Assembly: GCF_016785945.1 (NCBI RefSeq) | Contig: NZ_JAEMEF010000017.1 | Coordinates: 1-64,000, forward strand | Reading direction: 5' to 3' | Length of the DNA: 64,000 bases | From: Olleya sediminilitoris | GTDB taxonomy: Bacteria > Bacteroidota > Bacteroidia > Flavobacteriales > Flavobacteriaceae | Shown: piece by piece, positions 1 through 64,000 of the stretch | Layout: each line of letters opens with the position of its first letter | Numbering within the stretch: position 1 is the first letter of the stretch | Program-made: the position numbers and the translations under genes | Notes under the pieces: generated by a model | What the model was told of the DNA's origin: nothing | Seen by the model: the letters and a program-made list of their open reading frames with translations, nothing else | Databases searched by the model: none

Positions 1-3000
1 GAATCTAACTGGTTTAAAATCTCTGCATTATTTAATTCTAAATCAAAAACCGCAATACCATCTGTATCGTTATCACAAACTTCTAATGGACTTGGGTCTG
101 TGATTTGTGGGGTTGGGTAGACGATTAAATTTAAAAATACAACCGAAGAACAATCATTATTATAATTATTAATAGATACGTAAATAGTTTGATTGTTTTC
201 TACAATATTATAATATGGACTAGTTAAAGCATTGACACTAAGTTGTGCGTCACTTAACGTTTCATGATAAGATAAATCTATTCCAGGTGCGACTCCAATA
301 ATTGCTTGTTCTGCATCTGTTAATGTAAACACTCCAAAACCATCACTATCTGGATCACAATATGTTAAAGATGTTGTTGATAACAAAGCACCAGAATTAT
401 TGACTATTAAATCAAAATCACCAACATCATAACAACCTGTTAACTGATTTTCTAAACGAATGTAAATAGTCTCTGGATTACTAAAATTTTGATAAGATTC
501 TGGATTATTGATTGCAGCATTACCTAATTGCGCATCTATTAAAGAATTATGATACGTAACCATTGTATCAGCTTGATTATTTATAATAATATCATCATTT
601 GAGGTTAAATCAAAAGCTTCTGTATTATCAAAATCATTTTCACAGATTACTATATCATCAACAGGATTTACTATTGGAGAGGTGTTAATAGTAATAGCAA
701 AACTATTTTCGTCTGTACAATTATTAGGAGCTGTTAAAGCTTCTGAAAAAACATATAAAGTTGTTGTTGCAAAAATTTCTGTACCAGCAGTAATCATATT
801 ACCAGTTCCGTAAGGTCCATCTGTTTCTGTGTAATAATTATTATTTGGAGATAACATTGGTAATATATAGGAATCACAAGCTTGAACATCCATTGGATCA
901 TCTGCAACCGGAGAATAATCTATGGTTACAATAAAGCTATTCTCGTCAAAACAATTATTTGGTGATGTTGCTGTATCAGAATACACATATAAAGTAGTGG
1001 TTGTTGTAATTGATGTCCCTTCTGCAACTAAATTACCTACACCATTTGGTCCTCCTGTTGCAGTATAATAAGTATTATTAACAGACAATTGAGGTAATAT
1101 ATATGTATCACAAGATTGTACATTTGCAGGCGAGTCTGCTACTGGTGTAACATCTATTGTAATATTAAATATATTTTCACCTGTACATTTATATGGATCA
1201 ACGCCTGACTCTGTATAGATATATAATGTCGTTGACATAGTGATTGTATCACCAGCTGCAAGCATTACTCCTGATCCGTTTGGTCCTCCTGTTTGTGAAT
1301 AATAAAAATTATTTGGAGATAAAACAGGTAAAACATACATATCACAAGACTGAGCATCTGATGGATTATCTGCTATTGGAGAGGTATTGATTATTATGTC
1401 AAAATTATTTTCGTCAATACAAAAATTTGGTCCTGCACCTGTTTGACTATAAACAAATAGCGTTGTCGAGTTTGTAATAATATCACCTTGATTTAATAAA
1501 GTTCCTGTTCCTGAAGGACCTCCTGTAGCTGTGTAATAATTATTATTAGCCGATAACTGTGGTAAAACATAAGTATCACAGACTTGTACATCTATTGGTG
1601 CATCTGCGGTAGGTGTTGTATTAACAGTAACTTGGAAACTATTTTCATCTGTACAGTTATTTGGTGTCGAACCTAATTCTGTGTAAACATATAAAGTTGT
1701 ACTGTTGGTAATTTCAGTTCCTGGTGCTACTATATTTCCTGATCCATTAGGACCTCCTGTTGCTGTATAATAGTAATTATCAGGAGATAAATTAGGCAAG
1801 AAGTATGAATCACATGATTGGACATCTGCTGGAGCATCTGCTGTAGGAGAAACATCAATAGTTATATTAAAAACATTTTCATCTGTACAGTTATTTGGAC
1901 TTGTAGCTGTTTCAGAAAACACATACATTGTTGTTGTAGTTGTTATGGCTGTACCTTCAGGAACTAATAAACCTGTACCATTTGATCCTCCTGTCGCTGT
2001 ATAATAAAAGTTATTAGGAGATAAATTAGGTAATATATATGAATCACAAGCTTGAACATCTACAGGAGCATCTGCTACTGGAGTATCATCGATTGTTATG
2101 GTAAGCATATTCTCGTCAGAACATATGTTTGGAGAAACACCATTTTCAGTAAACACATAAAGTATTGTGGATGAATTTATAACTGTTCCTTCAGCTATAA
2201 TAGTTCCGCTTCCACTTGGTCCTCCTGTTGCTGTGTAATAAAAATTATCTGTAGATAATATTGGTAAAATATAACTATCACAAGCTTGAACATCTGCAGG
2301 TGCGTCAGCAACTGGAGAGGTATTGATTGTAATTACGAAAGTGTTTTCATCTGAACAATCATTTGGAGCAACTCCATTTTCTGTATATACGTACAATGTT
2401 GTTGTGTTTGTAATAGCTGAACCTTCTGGTAACATTGTACCGCTTCCATTTGTTCCTCCTGTTGCTGTATAATAAAAATTATCAGGTGACAGTATTGGTA
2501 AGGTATAAGTGTCACAAACTTCTACATCTGAAGGAGCATCTGCTACAGGTGATGCATTTATTGTGATATTAAACATGTTTTCATCAGAACACATATTTGG
2601 AGCCATACCAATTTCTGTGTAAACGTATAGTGTTGATGACGTGCTAATTACTGTCCCTTCTACAACTATAGTTCCGCTTCCGTTGGGTCCTCCAGTTTCT
2701 GTATAATAAAAATTATTAGCTGATAATACAGGTAATATATAATTGTCACAGGCATTAACATCTATAGGAGCGTCCGCTACAGGAAAAGGGTTTATGGTTA
2801 CTGTAAATGTATTTTCGTCTGAACAATCATTTGGAGCAACACCATTTTCTGTATAAACATATATTGTGGTTGTTGTAGTTATTACAGTACCTTCAGCTAT
2901 AATGGTTCCGCTTCCGTTTGATCCTCCTGTTGCTGTGTAGTAAAAATTATCAGCTGACAATGTTGGTAATGTATAAGTTTCGCAGGCTTGTACATCTGTA

Positions 3001-5906
3001 GGTGCATCTGCTACGGGAGATGTGTTTATGGTAATATTAAATAGGTTTTCATCAGAACACATGTTAGGTGCTGTACCTATTTCAGAATATACATAAAGCA
3101 CTGAAGATGTTGTAATCACTGTACCATCAGCGACTAAAGTTCCACTTCCGTTTGGTCCTCCTGTTGCAGTATAATAATTATTGTTTGTAGATAATGTTGG
3201 TAATATATAATTATCACAAGCATTAATATCTGAAGGAGCATCTGCTACAGGAAAAGGGTTTATGGTAATTGTAAATACATTTTCATCTGAACAATTATTT
3301 GGAGTAACACCATTTTCTGTATAAACATATAGTGTTGTGGTGGTTGTTATTACTGTTCCTTCAGCAACGAGAGTTCCACTTCCAGTTGGTCCATCTGTTG
3401 CTGTATAATAAAAATTATTAAGCGACAATGTTGGTAATGTGTAAGTCTCACAAGCTTGAACATCTGTTGGTGCATCTGCTACAGGTGAAGTATTAATGGT
3501 TATATTGAAACTTTTTTGGTCAAAACACTCATTTGGTGCTATTCCAGTAACTACATATACAAATAAAGTTGTAGATGTTGTAATAACTGTACCTTCATTA
3601 ACTATTGATCCACTTCCGTTAGGTCCATCGATTGCTGTGTAATAAAAATTATTAGCTGCTAAAGTTGGTAAAACATATGAATCACAGACATTAATATCTG
3701 GAGAGGAATCTACGATTGGAAAAGGATTAACAATAATATCAAAAGTTGTTTCTGCAAAACAAGTTGGATTTGAATTATTATCAACTCTAACATAAATAGT
3801 CTGTGAGGGACTTGCTGTATTAATGTAAGCTGTTGGATTAACAATTGGGCTAACTCCACTAGTACTTTCTAATTGTGTTTCATAAAAACTTACAGTAAAA
3901 TCTGCTGAATTTTGACCATTTAATATGTCTATTTCTTGAGAAGTAAGATCAAATGTTTCTACACCATCATTCATTGAATCATCACACACTTGTAAATCAT
4001 TAGGTTGTGTAGCAGTAGCAATAGCATTAACTACTAAATCAAACTCTGCAGTTGATGAAACCTCATAACAAGTTGGATCTGTAACACTTTCTACTCTAAC
4101 AAAAATAGGTTGAGGATTAGTTGTATTTATATAACCATCACTTAAAGCATTTGTACCTGAATTAGCATTTGCTAAATCTAAATAATAAGTGACACTATAT
4201 AAAGTTGGATCTAGTGAACCCAAAATAGAAGCATCTTGATTTGTTAATGTGAAAGCTTCAAAACCATCATTTGAACTATCATCACAGACTTCAAGGTTTG
4301 AAGTTGTATTAATTTCAGGATATAAAACATTTAATGAAAAAGAATCAATTGAATAACAACCACCACTAATATTTTCAATTCTAACATAAATAGTTTGACC
4401 ATTTGTCCCTGAATAAGAAGTAGTATTAGAAATAGGAGCAAAATCTAGTTCTGCCTGAGAATATGAGGTGTGAAAGGATACCATTACAGTACTCGGATCC
4501 TGAGTTCCTATAGCAGAGGTTTCATTGTCGGTAAAATCAAAAAGTGCAACACCTGTACCATCATCACATAAGCTTAAGTCTGTTAAACTTTGTATTGTTG
4601 GGCTAGGAATAAACTCGATTAAAATTGAGTCCGAACTTACACAAGAACCAGAGTGTGTTATATCAACACTATAAGTACCTGTTTGTGTTACATCCAAAGT
4701 AGATCCTGTTTCACCAGGAATTAATACACCATTAAAATACCATGAATGAGAATTTGATGGAAGTTCTGTATCCAAAGTTATAGATGTAGACTCACATTGT
4801 GCTGTTCCGTTTGCGATGGTAATATCATCACCCAAATAACCACCGACATCAAATGATTTTGCTTTTAAGAACACAGCAGAATTATAAGAAGTGTCATTAT
4901 AATCTGCTATTATAATTTCAAGTGTATAGGGTACATTTGGAATAACTGTTGCAGATGCTGTCATGGGTTTTGTATATCCTCTTAAACTAATAGGATCGTC
5001 TACAAGAGGCAAGCCAGATGTACCGTAATAAGAATCGAAATATTGAGGATTGACTGAGGCGCAACTGGCATTATAAGTATTATCTCTGACTGTAAAAGTT
5101 GACACAAAATCTGTAGTACCAGGCACTAACGCAAGGTTTGATTCTACATTGGTTACCAAATTTGTTAATTTAAAAACTAAAGCATCTCCATAAGTACACT
5201 GAAAACCTCCATATTCATCTGAAGCAAATAAAAAATCAAAACTTATTGTATTTTTAATAGTAGTGAAATTAAAATCAATTAACGTAGCATCATTAGAGTC
5301 TCCAGGATTCATATAAGGAATCATGTCTTCCAAAATGCTACTTCCTGCCCAACCTCCACTACTAACTGGTCCCGTTTTTGGACCTACTAAATCCATTGCT
5401 GAACCTGTTGTTAAAACAACTCCAGATTCAAATGGAAAAACACCTGGATCTGCTGTAAAATAAGCAATACCATTCTCTTGACCAACACTAACTCCTGTAA
5501 AGTAACTAAAACTTGTTATGTCTGCACAGGTATTAGAAACTAATACATCTGTTACTAATTCATTAAAACTATACGTAGTTTGGTCTATAGTAATATATTG
5601 TCCAGCAGCAGCAGCACTCTGATTTATGTCAGAAATTTCTTTTTTTTCTATATTACTTTTTACAGTATTAGAATTTGAAGATATTTTATTAAAAGCGGTA
5701 ATTGAAATACCATCTTCTACAAAACATTGGTTATTATTTTGTATTGATGAATTTAAAATGAGGTTCTCATTTAAACTATCGATTTCTGAAACAAAAGAAA
5801 CTTTGTAAGCATGTAATGCATTTGGAATATCATAATTATTTGATATTGCTGAGGGATTAAAATAACCTGATACAGCAAGTGCTGTGAGGAATATTAGGCT
5901 TTTCAT
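1..5906 (-). CDS. Giant choice-of-anchor L repeat protein, partial (3' end outside window)
   Basis: About 1968 codons run from the ATG at 5904-5906 to the window edge with no stop. The N-terminus (MKSLIFLTALAVSG) is a short hydrophobic signal-like segment. Residues about 120-360 match the choice-of-anchor L domain seen in large surface proteins of Bacteroidetes (features such as FDFLFASDEYGG and the pattern NPQYF). An Ig-like stretch and three domains of the type LxVCDDxxxDGxxxFDLT follow, then thirteen 78-residue repeats, then more CDxDxDGxxVFxLT domains. Such proteins normally end in a gliding-motility-associated or T9SS C-terminal domain, which would lie beyond base 1. Inference: a secreted or cell-surface adhesin-like protein. 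The call is firm for the family; ligand and function are unknown. Confidence 0.85.
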   Translation of the reverse strand, partial: MKSLIFLTALAVSGYFNPSAISNNYDIPNALHAYKVSFVSEIDSLNENLILNSSIQNNNQCFVEDGISITAFNKISSNSNTVKSNIEKKEISDINQSAAAAGQYITIDQTTYSFNELVTDVLVSNTCADITSFSYFTGVSVGQENGIAYFTADPGVFPFESGVVLTTGSAMDLVGPKTGPVSSGGWAGSSILEDMIPYMNPGDSNDATLIDFNFTTIKNTISFDFLFASDEYGGFQCTYGDALVFKLTNLVTNVESNLALVPGTTDFVSTFTVRDNTYNASCASVNPQYFDSYYGTSGLPLVDDPISLRGYTKPMTASATVIPNVPYTLEIIIADYNDTSYNSAVFLKAKSFDVGGYLGDDITIANGTAQCESTSITLDTELPSNSHSWYFNGVLIPGETGSTLDVTQTGTYSVDITHSGSCVSSDSILIEFIPSPTIQSLTDLSLCDDGTGVALFDFTDNETSAIGTQDPSTVMVSFHTSYSQAELDFAPISNTTSYSGTNGQTIYVRIENISGGCYSIDSFSLNVLYPEINTTSNLEVCDDSSNDGFEAFTLTNQDASILGSLDPTLYSVTYYLDLANANSGTNALSDGYINTTNPQPIFVRVESVTDPTCYEVSSTAEFDLVVNAIATATQPNDLQVCDDSMNDGVETFDLTSQEIDILNGQNSADFTVSFYETQLESTSGVSPIVNPTAYINTASPSQTIYVRVDNNSNPTCFAETTFDIIVNPFPIVDSSPDINVCDSYVLPTLAANNFYYTAIDGPNGSGSIVNEGTVITTSTTLFVYVVTGIAPNECFDQKSFNITINTSPVADAPTDVQACETYTLPTLSLNNFYYTATDGPTGSGTLVAEGTVITTTTTLYVYTENGVTPNNCSDENVFTITINPFPVADAPSDINACDNYILPTLSTNNNYYTATGGPNGSGTLVADGTVITTSSVLYVYSEIGTAPNMCSDENLFNITINTSPVADAPTDVQACETYTLPTLSADNFYYTATGGSNGSGTIIAEGTVITTTTTIYVYTENGVAPNDCSDENTFTVTINPFPVADAPIDVNACDNYILPVLSANNFYYTETGGPNGSGTIVVEGTVISTSSTLYVYTEIGMAPNMCSDENMFNITINASPVADAPSDVEVCDTYTLPILSPDNFYYTATGGTNGSGTMLPEGSAITNTTTLYVYTENGVAPNDCSDENTFVITINTSPVADAPADVQACDSYILPILSTDNFYYTATGGPSGSGTIIAEGTVINSSTILYVFTENGVSPNICSDENMLTITIDDTPVADAPVDVQACDSYILPNLSPNNFYYTATGGSNGTGLLVPEGTAITTTTTMYVFSETATSPNNCTDENVFNITIDVSPTADAPADVQSCDSYFLPNLSPDNYYYTATGGPNGSGNIVAPGTEITNSTTLYVYTELGSTPNNCTDENSFQVTVNTTPTADAPIDVQVCDTYVLPQLSANNNYYTATGGPSGTGTLLNQGDIITNSTTLFVYSQTGAGPNFCIDENNFDIIINTSPIADNPSDAQSCDMYVLPVLSPNNFYYSQTGGPNGSGVMLAAGDTITMSTTLYIYTESGVDPYKCTGENIFNITIDVTPVADSPANVQSCDTYILPQLSVNNTYYTATGGPNGVGNLVAEGTSITTTTTLYVYSDTATSPNNCFDENSFIVTIDYSPVADDPMDVQACDSYILPMLSPNNNYYTETDGPYGTGNMITAGTEIFATTTLYVFSEALTAPNNCTDENSFAITINTSPIVNPVDDIVICENDFDNTEAFDLTSNDDIIINNQADTMVTYHNSLIDAQLGNAAINNPESYQNFSNPETIYIRLENQLTGCYDVGDFDLIVNNSGALLSTTSLTYCDPDSDGFGVFTLTDAEQAIIGVAPGIDLSYHETLSDAQLSVNALTSPYYNIVENNQTIYVSINNYNNDCSSVVFLNLIVYPTPQITDPSPLEVCDNDTDGIAVFDLELNNAEILNQLD
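684..3733 (-). repeat. Thirteen tandem 234-bp (78-aa) coding repeats
   Basis: An aligned landmark (SDENxF-type codons, seen on the plus strand as tcatctgaacaattatttgg variants) recurs near 701, 936, 1168, 1410, 1645, 1880, 2113, 2347, 2581, 2815, 3049, 3283 and 3517, a period of about 234 bp. Each unit reads roughly ADAPxDVQACDxYxLPxLS, then NNFYYTATGGPNGSGT, then a TTTLYVYTE strand and a Cys-containing SDENxFxITI strand, with two Cys per unit. Two consecutive units also form a 468-bp higher-order repeat. All copies stay in frame. Confidence 0.93.
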
Positions 5907-6214
5907 AAATAATAAAATGGAATAATAATTAACTAATAGAGTTTAAAAATACTATTAAATTAATTTGTAACTAGCTAAGTAGTTACTTTTTTTACTCGAA
6001 AAATGAATAAATAAATTCCTAATGTTTTATATTATTTTTTTATCAACAAATAAATGATATTCAGCATTTTAATAATAATTACAGATAATACTTACTGAAA
6101 AATTAAAAAAAACAAATGTATATTAACGTATTTATATGCACTTTATAAAGCATTAACAAAATCATTCAAACACCTTAAAATCAATAGTTAACAAAAATTT
6201 TCTTACAAAAAAAC
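5907..6214. other. Intergenic region upstream of the giant repeat protein
   Basis: AT-rich stretch between the repeat protein (reading left) and the mgsA terminator. It should hold the promoter of the repeat protein, but I find no clean TAnnTTTG box. The only clear structure is an inverted repeat at 5967-5986 (arms GTAACTA and TAGTTAC, 6-base spacer), 61 bases upstream of the start codon. No gene seen. Confidence 0.5.
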
Positions 6215-6268
6215 AACCCATAAAATAGTTGATAATTTTGTAGATTAAAATCAACTATTTTATGGGTT
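6203..6268 (-). terminator. Rho-independent terminator after mgsA
   Basis: A perfect 19-bp inverted repeat (arms 6215-6233 and 6250-6268, 16-base loop) lies just past the mgsA stop. In the minus direction the stem is followed by a T-rich run (TTGTTTTTTT). Confidence 0.8.
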
Positions 6269-6300
6269 AATGTTAGGTTTCTTTAAAAAGAAAAAAATAT

Positions 6301-6672
6301 TTATGATGTTTTTAAGGCATTTATAAACAATTCTGCACTTGCCAAATTAGTAGCTAATGGTACGTCATGAACATCACATAAACGCATTAACATTAAAACA
6401 TCAGGTTCGTGTGGATGCTTTTCTAGTGGATCTCTAAAAAAAATAACCATTTTACATTTACCTTCAGCGACTCTTGCTGCAATTTGTGCATCTCCTCCTA
6501 AAGGTCCAGATAACATACGTAAAACATCAAATCCTGCTTTTTTTACTTTTTTACCAGTGGTACCTGTAGATATTAAAGTAATTTCTTTTTGATGAAAAAC
6601 AGCTTGATGCTCGTTTAAAAACTGAACCATTTCGGCTTTTTTACCATCATGAGCAATAATTGCTATTTCCAT
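6301..6672 (-). CDS. mgsA: Methylglyoxal synthase
   Basis: Converts dihydroxyacetone phosphate to methylglyoxal and phosphate, a bypass that relieves phosphosugar build-up. The 123-residue protein shows the family landmarks: His8 in IIAHDGKK, the catalytic loop GPLGGDAQ with Asp61, and FFRDPLEKHPHEPD with Asp81 and the His pair 86/88. It is shorter than the 152-residue E. coli enzyme at both ends, within the normal range for bacterial homologues. Its ATG is one base past the stop of the upstream sugar kinase gene, so the two are almost certainly cotranscribed. Its position beside gapA and pfkA fits a role in triose-phosphate overflow. Confidence 0.95.
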   Translation of the reverse strand: MEIAIIAHDGKKAEMVQFLNEHQAVFHQKEITLISTGTTGKKVKKAGFDVLRMLSGPLGGDAQIAARVAEGKCKMVIFFRDPLEKHPHEPDVLMLMRLCDVHDVPLATNLASAELFINALKTS

Positions 6673-6673
6673 A

Positions 6674-7537
6674 TTATTCTAATGTATTAGTATGAAAGGC
6701 TACTAACCCTTCGATTGGTCTTCTTTCAAAATTACCAACCTTAAAGTTTAATTCTTCTGCAACAGCTTTAATTTCATCTTGACAGAAAAATGCAATCGAA
6801 CCAGCAAAATGAACAGGAACTGTTTTTAATTCTTCTTTGAATTGTAAAATCATGTTTTTAGCAAATCGTCTTATACCAGATTTTATTAAATTGATAATAT
6901 AATCAGAGTCTTTATTTAAAATCATAAACTCTGCAAACTGTGCTAAATATGCATTTGGATTAGGTTGTTTGTAAAGGTTATATTTGATATAATCTGCGTC
7001 TAAATTATATTTATCTGCAAATGCAATTTTAATTTCTTCTGGCATATGATTAAAATAATAATCACGAATTAATTCTTTACCATAGTAATTACCTGATGCA
7101 TCATCCATAAGTGTGTAACCTAATGATTTTACACGTTGATGTAATATTGAACCGTCATAATAACTACAGTTAGATCCTGTACCTAAAATACAAACTACAG
7201 CTGCTTCTGTTGGTGTATTAATGGTAGCATACACTGCTGCCATAGTATCTTCATCAACTAAAATTTCTGCATTTGGAAAAAATTCTTGTAAGGCTGTTTT
7301 TAGTAATAAACATGGATTTTCTGTTCCGCAACCTGCTCCATAAAAAAAGACGTGAGATACTTCATTTTTATTATCAAACAGAGGTGTACTTTTTTTTAAA
7401 ATTTTACTTATTTTCTTTTCAGAAAGTATTGCAGGATTTAATCCTTTGGTTCTTATTTTTTCAAGTAATTGGTTACCGTTTTTATCAACTGCAATCCAAT
7501 CGCACTTTGTAGATCCACTATCAACAACTAAAATCAT
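6674..7537 (-). CDS. BadF/BadG-type ATPase, N-acetylglucosamine kinase family
   Basis: A 287-residue ASKHA-fold kinase. The N-terminal phosphate-1 motif reads MILVVDSGSTKCDW; a second glycine motif, CILGTGSNCSYYDG, follows near residue 115, then DDASGNYYGKELI. Homologues in Flavobacteria are annotated as N-acetylglucosamine kinase or BadF/BadG/BcrA/BcrD ATPase. The substrate here is inferred to be an amino sugar and is not shown by the sequence. It is the first gene of a pair with mgsA and starts just downstream of the gapA terminator, so it is probably expressed partly by read-through from the glycolytic genes or from a promoter I cannot resolve. Confidence 0.85.
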   Translation of the reverse strand: MILVVDSGSTKCDWIAVDKNGNQLLEKIRTKGLNPAILSEKKISKILKKSTPLFDNKNEVSHVFFYGAGCGTENPCLLLKTALQEFFPNAEILVDEDTMAAVYATINTPTEAAVVCILGTGSNCSYYDGSILHQRVKSLGYTLMDDASGNYYGKELIRDYYFNHMPEEIKIAFADKYNLDADYIKYNLYKQPNPNAYLAQFAEFMILNKDSDYIINLIKSGIRRFAKNMILQFKEELKTVPVHFAGSIAFFCQDEIKAVAEELNFKVGNFERRPIEGLVAFHTNTLE

Positions 7538-7557
7538 ATATTAAATATTTATGGTAA

Positions 7558-7605
7558 GATAAAAAAAAGCACAGTAAAAAAGATACATATATCTAATTAC
7601 TGTGC
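7558..7605 (-). terminator. Rho-independent terminator after gapA
   Basis: Arms AGCACAGTAA (7567-7576) and TTACTGTGCT (7596-7605) pair perfectly. In the minus direction the stem is followed by a run of eight T (complement of 7560-7567). It separates pfkA-gapA from the kinase-mgsA pair. Confidence 0.8.
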
Positions 7606-7631
7606 TAAAATTATTTAAAAAATAACACGTT

Positions 7632-8651
<1,020 letters not shown>

Positions 8652-8661
8652 TCAATTTATA

Positions 8662-9648
8662 TTAAGTGGTCATTATGTCTGACACACGTATTAATTCTTC
8701 GTTTATTTTTGATTTTCCTTTTACTGCTTGTTCTAATGGTGTTAAGTCAATTTTATCATTAACCAATCCTACCATGTAATTAGATTTTCCTTCTAGAAGA
8801 CTTTCAACTGCTTTTACACCCATTCTACTAGCTAAAACACGATCAAAACATGAAGGAGATCCACCACGTTGCATGTGTCCTAAAACTGAAACTCGTACTT
8901 CGTACTCTTCCATATTTTCTTCCACATAATCTTTAAGTTCAAAAACATTTTTACCAATTTTATCACCTTCTGCAACAACTACAATACTGGATGATTTACC
9001 TGACAATTTACTTCGTCTTAAAGATTCTAATAACCTGTCCAAACCTAAATCTTCTTCAGGTATTAATATTTCTTCAGCTCCTGCTCCAACACCTACATTA
9101 AGAGCAATGTGTCCAACGTCACGTCCCATAACTTCTACAAAAAACAATCTGTTATGTGAGCTGGCAGTATCTCTAATTTTATCTATAACTTCAACTACTG
9201 TATTTAAAGCTGTGTCATAGCCAAGTGTGTGTGAAGTCCCATAAATATCATTATCTATGGTTCCAGGAATACCCATTACTGGGAAATTAAATTCTTGATT
9301 AAAAATTAAGGCTCCTGTAAATGTTCCATCTCCACCAACTGTGACTAGTGCGTCCACGTTGGCTTCTTTTAAAGCTTCATAAGCTTTTTGACGACCTTCT
9401 TTAGTACGAAACTTTTTTGATCTAGCCGATTTTAATACTGTACCACCTTTATTAATAATGCCTTTTACATTACGTGCAGTAAGCTCTTTAAAATCACCTT
9501 CAATCATACCTTCATAACCACGATAAATACCTACACACTCTATATTATAATAGGCACAAGTTCTGGCTACAGAACGTATTGCTGCATTCATTCCTGGAGC
9601 ATCTCCTCCTGAAGTCATAACAGCAATTTTATTTATTTTTTTTGACAT
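8662..9648 (-). CDS. pfkA: ATP-dependent 6-phosphofructokinase
   Basis: Phosphorylates fructose-6-phosphate to fructose-1,6-bisphosphate, the committing step of glycolysis. The 328-residue protein has the ATP-binding TSGGDAPGMN (residues 12-21), GGDGTF at 105-110 (Gly108 at the position that favours ATP over pyrophosphate), the catalytic PGTIDND with Asp132, and MGRDVGHIA. Length and motifs match group A bacterial PfkA. It is the first gene of the operon with gapA. I could not place a convincing promoter in the 160 bases upstream. Confidence 0.97.
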   Translation of the reverse strand: MSKKINKIAVMTSGGDAPGMNAAIRSVARTCAYYNIECVGIYRGYEGMIEGDFKELTARNVKGIINKGGTVLKSARSKKFRTKEGRQKAYEALKEANVDALVTVGGDGTFTGALIFNQEFNFPVMGIPGTIDNDIYGTSHTLGYDTALNTVVEVIDKIRDTASSHNRLFFVEVMGRDVGHIALNVGVGAGAEEILIPEEDLGLDRLLESLRRSKLSGKSSSIVVVAEGDKIGKNVFELKDYVEENMEEYEVRVSVLGHMQRGGSPSCFDRVLASRMGVKAVESLLEGKSNYMVGLVNDKIDLTPLEQAVKGKSKINEELIRVSDIMTT

Positions 9649-9808
9649 ATTTTTCTCTTAATAAAGTAAATCTACTAAAGAAAAATAATATATAACATTG
9701 GTTTTACTAAAATTTAACGATAAGCCTAAAACTATAACGTTTTCGTTAATAACTTAATAAAAAACAGTAGGTTAAATTGAATTTATGGATAAAATAAGAT
9801 GATAAAAT

Positions 9809-12800
9809 CTACTCTTCATCAAAGGACATATCATCAGGAAAAAATGTGCCTTTATCGTTTTGAGGTTGTGGAGTATTTGAAGGAGACTCTTCTTTTTTAT
9901 CTTCCTCCTTCTTATTAGGATTAAAAATTTTGTGCAATAATTCTCCAAAAGTATCAAATGAAACGCTGTAAGATAAACCTACACCTTGAGTATACCCTAC
10001 TTCTTCACCAAAGTTTCTGATACTATTTTCACGATTAAAAACTTTTGCAGTAAGCGTACCTTCTTCATTTAATAAAAAATCGACTTGAACATCTCCTGCA
10101 ATTACAGAATCACCAAGACCACCAACAGGCACACCTACTTTACCATTTATTAATACACGATCTGATATTTGTGTTTGTAAAGTTAAACCAACACGATTAT
10201 CTGTTTGATAATCTGGATTGTTTTGTCCAGCTTCAAAATTAACACCTATATTAAATTTACCATCACCTGTAGAAAGTAGATTATTAACTAAACTATTTAA
10301 ACGTTCTGTTAAAGTACCTGTAAAATTAACATCGTCCAAACCACTACTAAAACCTCCTGTAGTAATTAAGTATAATGCTTGACTCTCTCTTTCTTCTTTT
10401 GAATCTAATCTATAATTTAACTCAGATTTTATAGTTGATTCTGTTGTTGGAAATGCATAACTATAGTCTATAGTTGGACGCTCTAGTTGATCTGACAATT
10501 CAATTAATAAATCTACAGGAATACTTCTACTAATTGGGTTATCTAATAAAGGAGAAGGGTTTGCTCGTGTTGAGTATTTAGCTTTTATATTGATGATTGC
10601 TTCCAGAGGAGACCCATTCCATTGTAAACTACTTACATATGGCACAACAGTAAATTTCTTCTCAATAACTCCTCCATATAAGAAATTATAGAACCCTTCA
10701 TAAACTACAAAATCACCATACATATCAAACTTATCATTGGTATTAATTTCAATTAATAGACCTCCTACACCACGACCACTAATAGTACTACCAGATGTTT
10801 TGTCTATTAAAATTTCAATTTCTGCATCTTCAGTAACATCTAATTCAAAATTAAGATCTAATCCAGATTCCTCAGCTACTTCAAAAGCAACTCCATCTTG
10901 TTTTGCTTGCTTTTCTTCAGGACTTAAAAAATGAATAATAGAATTGTCTCCAAAAGACTCGTTATCATTTAATGGAATTTTAAATACAGTTCCTTTTTTA
11001 GTTTCACCAATAACGTTAATACTTAAACTCTCTGTTGGACCATAAATTCTAGCCGAACCACCAATAAAACCGGTTCCGTAGTACAAAGATTCTTCAGTTT
11101 CTTTTGTATCTAAAACTAATAATCTAGGTGTTTCAAGATTTAAATCTAACTTCCATTTTGAAAAATTAGTATGACTGATACTTCCATCTAAAACCGCTTT
11201 AGAGTTTTCTTTTACATCAGTAATTTTAATAGTATTAAAATTAAAGGTTTGATCTTTAAGTGTAACAGAGGCTTGATCTTGGAAAGCATAATCTACATTT
11301 AAGTAAGGTACACCAATACCACCATTATCTATTTTTAAAGAACCATTAAAACTTGGTTTATTTAGCTTACCAATCACTTTAACATTACCATAAACGTCAC
11401 CTCTAATTTTATCTAATACACCTTCTAAAAATGGGTTTAAAATCTGAAGATCAAATTTATTAAAGTCTAAATTAACACCAATTAAAGCTTCGTCATTTTT
11501 AATATTTACATTCCCTTTAGCTACAAAAGAATTAGTATCGTCATCTTTAATTTTGGCACTTATCAAATAGCTAGACAAATCTGCATTTCCTTTAATTTTG
11601 GCATCGAATGCACCATAAAAGGTATTATTTACTTCTAAATCATCAATAATTAAAGCAGCATTTGGTAAATAGTTTCCGTTTTCTTGTAGGACATCCAAAT
11701 TACCATTAATATTACCTGCTAATGATAAACCTGAAATTTCAGGAATAATTTTATTTAAATCTACATCTTTAAAATCTAACTTTAAATCTTTATAAGTAGA
11801 GTCTCTAACAATACCAGCTAATTTAATCTCTTCGTTTTGATGATTCAATACAAATTCTTCAATTTTGAAATCTTTAAAATCACGATCAAAAATGACTTTA
11901 TTAAATTTATTTTTATCCTCATTAATTAACCACTTATTATTTTTAAAAGTTACATCACTCTTTTTAAAACCTAGTACTGATAAATTATCTTCGTTAATTG
12001 TATGGTAAAAACTTAGGTTATAAGCATCATCGTTACGTTTTCCTCCTTTAAATTCTGAGCGCATAAATAACGTATCATTAAGAGTTACGTTAATTAAATT
12101 AAATTTTGAAATGTTGTAATGTTTGGTATAAACGCTATCTACTTCTACGTAAGTATTAAACAGTGGATTGTTATTATCTACTTGCACCTCTATAGTGTTT
12201 GCAAAATAATCTAAAAGCTTGATTTTTGGAGATTTAAAAGTTAATTTAAATGCTTTTTCATTACTTTCTACACGTCCTTTAATAAAAGTATTTGCTCCTA
12301 CTTCTACTTCTGGTAAAAAGACCTCAATAATTTTATTATAAATTTTAAAATTGAAATCTACGTATTGGTTTTCCTCTATGTTATTTGGTACGTAGTTAGC
12401 ATATATACTTTTAAGCGAATTTTCAAAAAGAAGCTCTAAATCATTAAATTTAAAGTTTCCGCTTAATTGACCTTCAATAATTTCTGGTGAATTTACTTTT
12501 ATAAATCTTTCATTTTCTAAAAATTCTGAACTTATTGCAAAATCTTTAAAAGTGTAAGTATCGTTTTCGTTTTTATAAATTGTGTTTTTAAAATTTATAC
12601 TACCAACAGCGTCGTCTATATTGGTTGCACTCATTTTCATATCTACAATTCCTGTAAATTCTGATTGTTGATCTCTTTTGTAAAAATTTAAAGCTTTAAA
12701 GTTAGCATAGTCTACTTTAGCCACAAAGTCAAAAGTTTTCACCTCTTGAGACAGGTCTGCCAAACCATCAAACTCTAATTTTAAATTTTTATCTAAAGAC

Positions 12801-14209
12801 AGTAATTTTCCGTTAAATTTTCTTTGTTTGTATTGACCATTAACTGCAATGTTTTGATAATTGTAGTTATTGTAATTAATACTATAGACGTCTCCTTTTA
12901 ATTGTGTTTTTAAGTTATTCTTTTTAAAACCAACACCATCAACATCTACATTAAAGGAGGTTTTACCTAATTTAGGATCATCTAATAAAATACCTAAATC
13001 AAATTCGTCAAGAATAACATTACCTTTGTATGAGGCATAATCTATATTGTCTATATCAGACATTTCTAAATCACTATTTACAATACCCAATGAGGTTGCA
13101 ATTTGTAAATTTGCTTTGATAGTATGAGGTGTGATATGGCTTTTACCAACTGCTGTAAAATCTCCTAATTTACCAAATAATGACGGAATAGACTCGCCTA
13201 AAACATTAGGTAAAAGGTCTTTTAAATCTCTATAATTTGAAGATAAATTATCAAAATCACCTTCCATAGAAAAGTTATTAGCTTCGCTATTAAATAGGTT
13301 TTTAAAGTTTATATTTCCATAAATTTTGGTGTTTCGACTGGTTTCTAACTTTAAATTCTCAGTTGTCAAATTATTAAGAGTACCAGATAATACAGTCGAA
13401 AAATTAGCGCGTTGATTTTTACCAAATTCGTTATAAAATACATTTAATTCATCTAATAAAACACTACCATCTGTAAAGTTAGCAGACACTAATACTTTGT
13501 CTTCAAACTCTTTAAAATCTTCACGATTATAATTAAAACGCAATGCTCCTTTTACAAATGATTCTGGTGTTTTAATATTTAAATCATCAAAACGCATTTC
13601 TGATAAGGTGTAAGAAAAATTAGATGTTAGATTTTCTAACTTTAAACCTCGACTATCATTAAATTGCATGGTATTGATACGTGATCTAACATCACTACCA
13701 TCAATAACAAAATTGGTTCCGTTTAAGTTTATATTATCAAATTGTAATATTTCTGGAGTTGTTTTGTTTTGATCAATCAGTCTAAATGTACCATTACTAA
13801 TTGTAATGTCGCTAGAAGACATTAAAAACGTACTTTTTTCTTTTCTTGGGTTATTGTCATCAAATCTAGCAACAAAAACATCAAGATTGGTATCAGATTC
13901 GTCTTTATAAGTTACTATATTAAAAACTAAATCTTCTAAATCTATATCACCAAAATTAAGTGTCCCTTGACTTAATTTTCTAAAATTAATAATAGAGGTA
14001 TTTAACTCTGAAGCACTTATTAATGTGTCTTTTTTATAATCTTTAATTAGGATGCCTTTAATTTGCACGTCACCATTAAAATGCAATCCTATTTTTTCAA
14101 TATTAATATTGGTTTTATATTCTTCATTTAACCAATTAGTTGACCACTTACCTAAACTTGTTTGCACAGCTGGAATAGACATCACTAATATAAATATGAC
14201 GAAAAGCAA
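9809..14209 (-). CDS. tamB: TamB/DUF490 translocation and assembly module protein
   Basis: A very large inner-membrane-anchored periplasmic protein (1466 residues from the TTG at 14209) of the AsmA/TamB superfamily, thought to bridge the envelope and help insert outer-membrane proteins or move lipids. It has one N-terminal hydrophobic segment, then over a thousand residues of repeating beta-strand sequence, and a C-terminal DUF490 region from about 1010 to 1420 (SGSTISGRGVGG, then barrel-like repeats near LTLQTQISDRVLINGKVGV). A charged, Asp/Glu/Lys-rich tail closes it. Its divergent position beside tsaD is usual in Flavobacteria. The start is odd: the open frame continues to 14281 encoding a basic stretch (KLKKRIKKFLKIVGK) that looks like a genuine N-terminus, but it contains no ATG, GTG or TTG above 14209. 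Confidence 0.88.
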   Translation of the reverse strand: MLFVIFILVMSIPAVQTSLGKWSTNWLNEEYKTNINIEKIGLHFNGDVQIKGILIKDYKKDTLISASELNTSIINFRKLSQGTLNFGDIDLEDLVFNIVTYKDESDTNLDVFVARFDDNNPRKEKSTFLMSSSDITISNGTFRLIDQNKTTPEILQFDNINLNGTNFVIDGSDVRSRINTMQFNDSRGLKLENLTSNFSYTLSEMRFDDLNIKTPESFVKGALRFNYNREDFKEFEDKVLVSANFTDGSVLLDELNVFYNEFGKNQRANFSTVLSGTLNNLTTENLKLETSRNTKIYGNINFKNLFNSEANNFSMEGDFDNLSSNYRDLKDLLPNVLGESIPSLFGKLGDFTAVGKSHITPHTIKANLQIATSLGIVNSDLEMSDIDNIDYASYKGNVILDEFDLGILLDDPKLGKTSFNVDVDGVGFKKNNLKTQLKGDVYSINYNNYNYQNIAVNGQYKQRKFNGKLLSLDKNLKLEFDGLADLSQEVKTFDFVAKVDYANFKALNFYKRDQQSEFTGIVDMKMSATNIDDAVGSINFKNTIYKNENDTYTFKDFAISSEFLENERFIKVNSPEIIEGQLSGNFKFNDLELLFENSLKSIYANYVPNNIEENQYVDFNFKIYNKIIEVFLPEVEVGANTFIKGRVESNEKAFKLTFKSPKIKLLDYFANTIEVQVDNNNPLFNTYVEVDSVYTKHYNISKFNLINVTLNDTLFMRSEFKGGKRNDDAYNLSFYHTINEDNLSVLGFKKSDVTFKNNKWLINEDKNKFNKVIFDRDFKDFKIEEFVLNHQNEEIKLAGIVRDSTYKDLKLDFKDVDLNKIIPEISGLSLAGNINGNLDVLQENGNYLPNAALIIDDLEVNNTFYGAFDAKIKGNADLSSYLISAKIKDDDTNSFVAKGNVNIKNDEALIGVNLDFNKFDLQILNPFLEGVLDKIRGDVYGNVKVIGKLNKPSFNGSLKIDNGGIGVPYLNVDYAFQDQASVTLKDQTFNFNTIKITDVKENSKAVLDGSISHTNFSKWKLDLNLETPRLLVLDTKETEESLYYGTGFIGGSARIYGPTESLSINVIGETKKGTVFKIPLNDNESFGDNSIIHFLSPEEKQAKQDGVAFEVAEESGLDLNFELDVTEDAEIEILIDKTSGSTISGRGVGGLLIEINTNDKFDMYGDFVVYEGFYNFLYGGVIEKKFTVVPYVSSLQWNGSPLEAIINIKAKYSTRANPSPLLDNPISRSIPVDLLIELSDQLERPTIDYSYAFPTTESTIKSELNYRLDSKEERESQALYLITTGGFSSGLDDVNFTGTLTERLNSLVNNLLSTGDGKFNIGVNFEAGQNNPDYQTDNRVGLTLQTQISDRVLINGKVGVPVGGLGDSVIAGDVQVDFLLNEEGTLTAKVFNRENSIRNFGEEVGYTQGVGLSYSVSFDTFGELLHKIFNPNKKEEDKKEESPSNTPQPQNDKGTFFPDDMSFDEE

Positions 14210-14376
14210 CAGTAAAATTGCTATAAGTTTACCTACTATTTTTAGAAATTTTTTGATACGTTTTTTAAGCTTAAAATTTATTTATAATATCTTACTTTTG
14301 CTTTAAGTAAAACAAATGTAATTTAGTTGTTAAACAATACACCAAAATTAACAATTATTATGCCTAAAAATAACTA

Positions 14377-15399
14377 ATGACTTCACAAAATATTTATATC
14401 CTCGGAATTGAAAGTTCTTGCGACGATACTGCAGCTTCTGTTATCCTTAACGGAAAGATCTTAAGTAACATTGTTGCAAGTCAAAAAATCCATGAAGAAT
14501 ATGGTGGTGTTGTCCCAGAATTAGCTTCTAGAGCACACCAGCAAAACATTGTTCCTGTGGTTGATCAAGCTTTAAAAAAAGCAGGCATCACTAAAGCACA
14601 ACTTAGTGCTGTAGCGTTTACTAAAGGACCAGGTTTAATGGGTAGTTTATTAGTTGGTACTTCTTTTGCAAAATCTTTAGCATATGGTTTAAACATACCG
14701 TTAATTGATGTCAACCATATGCAAGCTCATATTTTAGCGCATTTTATTGAAGAAGACGGTTTTAACAAACCTCCTTTTCCGTTTTTAGCAATGACTATTT
14801 CTGGTGGACACACACAAATAGTCAAAGTCAATCATTATTTTGATATGGATGTTATTGGAGAAACCATTGATGACGCTGTTGGAGAAGCCTTTGATAAAAG
14901 TGGAAAAATTTTAGGTTTAGGATATCCTGCTGGTCCACAAATAGATAAACTTGCTAAACTAGGTAACCCAAAGGCTTTTAAATTTACTAAACCAAGAGTA
15001 GATGGATTAAACTTTAGCTTTTCTGGTTTTAAAACTGCAGTTTTATATTTTATCCAAAAACAAGTCAAGCTAAATCCTAATTTTATCACAGAAAATTTAA
15101 ACGACATTTGTGCCTCAATACAATATACCATTATTGGTATATTAACAGACAAACTTAAATTAGCTGTAAAACAGACAGGTATTTCACACATAGCAATTGG
15201 TGGTGGTGTATCTGCAAACTCTGGAATTAGACAGGCTTTAAAAGATGGAGAAGCTAAACATGGTTGGACAACTTATGTCCCTAAATTTGAATTTACAACT
15301 GACAATGCTGCTATGATTGCTATTGTTGGTTACTTAAAATTTTTAGATGGTGACTTTGCCGAGCAAAATGTAATGGCTAACTCTAGATTAAAAATTTAA
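14377..15399 (+). CDS. tsaD: tRNA N6-adenosine threonylcarbamoyltransferase
   Basis: Transfers the threonylcarbamoyl group to A37 of ANN-decoding tRNAs (t6A synthesis), acting with TsaB, TsaC and TsaE encoded elsewhere. The 340-residue length is typical. Motifs include the N-terminal LGIESSCDDTA, metal-binding HMQAH (His114 and His118), ISGGHTQ, and the C-terminal GGGVSANSGIR and TDNAAMIA. The ATG at 14377 gives the expected N-terminus. It is divergent from tamB and begins a run of plus-strand genes reaching 20317. Confidence 0.97.
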   Translation: MTSQNIYILGIESSCDDTAASVILNGKILSNIVASQKIHEEYGGVVPELASRAHQQNIVPVVDQALKKAGITKAQLSAVAFTKGPGLMGSLLVGTSFAKSLAYGLNIPLIDVNHMQAHILAHFIEEDGFNKPPFPFLAMTISGGHTQIVKVNHYFDMDVIGETIDDAVGEAFDKSGKILGLGYPAGPQIDKLAKLGNPKAFKFTKPRVDGLNFSFSGFKTAVLYFIQKQVKLNPNFITENLNDICASIQYTIIGILTDKLKLAVKQTGISHIAIGGGVSANSGIRQALKDGEAKHGWTTYVPKFEFTTDNAAMIAIVGYLKFLDGDFAEQNVMANSRLKI

Positions 15400-15481
15400 A
15401 TTACTGTGTTAAATCAGTACGAATTTTATCCTATAAAACTTTATTTTTTTGTTTTTTTGTCAAAACAAACATAATTCAAAC

Positions 15482-16114
15482 ATGAAAAACCTACTTAAGC
15501 TTGCCATTTGCCTACTAACCATTACAACTGTTGCGCAAAAATCATTAAAAAAAGAATTAGATACAATTGCAACCGTTGAGCAAGCTGAAAAGTTTTTAGA
15601 AACTAAAAAATCTCGAAAAAATAAAATTTTAGTTTTTAACGAAGCTAAACATAAAACCAAATTAGCAGCAAAACTTTTAAATAATAGCGTTGGAAGTACA
15701 GAAGTTGTTAAAACAGAGTTTAATACCACACATTATAAAATTGTAGATAAAACTAACGACAGACATTACAGAATTAGTTACATCTTTTTTGATGGAAATC
15801 AAGTTGAAGCTTCAAAAATTGTAAAATATAAAAACAACATTTTACAATCATATAAAGATGGTATAAGCTTTGACGACTTAGCAAAACGATACTCGATGGA
15901 CAAAAACGCAAATCATGGTGGTGATTCTGGTTGGTTAAAAGAAGGAAGCATGCCTGCTGAAGTTGAAGAACAAGCTTTTAATTTAGATAATAAACTTGGT
16001 ACATTATATACAGTTAGAATTGCAGAACCAAATGCTTTTTATGTTATTTTAAAAACCGAACGCATTAAAAAGATAAAAGAAATTAAAGTTTTAAAAGTGA
16101 TAGCTAAAGACTAA
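15482..16114 (+). CDS. Exported PpiC/parvulin-like protein
   Basis: I place the start at the ATG at 15482 because MKNLLKLAICLLTITTVAQ is a clean signal peptide; the open frame extends upstream to 15449 without a signal-like sequence. The 210-residue product has a C-terminal parvulin-type peptidyl-prolyl isomerase segment (about residues 95-190), recognisable by SYKDGISFDDLAKRYS and GGDSGWLKEGSMPAE. Such proteins help fold periplasmic or outer-membrane proteins. The N-terminal half (KKELDTIATVEQAEKFLETK) is of unknown role. Its stop codon directly abuts the rsmE start, so the two are cotranscribed. Confidence 0.8.
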   Translation: MKNLLKLAICLLTITTVAQKSLKKELDTIATVEQAEKFLETKKSRKNKILVFNEAKHKTKLAAKLLNNSVGSTEVVKTEFNTTHYKIVDKTNDRHYRISYIFFDGNQVEASKIVKYKNNILQSYKDGISFDDLAKRYSMDKNANHGGDSGWLKEGSMPAEVEEQAFNLDNKLGTLYTVRIAEPNAFYVILKTERIKKIKEIKVLKVIAKD

Positions 16115-16819
16115 ATGCAATTATTTTACAACCAAAATATTCAAGCAGATACCAAACAATTTACGTTTCCTAAGAACGAAAGCAGACATATTGTAAAAGT
16201 CTTGCGTAAACAAGTTGGAGATATCCTTAACATTACAAATGGTAAAGGGTATTTATTTAAAGCTGAAATCACTATTAGTGATCAAAAAAATTGCGTTGTA
16301 ACTATTATTGAAACAACTTTACAACAACCGCTAGATTACACCTTACATTTAGCGGTTGCACCAACAAAAATGAATGACAGATACGAGTGGTTTCTTGAAA
16401 AAGCTACCGAAATTGGCATAACAAGCATTACACCTATTATTTGCGATCATAGCGAAAGAAAAATAATAAAGGCGGAACGTTTTGAAAAAATTATTCAGTC
16501 AGCTATGAAGCAATCTTTAAATTGCTACTACCCTATTTTAAATCCTGCAATGTCATTTAAAGAATATTGTAATCAAGACTTTTCTGGTGATTTATATATT
16601 GCTCATTGCGAAGAAACAGATAAAAAATCTTTAAAATCTCAAGTAAAGCCTAATACTGAAATTACAATCTTAATTGGACCCGAAGGCGATTTTTCTGTAA
16701 AAGAAATTAATACTGCTATCCAAAATAAATTTATTCCTGTAACTTTAGGACAAACACGACTACGTACAGAAACTGCTGCAATAGTTGCATGTCATAGTGT
16801 TGCATTTATAAACGAATAA
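16115..16819 (+). CDS. rsmE: 16S rRNA (uracil-1498-N3)-methyltransferase
   Basis: SPOUT-class enzyme that methylates U1498 of 16S rRNA. At 234 residues it has the usual length. The N-terminal PUA-like region (SRHIVKVLRKQVGD) is followed by the catalytic domain with APTKMNDRYEWFLEKATEIG, then the knot motifs IGPEGDFSVKEI and TLGQTRLRTETAA. The start codon immediately follows the stop of the parvulin-like gene. Confidence 0.95.
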   Translation: MQLFYNQNIQADTKQFTFPKNESRHIVKVLRKQVGDILNITNGKGYLFKAEITISDQKNCVVTIIETTLQQPLDYTLHLAVAPTKMNDRYEWFLEKATEIGITSITPIICDHSERKIIKAERFEKIIQSAMKQSLNCYYPILNPAMSFKEYCNQDFSGDLYIAHCEETDKKSLKSQVKPNTEITILIGPEGDFSVKEINTAIQNKFIPVTLGQTRLRTETAAIVACHSVAFINE

Positions 16820-16824
16820 AATTT

Positions 16825-17466
16825 ATGAAATTAAGACTTACTATTCTCTTTACATTTTTCACACTTTTAATGTATGGTCAAGATTTAGCCATTCTTAAAT
16901 ACAAAGGTGGTGGTGATTGGTATAGTAATCCAACTGCTTTACCCAATTTAATACAATTTTGCAATAATAATATTAATACACAAATGACTGCTAAACCAGA
17001 AACTGTGGAAGCAGGAAGTATTGATATTTTTAGGTTTCCGCTGTTGCATATGACTGGACATGGAAATGTGTTATTTGATGATGACGAAGTAGATAATCTT
17101 AGAAATTATTTAAAAGCTGGAGGTTTCTTGCATATTGATGATAATTACGGAATGAAACCCTACGTTATCAAGGAATTGAAGAAAATTTTTCCTAATCAAG
17201 AATTAGAAGAATTACCCACAACTCACCCAATATTTAGTAGTGCTTTTATTTTTAAAGATGGACTACCCAAAATACACGAACATGATGGTAAAAGACCACA
17301 AGCTTTTGGACTGTATCATGAAACTAGATTGGTAATACTTTTTACTTTTGAGAGTGACTTAGGTGACGGTTGGGAAGATCAAGAAGTACATAACGACCCT
17401 GAAGACGTTAGATTAAAGGCTTTAAAAATGGGAGCAAATATTGTAAAATATGCTTTTGAAAACTAA
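16825..17466 (+). CDS. DUF4159 domain protein, exported
   Basis: A 213-residue protein with a clear signal peptide (MKLRLTILFTFFTLLMYGQ). The mature part matches DUF4159: GGGDWYSNPTALPNLIQFCN near the start, then PLLHMTGHGNVLFDDDE, the FLHIDDNYGM segment and a C-terminal DPEDVRLKALKMGANIVKYA. The family is common in Bacteroidetes and is of unknown function. It lies 5 bases downstream of rsmE in the same transcription unit. Confidence 0.85.
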   Translation: MKLRLTILFTFFTLLMYGQDLAILKYKGGGDWYSNPTALPNLIQFCNNNINTQMTAKPETVEAGSIDIFRFPLLHMTGHGNVLFDDDEVDNLRNYLKAGGFLHIDDNYGMKPYVIKELKKIFPNQELEELPTTHPIFSSAFIFKDGLPKIHEHDGKRPQAFGLYHETRLVILFTFESDLGDGWEDQEVHNDPEDVRLKALKMGANIVKYAFEN

Positions 17467-17508
17467 GTGTTTATTTTAAACATTTAGATAACATTTGATA
17501 AAAATATC

Positions 17509-18015
17509 ATGCAACATACACACTATACGTCTACTTTTACGCAAAAAAAACATCCTATTACAATAATTTGCGAAAACGTTACAAATGCACCAAATATTGG
17601 TAGTCTATTTAGAGCTTGTGATGCTTTTGGTATTGAAAAATTAATATTCTGCGGAAGTGATATTCCTTTAGGTCGAAAAATGACTAAAACATCACGTGCC
17701 ACAGAAAAAGTTGTAAATTATCAGGTAGAAGAAACCATTCTACCAATTGTAACTAAACTTAAAACTGAAGGTTTTACAGTTATTTCTTTAGAGATTACTA
17801 CAAATAGCCAAGCTTTAAACCAATACAAATTTGACACTTCAAAACCTATTGCTTTGGTTATTGGAGATGAAAATTTTGGAGTTTCGGAAGAGATCTTAAA
17901 ACTAAGCGATGCAACACTTCACATCAACATGTTTGGACAAAATAGTAGCATGAATGTCGTACAAGCAACCAGTATTTGCCTGTATGAAATTACCAAACAA
18001 TTTTCAACTAAATAA
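17509..18015 (+). CDS. SpoU/TrmH-family RNA methyltransferase
   Basis: A 168-residue SPOUT-fold protein consisting only of the catalytic domain. The three SpoU motifs are visible: NVTNAPNIGSLFRACDAFG (motif 1), IALVIGDENFGVSEEIL (motif 2) and the C-terminal NMFGQNSSMNVVQATSICLYE (motif 3, with the SxNVxxA core). It is expected to make 2'-O-methylribose in tRNA or rRNA; the target nucleotide cannot be read from the sequence. It sits 42 bases downstream of the DUF4159 gene on the same strand. Confidence 0.9.
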   Translation: MQHTHYTSTFTQKKHPITIICENVTNAPNIGSLFRACDAFGIEKLIFCGSDIPLGRKMTKTSRATEKVVNYQVEETILPIVTKLKTEGFTVISLEITTNSQALNQYKFDTSKPIALVIGDENFGVSEEILKLSDATLHINMFGQNSSMNVVQATSICLYEITKQFSTK

Positions 18016-18039
18016 AATTCAAAATTTTATATTTACAAG

Positions 18040-19134
18040 ATGACAGCAAAAACAATATCAAACGGAATTTTAAGAGCAGTTGGAACATTATTGTCTGTTG
18101 CCATATTGGTATGGTTTATATACAAAATACAATCTGTAATTGTCTATTTAGTAATTGCAGGTATTATTGCATTACTTGGTAGACCTTTAGTTGTATTTTT
18201 AAAATCACGTTTAAAGTTTTCTGATACTTTGGCTGTTGTTGTTTCAATGATTGTTTTTTTAGCTATAGTATTTGGACTAATAAGTTTGTTTATACCATTA
18301 ATTATAGAACAAGGACAAAATTTAGCTTTACTAGATATTGAATTACTTCAAACTAATGTTGAAAACCTATATAAAGAAGCTATTAGTCATTTTGGTTTAA
18401 ACTCTTCAGAAGTTGAAGAGTCTATAAAAGACTCAAAATTTATGTCTAATATTAATTTTGGTGTCATTCCTGAGTTTTTAAATTATGTTATTGCAGGCTT
18501 TGGTAGTTTTAGTATAGGCTTGTTTTCGGTGTTATTCATCTCTTTCTTTTTTCTAAAAGATAGTAAATTAATGAGTACAGGATTAATTACTGTACTGCCA
18601 AAAAAACATGAAAAACGCTTAAGAAAATCTTTCGTTACCATTCGTGATTTACTAACAAGATATTTTGGAGGATTACTATTACAATTATTAATATTATTTA
18701 CTATTTATTCTATTGTACTATTAATTTTCGGAATTCAAAATGCAGTAATAATAGCAACACTATGTGCACTTTTAAACATCATACCATACATTGGACCAAT
18801 AATAAGTGCTTTTTTGTTAATATTATTAAGCATGTCTAGTAATCTTGGACAAAATTTTAGTGAGGTAATACTTCCTAAAACTATATATGTTATGATTGGT
18901 TTTGTCATAGCACAATTGGTAGATAACTTTTTTAGCCAACCATTTATATTTTCAAAAAGTGTAAAATCTCATCCCTTAGAAATATTTTTAGTTATCATAA
19001 TTGCTGGATTATTATTTGGTATTGTTGGCATGATAGTAGCAATCCCTTCCTACACTGCAATAAAAGTAATAGCTAAAGAATTTTTATCAGAATACCGAGT
19101 AGTAAGTAAATTGACGGAAGGTCTAGATGATTAA
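18040..19134 (+). CDS. AI-2E/PerM family transporter
   Basis: A 364-residue integral membrane protein of the AI-2E transporter (PerM/TqsA) family. Two N-terminal helices are followed by a third, then a soluble loop (about 105-150), and five more helices. Family landmarks are the loop around SFFFLKDSKLMSTGLI, the NIIPYIGPIISAF motif, and the C-terminal IFSKSVKSHPLEIFLVII. The family includes autoinducer exporters and Na+/H+ antiporters, so the substrate is not predictable. Its end overlaps the start of the next gene by 8 bases, indicating translational coupling. Confidence 0.9.
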   Translation: MTAKTISNGILRAVGTLLSVAILVWFIYKIQSVIVYLVIAGIIALLGRPLVVFLKSRLKFSDTLAVVVSMIVFLAIVFGLISLFIPLIIEQGQNLALLDIELLQTNVENLYKEAISHFGLNSSEVEESIKDSKFMSNINFGVIPEFLNYVIAGFGSFSIGLFSVLFISFFFLKDSKLMSTGLITVLPKKHEKRLRKSFVTIRDLLTRYFGGLLLQLLILFTIYSIVLLIFGIQNAVIIATLCALLNIIPYIGPIISAFLLILLSMSSNLGQNFSEVILPKTIYVMIGFVIAQLVDNFFSQPFIFSKSVKSHPLEIFLVIIIAGLLFGIVGMIVAIPSYTAIKVIAKEFLSEYRVVSKLTEGLDD

Positions 19135-20317
19135 TTTAAATAAAGACATTTTAAAACCAAACATTCAAGAATTTATAAATCAAAATATAAATTCTGATGT
19201 CTCAGAATTAGCTTTAAAAGGAATTCCTTTTCCTGATAGTTTAAAAAAAGATATTATTACACAAATTGAAGCTAAACAAAAATGTAAAAAAAAGCTTCCT
19301 ACTTGGTATAATAGCTCCAACATTTACTTTCCCACAAAATTAAATATTGAACAAACCTCTTCTGAAGCAACTGCTAAATACAAATCAGAACTCATCTCTG
19401 GAGAACTTCTAATTGATTTAACTGGTGGTTTTGGTGTAGACAGTCTCTATTTTTCAAAACAAGTTAAAAAGGTTGTTCATTGCGATATAAACGCTGTTTT
19501 ATCAGATATTGTTAGGTACAATTCAAAAACATTAAAACTAAATAACATTGATTTCTATAATCAAGATGGTTTAGAAGTATTAAAACAAATAAATCAAAAA
19601 TTTGACTGGGTTTATGTGGACCCTTCAAGACGCGATGATGACAAAGGTAAAGTGTTTTTATTAAAAGATTGTTTACCAAATATTCCAGATAATTTAGATC
19701 TTCTTTTTAAATACACTAATAATGTTATGATAAAAACATCTCCATTATTAGATATTTCTTTGGGAATAACACAACTTCAAAACGTTAAAACCATTCATTG
19801 CGTAGCTTTAAATAATGAAGTAAAAGAAATATTATGGATTTTAGAAAAAGATTTTATTGGCGAAATAGAAATCCAAACAGTCAACCTTGATAAAAACGAC
19901 AAACAAAAATTTAATTTCATTTTAAATAATGAAGCTGAGCAAATACCAGATTATAGCCTTCCTCTAAACTATCTTTACGAGCCAAATGTAGCTATTTTAA
20001 AATCTGGAGCATTTAACACAATTGGAAGTCAATTAAACTTGAATAAACTACACAAACATTCACATTTATACACTAGTAAAGATTTAACAACATTTCCTGG
20101 TAGAAAATTTAAAATTGAACAAATTATACCATACAACAAAAAAGAATTCAATAAACAGCTTGGATTAAAGCAAGCTAATATCACAATTCGTAACTTTCCT
20201 GAATCCGTTTCACAAATAAGAAAAAAGCTTAAAATAAAAGATGGTGGGAAAAACTATTTGTTTTTCACCACCAATCTTGATAATTCTAAAATTATTATTC
20301 TTTGCTCTAAAATTTAA
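19127..20317 (+). CDS. Class I SAM methyltransferase with THUMP-like domain
   Basis: A 396-residue protein. The SAM-binding motif DLTGGFGVDSLYFS lies near residue 99, and the active-site DPSRRDDDKGKVFLL follows near 166. The C-terminal half, containing HLYTSKDLTTFPGRKF and a segment RNFPESVSQIRKKLKIKDGG, matches the THUMP-like region of this Bacteroidetes family. It is probably an RNA methyltransferase; its substrate is unknown. It overlaps the transporter gene by 8 bases and converges on the lipoprotein gene, with only 2 bases between the stop codons. Confidence 0.87.
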   Translation: MINLNKDILKPNIQEFINQNINSDVSELALKGIPFPDSLKKDIITQIEAKQKCKKKLPTWYNSSNIYFPTKLNIEQTSSEATAKYKSELISGELLIDLTGGFGVDSLYFSKQVKKVVHCDINAVLSDIVRYNSKTLKLNNIDFYNQDGLEVLKQINQKFDWVYVDPSRRDDDKGKVFLLKDCLPNIPDNLDLLFKYTNNVMIKTSPLLDISLGITQLQNVKTIHCVALNNEVKEILWILEKDFIGEIEIQTVNLDKNDKQKFNFILNNEAEQIPDYSLPLNYLYEPNVAILKSGAFNTIGSQLNLNKLHKHSHLYTSKDLTTFPGRKFKIEQIIPYNKKEFNKQLGLKQANITIRNFPESVSQIRKKLKIKDGGKNYLFFTTNLDNSKIIILCSKI

Positions 20318-20319
20318 TT

Positions 20320-20739
20320 TTAAAGACTATTTATCACTGGTGAATCTATTTTATTAATAGAATTAATAACAATTTCTACCTCAGAGCAATTACTCATATC
20401 TATAAAAACTTTATCATCAGAAACTCCTGTAGTGTTACTAGTAACATTAAATACGGTTGCTCCTTCAGGAAAACTAACCCAAGTAGTAGAAGTATTTGGT
20501 GCTATATTAACTAATTCAATTAAATTATTATTTAAATCTATAATCTGAAATGTAAAAGCAACACTTCCATTGTTTGTAAGTTGAGATTGCGGATCTTGGT
20601 TATCACAAGATTGACTATTTACAACCGAATAAGAATTGGTAGACTCTTCATTTGCTGTATCCTCTAAACTATCTACAGTACAACTAGAGACAAATAATAT
20701 TAAACAAATTTTTACTGATAATCTTACTAAATATTTCAT
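20320..20739 (-). CDS. Small hypothetical lipoprotein
   Basis: A 139-residue protein with a lipoprotein signal (MKYLVRLSVKICLILFVSSC), the acylated Cys following VSS. A Glu/Ser/Thr linker (EDTANEESTNSYS) leads to a beta-rich domain of about 90 residues with two further Cys. I do not recognise a family. The transcript runs toward the THUMP-like methyltransferase and ends within 2 bases of its stop, with no terminator between them. Confidence 0.7.
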   Translation of the reverse strand: MKYLVRLSVKICLILFVSSCTVDSLEDTANEESTNSYSVVNSQSCDNQDPQSQLTNNGSVAFTFQIIDLNNNLIELVNIAPNTSTTWVSFPEGATVFNVTSNTTGVSDDKVFIDMSNCSEVEIVINSINKIDSPVINSL

Positions 20740-20788
20740 TTTACATTTAATTATTTAAACACTATTTAATGTGTCATATTTGGGGCTG

Positions 20789-20796
20789 CAAAAGTA
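20789..20796 (-). promoter_or_regulatory. Candidate -7 box of the small lipoprotein gene
   Basis: TACTTTTG on the minus strand fits the Bacteroidetes -7 consensus TAnnTTTG and lies 50 bases upstream of the start codon. No clear TTG -33 element is seen at the usual distance. Confidence 0.45.
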
Positions 20797-20963
20797 CTTT
20801 TAGAAGAAAGAAATAAAAGCCTAAAAATGAATTAATTAGTACAAATAGATAAACATCATAAAAAATCGGTTTAACTACTTAATTCAACTAAAAATAAGAC
20901 ACTAAAACACTATTAATCATAACATTAAAAACATCAGAAGCAAAAATTCGATATTATAAAAAG

Positions 20964-21004
20964 TGTTAAAAACAAAAAAGCCTCACTATTTCTAGTGAAG
21001 CTTT
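20964..21004 (-). terminator. Terminator of the tRNA cluster
   Basis: Arms 20977-20988 and 20993-21004 pair with one mismatch around a TTTC loop. In the minus direction the stem is followed by a T-rich tract (TTTTTTGTTTTT). Confidence 0.75.
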
Positions 21005-21007
21005 AAG

Positions 21008-21081
21008 TGAGCCCTTCAGGATTCGAACCTGAGACCGCCTCCTTAGAAGGGAGGTGCTCTATCCAGCTGAGCTAAGAGCCC
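21008..21081 (-). tRNA. tRNA-Arg (anticodon TCT)
   Basis: Cloverleaf folds by eye. Acceptor GGGCTCT pairs with AGGGCTC using two G-U pairs; the D-arm holds AGCTCAGCTGGATAGAGC; the anticodon stem CCTCC/GGAGG encloses loop CTTCTAA; the T-arm is TCAGG-TTCGAAT-CCTGA. CCA is not encoded. It is last in a three-tRNA transcript. Confidence 0.95.
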
Positions 21082-21110
21082 GTAGTTTTATTGTTTCTAC
21101 GAAAACAGTG

Positions 21111-21185
21111 TCGGGGTGGCAGGATTCGAACCTGCGGCCTCCACGTCCCAAACGTGGCGCGATAACCGGGCTACGCTACACCCCG
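21111..21185 (-). tRNA. tRNA-Pro (anticodon TGG)
   Basis: Acceptor CGGGGTG pairs with CACCCCG; the anticodon stem CCACG/CGTGG encloses loop TTTGGGA giving TGG; the T-arm contains GCAGG-TTCGAAT-CCTGC. CCA is not encoded. Confidence 0.95.
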
Positions 21186-21226
21186 AAAATGGTTATCTAT
21201 TATTCAAATTAAATTTGAAAATATTG

Positions 21227-21315
21227 CGGAGAGACAGGGATTCGAACCCTGGGTAAATGTTTCCACCTACGACGATTTAGCAAACCGCTCCTTTCGGCCA
21301 CTCAGGCACCTCTCC
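21227..21315 (-). tRNA. tRNA-Ser (anticodon GCT)
   Basis: A class II tRNA with a long variable arm. Acceptor GGAGAGG pairs with TCTCTCC; the anticodon loop TTGCTAA gives GCT; the T-arm is CAGGG-TTCGAAT-CCCTG; discriminator G. It is the first tRNA of the cluster. Confidence 0.94.
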
Positions 21316-21350
21316 GATTATGTAATGAACTATGCAATTAATTGCGGGTG

Positions 21351-21381
21351 CAAATTTATAATACTTTATTAAATTTCACAA
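21351..21381 (-). promoter_or_regulatory. Promoter of the Ser-Pro-Arg tRNA cluster
   Basis: On the minus strand a TTG (21379-21381) is followed by exactly 20 bases and then TAAATTTG (21351-21358), matching the Bacteroidetes housekeeping promoter (-33 TTG, -7 TAnnTTTG). It lies 35 bases upstream of tRNA-Ser. It is the cleanest two-element promoter I found in the window. Confidence 0.75.
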
Positions 21382-21407
21382 CCTTTTTTAAAGTTTTTTT
21401 TCAAAAA

Positions 21408-23450
21408 TTATTCTGGATATTCAATTCTTAAATGGTAAATATTTGCAAGCTTGCGTTTTAGCACTTTTTTAATCGATTCAATTTCTTTAAAAGTTATATC
21501 AGCATTTAAAAATTGTCCACTATCTTTTTGCTTATTTATTATATTTTCAACAAAATTATCAATTTTACTTGATGTTGGATCTTTTAAACTTTTCGAAGCA
21601 GCTTCAACACTATCACACATCATTAAAATGGCTGTTTCTTTACTAAAAGGCTTTGGACCTGGATATGTAAAATCAATAATATCTACATTTTCATTGTTTG
21701 CTTTTTCTTTCATATAAAAATAATAAACTTGACTAGTACCATGGTGTGTCCTAATAAAATCTATAACTCTATCCGGTAAATTATATTTTTTAGCTATTTC
21801 TATACCGTTTAAAACGTGATTAATAATGATTTTAGCACTTTCTCTTGGCGTAAGTTCATCATGTCTATTAATACCTGACGATTGGTTTTCTGTGAAATAT
21901 ATGGGTGATTTCATCTTTCCAATATCATGATACAATGCACCAACCCTTACTAACATTGCATTTGCTTCAATTTCGTTTGCAGAAGCTTCAGCTAAATTGG
22001 CAACGTTAAGCGAATGGTGAAATGTACCAGGCGCTTTATTAGATAATTCTTTTAATAATTTTGAATTTGTGTCTGATAATTCCAATAATGAAACATCAGA
22101 GATTAAGCCGAATAATTTTTCGTAAACATAAATAATGGGTTGTACAAATAATGTAGCTAGTCCACATAGGATAAATAAACCAAAGGTTTCCCATTTTAGA
22201 TTATCTACACTAGCTTCATGTATTACAAAAAATGCAAAATATGCAATAATATACACTAAGGTTATTTGTCCTACTGATATAAAAAGATTTGCCCTTTTAT
22301 ATAATTCTGAAACCGTTAAAATTGTAACTATACCTGCAATAATTTGTAAAAACATATACTCATAACTATTAGGTACTATTGACCCTAATAATAAAACGGT
22401 TATAACGTGTGTAAATAATCCCAAACGTGCATCAAAGAAGGCTTTTAGGACTAAAGGCAATATAGTAATTGGAACTAAATACACATACTCCGAATTGTAA
22501 TTAACAATCAATGTTGTTAATAAAACCATTACAAATACGTTAAAAAATATAAAAGTCACTTTAGTATTATTTTTATAAACATCTTTACGATATTTTCTAA
22601 TAAAAAGTAATAACATAAGTAAAGCTAATGAAACCAGTAATGTGTAAGCAAAAACAATCCAATTGTAACTTGATTTACTCCAAACTTGACTTTCATACTC
22701 TTTAGATAATGATGTCAAAACCTGAAACTTTTCATCATTTACAACTTCACCTTTTGATATTATCAAAGTTCCTTTATCAACTACTCCCCTATTTTTAGAA
22801 ATTTTATCTAAAGCCTCTTTTAAGACATTATCAGATAGTGCTTTGTTATATGTTAAATTTGTTTTTATAACGTCAAAGAAAAGCGCTGTAAGTTTATTTG
22901 AATAGGTTTCTAAACTAGTTCCTTTAAGTTGTTTCTCTATACTGTTTTTTAATGTTCCTAATTTTTGTAAATTCTTATATGTAGTGGTTTGTTTTTCAAC
23001 ATTGTCAATTAAAATAACAGCTTTGTTAGAATTTTTTAAATCTAAATTTTCATTTAATATACCATATTTATAAAAAGTATTTAAAATTGAATTTGCTTTG
23101 CTTTTTAATCCTTTGTAATTGTTTAAAGAATCATTAAACGTTTTATTAAATCCTTCTTTAAAATCCTTTATAACTTCAGCTTCTATTCCTTTTTCTTTAT
23201 TAAAAAAATGAGTAGTTTGATTTGTAATTAAAGTTTCTTCTTTTTTAACTTCATTAGTAGATTTTTGAATACCAAAATTAAAAGGTGCATATAAATTTTC
23301 TGTCTGCCAAGGCTTACCTTTTTCAAAGTTATATTTAAAACGACCACTCTTCGGGAAAAAAAAGACAATTAAAATAGTGGTCACTACAAATAATAATATC
23401 TTATAAAACTGTGAATGATTTTTATAGATAGCGTTAATATGATCTTTCAT
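21408..23450 (-). CDS. 7TM-HD family protein, PgpH-like c-di-AMP phosphodiesterase
   Basis: A 680-residue membrane enzyme. One N-terminal helix (about 18-34) is followed by an extracytoplasmic 7TMR-HDED domain to about 260, then seven helices (265-450), then a cytoplasmic HD domain. The HD metal-binding residues appear in GTFHHSLNVANLAEA, ALYHDIGKM and a later RTHHGT. The architecture matches PgpH of Listeria, which hydrolyses cyclic di-AMP; cleavage of that substrate here is an inference. It lies just upstream of the tRNA cluster on the same strand but has its own promoter-like box. Confidence 0.9.
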   Translation of the reverse strand: MKDHINAIYKNHSQFYKILLFVVTTILIVFFFPKSGRFKYNFEKGKPWQTENLYAPFNFGIQKSTNEVKKEETLITNQTTHFFNKEKGIEAEVIKDFKEGFNKTFNDSLNNYKGLKSKANSILNTFYKYGILNENLDLKNSNKAVILIDNVEKQTTTYKNLQKLGTLKNSIEKQLKGTSLETYSNKLTALFFDVIKTNLTYNKALSDNVLKEALDKISKNRGVVDKGTLIISKGEVVNDEKFQVLTSLSKEYESQVWSKSSYNWIVFAYTLLVSLALLMLLLFIRKYRKDVYKNNTKVTFIFFNVFVMVLLTTLIVNYNSEYVYLVPITILPLVLKAFFDARLGLFTHVITVLLLGSIVPNSYEYMFLQIIAGIVTILTVSELYKRANLFISVGQITLVYIIAYFAFFVIHEASVDNLKWETFGLFILCGLATLFVQPIIYVYEKLFGLISDVSLLELSDTNSKLLKELSNKAPGTFHHSLNVANLAEASANEIEANAMLVRVGALYHDIGKMKSPIYFTENQSSGINRHDELTPRESAKIIINHVLNGIEIAKKYNLPDRVIDFIRTHHGTSQVYYFYMKEKANNENVDIIDFTYPGPKPFSKETAILMMCDSVEAASKSLKDPTSSKIDNFVENIINKQKDSGQFLNADITFKEIESIKKVLKRKLANIYHLRIEYPE

Positions 23451-23470
23451 GCTTGTAATATGGTGTTTTT

Positions 23471-23478
23471 CAAATGTA
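23471..23478 (-). promoter_or_regulatory. Candidate -7 box of the 7TM-HD gene
   Basis: TACATTTG (minus strand) fits TAnnTTTG and lies 20 bases upstream of the ATG. No TTG is seen 19-21 bases further upstream. Confidence 0.45.
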
Positions 23479-23574
23479 ATAAATTATAATAGTACATAAA
23501 GTTATAATATGAAGAATAGGCTGAAAATTTCTAAAAAAATTAGTAATTTCGTCCTTTAACAAATTTCATTAATT

Positions 23575-24753
23575 ATGAGTAAAAAAGTCGTTATTGTCTC
23601 TGCAGCTAGAACACCAATTGGTAGTTTTTTAGGTGCTTTAAGTACTGTACCTGCTACTAAATTAGGTGCAATTGCTATAAAAGGAGCTTTAGATAAAATA
23701 AATTTAAAACCAGAATTAGTAGAAGAAGTATTAATGGGTAATGTAGTGCAAGCTGGTACAGGTCAAGCACCTGCAAGACAAGCTGCTATATACGCTGGAA
23801 TACCAAATACTGTCCCATGTACTACTATTAATAAAGTTTGTGCTTCTGGTATGAAAACCGTTATGCAAGCTGCACAAAGTATTGCTTTAGGTGATGCAGA
23901 TGTTATTGTTGCAGGTGGTATGGAAAACATGAGTATGATTCCTCATTATTTTCATGCAAGATCAGCAACCAAATTTGGACCAGCCACTTTAATTGATGGA
24001 ATACAAAAAGACGGTTTAGTTGATGCCTATGACCAAAATGCAATGGGTGTTTGTGCAGATGCTTGCGCAACTAAATATGAATTTACAAGAGAGGATCAAG
24101 ATGCTTACGCAGCAAAAAGTTATACTAGATCTGCTTCTGCTTGGGACGCTGGAAAATTTGATAATGAAGTGGTACCTGTAGAAGTACCTCAAAGACGTGG
24201 AGAACCTATTATTGTTAGTAAAGATGAAGAATTTACTAATGTTAAAATGGAAAAAATACCTAATTTACGTCCGGCTTTTTCTAAAGACGGAACAGTAACT
24301 GCTGCAAATGCATCTACAATAAATGATGGTGCTGGAGCAATGGTATTAATGAGTGCAGAAAAAGCAGAGGAATTAGGTTTAAAACCTTTAGCTACAATAA
24401 CAGGATATGCTGATGCTGCCCATGAACCAAAATGGTTTACAACTGCACCATCAAAAGCATTACCAAAAGCATTAAATAAAGCTGGAATATCAATTGATAA
24501 TGTTGATTATTTTGAGTTTAATGAAGCTTTTTCTGTTGTTGGGTTAGCTAACATGAAAATATTAGGCCTTAACGATAGTAACGTTAATGTAAATGGTGGA
24601 GCTGTATCATTAGGTCATCCATTAGGATGTTCTGGTGTTAGAATACTAATTACATTATTAAATGTTTTAGAACAAAATAATGCAAAAACAGGAGCTGCAG
24701 CCATTTGTAATGGTGGTGGTGGTGCTTCAGCAGTAATTATAGAACGTCACTAA
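23575..24753 (+). CDS. Acetyl-CoA C-acyltransferase (thiolase)
   Basis: A 392-residue thiolase II of the acetoacetyl-CoA/acyl-CoA type. The acylated Cys89 lies in NKVCASGMKTV; the other catalytic residues are in NEAFSVV, the GGAVSLGHPLGCSG segment (His) and CNGGGGASA (second Cys). It condenses two acetyl-CoA or cleaves 3-ketoacyl-CoA; direction and chain length cannot be told from sequence. It lies 9 bases upstream of the NlpC/P60 gene, so the two may share a transcript although their functions look unrelated. Confidence 0.95.
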   Translation: MSKKVVIVSAARTPIGSFLGALSTVPATKLGAIAIKGALDKINLKPELVEEVLMGNVVQAGTGQAPARQAAIYAGIPNTVPCTTINKVCASGMKTVMQAAQSIALGDADVIVAGGMENMSMIPHYFHARSATKFGPATLIDGIQKDGLVDAYDQNAMGVCADACATKYEFTREDQDAYAAKSYTRSASAWDAGKFDNEVVPVEVPQRRGEPIIVSKDEEFTNVKMEKIPNLRPAFSKDGTVTAANASTINDGAGAMVLMSAEKAEELGLKPLATITGYADAAHEPKWFTTAPSKALPKALNKAGISIDNVDYFEFNEAFSVVGLANMKILGLNDSNVNVNGGAVSLGHPLGCSGVRILITLLNVLEQNNAKTGAAAICNGGGGASAVIIERH

Positions 24754-24762
24754 ACCCTAATA

Positions 24763-25512
24763 ATGCAATTCGGAATTTGTAATTTAAGTATTGTTCCTTT
24801 AAGACTTGAGACTTCTGATACAAGCGAATTAGTCTCGCAAGTATTATATGGAGACACCTTCAAAGTTTTAGAGCAACGCAAGCAATGGAGCAAAATAAGA
24901 TTAGCTTTTGACAAATATGAAGGCTGGATTGATAATAAGCAATATCTTGAAATTACTGAAGAACAATACAAAGATCTAAATAATAATACTTTAAAGTTAT
25001 CCACAGATTTAGTTGAATTTATACAAGATAATAAAGATCAATTAAACACTATAGTTTTAGGATCTTCTTTAAATGGTTTAGAATTATTAAAACATACTTT
25101 TGAAGGGGTTTTTGTTGAAAATGAATTACCTAAAAATGAATTAATTACTACCGCTTTTAAATATTTAAACACCCCATATCTTTGGGGAGGAAAAACTCCT
25201 TTTGGCATAGATTGTAGTGGATTTACACAAATGGTCTATAAATTAAATGGGTACAAGTTACTACGTGATGCCTCACAGCAAGCCACTCAGGGTGAAGCTT
25301 TAAGTTTTATAGAAGAAAGTGAACCTGGTGATTTAGCCTTCTTTGATAATAATGAAGGAAATATCACACACGTTGGCATTATCATGCAAGATAATTACAT
25401 TATTCACGCACATGGTAAAGTACGAATTGACAGATTAGACCATACAGGTATTTACAACGTTGATAAGCGACTACACACACATAAACTTAGAGTCATTAAA
25501 AAGATTATATAA
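24763..25512 (+). CDS. C40 (NlpC/P60) peptidase with SH3 domain
   Basis: A 249-residue cell-wall hydrolase. The N-terminal SH3-like domain (about residues 1-65) contains VLYGDTFKVLEQRKQWSKI. The catalytic NlpC/P60 domain (about 125-245) has the Cys in GIDCSGFTQM, the His in NITHVGIIM and the third polar residue in IIHAHG. The family cleaves D-gamma-glutamyl-diaminopimelate bonds in peptidoglycan peptides. No signal peptide is visible, which suggests cytoplasmic recycling of muropeptides or a missed export route. It follows the thiolase gene and ends in a strong terminator. Confidence 0.9.
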   Translation: MQFGICNLSIVPLRLETSDTSELVSQVLYGDTFKVLEQRKQWSKIRLAFDKYEGWIDNKQYLEITEEQYKDLNNNTLKLSTDLVEFIQDNKDQLNTIVLGSSLNGLELLKHTFEGVFVENELPKNELITTAFKYLNTPYLWGGKTPFGIDCSGFTQMVYKLNGYKLLRDASQQATQGEALSFIEESEPGDLAFFDNNEGNITHVGIIMQDNYIIHAHGKVRIDRLDHTGIYNVDKRLHTHKLRVIKKII

Positions 25513-25513
25513 T

Positions 25514-25546
25514 AAAAAAGCCTTCATTTAAATGAAGGCTTTTTTT
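25514..25546. terminator. Bidirectional terminator
   Basis: Perfect 22-base palindrome (AGCCTTCATTT at 25519-25529 and its complement at 25530-25540) flanked by A-run and T-run. It serves both the plus-strand C40 peptidase gene and the minus-strand TPR gene. Confidence 0.9.
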
Positions 25547-25566
25547 ATGAGAAATCGATTAATTTC

Positions 25567-26790
25567 CTAATCTCTTAAAGCTTTTGCTTTTGCATCTTCT
25601 CCAATAGCACTATAAATACTTGCTAATGTTGATTTAACATCAGGGTTTTCAGGATTAATTGCTAATACTTTTTCTAAATAAGGAATTGCTTCTTTATATA
25701 AATTAGTACGCTTGTCTTTTAGCTCGTCATATTTTCTATTGTCAGCAGCAGATGTACCTAAACCGTTCATTTGATCTATAATAGACTGCTCTTCACTTAA
25801 TACTAAAGCTGCTAAATTAGTTAGTGTGTTAGTGTTTTCTGGGTTTAACTTCAAAGATTTAAGGTAATATTCTTTAGCTTTTACTTTATCTCCAGAATCA
25901 TTAGATAATACAGCTAAGTTATAAAGTAAATCAGCATTGTTTGGATCTCTTTGTAAAGCTAAACTAATTAACTCTTGGTACTTTTCAGTGTTACCTAATT
26001 TATATTGTAAGTTAGCTTCCGTAACTATTAAATTAGAATCTTCCGGATTAGCTTCTCTAGCTTTTTTCATTGCAGCTAAAGCTTTATCATCTTCACCTTT
26101 ACCAGCATAAATTAAAGCTATATTTTTAGTAATTTCTCCAGCTTTAGACTCGGTTGTTCTTTCTCCAGGACTAATATGAGTCCCTATTTTAACATAGCTA
26201 TCTCTTGTTGCTTTATTAAAAATTTCTTCTTGACCACTAGCTTTATTAATTGCAAAATACTGTGTTTCAACACCTGTATAACCCAAATCATTTAACTTTA
26301 AATAATATTTTAAAGCGCCATCCATATCTTGGTCATTTAAAGCACTAGAAGCTGCATAGTATAAATAGTTTTCTTCAGTTTTATTTACATTATACAAATT
26401 CTCAAAAGCTAAAGCAGCTTTTCCATACTGTTTAGCTGTATAAAAGTCGTTTGCTTTAGTTATTAAATCATTTTCAATTGTACGTTTGAAATCTTCAACT
26501 AATGGTGTTTCATTTTCATCAAAATACTCTAAATACTTAGAAACTTTCTCTAAATCAGCGGTTGTGTTAGCTCCATTGGCAAAATATGCTTTTGCTGCAG
26601 CTAAGTTATATTTGTTTTTTAACTTACTGTCCATAGCACTTTCCATAGACTCTAGCTGACCTACTAAAGCTTTAGCTTCAGCATAATTATTGTTTTTTAC
26701 AGCTTTTTCTAAAGCCTTAATTTCCTTTTTCTGCCCAAAAGAAAATACAGTTACAAGTAATGCTACAGCAAGTATTAATTGTTTTTTCAT
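25567..26790 (-). CDS. Exported tetratricopeptide repeat protein
   Basis: A 407-residue protein with a signal peptide (MKKQLILAVALLVTVFSFGQ) and several TPR helices. The clearest lie at about 290-325 (NNADLLYNLAVLSNDSGDKV) and 365-405 (ENPDVKSTLASIYSAIGEDA). The composition is Lys/Glu/Ala-rich. It is probably a periplasmic scaffold; the partner is unknown. It begins 31 bases downstream of gyrA on the same strand and is likely cotranscribed. Confidence 0.85.
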   Translation of the reverse strand: MKKQLILAVALLVTVFSFGQKKEIKALEKAVKNNNYAEAKALVGQLESMESAMDSKLKNKYNLAAAKAYFANGANTTADLEKVSKYLEYFDENETPLVEDFKRTIENDLITKANDFYTAKQYGKAALAFENLYNVNKTEENYLYYAASSALNDQDMDGALKYYLKLNDLGYTGVETQYFAINKASGQEEIFNKATRDSYVKIGTHISPGERTTESKAGEITKNIALIYAGKGEDDKALAAMKKAREANPEDSNLIVTEANLQYKLGNTEKYQELISLALQRDPNNADLLYNLAVLSNDSGDKVKAKEYYLKSLKLNPENTNTLTNLAALVLSEEQSIIDQMNGLGTSAADNRKYDELKDKRTNLYKEAIPYLEKVLAINPENPDVKSTLASIYSAIGEDAKAKALRD

Positions 26791-26821
26791 TGTTTACTTT
26801 TTTTAATATAATTTGTTAAGG

Positions 26822-29374
26822 TTATTCTTCTTCAGAATTATCAATAGTCGTGCCATCTTCTAAATTGGCAGTGTTTTCAAGGTCATCTGACGGATTTTCT
26901 ATATCCTCATCTTCATCTTTCATCACTTTTGCAACAGCTGCAATAGAATCTTTACCCTTTAAGTTAATCAATTTAACTCCTTGTGTAGCTCTTCCCATTG
27001 TACGTAAGCTTTCAACAGCCATACGTATTGCAATTCCTGATTTATTAATAATCATAAGGTCATCAGTGTCTGTTACTGTTTTAATAGATACTAACCCTCC
27101 TGTTTTTTCAGATATTGAAATGGTTTTAACACCTTTTCCTCCTCTGTTAGTAATTCTGTATACTGCCTCACCATCTTCTGGATCATCAATATACGTACGT
27201 TTACCATACCCATTTTCAGAAACTACTAAAACAGTTTCTTCTTGTGGATTTTCTACTATTACCATTCCGATAGCTTCATCTTCAACGTGTGCTAAAGTAA
27301 TACCTCTTACACCTGAAGCATTTCTACCCATTGGTCTAGTTTTAGCTTCCTCAAACCTGATAGCCTTACCAGATTTAAGGGCTATCATAATCTGACTATT
27401 ACCAGTCGTTAATTTAGCTTCTAGTAATTCGTCATCCTCTTTAATAGTGATGGCGTTAATACCATTAGTTCTTGGTCTAGAATATTGTTCTAAGGCAGTC
27501 TTTTTAACTTGACCTTTTTTAGTTGCCATTATGACATAATGACTATTAATATACTCTTCATCTTTTAAATCTTGAGTACATATAAATGCCATTACTTTGT
27601 CATCTTGCTCAATGTTTATAAGATTTTGAATTGCTCTACCTTTTGACGTTTTACTTCCTTCTGGAATTTCATAAACACGCATCCAAAAACATTTTCCTTT
27701 TTGAGTAAAGAACAACATATATTGGTGATTGGTTCCAACAAATAAATGTTCTAAGAAATCTTCATTTCTAGTTGTAGATGCTTTTTGCCCTACTCCTCCT
27801 CTATTTTGTGTTTTATATTCTGTTAAAGAAGTACGTTTAATATATCCAGCATGAGAGATGGTAATAACAACTTGCTCATCAGGAATCATATCTTCAATAC
27901 TTAAATCTCCTCCTGCATATTCAATTGTAGATCTACGCTCATCACCATACTTATCTTTTACAACAAGTAACTCGTCCTTAATGATTTGCATTCTGCGTTC
28001 CTTTTTATCAAGGATATCTTTAAGGTCTTCAATGGTTTTCATGATTTCTTCATACTCACTACGTAATTTGTCTTGCTCTAGTCCTGTTAATTGACGTAGA
28101 CGCATTTCGACAATTGCTTTAGCTTGTATTTCAGATAACTTGAAACGCTCTATTAATTTAGTACGAGCTTCATCTGCATTAGAAGACGCTCTAATAAGCG
28201 CAATTACTTCATCTATATTATCTGATGCAATAATTAATCCTTCTAAGATATGTGCTCTTTCTTCAGCCTTTCTTAATTCATATTTAGTACGTCTTACTAC
28301 AACATCATGTCTGTGTTCAACAAAATAATGAATTAGCTCTTTTACATTAAGTAATTGTGGCTTACCATTAACCAATGCAATATTATTAACACTAAAAGAA
28401 GATTGTAAAGCTGTGTATTTGTACAACTTATTTAGTACAATATTTGGTATTGCATCGCGTTTTAAAACGTAAACAATACGCATACCATTTCTATCTGACT
28501 CATCACGAATAGTAGAAATCCCTTCTAACTTTTTGTCATTAATTAAGTCTGCAGTCTTTTTAATCATGTCTGCTTTATTGACTTGATAAGGAATCTCATC
28601 TACTATAATACATTCACGACCTTGAACTTCTTCAATGTTAGCTTTGGCACGCATAACAATACGTCCTCTACCAGTATGAAATGCTTCTTTGACACCATCA
28701 TAACCATATATAGTTCCTCCTGTAGGAAAATCTGGAGCTTTAATATGTGTTATAATTTCGTCTATTTCGATATCAGGATTATCAATATAAGCTATTGTAC
28801 CATCTACAACTTCTGATAAGTTATGTGGTGGCATATTAGTAGCCATACCTACAGCAATACCTGAGGCTCCATTAATTAATAAACCAGGAATACGTGTTGG
28901 TAAAACGGTAGGTTCTTCTAACGTATCATCAAAGTTTAATTTATGATCTACAGTTTCTTTATCAATATCTGCCAACATGTCTTCAGATATCTTACGCATA
29001 CGTGCTTCTGTATAACGCATTGCTGCAGGACTATCTCCATCAACAGATCCAAAGTTACCTTGACCATCTACTAACATGTAACGTAAACTCCATTCTTGAG
29101 CCATACGTACCATAGTATCATATACTGAGGTATCACCATGTGGATGATACTTACCTAAAACCTCTCCAACTATTCTTGCAGACTTTTTGTGCGCAGAACT
29201 GGCTCTAACACCTAATTCATGCATTCCATATAATACACGTCTGTGTACTGGTTTTAAACCATCTCTTACGTCTGGTAATGCACGTGACACAATGACTGAC
29301 ATTGAATAATCAATGTAAGCCGATTTCATTTCGTCTTCAATGTTAATTGGAATGAGTTTTTCTCCTTCTGCCAT
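26822..29374 (-). CDS. gyrA: DNA gyrase subunit A
   Basis: The DNA-cleaving subunit of gyrase, which introduces negative supercoils together with GyrB (not in this window). At 850 residues it has full length. Visible landmarks are the catalytic Tyr121 in AAMRYTEAR, the quinolone region [13 protein letters not shown] (residues 74-86), and six C-terminal pinwheel blades ending in an acidic tail ([12 protein letters not shown]). The residue aligned with E. coli Ser83 is Thr82, with Asp retained at the Asp87 position. The GyrA-box region reads QNRGGVGQK, which together with the acidic tail supports gyrase over topoisomerase IV. Confidence 0.95.
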
Positions 29375-29633
29375 ATATATTTTTAATTAATATTATTCAT
29401 TATTTCAAAACACGCTAATATAAAACTTTCATTAGTAATGATAAGTGTTTTAAGTCTCTTTTTTAACGTTTTTATTAACAATTTAAATATCTATTTTAAT
29501 TAATAAGATAATTGTAGTTTATTTTTAAATTATACGTACTTTCAATCTTCAAACAATTAACATATTATTTAAGGTATAGTTTTTGCCATTACTAATTATG
29601 TTTACTATTTTTAAAGCTGAAAGGAACAAATAT

Positions 29634-32189
29634 ATGGATGACAATTTTTCACCAAGAGTTAAAGATGTTATTGCTTATAGCAAAGAGGAAGCATTACGCT
29701 TAGGACATGACTTTATAGGCACAGAACACTTAATGCTTGGTTTATTAAGAGACGGAAACGGAAAAGCTATTAATATTTTAAACTCGTTAGATATTGATTT
29801 AAATCACTTAAGACGAAAAGTAGAAATATTAAGTCCTGCAAATCCTAATACCACAATAACTTCTAACGAAAAGAAAAACTTACACTTAACACGTCAGGCA
29901 GAACGTGCGTTAAAAACAACTTTTCTGGAAGCAAAACTGTTTCAAAGTACATCAATTAATACTGCACATTTATTATTATGTATTTTAAGAAACGAAAACG
30001 ACCCTACAACCAAGCTTTTAAATAGGCTAAAAGTAGATTATGATAACGTTAAAGAACAATTTAAGTCAATGATAACAAACGACGATAACTTTGAAGATAT
30101 TACTGGAGCTCCAAAAGCCGAGTCTTTTCAAGACGACTCTCCTTCTGAAGACTCTGGTTCTAAAGACATATTTAACACTCCAGGCGCTAAAGGCAACAAG
30201 AAATCTAAAACACCTGTTTTAGATAATTTTGGACGCGACCTTACAGCAATGGCTGAAGAAGGTAAATTAGACCCTGTAGTAGGACGAGAAAAAGAAATTG
30301 AGCGTGTCTCTCAAATACTTTCTAGACGTAAAAAGAACAACCCATTACTTATTGGTGAACCTGGTGTTGGTAAATCTGCAATTGCAGAAGGTTTAGCTAA
30401 CAGGATTGTTAAACGTAAAGTCTCACGTATTTTATTTAATAAACGTGTCGTTACTTTAGATTTAGCTAGTCTTGTTGCAGGAACCAAATACAGAGGACAG
30501 TTTGAAGAACGCATGAAAGCTGTAATGAATGAACTTGAAAAAAATGATGATGTCATTTTATTTATAGACGAAATTCATACTATTGTTGGAGCTGGTGGAG
30601 CAACCGGAAGCCTTGATGCTTCCAACATGTTTAAGCCTGCTTTAGCTAGAGGCGAAATACAATGTATTGGTGCTACAACCCTTGATGAGTATAGACAATA
30701 CATCGAAAAAGATGGTGCTTTAGAGCGTCGTTTCCAGAAAGTTATAGTAGAGCCTACAACTGTAGAAGAAACTATTGAAATACTAAACAATATTAAAGGT
30801 AAATATGAAGAGCACCATAATGTAGAATATACAGATGAAGCAATTGAAGCTTGTGTTAAATTAACTAACCGTTATATGACTGAGCGCTTTTTACCAGACA
30901 AAGCTATTGATGCTTTAGACGAAGCTGGATCACGTGTACACATTACTAATATTGACGTACCAAAACAGATTATTGAATTAGAGAAAAAACTTGAAGAAGT
31001 TAGAGAAACTAAAAATTCGGTAGTTAAAAAACAAAAATACGAAGAAGCTGCAAGACTACGTGATGACGAAAAACGTCTTGAAAAAGAATTAGCAGTTGCT
31101 CAAGAAAAATGGGAAGAAGACACCAAACAACATAAAGAAACTGTTACAGAAGACAATGTTGCTGACGTTATATCTATGATGACAGGTGTACCTGTTAACC
31201 GTATTGCACAAACCGAAAGTAATAAGTTGGCTCAATTACCTGAATTAATTAAAGGTAAAGTTATAGGTCAAGATGAAGCTGTTGCCAAAGTTGTCAAAGC
31301 CATTCAGCGTAATCGTGCTGGACTTAAAGATCCAAACAAACCAATTGGTTCGTTTATCTTTTTAGGGCAAACAGGTGTTGGTAAAACCCAATTAGCTAAA
31401 GTGTTATCAAAACAATTATTTGATAGTGAAGAAGCTATGGTTAGAATAGACATGAGTGAATACATGGAAAAATTTGCTATATCTAGATTAATTGGTGCAC
31501 CTCCAGGATACGTAGGTTATGAAGAAGGTGGACAATTAACAGAAAAAGTTAGACGTAAGCCTTATGCTGTTATACTTTTAGATGAAATAGAAAAAGCGCA
31601 TCCTGATGTTTTCAACATGTTATTACAAGTATTGGATGATGGCTATTTAACAGATAGTTTAGGTCGTAAAATAGATTTTAGAAATACCATTATTATAATG
31701 ACTTCTAACATTGGAGCTAGAAAACTTAAAGATTTTGGAACAGGAATTGGTTTTGGTACTGCCTCTCAAAAATCTCAAGAAGACGCTAATGCAAGAAGTG
31801 TCATTGAAAATGCTCTTAAAAAATCATTCGCACCAGAATTTTTAAACCGTATTGATGATGTTATTGTATTTAATGCACTTGAAAAAGAAGACATTAATAA
31901 AATTATTGATATAGAATTAGAAAAACTATTAAAAAGAATTGATGGTTTAGGTTACACATTAACCTTAACAGATCCAGCAAAGGATTACATCGCTGAAAAA
32001 GGTTTTGATAAACAATATGGAGCACGTCCATTAAAACGTGCAATCCAAAAGTATATTGAAGATGCTTTAGCTGAAGAAATAATTACTGCCAAACTAAAAG
32101 AAGGTGATAAAATAATTATGGATTTAGATAGTAATACTGAAGAAATTACTATTGATATTGAAAAAGCTGAAAAATCTACTGAATCATAA
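29634..32189 (+). CDS. clpC: ClpC-type ATP-dependent protease ATPase subunit
   Basis: A Hsp100 unfoldase that feeds substrates to ClpP. I start at the ATG at 29634 ([16 protein letters not shown]), which matches the usual N-terminus; the frame extends 51 bases upstream only through a TTG. The 851 residues hold two Clp-N repeats (1-145), AAA1 with Walker [10 protein letters not shown], a UVR-type segment [17 protein letters not shown] in the middle domain, AAA2 with Walker [10 protein letters not shown], and ClpB-D2 small domain to the end. The UVR segment and short middle domain indicate ClpC rather than ClpB. It is monocistronic with its own terminator. Confidence 0.93.
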
Positions 32190-32210
32190 TTTATATCTAA
32201 TAAATTTCAA

Positions 32211-32241
32211 AGCCCATAACTAATGTTATGGGCTTTTTTTA
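32211..32241 (+). terminator. Terminator after clpC
   Basis: Arms AGCCCATAAC (32211-32220) and GTTATGGGCT (32225-32234) around TAAT, followed by a T-run. Confidence 0.9.
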
Positions 32242-32612
32242 TTAAATAGCTGCCTAAACAATTATGAATAAGCCTATTAAACCATCCTTTGTATGATATA
32301 AATAAAAAACACATAATGATTGCTTAAACAATAGATAATTTAAGTGTGGAAAATTAATTTTATAAAATTAGAAGATGCTATTATTTGGAGCAAAAACAAA
32401 TTGAAATCATTAAAATTAGATTAAATAATTAAATAATTCGTATTAAAACGATTAAAGACACCTTTGAATTGTCAATTTAAAAATTTGACTTTTAAACAGT
32501 TAGCTGATATTTTCACAACAAAAACTATTTTAGTAATTACCTTTTTAAGTATATTTGCATCTTCAAAAAAAACACGTATATTATATAAGTTGTTTTTAAA
32601 CTAAAAATTTTA
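32242..32612. other. Intergenic region between clpC and a small STAS-like gene
   Basis: AT-rich, no open frame of note. The only element I can support is a -7 box near the right end (32550-32557). Confidence 0.5.
32550..32557 (+). promoter_or_regulatory. Candidate -7 box of the small STAS-like gene
   Basis: TATATTTG fits TAnnTTTG and lies 55 bases upstream of the ATG at 32613. A -33 TTG is not evident. Confidence 0.5.
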
Positions 32613-32993
32613 ATGTATACAAAAACTAAATTATCATTCTGTACTCTTTTAGTTTCTGATAATGTTATTATTTCAGAAATTAATGAAGGTGTACACATGA
32701 ATAAAAAACATGCTACCCAAATCATAAAGTTTGTTTTAGATGTTTTTGGAGATAGACCTCATGTTTATATTTCTAATCGCATCCATTCATACTCAGTAGA
32801 CACAATAGTATATTCTGATGTTTCTAAAGTTAAAAGCTTAGTTGGTTTTGCTGTAGTGTCTAATACATTAGCTGCTAGAAATGCAGAAATTGAAAGATTA
32901 TTTTTAAACAAACCTTTTGAAATTTTCTCAAAACTAGAAGAGGCTACGACTTGGGCAAACCAAATTCTAAAAAATCAAATTAAACTAAAATAA
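32613..32993 (+). CDS. Small hypothetical protein, possibly STAS/SpoIIAA-like
   Basis: A 126-residue cytoplasmic protein with alternating strand and helix pattern: an N-terminal strand pair, a helix (MNKKHATQIIKFVLDVF), strands PHVYISN and SLVGFAVVS, then the helix LAARNAEIERLFL and a C-terminal helix ATTWANQIL. This pattern and the phrase GFAVVS resemble SpoIIAA-like STAS proteins found in Flavobacteria, but the match is weak. It converges on hutH, the stop codons overlapping by 9 bases. Confidence 0.6.
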   Translation: MYTKTKLSFCTLLVSDNVIISEINEGVHMNKKHATQIIKFVLDVFGDRPHVYISNRIHSYSVDTIVYSDVSKVKSLVGFAVVSNTLAARNAEIERLFLNKPFEIFSKLEEATTWANQILKNQIKLK

Positions 32994-34493
32994 TTCGCTT
33001 GAATCAATTCCAATAGTTTGAATAAATTCAATAGACGCTTGTATGTCATCATGCAAAACTTCATCTTCTTTTATAAAAGGCACCACCACTCTATAGCTTA
33101 ACAAAAATTGTTCAATAAACTCACTAGACTTTAAAGGTGCTCTAAAGGCCAAAGCTTGAGACGCATTAAATAATTCTATAGCCAAAACACGCTCTACATT
33201 ATTAATTAAAGTATAAGCTTGCGTTGCTGCATTGGCTCCCATACTAACATGATCTTCCTGTCCATTACTAGAAACAATTGAATCTACAGATGCAGGAGTT
33301 GCCAATTGTTTATTAGCACTAACTATACTGGCTGCCGTGTACTGCGGAATCATAAAACCAGAATTTAAACCTGGATTATCTACCAAAAATGCTGGCAAAC
33401 CCCTAAGTCCTGAAACTAACTGAAACACTCTTCTTTCAGAAATATTACCTAATTCTGCCATAGCAATTTTCAAATAATCCAAAGCTAAAGCTAAAGGTTG
33501 ACCGTGAAAATTTCCTCCAGATATGATTTCATCTTCAGAAGCAAAAATATTAGGATTATCAGTAACCGAATTAATTTCGGTTGTAAACGTTTTTTCTACA
33601 AATGCTAAAGTATCCTTAGTTGCTCCATGTACTTGTGGTATACATCTAAAACTATAAGGGTCTTGTACATGTTGTTTTTGCTGAGTAATTATTTGACTAC
33701 CTTCCAAAAAATCATTAACCCGTTGAGCTGTTTTTAGTTGTCCGTTATGAGGTCTAACCATATGAATTAAAGCATTAAAAGGCTCAATTCTACCATCAAA
33801 AGCTTCAATAGACACACTACCAATTAAATCTGCTAAATATGATAATTTATACGCTTTTAACAATAAAGCTGTACCATAAGCAGTCATAAATTGTGTTCCG
33901 TTTAATAAAGCCAATCCTTCTTTAGACTGTAAGGTTATTGGCTGCCAATTGTATTGTTTTAAAACTACTTCTGCTTCTACAATGTTTCCATTATACTGCA
34001 CCTTCCCTTTACCAATTAATGGTAAAGACAAATGCGCCAAAGGAGCCAAATCTCCTGATGCACCTAATGAGCCTTGCGTATAAACTAATGGTAAAATATT
34101 ATTATTATAAAAAGCTATTAAGCGCTGTACGGTTTGTAATTGTACTCCAGAATGTCCATAACTAAGCGATTGTATTTTTAATAACAACATTAGTTTTACA
34201 ACAGATTCTGGCACTAAATCTCCTGTACCACATGCATGAGACATCACTAAATTTTCTTGTAACTTAGTTAAATTTTCGTTATTAATTTTTACATTATATA
34301 ACGATCCAAAACCAGTATTAATTCCATAAATTGGTCGTGTTTCTGACTTTAGCTTTTCATTTAAATAAACTCTACATTCTTTTATTTTATTTATTGATTC
34401 TTCAGATAATTCTAAAGTTTTTTGTTCTAAAATAATAGCTTGTATGGTAGCTAAATCTAATGGCTTAGAAGAAATAATATGCGATGTAATCAT
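32985..34493 (-). CDS. hutH: Histidine ammonia-lyase family enzyme
   Basis: A 502-residue aromatic amino acid lyase. The MIO cofactor is formed from Ala-Ser-Gly in GSLGASGDLAPLAHLS (near residue 145). The selectivity residues read SHACGTG, where the His favours histidine over phenylalanine or tyrosine. Other conserved segments are NGTQFM, YSFRCIPQVHG and SSNGQEDHVSMG. It would deaminate L-histidine to urocanate. No other hut gene (hutU, hutI, hutG) is adjacent, so a complete pathway is not shown by this window. It is transcribed divergently from the TlpA-like gene. Confidence 0.9.
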   Translation of the reverse strand: MITSHIISSKPLDLATIQAIILEQKTLELSEESINKIKECRVYLNEKLKSETRPIYGINTGFGSLYNVKINNENLTKLQENLVMSHACGTGDLVPESVVKLMLLLKIQSLSYGHSGVQLQTVQRLIAFYNNNILPLVYTQGSLGASGDLAPLAHLSLPLIGKGKVQYNGNIVEAEVVLKQYNWQPITLQSKEGLALLNGTQFMTAYGTALLLKAYKLSYLADLIGSVSIEAFDGRIEPFNALIHMVRPHNGQLKTAQRVNDFLEGSQIITQQKQHVQDPYSFRCIPQVHGATKDTLAFVEKTFTTEINSVTDNPNIFASEDEIISGGNFHGQPLALALDYLKIAMAELGNISERRVFQLVSGLRGLPAFLVDNPGLNSGFMIPQYTAASIVSANKQLATPASVDSIVSSNGQEDHVSMGANAATQAYTLINNVERVLAIELFNASQALAFRAPLKSSEFIEQFLLSYRVVVPFIKEDEVLHDDIQASIEFIQTIGIDSSELF

Positions 34494-34601
34494 GTGTTAG
34501 TTTTGTCTATTCAAAAGTCATCATTACTATAATAATATGCAAGTAATTGTTAATAATTAAAAAAAAACTTTACTTACATAATTATTCTATATATTTTTGG
34601 G

Positions 34602-34609
34602 TTTAAACT
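34602..34609 (+). promoter_or_regulatory. Candidate -7 box of the TlpA-like gene
   Basis: TATTTTTG fits TAnnTTTG and lies 12 bases upstream of the ATG, implying a very short leader. No -33 TTG is clear. Confidence 0.4.
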
Positions 34610-34621
34610 AAAATTATTACA

Positions 34622-35674
34622 ATGAAAAAACTATTAGTTTGCGTAGCAGCTTTATCTATTGTTGCTTGCAAAAAAGAAGCACCTAAAGATTATGCTACTT
34701 TATCTGGTAAGGTAGAAAACAAAAACAGTGATTCTTTATTTATATACCAAGGAAGAGACTTTAAAAAAACCATTATAGTTAATGAAGACGGAACATTTAG
34801 TGACACACTAAAAGTAAAAGCTGGTGTTTATGGAGTTTATGACGGTAAAGACCAAACTAATGTATTTCTTAAAAATGATGCTGATATTACAATGAATCTT
34901 AATGGAGAAAACGTACGCGAAAGTGTTAGTTTTTCTGGTAAAGGATCTGAAAGCTCTGTATTTTTAGTTGAAAAATTTAAATTTGAAGAAGATTTAATCG
35001 ATATTGAAGTATTAAAAAATCTTGACGAAAAAGGTTTAGACACTAAAATGACTAGTGTTAAAGATGAAATGTTTGCTTTTTATGACAAAAACAAAGCTGT
35101 AGACTCAACGCTTATTGCACAAGCTAAAGCACAAACCGAGCCAATGCTTAAAAGTTTAAAAGCATTTGTTTTAGGAGGAATTAACCTTAAAAAACAATTA
35201 CCTGCAGGAACACCATCTCCTACTTTTGAAAATTATGAAAATTATGAAGGTGGCACAACATCATTATCTGATTTAAAAGGTAAATATGTTTATATAGATG
35301 TTTGGGCTACATGGTGTGGACCTTGTATAGGTGAAATACCAGCTTTACAAAAACTTGAAAAAGAGTATGAAGGTAAAAACATAGCTTTTGTAAGTATTTC
35401 TACAGATAATGGTAGAGGTTACAGAGCAGCAAGTAAAGAAGAATCTTTTGAACTTTCTAAAGAAGGATGGAGAAAAATGATTGCTGAGAAAAACATGAGT
35501 GGAATTCAGTTATTTGCTGATAACGCATTTCAATCTGATTTTGTAACTGGTTATAAAATTAACTCTATTCCAAGATTTATTTTAATTGGACCTGAAGGAA
35601 ACATTGTTAATCCTGATGCACCAAGACCATCATACTCTAAAATAAACGAGTATTTTAGTTCTTTTGGAATCTAA
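34622..35674 (+). CDS. TlpA-family thiol-disulfide lipoprotein
   Basis: A 350-residue protein with a lipoprotein-type signal (MKKLLVCVAALSIVAC). An N-terminal DUF4369-like beta domain (about 25-120) and a helical linker precede a thioredoxin-fold TlpA domain (about 195-350). The redox motif is CGPC in WATWCGPCIGEIP and the cis-proline lies in INSIPRFILIG. It probably reduces disulfides in the periplasm or at the membrane surface. It forms a single-gene unit ended by a palindromic terminator shared with the gene on the other strand. Confidence 0.9.
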   Translation: MKKLLVCVAALSIVACKKEAPKDYATLSGKVENKNSDSLFIYQGRDFKKTIIVNEDGTFSDTLKVKAGVYGVYDGKDQTNVFLKNDADITMNLNGENVRESVSFSGKGSESSVFLVEKFKFEEDLIDIEVLKNLDEKGLDTKMTSVKDEMFAFYDKNKAVDSTLIAQAKAQTEPMLKSLKAFVLGGINLKKQLPAGTPSPTFENYENYEGGTTSLSDLKGKYVYIDVWATWCGPCIGEIPALQKLEKEYEGKNIAFVSISTDNGRGYRAASKEESFELSKEGWRKMIAEKNMSGIQLFADNAFQSDFVTGYKINSIPRFILIGPEGNIVNPDAPRPSYSKINEYFSSFGI

Positions 35675-35702
35675 GAAACAACAAAAATATATTCATAAAA
35701 AA

Positions 35703-35728
35703 AGCGAACTTTAAAGTTCGCTTTTTTT
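35703..35728. terminator. Bidirectional terminator
   Basis: Perfect palindrome AGCGAACTTT/AAAGTTCGCT (35703-35722) preceded by A residues and followed by seven T. It lies between converging genes. Confidence 0.9.
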
Positions 35729-35743
35729 ACACCTTAGTTATTC

Positions 35744-37300
35744 TTATTTCTTATCATCATTAGCTTCATCTTCAATTTTAGGCTGTTCTGGTTGCTTAAA
35801 TAAATCTAGATAAGCCAACGGAATTCCTTCAATTATATGACTAGCTATAAAACTTTGATAGCCTAAATTTTCAATTAAAACATCTGCAGATTTCCCATGT
35901 AAATACACACCAAAAATTGTAGCAGCTAAAGCGTCATAACTTTGTGCTATTAAACCTGTGATTATACCAGTTAAAACATCTCCTGTTCCTGCTGTTGCTA
36001 AACCAGGATTCCCTGTTGTATTTACATAAAACTTATCTCCAAAAACGGTTATTGTGTTTGCGCCTTTGATAACAACAATACATTTATACTGTTTAGAAAA
36101 TGCTTTTGTTTTTTCTAATTTATCAAAATCATCTTCCCATTGACCTATCAAACGTTCCAGTTCTTTTGGATGTGGAGTTAAAACAGTGTTTTCTGGCAAT
36201 AATTTTAATAATGATTTCTTTTTAGATAAAATATTAAGTCCATCTGCATCAATAACTAACACTGTTTTATTAGTCTTTAAAAACACTTCAAAAGCAGTAA
36301 TGGTTTGCTTATCTGAACCTACACCTACTCCAAATGCGATAACGTTTGGTGAAATATTAAAATCTATAGAGGTGATTTTTTCTTCGTCTTTATCTGTAAT
36401 TACCATTGCTTCAGGAAAACCAATTTGTAAAGGCAAATAACCACATTTTGGTGTGTAAGCAGTAACTTTTCCTGCTCCTATTGTCAATGCTCCTCGACTA
36501 GCTAAAGTTACAGCTCCAATTTTACCATAACTTCCTCCTATAATTAATGCGTGTCCAAAGGTCCCTTTATGACTGTATTTTTGACGTGGTTGATAAATTG
36601 GCAAGACTTCATTTTTACCAATTAGTTCAGCTTCTGTTGGTGTTGTGTATAAATATTCCGGATCAATACCAATATCTAAAACTTCCCATTGTACAGTATA
36701 TTTAGCTGTTTCTGGTAAAAAGAAAGCTAATTTTGGCGTTTGAAAACTTAATGTATATCCTGCATTAACAACACTTTCTGGATCTTTTGGCGCTTTGTCT
36801 GTTGCCAAACCAGAAGGTATATCTATTGATAATACAAAGGCTTTTGTAGATCTAAAATAATTAAAAAATTGTTTAATCCATCCATCAACAGGTCTGTTTA
36901 AACCAATACCAAAAATAGCATCTACTATAATGTCCTTTTCGTTAATAGCTGGTAACTCACTAGCATCATTTAATAATACAGGCCAATCTTTAGTAGTATT
37001 TTTAATACGCTCGTAATTATTTAAAAAATCTTTAGATCGTGTTGTACTATGGTTTACAATATAAGTTTTAACATTGTATCCATGGGTAATTAAGTGCCTA
37101 GCTACAACCAAACCGTCTCCTCCATTATTACCAATTCCGCAAAACACATGAATGGGTACTTGAGCACCTTGCAAACGCATATGTAGCCAATTAAATATTT
37201 GTGTACCTGCACGCTCCATTAAATCTGTAGAAGTAATTCCTTGTTTTTTAGAGGTTAACGCGTCTCCTTCATAAATTTGTGCTTTCGAAAATATTTTCAT
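35744..37300 (-). CDS. nnr: Bifunctional NAD(P)HX epimerase/dehydratase
   Basis: Repairs hydrated NADH and NADPH. At 518 residues it is a fusion of the YjeF N-terminal epimerase domain (about 1-215; motif GIGNNGGDGLVVARHL and DAIFGIGLNRP) and the C-terminal ADP- or ATP-dependent dehydratase domain (about 225-500; motifs HALIIGGSYGKIGA, TPHPKELERL and GNPGLATAGTGDVLTG). Both active-site regions look intact. A short charged tail (IEDEANDDKK) closes it. It shares a bidirectional terminator with the TlpA-like gene and lies divergent to thrA. Confidence 0.94.
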   Translation of the reverse strand: MKIFSKAQIYEGDALTSKKQGITSTDLMERAGTQIFNWLHMRLQGAQVPIHVFCGIGNNGGDGLVVARHLITHGYNVKTYIVNHSTTRSKDFLNNYERIKNTTKDWPVLLNDASELPAINEKDIIVDAIFGIGLNRPVDGWIKQFFNYFRSTKAFVLSIDIPSGLATDKAPKDPESVVNAGYTLSFQTPKLAFFLPETAKYTVQWEVLDIGIDPEYLYTTPTEAELIGKNEVLPIYQPRQKYSHKGTFGHALIIGGSYGKIGAVTLASRGALTIGAGKVTAYTPKCGYLPLQIGFPEAMVITDKDEEKITSIDFNISPNVIAFGVGVGSDKQTITAFEVFLKTNKTVLVIDADGLNILSKKKSLLKLLPENTVLTPHPKELERLIGQWEDDFDKLEKTKAFSKQYKCIVVIKGANTITVFGDKFYVNTTGNPGLATAGTGDVLTGIITGLIAQSYDALAATIFGVYLHGKSADVLIENLGYQSFIASHIIEGIPLAYLDLFKQPEQPKIEDEANDDKK

Positions 37301-37525
37301 TTTAATAATTTATTGGCTATTAATTGACAATGTCGTAAAAATCGACCTTTTGTTTTTTTGATAACAGTAAAAGTAATACATTTGATAGGTATAGACGCAT
37401 AAAATGAAAAAAAGACAAACCATTTTCACATCATTTTTTATTATTACCCTTTTGGGTTAAGCTATATATATTCCTTCCGTTTAGGTAGTTTTTAACAACT
37501 ACAAGTCACAACTAAAAATATTACA

Positions 37526-39967
37526 ATGAAAGTATTAAAATTTGGAGGAACCTCTGTAGGTTCGGCTCAGAACATTAAAAAAGTTATAGATATATTACAA
37601 AAGGAATCTTTGTCTAATCCTTTAGTCTGTGTGGTTTCAGCTGTTGGTGGTATTACTGATAAGCTATTAGAAGCTGGTGCTTTAGCCAAACAAAAAGACA
37701 AAAAATATAAAACTGTTTTTGATAAAATAAAAACAATTCATTATAAAGTTATAGAAGAATTAACACCAGACTCAACGACTATAAAAAAGGAAGTTGACAC
37801 AAAGTTTGAGGATTTAGAACAACTTTTAAACGGAATTTTTTTAATTAACGAATTATCTCCAAAAACCTCTGATAAACTTGTAAGTTTTGGTGAGTTACTA
37901 TCGTCTTTTATCATAGCAAAAACCATGGAAAACATGGGTTTAAATACTATTATAAAAAATAGTCAAGAATTAATTGTGACTAACTCAAACTTTACAAAAG
38001 CAGAAGTTATTTACGATGTGACTAATAAAAACATTATTGATTATTTTAACCAGGCAACGCAACAAGTTACCATTTTACCTGGATTTGTATCTAAATCTCA
38101 TTTAGGAGAAATCACGACTTTAGGTCGTGGTGGATCAGATTTTACTGCTGCAATTATTGCTGCTGCCTTGAAAGTTGAACAATTAGAAATCTGGACAGAT
38201 GTTAGTGGTATGTACACAACAAATCCAAAATTGGTTAAACAAGCGTACCCAATTAACAACTTGTCTTATCAAGAAGCTATGGAGCTGTCTCACTTTGGAG
38301 CTAAAGTATTGTATCCTCCAACAGTACAGCCTGTTTTAAATTTAGCTATCCCAATACATATAAAAAATACATTACATCCAGAAGCTAACGGAACTGTAAT
38401 TTCTAATCAAAATAATGGTAGCGATCTTACTGTAAAAGGAATTAGTCATATAGACAAAGTTGCACTTTTTACTTTAGAAGGAAGCGGAATGGTTGGTATA
38501 CCAGGTTTTTCTAAACGCTTATTTGAAACTTTAGCTAGCGAAAAAATAAACATCATATTTATCACACAAGCCTCATCAGAGCATTCCATCTGTTTTGGTA
38601 TTGATGAAGGTAATGCCGAAACTGCAGAATTGGCAATTAACAACACCTTTGAAAACGAAATTTCATTACACAAAATTAACCCTATTATTGTTGAAAAAGG
38701 CTTATCTATAATTGCCTTAATTGGTGATAACATGAAAAGTCATCAAGGCATTAGTGGTAAGTTATTTAGCACTTTAGGAAAAAACAATATTAATGTAAGA
38801 GCTATTGCTCAAGGTGCTTCAGAAAAAAATATTTCTGCAGTAATTAACAATAACGATGTCAGTAAAGCTTTAAACAGCTTGCATGAGCGCTTTTTTGAAG
38901 TAAACACAAAACAACTTAACGTGTTTATAACAGGAATTGGTAATGTTGGAGAAAAACTAATAGACCAAATCCATCAACAACACAACTTTTTAAAGAAAAA
39001 CCTAAAATTAGACGTCAAAATTGTTGGAATGGCTAATTCCCGAAAAATGATATTCAATCCTAAAGGTATTGATTTAAATAATTGGGCTTCTCAATTTCAT
39101 CATGCTGATAAATCTAGTATTGAAGGCTTTTATCAAAAAGTTATCGAGCTAAATTTAAGAAACAGCATTTTTGTTGACGTCACTGCAGACAAAGATGTTG
39201 CTGCTGTCTATGAAAATTATTTAAAACAAAGTGTTGCTGTTGTAGCATGCAACAAAATTGCATGTTCAGACAAATATGCCAATTACAAAAATTTACAAGA
39301 TTTATCATTAAAATATAACGCCTCATTTTTATACGAAACTAATGTTGGTGCAGGTCTACCAATTATCAACACTCTTAATAATCTTGTCGCTTCTGGAGAC
39401 AAAGTTATAAGTATTCAAGCAGTTTTATCAGGAAGTTTAAATTTTGTGTTTAATAATTTTAGTGATAAAAAGAATTTTCATGATACTGTAAAACAAGCTC
39501 AATTTGAAGGCTATACAGAACCTGATCCTCGAATTGATTTAAGCGGAATTGATGTGGCTAGAAAAATTTTAATTTTAGCTAGAGAAAACGGAATACCTAT
39601 GGAAATTGAAGATATTGTTAACGACTCATTTTTAACTAAATCTAATTTAGAAAGTACTTCAGTTGATAATTTTTACGACACATTAATTGAAGAAGAACCA
39701 CATTTTCAAAAACTATACGCAGACGCAAAAGCTAATAATTGCCAATTAAAATATGTAGCCGAATATAAAAATGGTAAAGCCAAAGTAGGCTTACAACAAA
39801 TACCAGAAGGACATCCATTTTATAATTTAGAAGGAAAAGATAATATTGTAATGTTTTATACACAACGTTATCCAGAACAGCCTTTAATTGTTAAAGGTGC
39901 TGGAGCTGGAGCAGATGTAACTGCCTCAGGACTATTTGCTGACATAATTAGAATAGCAAATAAATAA
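37526..39967 (+). CDS. thrA: Bifunctional aspartate kinase/homoserine dehydrogenase
   Basis: Catalyses the first and third steps of threonine synthesis. The 813 residues contain aspartate kinase (motif KFGGTSVGS at 4-12, later GRGGSDFTA), a pair of ACT regulatory domains (about 315-455; typical phrases INIIFITQASSEHS and INVRAIAQGASE), then homoserine dehydrogenase (GIGNVGEKLID near 472, NVGAGLPIINTLNNL and the PRIDLSGIDVARK segment). The ACT pair suggests feedback by threonine. It begins the thrABC run; the upstream 225 bases show no clear leader peptide or attenuator. Confidence 0.96.
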   Translation: MKVLKFGGTSVGSAQNIKKVIDILQKESLSNPLVCVVSAVGGITDKLLEAGALAKQKDKKYKTVFDKIKTIHYKVIEELTPDSTTIKKEVDTKFEDLEQLLNGIFLINELSPKTSDKLVSFGELLSSFIIAKTMENMGLNTIIKNSQELIVTNSNFTKAEVIYDVTNKNIIDYFNQATQQVTILPGFVSKSHLGEITTLGRGGSDFTAAIIAAALKVEQLEIWTDVSGMYTTNPKLVKQAYPINNLSYQEAMELSHFGAKVLYPPTVQPVLNLAIPIHIKNTLHPEANGTVISNQNNGSDLTVKGISHIDKVALFTLEGSGMVGIPGFSKRLFETLASEKINIIFITQASSEHSICFGIDEGNAETAELAINNTFENEISLHKINPIIVEKGLSIIALIGDNMKSHQGISGKLFSTLGKNNINVRAIAQGASEKNISAVINNNDVSKALNSLHERFFEVNTKQLNVFITGIGNVGEKLIDQIHQQHNFLKKNLKLDVKIVGMANSRKMIFNPKGIDLNNWASQFHHADKSSIEGFYQKVIELNLRNSIFVDVTADKDVAAVYENYLKQSVAVVACNKIACSDKYANYKNLQDLSLKYNASFLYETNVGAGLPIINTLNNLVASGDKVISIQAVLSGSLNFVFNNFSDKKNFHDTVKQAQFEGYTEPDPRIDLSGIDVARKILILARENGIPMEIEDIVNDSFLTKSNLESTSVDNFYDTLIEEEPHFQKLYADAKANNCQLKYVAEYKNGKAKVGLQQIPEGHPFYNLEGKDNIVMFYTQRYPEQPLIVKGAGAGADVTASGLFADIIRIANK

Positions 39968-40028
39968 ACTCTTTTATATATTTTAAAATAATTGTCGCTT
40001 TAGCGAAAATGACAAAATATAGTTTTAA

Positions 40029-40952
40029 ATGAACGAAATTAAAATATTCTCACCAGCAACGGTAGCCAATGTTTCGTGTGGATTTGATGTGCTAGGTTTT
40101 TGCCTAGATACCATTGGTGATGAAATGGTAATAAGAAAGACTAATGAAAAAGGAATAAAAATCACCAAAATAGTTGGTGCAGATCTTCCTTTTGAAACCG
40201 GTAAAAATGTAGCAAGTGTTTCGGCTTTAGCCTTATATAATGATGCTAAACCTGATTGTGGTTTTGAAATTGAAATTTACAAAAACATAAAACCAGGAAG
40301 CGGAATTGGAAGTAGTTCTGCAAGTGCTGCAGGAAGTGTTTTTGCTATAAACCATTTATTAGGCAACCCTTACAACGCTACACAATTAACAGGTTTTGCA
40401 ATGAAAGGTGAAGCAGTAGCTAGTGGTTGTGAACATGCAGACAACATTGCTCCTGCACTTTTTGGTGGTTTTACTTTGGTAAAAAGCACATCGCCTTTAC
40501 AAGTATTGCAATTGCCAACACCTAAGGATTTGTACGTTACAATAATACATCCACAAATTGAAGTTAAAACCTCTGAAGCTCGTGCTATTTTACCACAAGA
40601 CATTCCGTTACAAAATGCCATTACACAATGGTCAAATGTTGGAAGCTTGGTACACGCATTACACACCAATGATTATAATTTAATTAGCCTGTCTTTAAAT
40701 GATGTGGTTGTTGAGCCTTATAGAAGCCAATTAATCCCTCATTTTGATTTGGTTAAAACCGAAGTCTTAAAAGCAGGTGCTTTAGGTGCTGGAATTTCGG
40801 GTTCTGGACCTTCGATATTTGCACTATCAAAAAGTAAAACTACTGCTGAAACTGTTGCAAAAGCAATGACACAAGTTTTTACCAATACAACTATTGCATT
40901 TAATACTTATGTGTCCAAAATTAATACTCAAGGGATGAAAATTATTAGTTAA
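40029..40952 (+). CDS. thrB: Homoserine kinase
   Basis: GHMP-family kinase that phosphorylates homoserine. The 307-residue protein has the N-terminal SPATVANVSCGFDVLGF, the ATP-binding loop GSGIGSSSASAAG (near residue 93), and the C-terminal GAGISGSGPSIFAL. Length and motifs are normal for the family. It is the second gene of the thr operon, 61 bases after thrA. Confidence 0.96.
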   Translation: MNEIKIFSPATVANVSCGFDVLGFCLDTIGDEMVIRKTNEKGIKITKIVGADLPFETGKNVASVSALALYNDAKPDCGFEIEIYKNIKPGSGIGSSSASAAGSVFAINHLLGNPYNATQLTGFAMKGEAVASGCEHADNIAPALFGGFTLVKSTSPLQVLQLPTPKDLYVTIIHPQIEVKTSEARAILPQDIPLQNAITQWSNVGSLVHALHTNDYNLISLSLNDVVVEPYRSQLIPHFDLVKTEVLKAGALGAGISGSGPSIFALSKSKTTAETVAKAMTQVFTNTTIAFNTYVSKINTQGMKIIS

Positions 40953-41001
40953 AACCTAACTATTAATTTAATAAATACAAACTAACAAAACATCACAAAA
41001 A

Positions 41002-42294
41002 ATGAAATATTATAGTCTTAACAAAAAAGCACCTAACACAACGTTTAGGGATGCTGTAATAAAAGGATTGGCTCCAGATAAAGGTTTATATTTCCCTGAA
41101 AATATTACGCCATTACCTGCTTCATTTTTTGAAAATATTAATGATTTAAGTTATAATGATATAGCTTTTGAGGCAATACAGCAATTCGTTTCTCCAGATA
41201 TTCCAAAAGACGTTTTAAAAACTATTATTGCAGAAACTTTATCTTTTGATTTTCCTGTTATACAACTCAACGATAATATTTCTACCTTAGAATTATTTCA
41301 TGGTCCTACTATGGCTTTTAAAGACGTTGGAGCACGATTTATGGCTAGATGTTTAGGCTATTTTAACCAAGACAACACTAACGAAGTTACTGTTTTAGTA
41401 GCCACTTCTGGTGATACAGGAGGAGCTGTTGCTAATGGGTTTTTAGGTGTAAAAGGTGTAAATGTTGTAATATTATATCCTTCAGGAAAAGTTAGTGATA
41501 TACAAGAAAAACAATTAACTACATTAGGTCAAAACATAAAAGCTTTAGAAGTAGATGGTGTTTTTGACGATTGTCAAGATATGGTCAAACGTGCTTTTTT
41601 AGACACAGATTTGACTAGTAAAATGCAGTTAACCTCTGCCAACTCTATTAACGTTGCGCGTTGGTTACCACAACTACTCTATTTTATGTTTGCTTACAAA
41701 CAATTATATAAAACAAAAAAAGAGATTGTATTTTCTGTGCCAAGCGGAAACTTTGGAAACGTGTGTGCTGGTATGATGGCACAACAATTAGGTTTGCCAA
41801 TTAAACACTTTATTGCATCAAATAATCAAAATAATGTGGTAACTAATTATCTTAAAACCGAGGAATATACTCCAAAACCATCTGTACAAACTATTAGTAA
41901 TGCTATGGATGTTGGTAATCCTAGTAATTTTATTAGAATACAAGAAATATATAAAAACAATTTTAGTACACTAAAAAATAATTTATCGTCTTATAGTTTT
42001 ACTGACAACCAAACTAAAGACGCATTAAAAGAAATTCATGATCAATATAACTACGTTGCAGATCCTCATGGTGCTGTTGGTTATTTAGGTTGTAAAGCGT
42101 ATTTAAAAGAGCATCAAAATACGCATTGCGTATTTTTAGAAACTGCACATCCAACAAAATTTTTAGATGTTGTAGAAGAAGTTATCAAACAAAAACAACC
42201 ATTACCTGTTCAAATTGAAGCTGTAATGGATAAAACAAAAGTAGCGACTAAAATTAGTACGTATGACGACTTAAAAACGTTTTTATTAGACTAA
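41002..42294 (+). CDS. thrC: Threonine synthase
   Basis: PLP enzyme that converts O-phosphohomoserine to threonine. The 430 residues include the PLP-lysine region GPTMAFKDVGARF, the phosphate-binding ATSGDTGGAVANGF, and conserved SANSINVARWLPQ and VPSGNFGNVCAG. Its length fits the fungal/proteobacterial-type subgroup. It is third in the thrABC order, 49 bases after thrB. Confidence 0.96.
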   Translation: MKYYSLNKKAPNTTFRDAVIKGLAPDKGLYFPENITPLPASFFENINDLSYNDIAFEAIQQFVSPDIPKDVLKTIIAETLSFDFPVIQLNDNISTLELFHGPTMAFKDVGARFMARCLGYFNQDNTNEVTVLVATSGDTGGAVANGFLGVKGVNVVILYPSGKVSDIQEKQLTTLGQNIKALEVDGVFDDCQDMVKRAFLDTDLTSKMQLTSANSINVARWLPQLLYFMFAYKQLYKTKKEIVFSVPSGNFGNVCAGMMAQQLGLPIKHFIASNNQNNVVTNYLKTEEYTPKPSVQTISNAMDVGNPSNFIRIQEIYKNNFSTLKNNLSSYSFTDNQTKDALKEIHDQYNYVADPHGAVGYLGCKAYLKEHQNTHCVFLETAHPTKFLDVVEEVIKQKQPLPVQIEAVMDKTKVATKISTYDDLKTFLLD

Positions 42295-42313
42295 TAATTT
42301 ATCTAAAAAAATC

Positions 42314-42697
42314 ATGTTTAACTTATCTTTAAATCACATTGCTATATCTGTTAAAGACGTTGATAAATCTGTAATGTTTTATAAAAAAGTATTACAACTT
42401 AGTGAAGTTAAAAACACAGCATCAACCTCTAAAACCAGATGGTTAGTATTAACAGATACCAAGCAGATACATTTAATACCAAGACCAGAATTAGAAGTCT
42501 TCACTAACAAAGCGGTTCATTTTGCTTTAGCTACAACAGATTTTGATACTATTTTAAAACATCTGCAAGCGCTTGGTATTCCGTTTTCAGACTGGAAAAA
42601 CACACCAAAAAAAGACTATATACGTGATGATGGTGTCCAACAAATTTACTTTCAGGATCCTGATGGTTATTGGATTGAAATTAATAATGCTATTTAA
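42314..42697 (+). CDS. VOC (glyoxalase/bleomycin-resistance) family protein
   Basis: A 127-residue single-domain vicinal-oxygen-chelate fold. Landmarks are NHIAISVKDVDKSVMFYKKVL at the start, HFALAT in the second module and the ending YFQDPDGYWIEI. Potential metal ligands are the His of NHIA, the His of HFAL and the C-terminal Glu of WIEI. Substrate unknown. It follows thrC by 19 bases and may be cotranscribed, without a clear link to threonine synthesis. Confidence 0.88.
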   Translation: MFNLSLNHIAISVKDVDKSVMFYKKVLQLSEVKNTASTSKTRWLVLTDTKQIHLIPRPELEVFTNKAVHFALATTDFDTILKHLQALGIPFSDWKNTPKKDYIRDDGVQQIYFQDPDGYWIEINNAI

Positions 42698-42732
42698 TTA
42701 TACTTAACACTTAATAACTTTAAAAAAATTAA

Positions 42733-44388
42733 ATGATAAAACCTAAATTAATTTTTGTGATGCTGCTTATTGTATCCTCATGCACATCGCAGAGTAATGA
42801 ATCTGAAGTGTTAGAAGTTATTACTCAGTCTATGGTTGATGCAGAAGAAAAACGTTGTGTTGACTTATATGAGATAGAAAAAATAGATACTAGCATTAAA
42901 AAGTATCTTGACACTACTAATTTAGAAGTCGTAAAAAAAAATAGTATTAAAAATTTAAATTATTTCTTAGATGATAAAAACACTATTATTGAACAGCTTA
43001 GATTTTACAGAGAACAAGAAAACGAAGATTTTAAAGAAATAACTAAAACCTATACAAAAGAAGAGGAAGAATATCTTGAAGATAAAAACACCTATTTAGA
43101 ACTTGTAAACGATAACCACTTAAAATACAGAGATACGGTCCAAAATGGTGTGTTTTTCAATCAAATTTTCAAAAATAATAGAGCTTCTTTAAAAACGGTA
43201 GTTAGAAATAATGGTGCTACTGTTTTTAAGTTTGGAAACCAGCAAAGCATTCAGCCTTTTTATTATTTAAATTTTGACTCTGAAAAAGATTTAAAAATCT
43301 TAGCTACCTATTACCATGATGGTACAAAGGATAGTGTACCAACACCAATTGAGCCTTATTCGTTTCCGTTAAACTCAATACCTGTTAAAGCAATGAAGCA
43401 TGTTGACAGCTTAACATTAGAATTTAAAATTAAGTATGTTTCAAAAATAGATTCAATTCAATTTAATAAAAACGAAATTGGTGTACAAAAAGAAGGTTTT
43501 AAACTTCTTAAAATGGAAAAAAACTATTTGGAGTATGAAACACCAAATGACTACTACCCTTATCACAAAGGATCCATTTTAAAAGTAAAATATTTTAATA
43601 ACAATGGTGATGTACTAGACAATAAATATAGTATTAGTAATTGCTCGATTGAAACACCAGAAGAAGACTATAATGAAAGACTATCTAACAGTAAAAACAT
43701 TGAAAAACACATAAAAAATGTAGACTCAAAAAAAGAAGCCTATTTGATATTAAAATACCTAGCAATTAAACGCTTAAATGCAGAGTATGCTAAAACTAAA
43801 AAAGTAAAAACTACCGTAGAAGGTAATATTGACGCTTTAACACTTTATCTAGAAAACACAAGGGATACAATTACTTTTGTTACGACATTAAAAAATATAT
43901 CTCCTGTAAAAAACATTTATATTCATGAGCTAGAGGATCAAACACAGTTTATAGACAAAAATGGACAAATAACCTACTCAATCCCATCTCCTATTTACTT
44001 TTTATATTCGCCTAAAACAGATAGCCATTCAGACACTTATTTTTTTACTGACACAGACAAAGTTAAGGATAGAGAATACTATTTTATAAATCAAGATAAA
44101 GCTACAGTTACAAAATTACCATATGATAGTTTAGAGTTTTTATATCCTTCTGTAATAGCAGCAGAGTTAGCTACTGATAATAGAAGTTATAAACTACTGT
44201 CGGCTAAAACAAGTCAACTATTATCAGATAAAACATTTGATCGTTTTCTAGAAATGTATTATACAGGTAAAGGCATGCTGGCTTATGCCAATGATGAGGC
44301 ATTTATCCTTTATGACCAAAACGAAAAACTAATTGATAGAGAGAGTGAAAATGTTACTAAAATTATTCTAAAAAAAGAAAATTACTAA
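42733..44388 (+). CDS. Large hypothetical lipoprotein
   Basis: A 551-residue protein with a lipoprotein signal (MIKPKLIFVMLLIVSSC). The mature part is Lys/Asp/Glu-rich with predicted helices at about 60-130 (TYTKEEEEYLEDKNTYLELV) and beta-rich sequence after 150. I recognise no family. A central block around IDSIQFNKNEIGV and the C-terminal block TGKGMLAYANDEAFILYDQN look like folded domains. It follows the VOC gene by 35 bases; the base composition resembles its neighbours. Confidence 0.65.
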   Translation: MIKPKLIFVMLLIVSSCTSQSNESEVLEVITQSMVDAEEKRCVDLYEIEKIDTSIKKYLDTTNLEVVKKNSIKNLNYFLDDKNTIIEQLRFYREQENEDFKEITKTYTKEEEEYLEDKNTYLELVNDNHLKYRDTVQNGVFFNQIFKNNRASLKTVVRNNGATVFKFGNQQSIQPFYYLNFDSEKDLKILATYYHDGTKDSVPTPIEPYSFPLNSIPVKAMKHVDSLTLEFKIKYVSKIDSIQFNKNEIGVQKEGFKLLKMEKNYLEYETPNDYYPYHKGSILKVKYFNNNGDVLDNKYSISNCSIETPEEDYNERLSNSKNIEKHIKNVDSKKEAYLILKYLAIKRLNAEYAKTKKVKTTVEGNIDALTLYLENTRDTITFVTTLKNISPVKNIYIHELEDQTQFIDKNGQITYSIPSPIYFLYSPKTDSHSDTYFFTDTDKVKDREYYFINQDKATVTKLPYDSLEFLYPSVIAAELATDNRSYKLLSAKTSQLLSDKTFDRFLEMYYTGKGMLAYANDEAFILYDQNEKLIDRESENVTKIILKKENY

Positions 44389-44530
44389 CGTCTAAAGAAT
44401 ATAGTTCAATAATTTTATCATTCTGGAGTACATCCTAAAAATCAAATAATAAAATTTTTATATGGGTTACCTAGCTATAAAAGTCAAACAGTATTTGTAA
44501 AGTATTAAGCTAAAATTTATTGATTAATTA

Positions 44531-44538
44531 TACCTTTG
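44531..44538 (+). promoter_or_regulatory. Candidate -7 box upstream of the exported hypothetical gene
   Basis: TACCTTTG fits TAnnTTTG and lies 105 bases upstream of the ATG at 44644. No matching -33 TTG. Confidence 0.4.
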
Positions 44539-44643
44539 ATTAAATCAAAATATTACAGTATTTTCGGACAAAATTAATAATACGTAGTATAATTTATTTA
44601 AAATGTATTAAACATTTAAAAATCAACCAAATCAAATATTATA

Positions 44644-45681
44644 ATGAAAAAAATTTTATTAGCTCTAGCAATATTTACTGTTAATTTCTGTTTAGCACAG
44701 AATGCAAAAAATGAAGGATGGTATATACAAGAGCTTCACTATCCTGAAATTAATTTACCTGTAGATTATAAAAACTTTAGTATTGAAATTGAAGAAAACA
44801 ATGAAAACATAAAACTAAATGATAATGGTAAACAAAAGCTAACATCATTTAATAATCCTAAATTAGAAAGTTTAATTAAATCATATTTTGAATTACCAGG
44901 TTATACAAAATCTGATAATCCTGACTTTATTATTAAATTTAATAATCTAGGCCTAAAGCACATTGTAAGTTCTACCGAAAAAAAAGCTTACGGTAAAGAT
45001 GCTAAAAACACTTACACTGGTATAATTGAAATAAAATCTGAAGTCGAGGTAACAGTAAAAGACCTAAACGATAGTATCATTTTTACAAAAAAGTATTCTA
45101 GAAAAACTAAATCTGAAAGTATAGGTGTTTATAAAAATAGTGGTATACCTAATAAAACTTTAGCAACAACATTAATTAAAAACCAATATCAAAATAATGC
45201 TCGAGATTATAGAACCTCAAAGAATGTATCAGAAGCAGGATATATAATCCAAGATATATCAAAATCTTTAAAAGCTTTATTTTCTAGTTATTACGAGTCT
45301 AAAAGAGTAAATCTTTTTCGAATTAAAAAAGAAGAAAAATATGGTATTGATAATAATACTCAAGTTGACAAATTAGTAGCTTTAAACAAGGTAGATTACT
45401 CTGATAGCTATAATCAAGAATTACACAAATTAGTTAATGAAAGTATTGAAAAATTTAATACCGAAATTGCTAAAATTAAAAACAAAGAAGATAAAAAAGA
45501 AAAAAAAATCTACTGGACTTTATTATCTAACTTATCTGGTGCATATTATGCTATAGGTGATTACGAAAAAGCTATTGAGTATGCTAAAAAAAGAATGGAA
45601 GTTGACTATAATAAAAAATGGAAATTTAATTTAGAAATAGCCGAAAGCCGTAAAAAAATCACAGATAAAAACAAATCATAA
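44644..45681 (+). CDS. Exported hypothetical protein with C-terminal TPR-like helices
   Basis: A 345-residue protein with a signal peptide (MKKILLALAIFTVNFCLAQ). The mature N-terminal part is beta-rich and charged; the last 60 residues (LSNLSGAYYAIGDYEKAIEY) form one or two TPR-like hairpins. I do not recognise a family for the rest. It is monocistronic, with a promoter-like box upstream and a terminator downstream. Confidence 0.65.
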   Translation: MKKILLALAIFTVNFCLAQNAKNEGWYIQELHYPEINLPVDYKNFSIEIEENNENIKLNDNGKQKLTSFNNPKLESLIKSYFELPGYTKSDNPDFIIKFNNLGLKHIVSSTEKKAYGKDAKNTYTGIIEIKSEVEVTVKDLNDSIIFTKKYSRKTKSESIGVYKNSGIPNKTLATTLIKNQYQNNARDYRTSKNVSEAGYIIQDISKSLKALFSSYYESKRVNLFRIKKEEKYGIDNNTQVDKLVALNKVDYSDSYNQELHKLVNESIEKFNTEIAKIKNKEDKKEKKIYWTLLSNLSGAYYAIGDYEKAIEYAKKRMEVDYNKKWKFNLEIAESRKKITDKNKS

Positions 45682-45700
45682 ATTAAATATCATTATCAAA

Positions 45701-45728
45701 AAAACTACCTGATTTAGGTAGTTTTTTT
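45701..45728 (+). terminator. Terminator of the exported hypothetical gene
   Basis: Arms AAAACTACCT (45701-45710) and AGGTAGTTTT (45716-45725), loop GATTT, followed by T residues. Confidence 0.85.
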
Positions 45729-45836
45729 GATAGGTATCATTTTATATACTAAATTTATTACTCTACTTTTAATCACTTAATCACTATTAAGTGAATATTT
45801 AAGCATAAATCAAAATAACTATTTACTATTACATAG

Positions 45837-46214
45837 ATGGGCACGATAAAAATAAACAGCACAACAGGAGCTAAAATATTTATTGACAATGTAGCCTCAG
45901 GTACAATAAATAAACAAAGTAAAACATTTAATGTTAGCAATGGTCAACATCAAATATATGCAAAAGCAGCTTGGTGCAGTAGTCAACCATTAACAGTAAA
46001 TGTAACAGATCAAAAAACAACTATTGTAACACTTAACAGTTTTAAACATGAAACCTTGTTTAAAGCTGCTTTCATGTTGCTAGCTGGATTACTTTTGTTT
46101 ACTAAAAATATGATATTTGCAGTTTTTGCTGCAATAGTATTTTTATATCCATTATACTATTTAACCTTTGGAAAAAACAATTATTTACAATTATCAGAAA
46201 AAACCATAACTTAA
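45837..46214 (+). CDS. Small membrane protein with PEGA-like N-terminus
   Basis: A 125-residue protein. Residues 1-65 form a short beta domain reminiscent of PEGA domains (GAKIFIDNVASGT and NGQHQIYAKA). Two hydrophobic helices follow (about 73-90 and 92-110), then a short polar tail. There is no signal peptide, so the N-terminal domain is likely cytoplasmic. The function is unknown; the PEGA comparison is weak. Confidence 0.55.
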   Translation: MGTIKINSTTGAKIFIDNVASGTINKQSKTFNVSNGQHQIYAKAAWCSSQPLTVNVTDQKTTIVTLNSFKHETLFKAAFMLLAGLLLFTKNMIFAVFAAIVFLYPLYYLTFGKNNYLQLSEKTIT

Positions 46215-46232
46215 TCTTTTATACCAAAAGAT

Positions 46233-46482
46233 ATGAGACAACTTAAACCCTTACTAATAGTATTAGAATTAAGTAATTTTTGTTTAGGACAAAGCTTACC
46301 TGAAAAACTTAGCGAAACTGATTATGGAACGTATAGCAAAACAGTTATTTGAAAAAATATCTCTTAGCAAAAAGGAAAACACAAAATTATACTATAATTT
46401 TTTTGAAGATAAAAACCATGGAAATGCTTTGCATCAAGCAGTTTATGATGTTTTTGAAAAGATTTTTAAAAGCGTAAAATAA
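46233..46482 (+). pseudogene. Remnant of an exported esterase-like (alpha/beta hydrolase) gene
   Basis: Two short frames fit one broken gene. The first (46233-46352, 39 codons) encodes a signal-like start (MRQLKPLLIVLELSNFCLGQ). The second (46324-46482, 52 codons, shifted frame) encodes FFEDKNHGNALHQAVYDVF, which resembles the C-terminal catalytic-His region of esterase-D/putative esterase family hydrolases. The nucleophile region and most of the fold are missing, so a large internal deletion plus frameshift is likely. Alternative: two unrelated chance frames. Confidence 0.5.
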
Positions 46483-46490
46483 TTATTTAT

Positions 46491-47006
46491 ATGTTATCAA
46501 AACAAATCATATATCTTGCAGGTGGTTGTCTTTGGGGAGTTCAAGAGTTTTTAAAACACATTCCTGGAATTATTAATACTCAAGCAGGTAGAGCAAATGG
46601 CACAACTAAATCTACTAAAACAGATTATGATGGTTTTGCAGAATGCGTAAAAACTACTTTTGACAGTAATATCGTTTCAGTTGAAGATTTAATAAATTAT
46701 TTATTAGAAATCATTGATCCTTATAGTATTAATAAACAAGGAAACGATATAGGTCAAAAATATAGAACAGGTATCTACAGTAATAATACAAGACATTTAT
46801 TGAAAGCAAAAACACACATTAAAACAATTGAAGATAATCTAAATAAGGAAAATAAAACACAAAAAACAATTGCTATTGAGGTGCTTCCATTAACTAATTT
46901 TATTCCAAGTGATACAGAACACCAAGATAGATTAACCTTGCATCCAGAAGATTATAGTTATTGTCACATCCCTTTAGACGTATTACACAAGTACAAGAAC
47001 AACTAA
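46491..47006 (+). CDS. msrA: Peptide methionine-S-sulfoxide reductase
   Basis: Reduces the S-epimer of methionine sulfoxide in proteins. The 171-residue protein has the catalytic Cys13 in AGGCLWGVQEF, where most MsrA have GCFW, so Leu replaces the usual Phe. Other family features are IIDPYSINKQGNDIGQKYRTGIY and TEHQDRL. The internal segment TKTDYDGFAECV departs from the common GHAEAV motif, making this a divergent member. No signal peptide, so cytoplasmic. It starts 8 bases after the esterase remnant. Confidence 0.85.
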   Translation: MLSKQIIYLAGGCLWGVQEFLKHIPGIINTQAGRANGTTKSTKTDYDGFAECVKTTFDSNIVSVEDLINYLLEIIDPYSINKQGNDIGQKYRTGIYSNNTRHLLKAKTHIKTIEDNLNKENKTQKTIAIEVLPLTNFIPSDTEHQDRLTLHPEDYSYCHIPLDVLHKYKNN

Positions 47007-47047
47007 TTTGACAGACTTAAAGAAGTTAAATTAAAAAGAAAAAATTA

Positions 47048-47911
47048 CTACTTTGTGGCTTTTGTTAAATACTCATTTAATACAAGAGAAGCAAAAATAA
47101 GACTTCCTCCAATTATAATTTTAACAACATTGGCCTCTTTGTTCCATAAAACAAGGTTGACAATTAAACCCAACGGAATTAATGCATTATTCATAATTGC
47201 TAAAGACCCTGTGTTTACTTTAACAACACCTTTATTCCAAAAATAATACCCCAAACCAGACGCAACAGCGCCTAGATATATTAAAATTGCCCATTGCAAA
47301 GCTGTAGTTGGTAACTTTTGGGCTGAACCAAAAATAAAAAACGCAATAAAAGCTACTAAAAATGCACCAATAAAAAACAAGCCAAAAATGGTATGCTTTG
47401 GTTTGGTTTGTAATTCTGGTGTAGATTTTAGTAAATACTTGTATGTTACTTGACCAATAGCAAAACAAAGATTAGCGCCTTGAGTAATTAAAAAGCCTAA
47501 AAAAACATGTTCACTAATACTTGAGTATTGTATATAAGCAGCTCCTAAAACAGCTAATAATGCAGTAAAAAGATGTACTTTATTAAACCGTTTAATTAAA
47601 ATGTCATTTAATAAAGTAATGTAAATTGGTGTTAATACACTAAACAATAACACTTCTGGAACAGTAAGAAAATTAAACGACTGAAAGTAAAAACAATACA
47701 TTAAACCTAATTGAACAGACCCAATACCAATTAGCTTGATAATTGTTTCTGTTTTGATGCCTTTCAGTTTTAAAAAAGGTAAAAATAGCATTGTAGCAAT
47801 ACCTATACGTACCAATACAGAAAACCATGCATCCACATGTCCCGAAAGATATACACCAATTAAACTAAACGAAAAAGCCCAGATAATAGTAACAAAAAAT
47901 AAATACTTCAT
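47048..47911 (-). CDS. EamA/DMT family transporter
   Basis: A 287-residue integral membrane protein with ten hydrophobic helices in two EamA repeats (about 1-130 and 145-285). Typical phrases are LTPIYITLLNDILIKRFN at the end of repeat one and NNALIPLGLIVNLVLW in repeat two. Such carriers export metabolites such as amino acids; the substrate is not predictable. It is a single gene with no clear terminator. Confidence 0.9.
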   Translation of the reverse strand: MKYLFFVTIIWAFSFSLIGVYLSGHVDAWFSVLVRIGIATMLFLPFLKLKGIKTETIIKLIGIGSVQLGLMYCFYFQSFNFLTVPEVLLFSVLTPIYITLLNDILIKRFNKVHLFTALLAVLGAAYIQYSSISEHVFLGFLITQGANLCFAIGQVTYKYLLKSTPELQTKPKHTIFGLFFIGAFLVAFIAFFIFGSAQKLPTTALQWAILIYLGAVASGLGYYFWNKGVVKVNTGSLAIMNNALIPLGLIVNLVLWNKEANVVKIIIGGSLIFASLVLNEYLTKATK

Positions 47912-48132
47912 ATGGAAACAAAGTAAAACATAAATAGAATTATAAACAAAAAGATTGTAACTCCCTTTTTACTGTAAAAAAACAAGTAATATAAATCACT
48001 TGAATTTAAAGTAATTAAGTATTTTAATTTATCGATATAAAAAAATAACTTACATCAAAAATAAACAAAACAAACAACTATATTGTTTGTTATATAAACA
48101 GTTGTAAGCAATTTGAGAAAAACCGAAAACCA

Positions 48133-48648
48133 ATGAATAAAATCCTATCATTAATACTAATTTTGTTTCTAAACCAAAGTTGTAAAGAACATAAAAACGA
48201 ATTACCAAAGTCCATTAAAATCATCACGAAATTTAGAGTTTTAGACGAAAAAATTAGTCCGAATAATATGAACTGTTCTAAAAAAAGTGTTCCGTTTTTA
48301 GAAATGAAAAAAAATGATTGCTCATTCTTAATTGGAATTTATGAATTTGACATAGAAAAGAAATATCTGATAGACGACAATGGAAACCTAAAAGAATTCT
48401 TGAAATATTTATCCGAAGGTCCATTAGCATATTCATTGAACGAACTGAATTCGGATAAGAAATTTAAAGAATACGAAAATTTAGAAATATTTAATGTTCA
48501 AGTCTCAAAAAATCAAACTGAAATAATAGATTCCAAAGACACTTTAGAAATTGAACAAGTTTTTATATCTGAAAAATTAATATTAATGAAAAATTCGGAA
48601 AATATTGGAAGAAGAATATTGTATGAATATGAATATGAATATGAATAA
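48133..48648 (+). CDS. Hypothetical lipoprotein with a hexanucleotide-repeat tail
   Basis: A 171-residue protein with a lipoprotein signal (MNKILSLILILFLNQSC) and a mature region without a recognised domain. The last eight residues read YEYEYEYE and are encoded by four tandem TATGAA units (48622-48645) that run into the stop codon. The repeat could expand or contract and shift the C-terminus. It is followed by two broken genes, so its own functionality is uncertain. Confidence 0.6.
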   Translation: MNKILSLILILFLNQSCKEHKNELPKSIKIITKFRVLDEKISPNNMNCSKKSVPFLEMKKNDCSFLIGIYEFDIEKKYLIDDNGNLKEFLKYLSEGPLAYSLNELNSDKKFKEYENLEIFNVQVSKNQTEIIDSKDTLEIEQVFISEKLILMKNSENIGRRILYEYEYEYE

Positions 48649-48769
48649 AACTGCTTAAAATAAAATACTGTGATACAAAAAATAATTTTTTTAACTAAAA
48701 TACTTCCGTAAGAATCATAAATAATACAATAACAAAAAGTGTAAACGGAATCATAGAAAGACAAAATAA

Positions 48770-49212
48770 ATGAATTACAAACTTTTAATTTAAATAATAG
48801 CCCTAACTATTTCACTTGTAAGTTTAGGATGGAATATATTTAACAAAATCAAGAGTGAGAAAAAGAAATTACTAATTCAATGTTATAAAAGTAAAGAAAA
48901 AAATACTTTTAAATGCGTATTGACTTTGACTAATGTTGGAAATAAACCTATTTTTATAAGGAAAATTGAATTGCACGAAAAAAAAATAAAAAATCATTTA
49001 AACGCAATTTGGATTATAGTAAGTATCAATAAGGTTTCGAAAACAAACCTATACATTCAGAACATTGGCAAACATTAATTTTTAAAGACACTAAACATTT
49101 CAAATTTTATAATCCTAAAATTCAGAAATTTAAGAAAACTAAAATCACAGTTGTTGACCCAAAAGAAAAAAAAATCTCAACTAAATGGTTTGAAAAAAAT
49201 AACTTACATTGA
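48770..49212 (+). pseudogene. Broken small membrane-anchored protein gene
   Basis: From the ATG at 48770 the frame reads MNYKLLI, a TAA stop at codon 8, then IIALTISLVSLGWNIFNKIK (a membrane anchor) and LTLTNVGNKPIFIRKIELHE. A shift near the A-rich tract about 48976-48996 continues as FKDTKHFKFYNPKIQKFKKT and TVVDPKEKKISTKWFEK to the TGA at 49210-49212, with another TAA at about 49035. At least three lesions argue for a true pseudogene rather than a sequencing slip. The family is unknown. Confidence 0.65.
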
Positions 49213-49218
49213 TTAAAA

Positions 49219-49637
49219 ATGGAAACAACAATACAAAATATAGTTATAGAAATAGCACAGGAATTAGATTGTGGATTTGACTAATATTAAAACTCTAAAA
49301 CTCTCGAAATAATTCCCATTCCAAGTTTGTCACAGTTTATAGACAAAGACGACTTTAAAGAAGCTTTTAGTGACAGTTTAGAAAAAGTCGAAAAATATAA
49401 AACGGATTTTATAAAAATTGAGACTTTAGAAAGCTTTGAGTCATTTAAAATTATAGACTTTTTATTGAACAATTATCTGACCAAAATCTAAAGTCAGAAT
49501 TGGAAAATGTATTAGTAAACAAAAAACCATTTCAGAATTTTAAGCATAAAATAGACCATTCTGAATTTAGATAAAGTTGGTTTGAATTTAAGTAAAGTGA
49601 AATGGAAAAAATAGTAAAAACGAAATTAAACAGGTAA
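49219..49637 (+). pseudogene. Broken UPF0158-family gene
   Basis: The frame from the ATG at 49219 gives IVIEIAQELDCGFD, then stops; a nearby frame continues with TLEIIPIPSLSQFIDKDDFK and IKIETLESFESFKI, then frameshifts to SDQNLKSELENVLVNKKPFQ and WFEFK, interrupted by further stops before ending at 49635-49637. The phrases EIAxxLDCGF, ESFESFKIMxxF and NKKPFQNFKxxID are those of UPF0158, whose function is unknown. At least four lesions are present. It lies 6 bases after the previous pseudogene. Confidence 0.72.
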
Positions 49638-50141
49638 AAAACCAATACATAATAAAGTTCTTTAGTAAAAAAAAAGTGTTTTTTTACTAAAGAACTCCTG
49701 AAATTATTATTATAAATTAGTCCTGATTTTTTTAATAGCAAAAGCCTGTTTTAATAATGTATTACAAACAGTTATTAATGCTATTTTTTTTGCTATTTAC
49801 TTTAGCTATTCATCGTCCTTGTATTGCTTTGTAATACTTCTTGTATTTACAGGTATTAAAACTGTTTATAAATAACAACTTTCTAAGTTTTTGATTTCCT
49901 ATTTCACTAATTCGTGAACGTCATTTTCCCCTACTCCTACTTTGACGGATCATTAGTATTAGTCCAATGTAATTAAACAATTCACATCCGTTTGTAGATC
50001 ATTAAAAAAATCATCATAAATAAAAAAACACTTCAAGCTTCATGACTTTCTAACGTTTTAATGGCAGTAGTCAATTAAAAAAAACAAACAATTATAATTT
50101 TAGAAATTTGTATATTAAACCATAACCCAAATACAAAAATT
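49638..50141. other. Non-coding region after the pseudogenes
   Basis: No convincing coding sequence on either strand. It contains a perfect 18-bp inverted repeat (49656-49696) and a small imperfect one around 49828-49844 (GTATT and AATAC). It must include the promoter of the lyase gene at 50142, but no TAnnTTTG box is evident. Confidence 0.5.
49656..49696. repeat. Perfect 18-bp inverted repeat with internal A/T runs
   Basis: Arms 49656-49673 and 49679-49696 (AGTTCTTTAGT then seven A, and the complement) around a 5-base loop. It is terminator-like, but the T-run is inside the stem, so termination is uncertain. Confidence 0.75.
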
Positions 50142-51083
50142 ATGAACAACCAATTTAAATCAATAAGAGTAATCACTCTTAGCATCATCGCACTTTCTGG
50201 TGCAGTATTATCTTGTACTGACACTTTGGAAATAGAAGCGGAACTAAACTCAATAGTAGATGATAAAGAACTTGTAGATAGTTCTATGTTAAATACTAAA
50301 GTAGCAACCTCAAATTCTGTGTGTACGACAGCAGGAACAAACACAACGCGAGAATATACATTTACTGGTGATGTAAATAGTTCTATTAACACAAAAATTG
50401 ATGATAGAACTTGTACTTATAATTACACGCAATTAACAGAGAATGGTATCATCAAAGGTGTTTATAAAATTAAAGCTAATTCTAACCATATGGATGATCT
50501 TCAACCAAGAATAGAACGTGCCTCACCAGTGGTTTCAAATGTTAAAAATGGAAATTACGTATCATTTAGTGGTTATATCACAATAAATAGAGCAGGACAT
50601 GTAGCTGGCCAAAATATTAGTACAACTTCTGTAAAGAATCAGTCTGGAACTTACATTATTCAAGCCAAAGGTAAACATTCTGGAGGTGGAGGTAGCAAAG
50701 ATCCAGCTATCTGTTTATTAAGAGCTGTACCAAGATTTACTGGCAATACCCAATCTTCCTTTGATATATATAGAGAAGAAATTACAACACGCGGTGGCAT
50801 AGGGCTAAGTGGTAGACAACTAATATTTTTAAAAAATATACCGGCAAATGTACGCACCAAAATCACCTTAAAAACAGGTTTCGAATTGAAAGGAGTTGCT
50901 CCTAATGAGTTTTTAAATCATTATGTCAACATAACTATTGGAACTAGCACTTACAATTGGGATGTACCAGAACCAAGCAAAGCTCTACAAGCTAAATACC
51001 GTTTTGGTGCATACCGTGTTAAAGGTGGAGAGGCGGAAATAAAATGGGATAATGTAACTAGAGAATTTGTAAATACACCTTAG
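50142..51083 (+). CDS. Lipoprotein polysaccharide lyase, PL28 (ulvan lyase)-like
   Basis: A 313-residue protein with a lipoprotein signal ending AVLSC, so probably attached to the outer membrane. Residues about 65-310 are a beta-jelly-roll typical of PL7/PL28-like lyases. Distinctive phrases include INTKIDDRTCTYNYTQ, DLQPRIERASPVV, YIIQAKGKHSGGGGSKDP, FDIYREEITTRGG and the C-terminal YRFGAYRVKGGEAEIKWDNV. They resemble flavobacterial ulvan lyases of family PL28 as I remember them; substrate assignment is therefore tentative, while the lyase fold is fairly secure. The next gene is an algal-wall cellulase, which fits. It has its own terminator. Confidence 0.72.
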   Translation: MNNQFKSIRVITLSIIALSGAVLSCTDTLEIEAELNSIVDDKELVDSSMLNTKVATSNSVCTTAGTNTTREYTFTGDVNSSINTKIDDRTCTYNYTQLTENGIIKGVYKIKANSNHMDDLQPRIERASPVVSNVKNGNYVSFSGYITINRAGHVAGQNISTTSVKNQSGTYIIQAKGKHSGGGGSKDPAICLLRAVPRFTGNTQSSFDIYREEITTRGGIGLSGRQLIFLKNIPANVRTKITLKTGFELKGVAPNEFLNHYVNITIGTSTYNWDVPEPSKALQAKYRFGAYRVKGGEAEIKWDNVTREFVNTP

Positions 51084-51111
51084 TTTGACCGTTATTTTTT
51101 TATTTAAAATA

Positions 51112-51149
51112 AAAGAGGTTAGCTTTTGGTAACCTCTTTTTTGTTTTAA
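51112..51149 (+). terminator. Terminator after the lyase gene
   Basis: Arms AAAGAGGTTA (51113-51122) and TAACCTCTTT (51131-51140), followed by TTTTGTTTT. Confidence 0.88.
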
Positions 51150-51632
51150 TATTTTAAAACATATAATTACTAAATATAAATTGTTGTAAATGTTATTTTA
51201 CCAAAATTTATTATTACATTTTTTATACTATCAAAAAGTCTATGCGTGAAGTAGCTTAGACTTAATGAATAAATTCTTAAAGAAAAAGTATAAATATATT
51301 CCCTTCAATGTATTTAGTTTTATTTGATATTTTTTATCTAAACAAAGCAGTAAAATGAAGATAACTTAAGCTTATGTTGTTAAAAAAACACTTTTTCTTT
51401 CATGTTTTTTTGAACCACTTTATTTTTTTAACGTGAAGAATATGTATCATATTTCTCTACCTAAAAAAGACAAATCAAACCCTAAAATATTTAATAACGT
51501 TTTTATAATATTAGATTAAACACATCAAATAATATAAGAATTAAATTCATAAACGTAAAAAATTGAAAAAACCCAATTAACAGTTTTAACGTACAACCAT
51601 TAAATATTATCCTCAAATTAAATAACCAAATC
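51150..51632. other. Long upstream region of the GH5 gene
   Basis: About 480 bases of AT-rich sequence without a coding frame. One small inverted repeat (AAGTCTA at 51236-51242, TAGACTT at 51257-51263) is visible. No canonical -7 box was found; the GH5 gene may have a long leader or a regulated promoter. Confidence 0.45.
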
Positions 51633-54600
51633 ATGAAAAAAAACCTACAAATGTTTAAAAGACTAATGTATCTACCTTTGTTTTTAATGCTATTCTCTCT
51701 AAGTTCAGTAGCTCAATCTCCTGTAGAAAAACATGGTCGATTACAAGTTAACGGAAATCGTATTCTTAATCAGTATGGAGAAATTACAAGCTTAGCTGGC
51801 AATAGCCTCTTTTGGAGTAATGCTGGAGACACCTCCGATTTTTATAATGCAGAAACTGTTGATTTTTTAGCAGAAAACTGGAATAGCTCACTTATTAGAA
51901 TAGCAATGGGTGTAAAAGAAAATTGGGATGGCGGAAATGGCTATATTGATAGTCCACAGGAGCAAGAAACTAAAATTAGAAAAGTTATTGACGCAGCTAT
52001 CGCTAATGGCATATATGTTATAATAGACTGGCACACTCACGAAGCAGAATTATACACAGATGAGGCTATAGACTTTTTTACCAGAATGGCAGATCTTTAC
52101 GGAGATACTCCAAATGTAATGTATGAAATTTATAACGAGCCTATATACCAAAGTTGGCCTGTTATTAAAAATTATGCAGAGCAAGTAATTGCTGGTATAC
52201 GTTCTAAAGATCCAGATAATTTAATAATTGTAGGTACTAGCAATTATTCTCAGCAAGTTGATGTAGCATCAGCAGACCCAATATCTGATAATAATGTAGC
52301 ATATACATTACATTTTTATGCAGCATTTAACCCTCATGATAACTTAAGAAATGTAGCACAGACTGCATTAGATAATAATGTTGCTTTATTTGTTACAGAA
52401 TGGGGTACAATTTTAAATACCGGACAAGGTGAACCTGACCAAGAAAGTACTAATACATGGATGGCCTTTTTAAAAGAAAGAGGTATAAGTCACGCTAATT
52501 GGTCTTTGAGTGACAAAGCGTTTCCTGAAACAGGGTCTGTAGTTCAAGCAGGACAAGGTGTACCTGGTTTAATTAACAATCAACTTACAACATCTGGTGA
52601 TATTGTAAAAAATATCATCCAAAACTGGGATACAGAGACCGCTTCAGAACCAACAACAACACAATGTAATACTATAGAATGTATTAGAGTTGCAATGCAA
52701 ACAGCACAAGCAGGAGATGAAATTATAATTGCCTCTGGAAACTACAATTTTCAAAACAAGATACAAGGTGCCTTTAACCGTAGTGCATACCTTTACGGTA
52801 ATGCTAATGGAAGCAGTACAAATCCTATTATATTAAGAGGAGAAAGCGCTACAAACCCTCCTGTTTTTTCAGGATTAGATTATAATAATGGCTATCTTTT
52901 AAGTATTGAAGGTGATTATTGGAACATTGAAGATATAGAGTTTAAAACAGGGTCTAAAGGTATTGTTCTTGACAATTCTAACGGTAGTAAATTAAAAAAC
53001 CTTGTTGTACATGATATTGGAGAAGAAGCTATTCACTTGCGTGATGGATCTAGCAATAATAGTATAGATGGTTGTACTATATATAATACAGGTAGAACTA
53101 AACCTGGTTTTGGCGAAGGTTTATATGTAGGCTCAGATAAAGGACAACATGACACTTATGAAAGAGCTTGTAATGATAATACTATTGAAAACTGTACAGT
53201 TGGACCTAATGTAACAGCAGAAGGCGTAGATGTTAAGGAAGGTACAATGAACACTATTATAAGAAATTGCGTGTTTTCTGCAGAAGGAATTTCAGGAGTA
53301 AATAGCTCAGATGCTTTTATTGATTTAAAAGGAGCCTATGGTTTTGTATACAGAAACACGTTTAACGTTGATGGTTCTGAAGTTATAAATACTGGAGTAG
53401 ACTTTTTAGATAGAGGTACAGGATTTAATACAGGTTTTAGAAATGCAATATTTGAAAACACATATAACCTTGGCAGTAGAGCTTCAGAAATTTCAACTGC
53501 TCGCAAAAAACAAGGTTCTCCTGAACAAACTCACGTTTGGGATAATATTAGAAACCCTAATTCTGTTGATTTTCCAATAAGTGATGGTACAGAAAATCTA
53601 GTAAATCAATTTTGCCCAGATTGGAATATAGAACCATGTAATCCTATTGATGAAACCAATCAAGCACCTACAATAAGCTTCCTATCTCCTATTAACAATA
53701 TTACTTTAGTTGAAGGTTATAATTTACAAGTTGAAGTTAATGCTACTGATGCAGATGGAACTATTGATAATGTAAAACTATTTATAGATAACAATTTAGT
53801 TAGACAAATAAATTCTACTTCATATAAATGGGGCCATTCTGAATCTCCAAACACAGATGAACTTAATGGTCTTACAGAAGGTACTTATGCCTTTAAAGCT
53901 ATTGCAACTGATAATGAAGGGCTGTCTGCAGAAACGGAATTTGTATTAACTGTAATAGCAGTACAAAACCCATCTGAAACTTGTAATTTTAATACACCTT
54001 CTCAAAATGGTTTAGAAGATTTTGACAATAAAAAGTTTTCTAATGTTTTTGTGTTAGGATCTGGTGGACCCTCTTTAAGTAATTTGAAAACATTTACTAT
54101 TAATTGGAATTCGCAATACAATGGACTCTATCAATTTTCAATAAACACAAATAATGGTGTTCCTGATTATTATATAAATTTAAAACCAAAAATTACCTTT
54201 CAGTTTAAAAATGAAAATCCCGAAATGTCTATTAGTAATAGCTTAATTCCTAATTTTGATGGAGATTACTGGGTAACATCAGATAATGGTAACTTTGTTA
54301 TGGTATCAAAATCTAATAATTTTACATTATATTTTAGTAACGACTCTTCTACTCCTACTTGTAATGTTATAAGTAGCAACCAACGTAGTCAAACAATTAA
54401 AATTAATAATGATTCTGGTACTAATTTTAAGCTTTTTCCTAATCCTGCTTCAAACGAAACTATTTTTGTTAGTTCTAAAAATGAAAGACTAGTATCTGTT
54501 GAAGTTTATGATTTACAAGGAAAATTATTAATTAGTCACAATGATGATAGTACGTTGCTAAAATTAAATATTTCTGAAATTTCATCAGGAACTTATGTTA

Positions 54601-54653
54601 TAAAAATTACAGGCACAACATCTAAAAAACGTTCTTTATTTGTAAAAAAATAG
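51633..54653 (+). CDS. Secreted GH5 cellulase fused to a beta-helix domain, T9SS-sorted
   Basis: A 1006-residue multidomain enzyme. Signal peptide about 1-28 (ending SSVAQS). GH5 domain about 30-333: acid/base Glu169 in YEIYNEPIY, nucleophile Glu256 in FVTEWGT, plus DWHTHEAE and TLHFYA, which suggest endo-beta-1,4-glucanase (GH5_2-like). Residues about 345-665 form a right-handed beta-helix (repeated patterns such as NIEDIEFKTGSKGIVLDNS and DNTIENCTVG), similar to Pel-type polysaccharide lyases. An Ig-like domain (675-780) and an unassigned beta domain (785-915) follow. The last 80 residues (FKLFPNPASNE, then GTYVIKI) are a T9SS type A sorting domain. Cellulose cleavage is likely; the helix domain's substrate is unknown. 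Confidence 0.88.
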   Translation: MKKNLQMFKRLMYLPLFLMLFSLSSVAQSPVEKHGRLQVNGNRILNQYGEITSLAGNSLFWSNAGDTSDFYNAETVDFLAENWNSSLIRIAMGVKENWDGGNGYIDSPQEQETKIRKVIDAAIANGIYVIIDWHTHEAELYTDEAIDFFTRMADLYGDTPNVMYEIYNEPIYQSWPVIKNYAEQVIAGIRSKDPDNLIIVGTSNYSQQVDVASADPISDNNVAYTLHFYAAFNPHDNLRNVAQTALDNNVALFVTEWGTILNTGQGEPDQESTNTWMAFLKERGISHANWSLSDKAFPETGSVVQAGQGVPGLINNQLTTSGDIVKNIIQNWDTETASEPTTTQCNTIECIRVAMQTAQAGDEIIIASGNYNFQNKIQGAFNRSAYLYGNANGSSTNPIILRGESATNPPVFSGLDYNNGYLLSIEGDYWNIEDIEFKTGSKGIVLDNSNGSKLKNLVVHDIGEEAIHLRDGSSNNSIDGCTIYNTGRTKPGFGEGLYVGSDKGQHDTYERACNDNTIENCTVGPNVTAEGVDVKEGTMNTIIRNCVFSAEGISGVNSSDAFIDLKGAYGFVYRNTFNVDGSEVINTGVDFLDRGTGFNTGFRNAIFENTYNLGSRASEISTARKKQGSPEQTHVWDNIRNPNSVDFPISDGTENLVNQFCPDWNIEPCNPIDETNQAPTISFLSPINNITLVEGYNLQVEVNATDADGTIDNVKLFIDNNLVRQINSTSYKWGHSESPNTDELNGLTEGTYAFKAIATDNEGLSAETEFVLTVIAVQNPSETCNFNTPSQNGLEDFDNKKFSNVFVLGSGGPSLSNLKTFTINWNSQYNGLYQFSINTNNGVPDYYINLKPKITFQFKNENPEMSISNSLIPNFDGDYWVTSDNGNFVMVSKSNNFTLYFSNDSSTPTCNVISSNQRSQTIKINNDSGTNFKLFPNPASNETIFVSSKNERLVSVEVYDLQGKLLISHNDDSTLLKLNISEISSGTYVIKITGTTSKKRSLFVKK

Positions 54654-54687
54654 TACTTAAAAGACTATTAAAAATTAATAACAATAA

Positions 54688-54729
54688 AAGCGGAATATCT
54701 ATTATTTAGGTATTCTGCTTTTTTTTTTA
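54688..54729 (+). terminator. Terminator after the GH5 gene
   Basis: Arms AAGCGGAATA (54688-54697) and TATTCTGCTT (54711-54720) pair with one G-U, followed by a run of T. Confidence 0.82.
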
Positions 54730-54867
54730 TATGTTTTTTTACATCTTCTAAATATAAAAATCAAACCACTAAACTTATGATTCAAAATTCATAACAAGCC
54801 ATAATGTAATCTCACAATCCTTTCTATTTGGTTTATATTTATAATATGCAACAAAAAAATCTATCCA

Positions 54868-54910
54868 TTAAAAAATAGGTAAGAAATAAAATGTATTCCT
54901 TACCTATTTT
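54868..54910 (-). terminator. Terminator of the Cys-rich protein gene
   Basis: Perfect 12-bp arms (54872-54883 and 54899-54910, AAAATAGGTAAG and its complement) just past the stop at 54918. The T-run is partly inside the stem. Confidence 0.65.
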
Positions 54911-54917
54911 ATTAATC

Positions 54918-55274
54918 TTAACATTTACCAAATGATTGACTTATAACTGTAATACCTGCGATTACGATAGAAATTTTAACTCCAGTTGGGATTCCCCAAG
55001 TTGTACAAATACTAATACAAGCCTGTCCGACAGAACCGCTTGGTATACTGACCGGAAGGGTAAAACAATGTTTACCAAAACCTAAAGGTAAATTGATACA
55101 AACACTATGTCCTTCTGTTGTTATTTTAATACACTCTGCACTAACCAACATACAACCACCACGACTTGTATCAAAACTAGAGTTTTTAGCATCTAAGACA
55201 CTACCTTCATATGTTTTTTTTGCTGCATCTACTGCATTTGCTATTGCTTCATCATTAAACGAATAAGTTGCCAT
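54918..55274 (-). CDS. Small cysteine-rich protein of unknown family
   Basis: A 118-residue protein starting MATYSFNDEAIANAVDAAKK with seven Cys spread over residues 41-118 (contexts GGC, AEC, SVC, KHC, QAC, SIC and the C-terminal GKC). The N-terminal 35 residues are helical; the rest is a Gly/Ser/Thr/Ile-rich beta sequence (TGVKISIVIAGITVISQSFG). There is no signal peptide, although the Cys content suggests disulfides or metal binding. No family recognised. Its upstream region is a duplicate of the one before the AidA/PixA-like pair at 55707-56608, implying shared regulation. It has its own terminator. Confidence 0.72.
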   Translation of the reverse strand: MATYSFNDEAIANAVDAAKKTYEGSVLDAKNSSFDTSRGGCMLVSAECIKITTEGHSVCINLPLGFGKHCFTLPVSIPSGSVGQACISICTTWGIPTGVKISIVIAGITVISQSFGKC

Positions 55275-55631
55275 AATATTATTTTTTTTAACTATAATCC
55301 TACTCTATTTATTTTAGGTTTTTCGGAATCCTCCTTAGTAAACAAAAATTGATAGTAGCTACTTATTCAAATATTTTTTTGTGATTACATTACAAATGTC
55401 TAATATTTTTTAAAACTTAAAAAGAGTGTAAATACCTGATTTTAAGCAACAAGTATTTATACGTACAAACAACTATTTAAAGTTTAGAATCTAATAGTAA
55501 AACAAGTATTGATCATAATATAGATTGAAATCTAATTATAACATACATACATTTTGGATAAACTATATTCTAAAAACTAAGTTTTCACAAAAAACTATGT
55601 GTACAATTAGTATTGATTAAAACTAATAAGA
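55275..55631. other. Promoter region A, a duplicate of promoter region B
   Basis: Bases 55275-55434 align collinearly with 56609-56763. Four blocks are shared on the minus strand: AATAGAGTA (55301-55309), AGTAGCTACT (55354-55363), ATTTGTAATGTAAT (55384-55397) and TATTTACACTCT (55423-55434). Bases 55435-55631 show nothing I can name. Confidence 0.75.
55354..55363. promoter_or_regulatory. Palindromic AGTAGCTACT element, copy A
   Basis: A perfect 10-bp palindrome 80 bases upstream of the Cys-rich gene start. Nine of its ten bases recur at the equivalent position in promoter region B. Candidate operator. Confidence 0.55.
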
Positions 55632-55686
55632 CAAAACAAAAATATGCTGTATTCAGAATATCAAGTAAAATCCTGAATACAACATA
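55632..55686 (-). terminator. Terminator of the AidA/PixA-like gene pair
   Basis: Arms 55643-55656 and 55673-55686 pair over 14 bp with one G-U, loop of 16; a T-rich tract (TTTTGTTTTGT) follows on the minus strand. Confidence 0.78.
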
Positions 55687-55706
55687 TAATTTAATACATA
55701 AAATAC

Positions 55707-56177
55707 TTATGAAGTACAGTTAAAAAACGGATCCCACCAGAAATATTTCATTGGAGCTCCTCCAACGGATACACCAATTTTTAATTGATAGGTACATTTA
55801 CCCTGTACCATAGCAGTTCCAATCCATTGATAAGAAGATATTGCATCTTGCTTTTGAGGGTATCCAAAATTTCCAAAAATATTGACACCTGATGATACTT
55901 CAAAACCTACGATTTCAACATTGTCACCTTGACTACCTGCAAGATCTATAGGAAAAGTATTAAAACCAATACCAAAACCTGCAGTTACATTTGAATTTAA
56001 TTCTAATCCACCTTGACCGGAACTCCCTCCAACTGCATTATTATCCATCATATAAATTCCTTTTCCTGCATATTGACCTGATGTTTGACTATATAAAAAC
56101 ACGGTATCTACAGCAACGTTTATGACTCTTGCAGGAATTACTGTTCCTGCAACAAAATTTGTACTATTATTTCTCAT
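55707..56177 (-). CDS. AidA/PixA-like inclusion-body family protein
   Basis: A 156-residue protein without a signal peptide. The pattern resembles the PixA/AidA family: a central GKGIYMMDNNAVGGSSGQGG and ELNSNVTAGFGIGFNTFPI block, and a terminal TYQLKIGVSVGG then YFWWDPFF, where family members usually have YxWDPFI. PixA forms cytoplasmic inclusion bodies in Xenorhabdus; AidA proteins are quorum-regulated in Burkholderia. The biochemical role is unknown. The gene begins 14 bases after the preceding gene of the pair and ends in a terminator. Confidence 0.72.
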   Translation of the reverse strand: MRNNSTNFVAGTVIPARVINVAVDTVFLYSQTSGQYAGKGIYMMDNNAVGGSSGQGGLELNSNVTAGFGIGFNTFPIDLAGSQGDNVEIVGFEVSSGVNIFGNFGYPQKQDAISSYQWIGTAMVQGKCTYQLKIGVSVGGAPMKYFWWDPFFNCTS

Positions 56178-56191
56178 AATATTTAGTTTTA

Positions 56192-56608
56192 TTATGCTTC
56201 AACTGGAGTGATTACCACTGGAAGCGTTACGGTTATAGATTCAGACCCACCATTGTAGCTAAACTGGATGTTAGAGTCTACAGTTCCTCCAACAGTACCT
56301 GTTTCAAGTTTACCAGTAAACGTATTGGATAAACCTGGAACTGGAGCTGGAGGTGTTGCCCAACCTGATTTTGCTCCAACAGCAGTAATAGTAAAATCAC
56401 CATTAAATTGTGGATCTATAGGCACAACAGTCCAACACACATTACTACCACTAATAACGTTAGTTTTTAAATTTGCTGTTCCTTCACCTGTAGAATCTTG
56501 ACTTTTATTGCAAACAGCATAGCATCCAGAGGTTGAACCCTGTTTCATACTATTTACATCTGCCCATACTTGGACAAATACCGTACATTGATTTGGTTGT
56601 ATTGACAT
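56192..56608 (-). CDS. Small beta-rich protein, possible partner of the AidA/PixA-like protein
   Basis: A 138-residue protein starting MSIQPNQCTVFVQVWADVN with four Cys (residues 8, 28, 32 and 57 approximately). It is Gly/Ser/Thr/Val-rich, predicted all-beta, and ends in ESITVTLPVVITPVEA. No signal peptide. It is weakly reminiscent of the AidA/PixA fold (SGSNVCWTVVPIDPQFNGDF recalls the region before the second strand pair), but I would not assign it. First gene of a two-gene operon driven by promoter region B. Confidence 0.68.
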   Translation of the reverse strand: MSIQPNQCTVFVQVWADVNSMKQGSTSGCYAVCNKSQDSTGEGTANLKTNVISGSNVCWTVVPIDPQFNGDFTITAVGAKSGWATPPAPVPGLSNTFTGKLETGTVGGTVDSNIQFSYNGGSESITVTLPVVITPVEA

Positions 56609-56681
56609 CGATTAATTATTTAGTTTTCTTACTCTATTTAAAATTGGCTTTTCAGATTGCGCCATAATAATTAAAACGAAT

Positions 56682-56691
56682 TGTAGCTACT
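56682..56691. promoter_or_regulatory. GTAGCTACT element, copy B
   Basis: TGTAGCTACT, sharing nine of ten bases with copy A, 74 bases upstream of the pair's first start codon. The core GTAGCTAC is a perfect palindrome. Confidence 0.5.
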
Positions 56692-56952
56692 CAATCGATT
56701 ATTTCATTATTAATTACAACACAAATATCTGATGAAAACTAAGAAATCATTAGAGTATAAATAATGCTTTTCAAAAACAGGTATAAACACCTAAAACATT
56801 AAATATCAATAAATTAAATAAGTGTTTATCAAGAAAAACAAAATGCAAAAAAAAATAAAAAACTTGATTTATTATCTACTATTAAAAGGACACCATCTTT
56901 TTTAATAAGTATAAAAAGAATTATAATTATCATCTACAAGAAATTGAAATTG

Positions 56953-56960
56953 TAACTTTG
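56953..56960 (+). promoter_or_regulatory. Candidate -7 box of the CxxC membrane protein gene
   Basis: TAACTTTG fits TAnnTTTG and lies 31 bases upstream of the ATG at 56992. No -33 TTG is clear. Confidence 0.5.
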
Positions 56961-56991
56961 ATCGATAAACAAACTAAAAACTAATACAAAT

Positions 56992-57783
56992 ATGAATTGG
57001 AAAAATACATACAATTTATCAATTGTTATTTTAATTTCCTTAACCGTTCTATTTATAAAAAATATTTTTAATAATTATTTTTTTTATGGCTACTTAAGAA
57101 ACCTTTTCAATGTTATAGAAATCATAGTCTTTTTTGGCTTTATAAAAACATTAGACAACTCAATAAAAGCTAAAACTAAAGACAAAAAACTACATATTTT
57201 TGAATATGCATTATATGTTGTTATAGTAATAAAAATACTGTCTACTTTAATAACATTGTACTATATAGCACAAGCACCTAGATTATTAACACAATTTTTT
57301 GTAATACTTACATTATCATTAAACGTAGCTTTAATCTACTTATCTTTTAATGCATTTAAAATTAGAAAACAATTATTTGGAAACTACACTAACAATGGTA
57401 ATTTAAAGGAAAATAGTTTTGATATTGAATCATTAGAGAGAAAAAAATATACTACAAATTCAGAAAGGTTGAGTCTATGTAAAATTTGTATAAACAAGAC
57501 ATTTGACCCCAAAATAGGTCTATTATGTAATATTGATTATTCTAAACCAAGCTTTAATACTTTTTGTAAAGAGTTTATTGTTGATGAGAAAGAACAAGAA
57601 AGAATAATTGAAAATACTACTGTAGAAAAAAAAGGTTTTTTTGGCAGTTGGAAAGGTCCAATAATCATGTCCATATTGGGATTTATAAGAGCAGCTATTC
57701 GCGGATTTGAAGATCCTTTTGGATTAGTGTTTTTAGTTTTAGGTATTAGTTGGCTTGTCATAGCCTTAACATCTAAAAAATAA
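56992..57783 (+). CDS. Membrane protein with a four-cysteine (CxxC) zinc-ribbon-like insert
   Basis: A 263-residue protein. Four helices lie at about 8-30, 38-55, 70-95 and 100-122; two more at about 222-238 and 243-260. Between them is a cytoplasmic segment with Cys163, Cys166, Cys179 and Cys192 (LCKICINKTFDPKIGLLC, then FCKEF). This CxxC-x12-C-x12-C pattern with FDPKxGLxC recurs in small Bacteroidetes membrane proteins and probably binds zinc. Function unknown. It is divergent from the AidA/PixA-like pair and converges on the LipL32-like gene. Confidence 0.75.
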   Translation: MNWKNTYNLSIVILISLTVLFIKNIFNNYFFYGYLRNLFNVIEIIVFFGFIKTLDNSIKAKTKDKKLHIFEYALYVVIVIKILSTLITLYYIAQAPRLLTQFFVILTLSLNVALIYLSFNAFKIRKQLFGNYTNNGNLKENSFDIESLERKKYTTNSERLSLCKICINKTFDPKIGLLCNIDYSKPSFNTFCKEFIVDEKEQERIIENTTVEKKGFFGSWKGPIIMSILGFIRAAIRGFEDPFGLVFLVLGISWLVIALTSKK

Positions 57784-57804
57784 ATACAATTATCTTATAA
57801 AACA

Positions 57805-57832
57805 ACACCTCTTTAAGTGAATAAAGAGGTGT
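57805..57832. terminator. Hairpin between converging genes
   Basis: Perfect 11-bp arms (57805-57815 and 57822-57832) with loop AGTGAA between the CxxC protein gene and the LipL32-like gene. The T-run is weak on both sides. Confidence 0.6.
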
Positions 57833-57861
57833 GTCTGTTTAATATAAATAACCAAATTATA

Positions 57862-58542
57862 TTAAAGTGCTTTTTTTAGGTCTTCAATAGTTTTAGCCAT
57901 TACAACACCTGGTAATTTTACTGGAGCAGCAACTTCTGCTAAAAATGTTCCTTTTACTTCACCTGTTTTGTAAGTTGTAAAACCTACTCTGTATAAACCA
58001 GCAGTTAAAGCTTTTGTAGGGCTTCCTGTTTCGCTTTTATATCTTAAAAGTGAATTATAACTACTTCCACTTGGTTGCTTAGGCATTTCGCTACTGTCAT
58101 CATTACTTGTTAATGTTGTCCAAGTTGCACTTTTTACAGACTCTTCTGTAACATCTTCTTTCTTAAAAATTGTAGAACGCTCTAAAGTAATATAAGTATC
58201 AAAAAAATCTTCAGACGATGCGTTTTCTGTATATTCATCAGACTTAATAACATTTTTTACTTTGTTTTTTCCTACTGGAGAAACCATTCTTACACCTAAT
58301 TCTGGAGCAACAATTGGTACCCAAACATATATGTAATACATTTTTTTACCATCTTTTACTTCATCTTCGTTTCCCGGAGAAGCGTATCCTGCATAAGATA
58401 TTACATCTGTATAAGGTACTTTAATTGTTTTTGGTCCAATTTTCTTTTCTGTTGAACTTCCAAATTTTTTCAATTTCTGAGCTTCTGCACTAAACATTGC
58501 ACAAAAAGCTAATACTGATAATGCTACTAATTTAATTTTCAT
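57862..58542 (-). CDS. LipL32-like surface/periplasmic protein
   Basis: A 226-residue protein with a signal peptide cleaved around AEAQ (residues 19-22). Two long segments match the Leptospira surface antigen LipL32 as I know it: residues 69-91 (YVWVPIVAPELGVRMVSPVG within) and 182-200 (GLYRVGFTTYKTGEVKGTF). A middle segment FFDTYITLER and YNSLLRYK also correspond. The acidic Asp cluster of LipL32 is reduced to SNDDSSE. No lipobox is present, so unlike LipL32 it is not expected to be a lipoprotein. It is the second gene after the four-TM protein. Function in Bacteroidetes is unknown. Confidence 0.82.
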   Translation of the reverse strand: MKIKLVALSVLAFCAMFSAEAQKLKKFGSSTEKKIGPKTIKVPYTDVISYAGYASPGNEDEVKDGKKMYYIYVWVPIVAPELGVRMVSPVGKNKVKNVIKSDEYTENASSEDFFDTYITLERSTIFKKEDVTEESVKSATWTTLTSNDDSSEMPKQPSGSSYNSLLRYKSETGSPTKALTAGLYRVGFTTYKTGEVKGTFLAEVAAPVKLPGVVMAKTIEDLKKAL

Positions 58543-58576
58543 TTTTGTTTATTTAATTGTTGATTATATTTCTTTT

Positions 58577-58996
58577 CTAGAAGAATAATATTGATGCTAC
58601 AATCATCCAAGCACCAACAAATAATCCTACTACACCAAGTTTACCTTGTTTTGGAGCTAATTTTTCTCTTAAAGCTATAGCTTTTTCTTTTGCAGCTTCA
58701 TTTTTAGATAAAACAAGTTTATTAATAAGAGTAAACCCTAACATAAACCCTAAAATAGCTTCTACAATACTACCTACTAATAAAGTTGCCCACCATATTG
58801 GGAAAGTTGTAATCCATCCTAAATTTAATATTGAAAAAATGATTCCCCAAACACCATAAAAACAAAATGCTAATCCAATCCAACCTTGGTAAGGTTCAAT
58901 TTTGTCTAAAAGTTCTTTAGCATTAGGTTTTTTTGATAATAGTAATGAAGGCACTGCGATAATACTTAATAAAATTAATGTAATTCCAAAAGTCAT
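58577..58996 (-). CDS. Four-helix membrane protein upstream of the LipL32-like gene
   Basis: A 139-residue integral membrane protein with helices at about 2-20, 38-60, 65-92 and 120-139 and a basic loop ([20 protein letters not shown]) before the last. I recognise no family. It is the promoter-proximal gene of an operon with the LipL32-like gene 34 bases downstream, so the two likely act together in the envelope. A -7 box and a CCCTGAAAACAG element lie upstream. Confidence 0.72.
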
Positions 58997-59077
58997 AATG
59001 TTTTGTTTAAATGGTTAAAATTAGTTTTTGTTTATAATTGAAACAGTTTGTTTGTTTCTATTTCAAATATCCTGAGG

Positions 59078-59085
59078 CAAATGTA
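59078..59085 (-). promoter_or_regulatory. Candidate -7 box of the LipL32-like operon
   Basis: TACATTTG (minus strand) fits TAnnTTTG, 81 bases upstream of the start at 58996. No TTG lies 19-21 bases further upstream, consistent with an activator-dependent promoter. Confidence 0.5.
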
Positions 59086-59132
59086 TACCAATAGACACCG
59101 TTAAATATCACCATATTTAGTGAAATTGAATA

Positions 59133-59144
59133 CCCTGAAAACAG
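59133..59144. promoter_or_regulatory. Candidate regulator site CCCTGAAAACAG, copy 1
   Basis: Twelve bases identical to 62117-62128. It lies 48 bases upstream of the -7 box, where an activator would bind. The following bases are TG, making an imperfect version of the palindromic copy 2. Confidence 0.5.
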
Positions 59145-59290
59145 TGACTAATAATGTAATTAACTGATTTTAAACACTTAAAAATGCAATGCAAACTATT
59201 TTTTAATACAAAACACAAAATAATGCTAAATACTATTTACAATTAAATTTGGATTGGAGCTAATATGATTCACTATGAAATATTAAAACA

Positions 59291-59320
59291 AAAAAAAGAC
59301 TCTAAAATTAGAGTCTTTTT
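59291..59320 (-). terminator. Terminator of the two-component operon
   Basis: Hairpin formed by 59293-59305 and 59308-59320 (GACTCT/AGAGTC core), with A-run and T-run on its flanks, downstream of the response regulator stop at 59343. Confidence 0.82.
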
Positions 59321-59342
59321 AATAATTAGATGGTATGTTTTT

Positions 59343-59984
59343 TTAACTAACGTAGCCTTTTTTTATTGCATATTTAGTCAATCCTGCAAGGTTTCTAACA
59401 TTAAGTTTCGTGATAAGGTTTTTACGATAACTCTCAATAGTATGCTTACTTAAAAACAACTTATCGGCAATTTCTTGCGTAGTAAACTCTTCTGCAATAA
59501 GCGAAATAACTTCTACTTCACGTTTAGTTAGCTTAATGTCTTTATCTTTATTTTTTTCAAATTTACTTTGAAGGTAAATATCTTTAATAGCTTTAGAAAA
59601 ATATTTTTCTCCACTTAAAATAGTTTCAATAGCTTTTAAAAACTCTTCTTTTTTAGCGTTTTTTTGAAGATATCCATCAACATCACTATCAATAAGATCG
59701 TCAATTATTTCTGGAGTATTATGCATACTTACCACCAAAGTTTTAATATTTTTATTGGTGCTTTTTATCCATTTATTTAAGGTAATACCATCTACTTCTG
59801 GCATAGTAACATCTGTAATAACAAGATCAATTTTTTCTTCGGTATTTATGTTAATATATTTTTTAACTTCACCACCATGTTTTGCGGTGTATAAAATACT
59901 GTAATTACTTTCTGTATTTAAAATACTTAATAAACCATCTAAAAACATTTTATGGTCATCTGCAATAATAAGATTATGCTTCAT
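59343..59984 (-). CDS. NarL/LuxR-family response regulator
   Basis: A 213-residue regulator. The receiver domain (about 1-125) has the acidic pair in IIADDHKMF (Asp9, Asp10), phosphoacceptor Asp58 in LVITDVTMPEVDG and a conserved Ser/Lys switch region. The C-terminal LuxR-type helix-turn-helix (about 148-208) contains LTKREVEVISLIAEEFTTQE and DKLFLSKHTIESYRKNLITK. It is encoded 4 bases downstream of the sensor kinase and almost certainly pairs with it. Likely targets, from the shared 12-base element, are the kinase operon itself and the LipL32-like operon. Confidence 0.93.
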   Translation of the reverse strand: MKHNLIIADDHKMFLDGLLSILNTESNYSILYTAKHGGEVKKYININTEEKIDLVITDVTMPEVDGITLNKWIKSTNKNIKTLVVSMHNTPEIIDDLIDSDVDGYLQKNAKKEEFLKAIETILSGEKYFSKAIKDIYLQSKFEKNKDKDIKLTKREVEVISLIAEEFTTQEIADKLFLSKHTIESYRKNLITKLNVRNLAGLTKYAIKKGYVS

Positions 59985-59988
59985 TTTT

Positions 59989-62082
59989 TTATGCTTTTAA
60001 CGGAATTTCTATATTAATATTAGTACCTCTATTGGGTTTAGAATCTATATGTAAAACACCCTTATAATTCTCTACTCTGTTTTTTATATTTGTTAAACCA
60101 ATACCTAAAGTTGTTTTAGAAGTATCAAACCCTACTCCATCATCTTCGTATACTAAAAACAAGACGTCTTCTAAATAATCTAGCTGTATATCTATTGTTT
60201 TTGCTTTGGCGTATTTGATTGTATTTGTGGTTAGTTCTTGAAAAATAGAAAACAATTCGTTTTGTAAAATCTTGTTTAATTTATTAATTTTCACTTCGTC
60301 AAAAATAGAAATATTTATGGCTATTTGGCTTGCTTCTTCAACTGTTTTAACATACTCTTTAATTAAAAACACAAAGTCATTTTCTCTTATTTTTTTTGGT
60401 AATAAATTATGAGACAAATTTCTTACCTGCTCATAAGTATCGTCTAATTGCCTATAAATTAATTTTAATTTTTCAGGATGGTTAGATAACTGACTAAACT
60501 GTAATTTTATTGCTGCCAGATTACCTCCTACGCTATCATGCATAACCTGAGCTATTTTTTTTCGTTCTAAATCTTGACCTCTAACAGAGGCTTTTATAAG
60601 TTTTAATTCTTGATCTTTTTTTAACGAAATGACTTGCTGCTCGTTAATTTGTTTTTCTTTTAAATTAACTAAACTTTGAGCTTGTAATTTTTGATAATAA
60701 ATAACTAAAAGCCCTACAATTGGCACTAATAATATAAAAAATGCAATTAAGACTATATATTTAATGGTTCTTTCTCTGTCTAACTCTATTGCTTTAACTG
60801 CTTCTTTTTCTTTAAGTAACGAAATTTCATTTTTACGCTTTTTAACACCATTTTGCAATTGCAATACTTGATTTTCATTTTGCTTTGCTATAATCGTTTT
60901 TTGAAGTTTGAATCTTTCAATATCAGCTTCTTTTTTCTTAATATTTAAGCTTTTATTTAAATTTTCAATTTGTAAAGATTTTATAGTTTTTTCTTTTTCT
61001 AAGGTTTTAAACTTAACTTCTAATCGGTTAATTTCTTTTTCTGTTATAGAGTTGTCTATACTGTCTTTTATTTGGTAATATTTTTTACCGTAGTTGTAAG
61101 CATTTCTATAATCTTTTTTTCTAGAAGATAATTTTTCTAACATTAAATAGCTATTCATCTCAATATTTAGATTACCTAATTGCATAGCTTTAACTAATGT
61201 TTCAGTAAAAATCAAAAGTGCTTCATCATCCTTATTCTGATTAAATAAAATATTTCCAATTTCACCTAAAGCATTTAACTCTAAATTATAAAACTTATTT
61301 TTAAAACTTATATCTTTTGCTTCATAAAAAAAAGATAAGGCTTTATCTTTATCTCTAGTTAGATAATTACTTCCTAAGTTAATTAGTATATTTACTGAAG
61401 CTTTCCTTCTAAAACCATCTTTTTCACAAATTGCTTTTGCTTTTTGTAAGTAACTGTTGGATTTGTCATATTCTAAAAGCGAAGAGTAAATTGCGCCTAA
61501 ATTGATATAGCTACCTAAAATAATTTCGTTATCGTCTGAAAATTTTATACATTTTTCAAACAACTCTAAAGCTTCTTTTGTTTCACCAAGTGTAACATAA
61601 GCACTAGCTAAATCGTGTAAGTGAGTGTAATATAAATTTTTTTCGTTATGCTTTTCACTTAACTCAGCTCCTTTAATATGCCAGTTTTTACTTTCTTCAT
61701 ATAACCCCTTATTTTTATTGTTTAATGCAAGTAATTGATAAGATAAAATAGTTAATCTTATACCTAAAGAGTCGCTTACATTGTGTTTGTTTTCAAGAGC
61801 TTTGTGGGTATAGTATATAGACGAATCTGTTGCGACATATCTGTTATGATAATAGGCCAGTAACAAATAAGTATTGGTCCTAGATTTACCAAATTTAAAA
61901 GTTGGTAATAAAGCATGTGCCTGTTGGTAGGCTTTTTTGTATAAACCATTATTGAAATGGTCTAATAATTGAGCTACTTTTTCATCTTCATTTTTTGAAT
62001 TAGCTACTGAGTTTTGCGAAATACTTAAACATGCATTACACAAAAACAGAAAAACAAATATGTTTTTAAACTTAAAAATCAT
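59989..62082 (-). CDS. TPR-containing sensor histidine kinase
   Basis: I use the ATG at 62080-62082 (MIFKFKNIFVFLFLCNACLS), a signal-like start; a TTG two codons upstream also opens the frame. The product has periplasmic TPR helices (about 30-330; LLAYYHNRYVATDSSIYYTH and similar), a coiled coil (345-440), one transmembrane helix (about 440-465), a HisKA_3 dimerisation domain with His515 in KIAQVMHDSVGGNL, and a HATPase domain with NTIKYAKA, EDDGVGFDTS and GIGLTNIKNR. The layout is typical for Bacteroidetes NarL-type kinases. It phosphorylates the adjacent regulator; the signal is unknown. Confidence 0.92.
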   Translation of the reverse strand: MIFKFKNIFVFLFLCNACLSISQNSVANSKNEDEKVAQLLDHFNNGLYKKAYQQAHALLPTFKFGKSRTNTYLLLAYYHNRYVATDSSIYYTHKALENKHNVSDSLGIRLTILSYQLLALNNKNKGLYEESKNWHIKGAELSEKHNEKNLYYTHLHDLASAYVTLGETKEALELFEKCIKFSDDNEIILGSYINLGAIYSSLLEYDKSNSYLQKAKAICEKDGFRRKASVNILINLGSNYLTRDKDKALSFFYEAKDISFKNKFYNLELNALGEIGNILFNQNKDDEALLIFTETLVKAMQLGNLNIEMNSYLMLEKLSSRKKDYRNAYNYGKKYYQIKDSIDNSITEKEINRLEVKFKTLEKEKTIKSLQIENLNKSLNIKKKEADIERFKLQKTIIAKQNENQVLQLQNGVKKRKNEISLLKEKEAVKAIELDRERTIKYIVLIAFFILLVPIVGLLVIYYQKLQAQSLVNLKEKQINEQQVISLKKDQELKLIKASVRGQDLERKKIAQVMHDSVGGNLAAIKLQFSQLSNHPEKLKLIYRQLDDTYEQVRNLSHNLLPKKIRENDFVFLIKEYVKTVEEASQIAINISIFDEVKINKLNKILQNELFSIFQELTTNTIKYAKAKTIDIQLDYLEDVLFLVYEDDGVGFDTSKTTLGIGLTNIKNRVENYKGVLHIDSKPNRGTNINIEIPLKA

Positions 62083-62116
62083 GCACAAATGTAACTAATA
62101 CAAAGTGGATTACCAT

Positions 62117-62130
62117 CCCTGAAAACAGGG
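62117..62130. promoter_or_regulatory. Palindromic CCCTGAAAACAGGG site, copy 2
   Basis: CCCTG and CAGGG around AAAA, 35 bases upstream of the kinase start. Its first 12 bases recur exactly at 59133-59144. The location close to the start suggests repression or autoregulation. Confidence 0.55.
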
Positions 62131-62230
62131 TTTAATGGCTAAAACCATTTAATTTACAATAATACATTAACAGCTCGTAAAAACCACATCTAATATGAAA
62201 TTACATAGTTAAAAAAAAGACGAAAACTAA

Positions 62231-62719
62231 TTAGTCTTCGTCTTCTGGTTTAAAAAGTTCTGATTGATATTTTTCTAAAAATTTCTTTTGTCTTTCAATC
62301 ATTTGTAAGCGTATTTTATCAATATCCATAAAATCTTTTCCAAACGGACTTACAAAAAATTGGTCGTTAAAAAAATGATTGCTAAAAAGCGAATCTTCAG
62401 CAAAAACATTTTCAAAACCTTCATTTTCAAACTGCGAAAAGTTTGAAAAAAATCTTGATTTAAAAGATTGCATGATACTATCTTTATCTTTAAATGCCAA
62501 GCTATCTGTTTTCATATTAGAGGACCAAGAATAGATGCTATCATATTTTACTAAATTACCATTTTCATCAAAAACTTTATCCACTTTCCAGGTACCTTCG
62601 GGTACTGAAGTACTATTGTTTTTAGTATGGTTTACATCTTCATTTGTGTCTTTAATGTCTTGACCGTTACAACTAACACTAAAAAAAACTAAGGACAATA
62701 ATAAAATATATTTTTTCAT
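62231..62719 (-). CDS. Hypothetical lipoprotein downstream of hsp20
   Basis: A 162-residue protein with a lipoprotein signal (MKKYILLLSLVFFSVSC). The mature part contains TWKVDKVFDENGNLVKYDS, a Phe/Asp/Ser-rich middle and a C-terminal helix (IDKIRLQMIERQKKFLEKYQ). The family is not recognised; WKVDKVFDENG-type openings occur in small flavobacterial stress lipoproteins. It is 74 bases downstream of hsp20, on the same strand, with a strong hairpin between them. Confidence 0.7.
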   Translation of the reverse strand: MKKYILLLSLVFFSVSCNGQDIKDTNEDVNHTKNNSTSVPEGTWKVDKVFDENGNLVKYDSIYSWSSNMKTDSLAFKDKDSIMQSFKSRFFSNFSQFENEGFENVFAEDSLFSNHFFNDQFFVSPFGKDFMDIDKIRLQMIERQKKFLEKYQSELFKPEDED

Positions 62720-62744
62720 TACATTAGGTTTTAAATTAATAATA

Positions 62745-62783
62745 CTGTTAAAGACAAGTCATAAACAGACTTATCTTTAACAG
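62745..62783 (-). other. Intercistronic stem-loop between hsp20 and the lipoprotein gene
   Basis: Arms 62745-62760 and 62768-62783 pair over 10 bp, one mismatch and 5 bp, with a 7-base loop. There is no T-run on the minus strand after it, so it looks more like an RNA-stability or partial attenuation element than a terminator. Confidence 0.6.
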
Positions 62784-62793
62784 CTATAAAACG

Positions 62794-63270
62794 TTATGAA
62801 ATTTTAATGGTGCGTGGAGGCTTTTGTTTTGCCTCTTCTTTTTTAGGTAATAGTAGACTTAAAATTCCATCAGTATATTTAGCATTAATCTTTTCATCAT
62901 TAACACTTTCTGGTAAATTAAAGGTCCTTTTAAAAGAGGAATAACCAAACTCTCTACGAGTATAATTGGCATTTTTGTCTTCATTTTCTGCCTTTGTTTC
63001 AGTAAAAATAGACAATACTTGATTATCTAAGTCAATATGAAAATCTGATTTTTTAAGACCAGGAACTGCCATTTCTACCATAAAAGCATCTGCTGTTTCT
63101 TTAATATTAACCTTAGGTAAGGTCATTCCGGTGTTAAAATTTGAAGTGAAAACTGATGGTAAATCTCTATTAAATAGATCATCAAACCAGTTGGACAAAG
63201 TTGGGAAGTTTGCGTTTGAATTAGTGTTTGCTAAACTTCCGTTTTTAGGAACATTAACTAAATTGCTCAT
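62794..63270 (-). CDS. Hsp20/alpha-crystallin small heat-shock protein
   Basis: A 158-residue chaperone. The N-terminal region (about 1-45; SNWFDDLFNRDLPSVF) precedes the alpha-crystallin domain (about 48-140; LPKVNIKETADAFMVEMAVP, then SSFKRTFNLPESVNDEKI and DGILSLLLPKKE). The C-terminal IxI-type motif reads RTIKIS. It holds unfolding proteins in oligomers without ATP. Upstream, three ATTTCAAT-type repeats spaced at near-integral helical turns suggest an operator. Confidence 0.95.
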   Translation of the reverse strand: MSNLVNVPKNGSLANTNSNANFPTLSNWFDDLFNRDLPSVFTSNFNTGMTLPKVNIKETADAFMVEMAVPGLKKSDFHIDLDNQVLSIFTETKAENEDKNANYTRREFGYSSFKRTFNLPESVNDEKINAKYTDGILSLLLPKKEEAKQKPPRTIKIS

Positions 63271-63296
63271 AAGTACAAAATTTTAAATTAAACATT

Positions 63297-63357
63297 ATTT
63301 CAAATTGAAATCTTAAATATTTCAATGTAATAAATACAAAAAAAATACCATTTCAAT
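63297..63357. promoter_or_regulatory. Phased ATTTCAAT repeats upstream of hsp20
   Basis: ATTTCAAATTGAAAT (63297-63311), ATTTCAAT (63319-63326) and ATTTCAAT (63350-63357). The starts are 22 and 31 bases apart, close to two and three helical turns. Candidate stress-regulator operator. Confidence 0.45.
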
Positions 63358-63577
63358 ATAAATGACATTTTTTTATGCTTTAAACACTACAATAGACATG
63401 TTTATTATAAATTTTATGAACATTTGACATGTTTTAACTTTAATAAATGACACTTTTTCATTTAAACACACTAATTTTTGGCTAAAGTACTAAAGTAAGA
63501 AATATCATACATTACTACAAAAGCTAATTTTAACAACTACTAAAAATATTTAATAGTCTTTAACATTCAAATTAATT

Positions 63578-63585
63578 TATATTTG
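63578..63585 (+). promoter_or_regulatory. Candidate -7 box of the FG-GAP gene
   Basis: TATATTTG fits TAnnTTTG and lies 69 bases upstream of the start at 63655. Confidence 0.45.
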
Positions 63586-63654
63586 TAAAATACTGATATA
63601 AAAAGACATACAGTGATAAAAACTTAACATATACTAATAGCTAAAAATTGTAAA

Positions 63655-64000
63655 ATGATGAATACACCTACAATATCAACATATCTATTAATATTAATTT
63701 CTTTAGTAACTTCCTCAACTGTATATTCTCAATTTTCAAATCCTGTTCTGATTGAAGCAAATACAGGAATAATTACAAATATTATAACAGCAGATATTAA
63801 TAATGACAATTTAAAAGACATAATAATTACAAAAAAATTTTCTACCAATAGTCTTATTTCTTATTACTTAAACCAAGGCAATCTAAACTTTAGCCCAGAA
63901 GTTACTATAGCTACAGGAAGTAGTCAGGTAACTAATATAGCTATAGGAGATTTTGATAATAATAATTGGCTTGATATTGTAAGCATTGGAGATGAAACAA
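63655..64000 (+). CDS. FG-GAP/VCBS repeat protein, partial (5' end only)
   Basis: About 115 codons from tandem ATGs (63655-63660) to the window edge. A signal peptide ends at VYSQ. Two FG-GAP-type calcium-loop repeats follow: ADINNDNLKDIIIT and GDFDNNNWLDIVSIGDE, spaced about 45 residues apart. Such beta-propeller proteins in Flavobacteria are usually long, secreted, and end in a T9SS sorting domain; the rest lies beyond base 64000. Confidence 0.82.
   Translation, partial: MMNTPTISTYLLILISLVTSSTVYSQFSNPVLIEANTGIITNIITADINNDNLKDIIITKKFSTNSLISYYLNQGNLNFSPEVTIATGSSQVTNIAIGDFDNNNWLDIVSIGDET

What the first reader, a model, noticed from the sequence alone, without database searches (positions are those of the whole stretch)
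54868..56764. Candidate undescribed system: three small Cys-containing proteins under duplicated promoters
An AidA/PixA-like protein and a partner (two-gene operon) and a seven-Cys protein lie in tandem on the minus strand, each unit with its own terminator. None has a signal peptide. Their upstream regions are homologous, so the unrelated proteins are probably expressed together. AidA/PixA proteins are elsewhere quorum-regulated or form inclusion bodies, which hints at an assembled or released structure.
Basis: partly seen in the sequence, partly recalled or inferred. Interest (0 to 1): 0.72.

Follow-up and report, generated by a model that had tools for sequence, protein, structure and literature searches.

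The report
Pseudoknot-controlled cytosolic proteins, possibly anti-grazer
Two neighbouring transcription units of a flavobacterium, encoding three small proteins without export signals, start with the same conserved promoter-like region and RNA pseudoknot; elsewhere in the phylum the same leader precedes unrelated small soluble proteins including a lectin, which suggests a shared programme, perhaps of defence against grazing predators.

Summary
The three ORFs, both terminators and the homologous upstream regions are real. P1 (56192-56608) and P2 (55707-56177) are not unrelated: both match NCBIfam MakCD (1e-6, 9e-15; below its cut-off), accessory proteins of a Vibrio toxin, near the AidA/PixA group. 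P3 (54918-55274) is an orphan beta protein; its three known homologues have no P1/P2-like neighbours, so a fixed three-gene system is not supported. The upstream repeats are two copies of a 110-nt leader: promoter-like boxes, a GTAGCTAC palindrome and a DUF805b RNA (RF02914). Covariation over 101 sites supports an H-type pseudoknot; the window's two copies themselves differ by a compensatory change. They are the only two clear DUF805b RNAs in this genome. A model of the long leader scores at least 36 bits in 15 of 397 family genomes; there it precedes proteins without signal peptides in 18 of 19 judged cases (among them a mannan-binding lectin in a congener), whereas DUF805b at large precedes SP/TM-like proteins in 58 of 97. 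Best reading: one co-regulated set of cytosolic effector-like proteins, perhaps directed at eukaryotic grazers. Co-regulation is well supported by sequence; the function is inferred.

The parts
56192..56608 (-). P1, 138 aa, no signal peptide; distant MakC/MakD-like protein (AidA/PixA superfamily)
   Evidence: NCBIfam MakCD NF049870 E=1e-6 over residues 26-77 (28.8 bits, curated cut-off 110); phmmer to PDB 8rqy 'inclusion body protein' E=0.0057; BLASTP to P2 E=2e-4. AF2 model useless (pLDDT 45).
55707..56177 (-). P2, 156 aa, no signal peptide; MakC/MakD-like protein, second gene of the P1 operon
   Evidence: NF049870 E=9e-15, residues 19-145 of 156 (54.8 bits, cut-off 110); 14 nt after the P1 stop.
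54918..55274 (-). P3, 118 aa, 7 Cys (6 invariant in 4 sequences), no signal peptide; orphan family
   Evidence: No Pfam, NCBIfam or PADLOC match at E<=1 and only a chance-level PHROG hit, E=0.28. Homologues 53-62% identical. AF2 pLDDT 82.5: helix 8-29, linker 30-40, six strands from residue 41 on; no Foldseek PDB match at E<=0.001.
56625..56731 (-). Long leader of P1-P2 (box B, palindrome, DUF805b RNA)
   Evidence: Model R1, 83.0 bits (member of the model's training set).
55297..55403 (-). Long leader of P3
   Evidence: Model R1, 82.5 bits (member of the training set).
56626..56665 (-). DUF805b RNA (RF02914) of the P1-P2 leader; stem TGGC/GCCA, pseudoknot UCU/AGA; AGAGTA ends 21 nt before the ATG
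   Evidence: cmscan 33.6 bits, E=2.8e-7, gathering 35.6.
55297..55336 (-). DUF805b RNA of the P3 leader; stem AGGA/ACCT (3 of 4 pairs), pseudoknot UCC/GGA; AGAGTA ends 26 nt before the ATG
   Evidence: cmscan 32.9 bits, E=4.8e-7.
56683..56690 (.). GTAGCTAC palindrome in the P1 leader
   Evidence: Sequence; conserved in the leader class.
55355..55362 (.). GTAGCTAC palindrome in the P3 leader (AGTAGCTACT)
   Evidence: Sequence.
56752..56757 (-). Box A (TACTCT), 22 nt upstream of box B
   Evidence: Read by eye from the upstream sequences; promoter role inferred.
56722..56729 (-). Box B (GATATTTG), like a Bacteroidota -7 element (recalled consensus TAnnTTTG)
   Evidence: promoter role inferred.
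55423..55428 (-). Box A of the P3 leader (CACTCT)
   Evidence: inferred.
55393..55400 (-). Box B of the P3 leader (GACATTTG)
   Evidence: inferred.
55642..55687 (-). Terminator hairpin after P2
   Evidence: I21, 18-nt arms, 89% complementary; -22.0 kcal/mol with U tract.
54872..54910 (-). Terminator hairpin after P3
   Evidence: I20, 17-nt arms, 94% complementary; -19.6 kcal/mol with U tract.

Best explanation
P1-P2 and P3 are two transcription units that together make up this genome's set of genes under one composite leader. The leader runs from promoter-like boxes (box A, 22 nt, box B) through a GTAGCTAC palindrome, often flanked by an inverted repeat, into a DUF805b RNA that folds as a small H-type pseudoknot ending 20-30 nt before the start codon. 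The leader is the conserved unit; the genes behind it differ from genome to genome. In this family, and in a Saprospiraceae MAG, it precedes unrelated small soluble proteins without signal peptides. Proposed working, partly inferred: a shared transcriptional signal and a pseudoknot-dependent step, probably control of translation or mRNA stability, switch on together a stock of cytosolic effector-like proteins. They act when the cell lyses or is eaten, by binding or disabling something in a eukaryotic grazer, as Mak, AidA and cytosolic fungal lectins do in their own systems. P1 and P2 would form a homo- or heterodimeric MakC/MakD-type beta-sandwich pair; P3 is a separate effector with its own beta domain. 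Shown by sequence: the leaders, covariation, gene content and absence of signal peptides. Inferred: transcription start, the regulatory step, localisation and the anti-grazer role.
For: DUF805b match in both leaders and above gathering before the three P3 homologues. Only two clear copies in the genome; the next hit (21.8 bits) has no ATG ORF above 7 aa within 120 nt. Pseudoknot pairs form in 93, 101 and 101 of 101 unique sites, with ten fully complementary triples; none of seven slid pairings exceeds its own shuffles. On the 12-leader alignment 0 of 500 shuffles reach the observed share of paired cells or the covariation score. Model R1 reaches 36 bits or more at 21 places in 15 of 397 family genomes. 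Of these 19 have a judged gene: 18 of 19 lack a signal-peptide-like stretch, and 10 of 10 outside the training set; DUF805b leaders at large precede SP/TM-like proteins in 58 of 97. Contents: MVL lectin E=2.1e-14 in a congener, DUF2589 6.1e-31, vWA 2.7e-6, cystatin-like 8e-4, below its cut-off. Mak toxins are needed to kill Tetrahymena (abstract of PMC12872930); aidA is needed for virulence in C. elegans and shares a two-gene operon with another PixA protein (passages of PMC9060813).
Against: No expression data. Of 31 signal-less proteins scanned only 3 pass a Pfam cut-off, so 'effector' rests on few cases. MakC and MakD are cytosolic accessory proteins without toxicity of their own (PMC11484084), and no MakABE-like gene was recognised beside P1/P2. 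The window's RNAs score just under Rfam's gathering cut-off. DUF805b also precedes many exported and GG-leader proteins, so the RNA itself does not mark cytosolic effectors. Single-strand folding of the 100-nt leaders beats shuffles clearly in at most 2 of 10. The 10 non-training genes are not independent: L221 and L224 are one gene in two species of a genus, and L220 gives two of the ten.
Confidence: 0.45

Rival explanations
1. P1 and P2 work as in Vibrio: accessory or chaperone-like proteins for a pore-forming toxin encoded elsewhere in the genome, with P3 merely co-regulated.
For: Both match MakCD; MakC forms large complexes and loss of makDC lowers MakB and MakE and impairs MakA secretion (PMC11484084).
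Against: No toxin-like gene recognised among the window's 50 listed ORFs of 90 aa or more (read by eye; only 7 ORFs scanned in Pfam); the operon holds only P1 and P2. The rest of the genome was not searched for alpha-pore-forming toxins.
Confidence: 0.15
2. They are storage or inclusion-body proteins of stationary phase, like PixA, under a growth-phase leader.
For: PixA proteins are inclusion-body proteins that rise towards stationary phase (passages of PMC9060813); the DALI neighbour 4lzk of MakC/D (PMC11484084) is a PixA protein (PMC9060813).
Against: Pfam PixA does not match at E<=1. The same leader precedes a lectin, a vWA protein and a cystatin-like frame, not storage proteins.
Confidence: 0.15
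3. P3 is a double-glycine leader peptide (RiPP or bacteriocin precursor) exported by a peptidase-containing ABC transporter.
For: Helix plus low-confidence linker ending SRGG before a Cys-rich core; 17 of 97 genes behind DUF805b were classed as GG peptides by a crude rule.
Against: The GG is absent in the L008 homologue (HGN); the predicted core is a folded domain of about 78 aa; no transporter or modifying enzyme recognised by eye in the listed ORFs nearby.
Confidence: 0.08
4. The conserved leader is only a widespread strong promoter/5' UTR and the genes under it share no function.
For: DUF805b precedes very diverse genes.
Against: The long leader, unlike DUF805b at large, stands almost only before soluble proteins without signal peptides and is rare (15 of 397 genomes at 36 bits or more).
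Confidence: 0.17

Closest known systems
MakC/MakD of Vibrio cholerae (NCBIfam NF049870)
   Same: Two adjacent paralogous small proteins without signal peptide; profile match over most of P2 and part of P1.
   Different: Scores far under the curated cut-off; no MakABE-like genes recognised beside them; a different phylum; under a DUF805b leader.
AidA/PixA (Pfam PF12306), with the bnr1-aidA operon of Burkholderia cenocepacia
   Same: Two-gene operon of related small beta proteins (PMC9060813); 4lzk, a DALI neighbour of MakC/D (PMC11484084), is a PixA protein.
   Different: No PF12306 match at E<=1; 138-156 aa against 173-191 aa for PixA (PMC9060813).
DUF805b RNA (Rfam RF02914)
   Same: Stem, A-rich loop and AGAGUAGG tail, upstream of genes.
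   Different: Window copies score 2.0-2.7 bits below gathering; here part of a longer conserved leader. The structure line printed by cmscan shows no pseudoknot; whether its discoverers drew one I could not read.
Cytosolic defence proteins of mushrooms (intracellular nematicidal lectins)
   Same: Works-like comparison only: defence proteins held inside the cell (passages of PMC6126850; start of the abstract of PMC10512399 in the listing). That they lack signal peptides and include protease inhibitors is recalled (a cited title names inhibitors).
   Different: No homology claimed; no anti-grazer activity shown here.

Membership tests
MakCD (NF049870) | Score over the curated cut-off (110 bits) | tested here: not met
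   P2 54.8 bits, P1 28.8 bits: homologous, not a member at NCBI's threshold.
MakCD (NF049870) | Adjacent paralogous pair | tested here: met
   P1 and P2, 14 nt apart, mutual BLASTP E=2e-4.
MakCD (NF049870) | Operon with makB/A/E toxin genes | tested here: not met
   Terminator after P2; neighbouring ORFs are P3, a GH5 enzyme, a membrane protein and a LipL32-family protein.
MakCD (NF049870) | Beta-sandwich fold and dimer | tested here: inconclusive
   AF2 of P1 with P2 as alignment: pLDDT 45. P2 was not folded on its own.
PixA (PF12306) | Pfam profile match | tested here: not met
   None at E<=1 for P1, P2, P3. The genome search is uninformative because no control rang.
PixA (PF12306) | Forms inclusion bodies | not testable with these tools
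   Needs microscopy.
DUF805b RNA (RF02914) | Covariance-model score over gathering (35.6 bits) | tested here: not met
   33.6 and 32.9 in the window; 36.1, 42.0 and 43.1 before P3 homologues. Called near-members because those orthologous leaders pass.
DUF805b RNA (RF02914) | Stem and conserved tail | tested here: met
   P1 4 of 4 stem pairs, P3 3 of 4; AGAGTA tail in both.
Double-glycine leader peptides (for P3) | Conserved GG cleavage motif | tested here: not met
   GG in 3 of 4 homologues; L008 has GN.

The most novel reading that the evidence does not exclude
A conserved 'expression cassette' (promoter, inverted repeat and DUF805b pseudoknot) serves Bacteroidota as a plug-in leader for a fast-exchanged arsenal of cytosolic anti-eukaryote proteins (lectins, protease inhibitors, MakC/D-like pairs, orphan folds such as P3): a bacterial counterpart of the mushroom's intracellular defence proteins, with the pseudoknot as the point where ingestion, stress or density is sensed.
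Probability: 0.25. Interest if true: 0.85.

Novelty: new variant of a known kind. Interest (0 to 1): 0.6.

Why it matters
DUF805b is a common but, as far as I could read, unexplained leader (over gathering in 68 of 149 family genomes, one per genus). The window shows a rare long form that is tied to one sort of gene product, so it gives the RNA a tractable regulon. It also gives a way to find unannotated effector-like proteins by their leader rather than by homology, since most of those scanned match no family. It places MakC/D-like proteins outside Vibrio in a genome with no recognised neighbouring Mak toxin genes, which bears on what MakC/D do: the MakC/D authors noted that no accessory proteins are known for other tripartite toxins and spoke of the exclusive presence of these proteins in V. 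cholerae (PMC11484084, Discussion).

Tried and rejected
Upstream micropeptide: the leaders of P1, P3 and L008 can be read as a short ORF (xSEKPxxNRV; for the window pair, L008 by eye). Rejected, because the L007 and L009 leaders are out of frame by 1-2 nt (by eye, sequences) while the RNA match holds.

P3 as a phage gene: no relative in viral contigs. P2 in plasmids: none.

The GTAGCTAC pattern search over 397 genomes matched 218 genomes, and its backwards control also matched widely; among the listed matches I recognised only a handful of leaders by eye, so it was replaced by model R1.

Thresholds: the 103 of 149 genomes with DUF805b at E<=0.01 is a loose count, since 2 of 14 control genomes rang too; 68 of 149 are over gathering. 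At E<=1 all 14 controls rang, so the weak hits in the own genome are probably chance. R1 at E<=1e-4 hits 45 of 397 genomes, but many of those are partial matches to the DUF805b half; I count 15 of 397 at 36 bits or more, a threshold I set after seeing the genes. In the phylum sample 6 of 247 genomes match at E<=1e-5; the three outside the family score 34.6, 34.0 and 31.8 bits, so spread of the long form beyond the family rests mainly on L008.

Thermodynamic folding of the 100-nt leader: 10 sequences, z-scores from -2.15 to +0.97, not convincing. The flanking inverted repeat is kept as tentative: arms pair better with their own partner than with those of other genomes (20 leaders; 0 of 5000 permutations reach the observed sum), but single cases are weak (W_P1: 15 of 38 swaps as good). 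In one search the number of further pair types does not exceed shuffles (290 of 500 reach it), and 12 of 500 reach the number of pairs changed on both sides.

Fold of P3: no Foldseek PDB match at E<=0.001; best second-look Z 4.2, so no known fold can be named. Literature: no paper of the held library has 'DUF805 RNA', 'DUF805b' or 'DUF805 motif'; none of the papers listed (10 of 18; 10 of 1,761) holds the word DUF805. So I cannot say whether the pseudoknot is in print.

Rows dropped: the gene survey used 110 of the best-scoring places. 17 of these 110 loci lacked the text pattern, and 14 of 110 (96 plus 16 added sites = 112, 101 unique). The site score rewards stem pairs, CC and AGAGTAGG, so its stem counts and the two inner pseudoknot pairs are biased upward; the outer pair (93 of 101; shuffled mean 44) was not scored. 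Two of its slid controls are mostly paired (89 and 98 of 101) because those bases hardly vary, but no better than their shuffles. The 97 ORFs include at least three pattern mis-hits and 20 members of one family; its hydropathy and GG rules are crude. In one search the one 'SP-like' case at >=36 bits (L165) is by eye the first strand of a repeat. Two of 21 high-scoring R1 places (G122, G699) were left out of the 19 because their cystatin-like frame lacks a clean start; of the lower R1 hits only ten were fetched and nine judged (L228 gave no row).
Full report
What is there. The minus strand between 54868 and 56764 holds two transcription units. Unit 1 is P1 (138 aa) followed after 14 nt by P2 (156 aa) and a strong terminator hairpin; unit 2 is P3 (118 aa, 7 Cys) with its own terminator. 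The window's G+C is 29.7%; P1, P2 and P3 have 39%, 35% and 35%. No protein has a signal peptide by a simple hydropathy rule.

What the proteins are. NCBIfam's MakCD model (accessory proteins of the Vibrio MakABE toxin) matches P2 at 9e-15 over 127 residues and P1 at 1e-6 over 52 residues, both below the curated cut-off of 110 bits. P1 also touches the solved structure 8rqy, 'inclusion body protein', at E=0.0057, and P1 and P2 match each other at 2e-4. They are therefore diverged paralogues of one superfamily. It borders on PixA by structure: MakC/D have 4lzk as a DALI neighbour (PMC11484084; abstract, first part of Results and Discussion read), and 4lzk is a PixA protein (passages of PMC9060813). 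Pfam PixA does not match. P3 matches no family beyond chance level. Its AF2 model (pLDDT 82.5 from 4 sequences) has an N-terminal helix, a low-confidence linker and six strands after it, with no clear structural relative.

Do they travel together? P3 was found in 2 of 149 family genomes (own included), in 1 of 10 of its genus (own only) and at 3 loci of genome contigs (Flavobacteriaceae MAG L007, Saprospiraceae MAG L008, Bizionia echini L009). The second genome carries the same P3 homologue and neighbours as L009, so it is probably B. echini, and the family is then Flavobacteriaceae; both are inferences. P1 and P2 were each found only in the own genome of 149, and the MakCD profile only in the own genome of 345 (its 14 control genomes did not ring). 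A tblastn of P1 and P2 against 226 held loci gave nothing, while P3 hit its four known homologous loci. So there is no evidence of a conserved three-gene system.

What is shared is the leader. Both upstream regions contain an Rfam DUF805b RNA (33.6 and 32.9 bits; gathering 35.6), and so do the leaders of the three P3 homologues, above gathering. In this genome these two are the only clear copies; the next hit has 21.8 bits and no ATG ORF above 7 aa within 120 nt, and weaker ones were not looked at. DUF805b is otherwise common: 103 of 149 family genomes at E<=0.01, where 2 of 14 controls also ring, and 68 of 149 over gathering.

The RNA is a pseudoknot. In 101 unique sites the loop triple xYY pairs with the tail triple RRx in 93, 101 and 101 cases. 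Ten complementary triples occur (GCC/GGC 35, ACC/GGT 17, TCC/GGA 13, TCT/AGA 5, CCC/GGG 4, GCT/AGC 3, ACT/AGT 3, TTC/GAA 2, GTC/GAC 1, CCT/AGG 1), and no slid pairing exceeds its shuffles (selection bias told under Tried and rejected). On the alignment of 12 long leaders 95.2% of cells pair (shuffled 83.1), 10 cells changed on both sides (shuffled 2.7), and no slide from -3 to +3 pairs more than 54.9%. The window's two leaders themselves differ by a compensatory change (UCC/GGA in P3, UCU/AGA in P1). The tail ends a median of 24 nt before the ATG (92 of 94 cases within 18-31 nt), and 26 and 21 nt for P3 and P1. That position fits control of translation or of the mRNA's 5' end. In 18 of the 97 surveyed cases a sigma-54-like promoter lies just upstream, which would place the RNA near the transcript start.

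A longer leader defines a subclass. Upstream of the RNA the window copies share further blocks with leaders from other genera: box A (like TATTTATACTCT), about 22 nt, box B (GAnATTTG), a GTAATC...GATTAC-type inverted repeat and the palindrome AGTAGCTACT (blocks read by eye; the resemblance of box B to the Bacteroidota -7 element is recalled). A sequence-only model of 12 leaders (R1) reaches 36 bits or more at 21 places in 15 of 397 family genomes: 10 training members and 11 new ones. At E<=1e-4 there are 45 of 397 genomes, many with only the DUF805b half. In 247 phylum genomes 6 match at E<=1e-5, three outside the family with 31.8-34.6 bits.

What stands behind it. Of the 21, 19 have a gene that could be judged; 18 of 19 lack a signal-peptide-like stretch, including 10 of 10 that were not in the training set (not all independent: L221 and L224 are one gene in two species of a genus, and L220 gives two). 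Of 9 lower-scoring genes judged, 5 have one, and of 97 ORFs behind DUF805b at large 58 do, with 17 more classed as GG peptides. The genes are mostly unrelated to one another. I scanned 31 proteins or pieces without signal peptide that stand behind the long leader or behind DUF805b (10, 10, 8, 3; some are second genes). Three pass a Pfam cut-off: an MVL mannan-binding lectin in a genome of the same genus (2.1e-14), DUF2589 (6.1e-31) and a vWA protein (27.5 bits against 27). Two are suggestive but below their cut-offs: DUF6426 (6e-5) and cystatin (8e-4).

How it most likely works. Shown: common leader, pseudoknot, lack of export signals, rarity and variety of the genes. Inferred: the leader makes P1-P2 and P3 rise together under one signal, and the proteins stay in the cytosol until lysis or ingestion. 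A lectin, a possible protease inhibitor and a Mak/AidA-type pair under one control recall defence against eukaryotic grazers. Mak toxins are needed to kill Tetrahymena (abstract of PMC12872930), aidA is needed for virulence in C. elegans (passages of PMC9060813), and fungi keep nematicidal lectins inside their cells (passages of PMC6126850). Against it: MakC and MakD themselves are not toxic and are linked to toxin expression and secretion, and no activity is known for any protein here. I put about 0.85 on co-regulation through the leader, about 0.35 on the anti-grazer role, and 0.45 on the statement as a whole.

Novelty. MakC/D-like proteins and DUF805b RNA are known kinds. New here, as far as the held library allows, are the link between them, the long-leader subclass and its gene content.

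Noticed in passing
57862-58542 (-): Protein with a very strong match to LipL32 (PF12103, 2.2e-82), the surface lipoprotein family named after spirochaetes, here in a flavobacterium.
   Followed up: no
51633-54653 (+): GH5 cellulase domain joined to a beta-helix region, a Big_7 domain and a Por secretion tail.
   Followed up: no
L013, L022, L024, L027, L029, L031, L055, L056 and others: 18 of the 97 ORFs have a sigma-54-like promoter (TGGCAC-N5-TTG) directly before the DUF805b RNA; by eye nearly all belong to one family of secreted proteins (a cluster of 20).
   Followed up: partly
L018, L019, L023, L032, L040, L058, L061, L173, L178: Many double-glycine leader peptides (RiPP or bacteriocin-like precursors) stand behind DUF805b RNA; L178 has a LanC-like gene downstream (recalled resemblance, not tested).
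   Followed up: partly
L163 and L219: Two long leaders are followed by a cystatin/stefin-like frame (QVVAG/QVVHG) without a clean in-frame start after the leader, and then by a second gene alike in both; frameshift, unusual start or decay. Only the L163 frame matches Pfam Cystatin (8e-4).
   Followed up: partly
L213 and L232: MVL-type lectins behind the leader: in a congener of the window's genome (L213, PF12151 tested) and, by resemblance only and behind a weak leader (24.8 bits), in L232, where a second soluble protein follows.
   Followed up: partly
L235: Protein without signal peptide behind a leader in another genome (G326) with a Gly-rich SFWGFGAAGV motif that recalls the VapA-type beta barrel; not tested.
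   Followed up: no
L216, L221, L224, L233: DUF2589-type proteins recur behind the leader in several genera (PF11655 tested for L216 only; the others by resemblance).
   Followed up: partly
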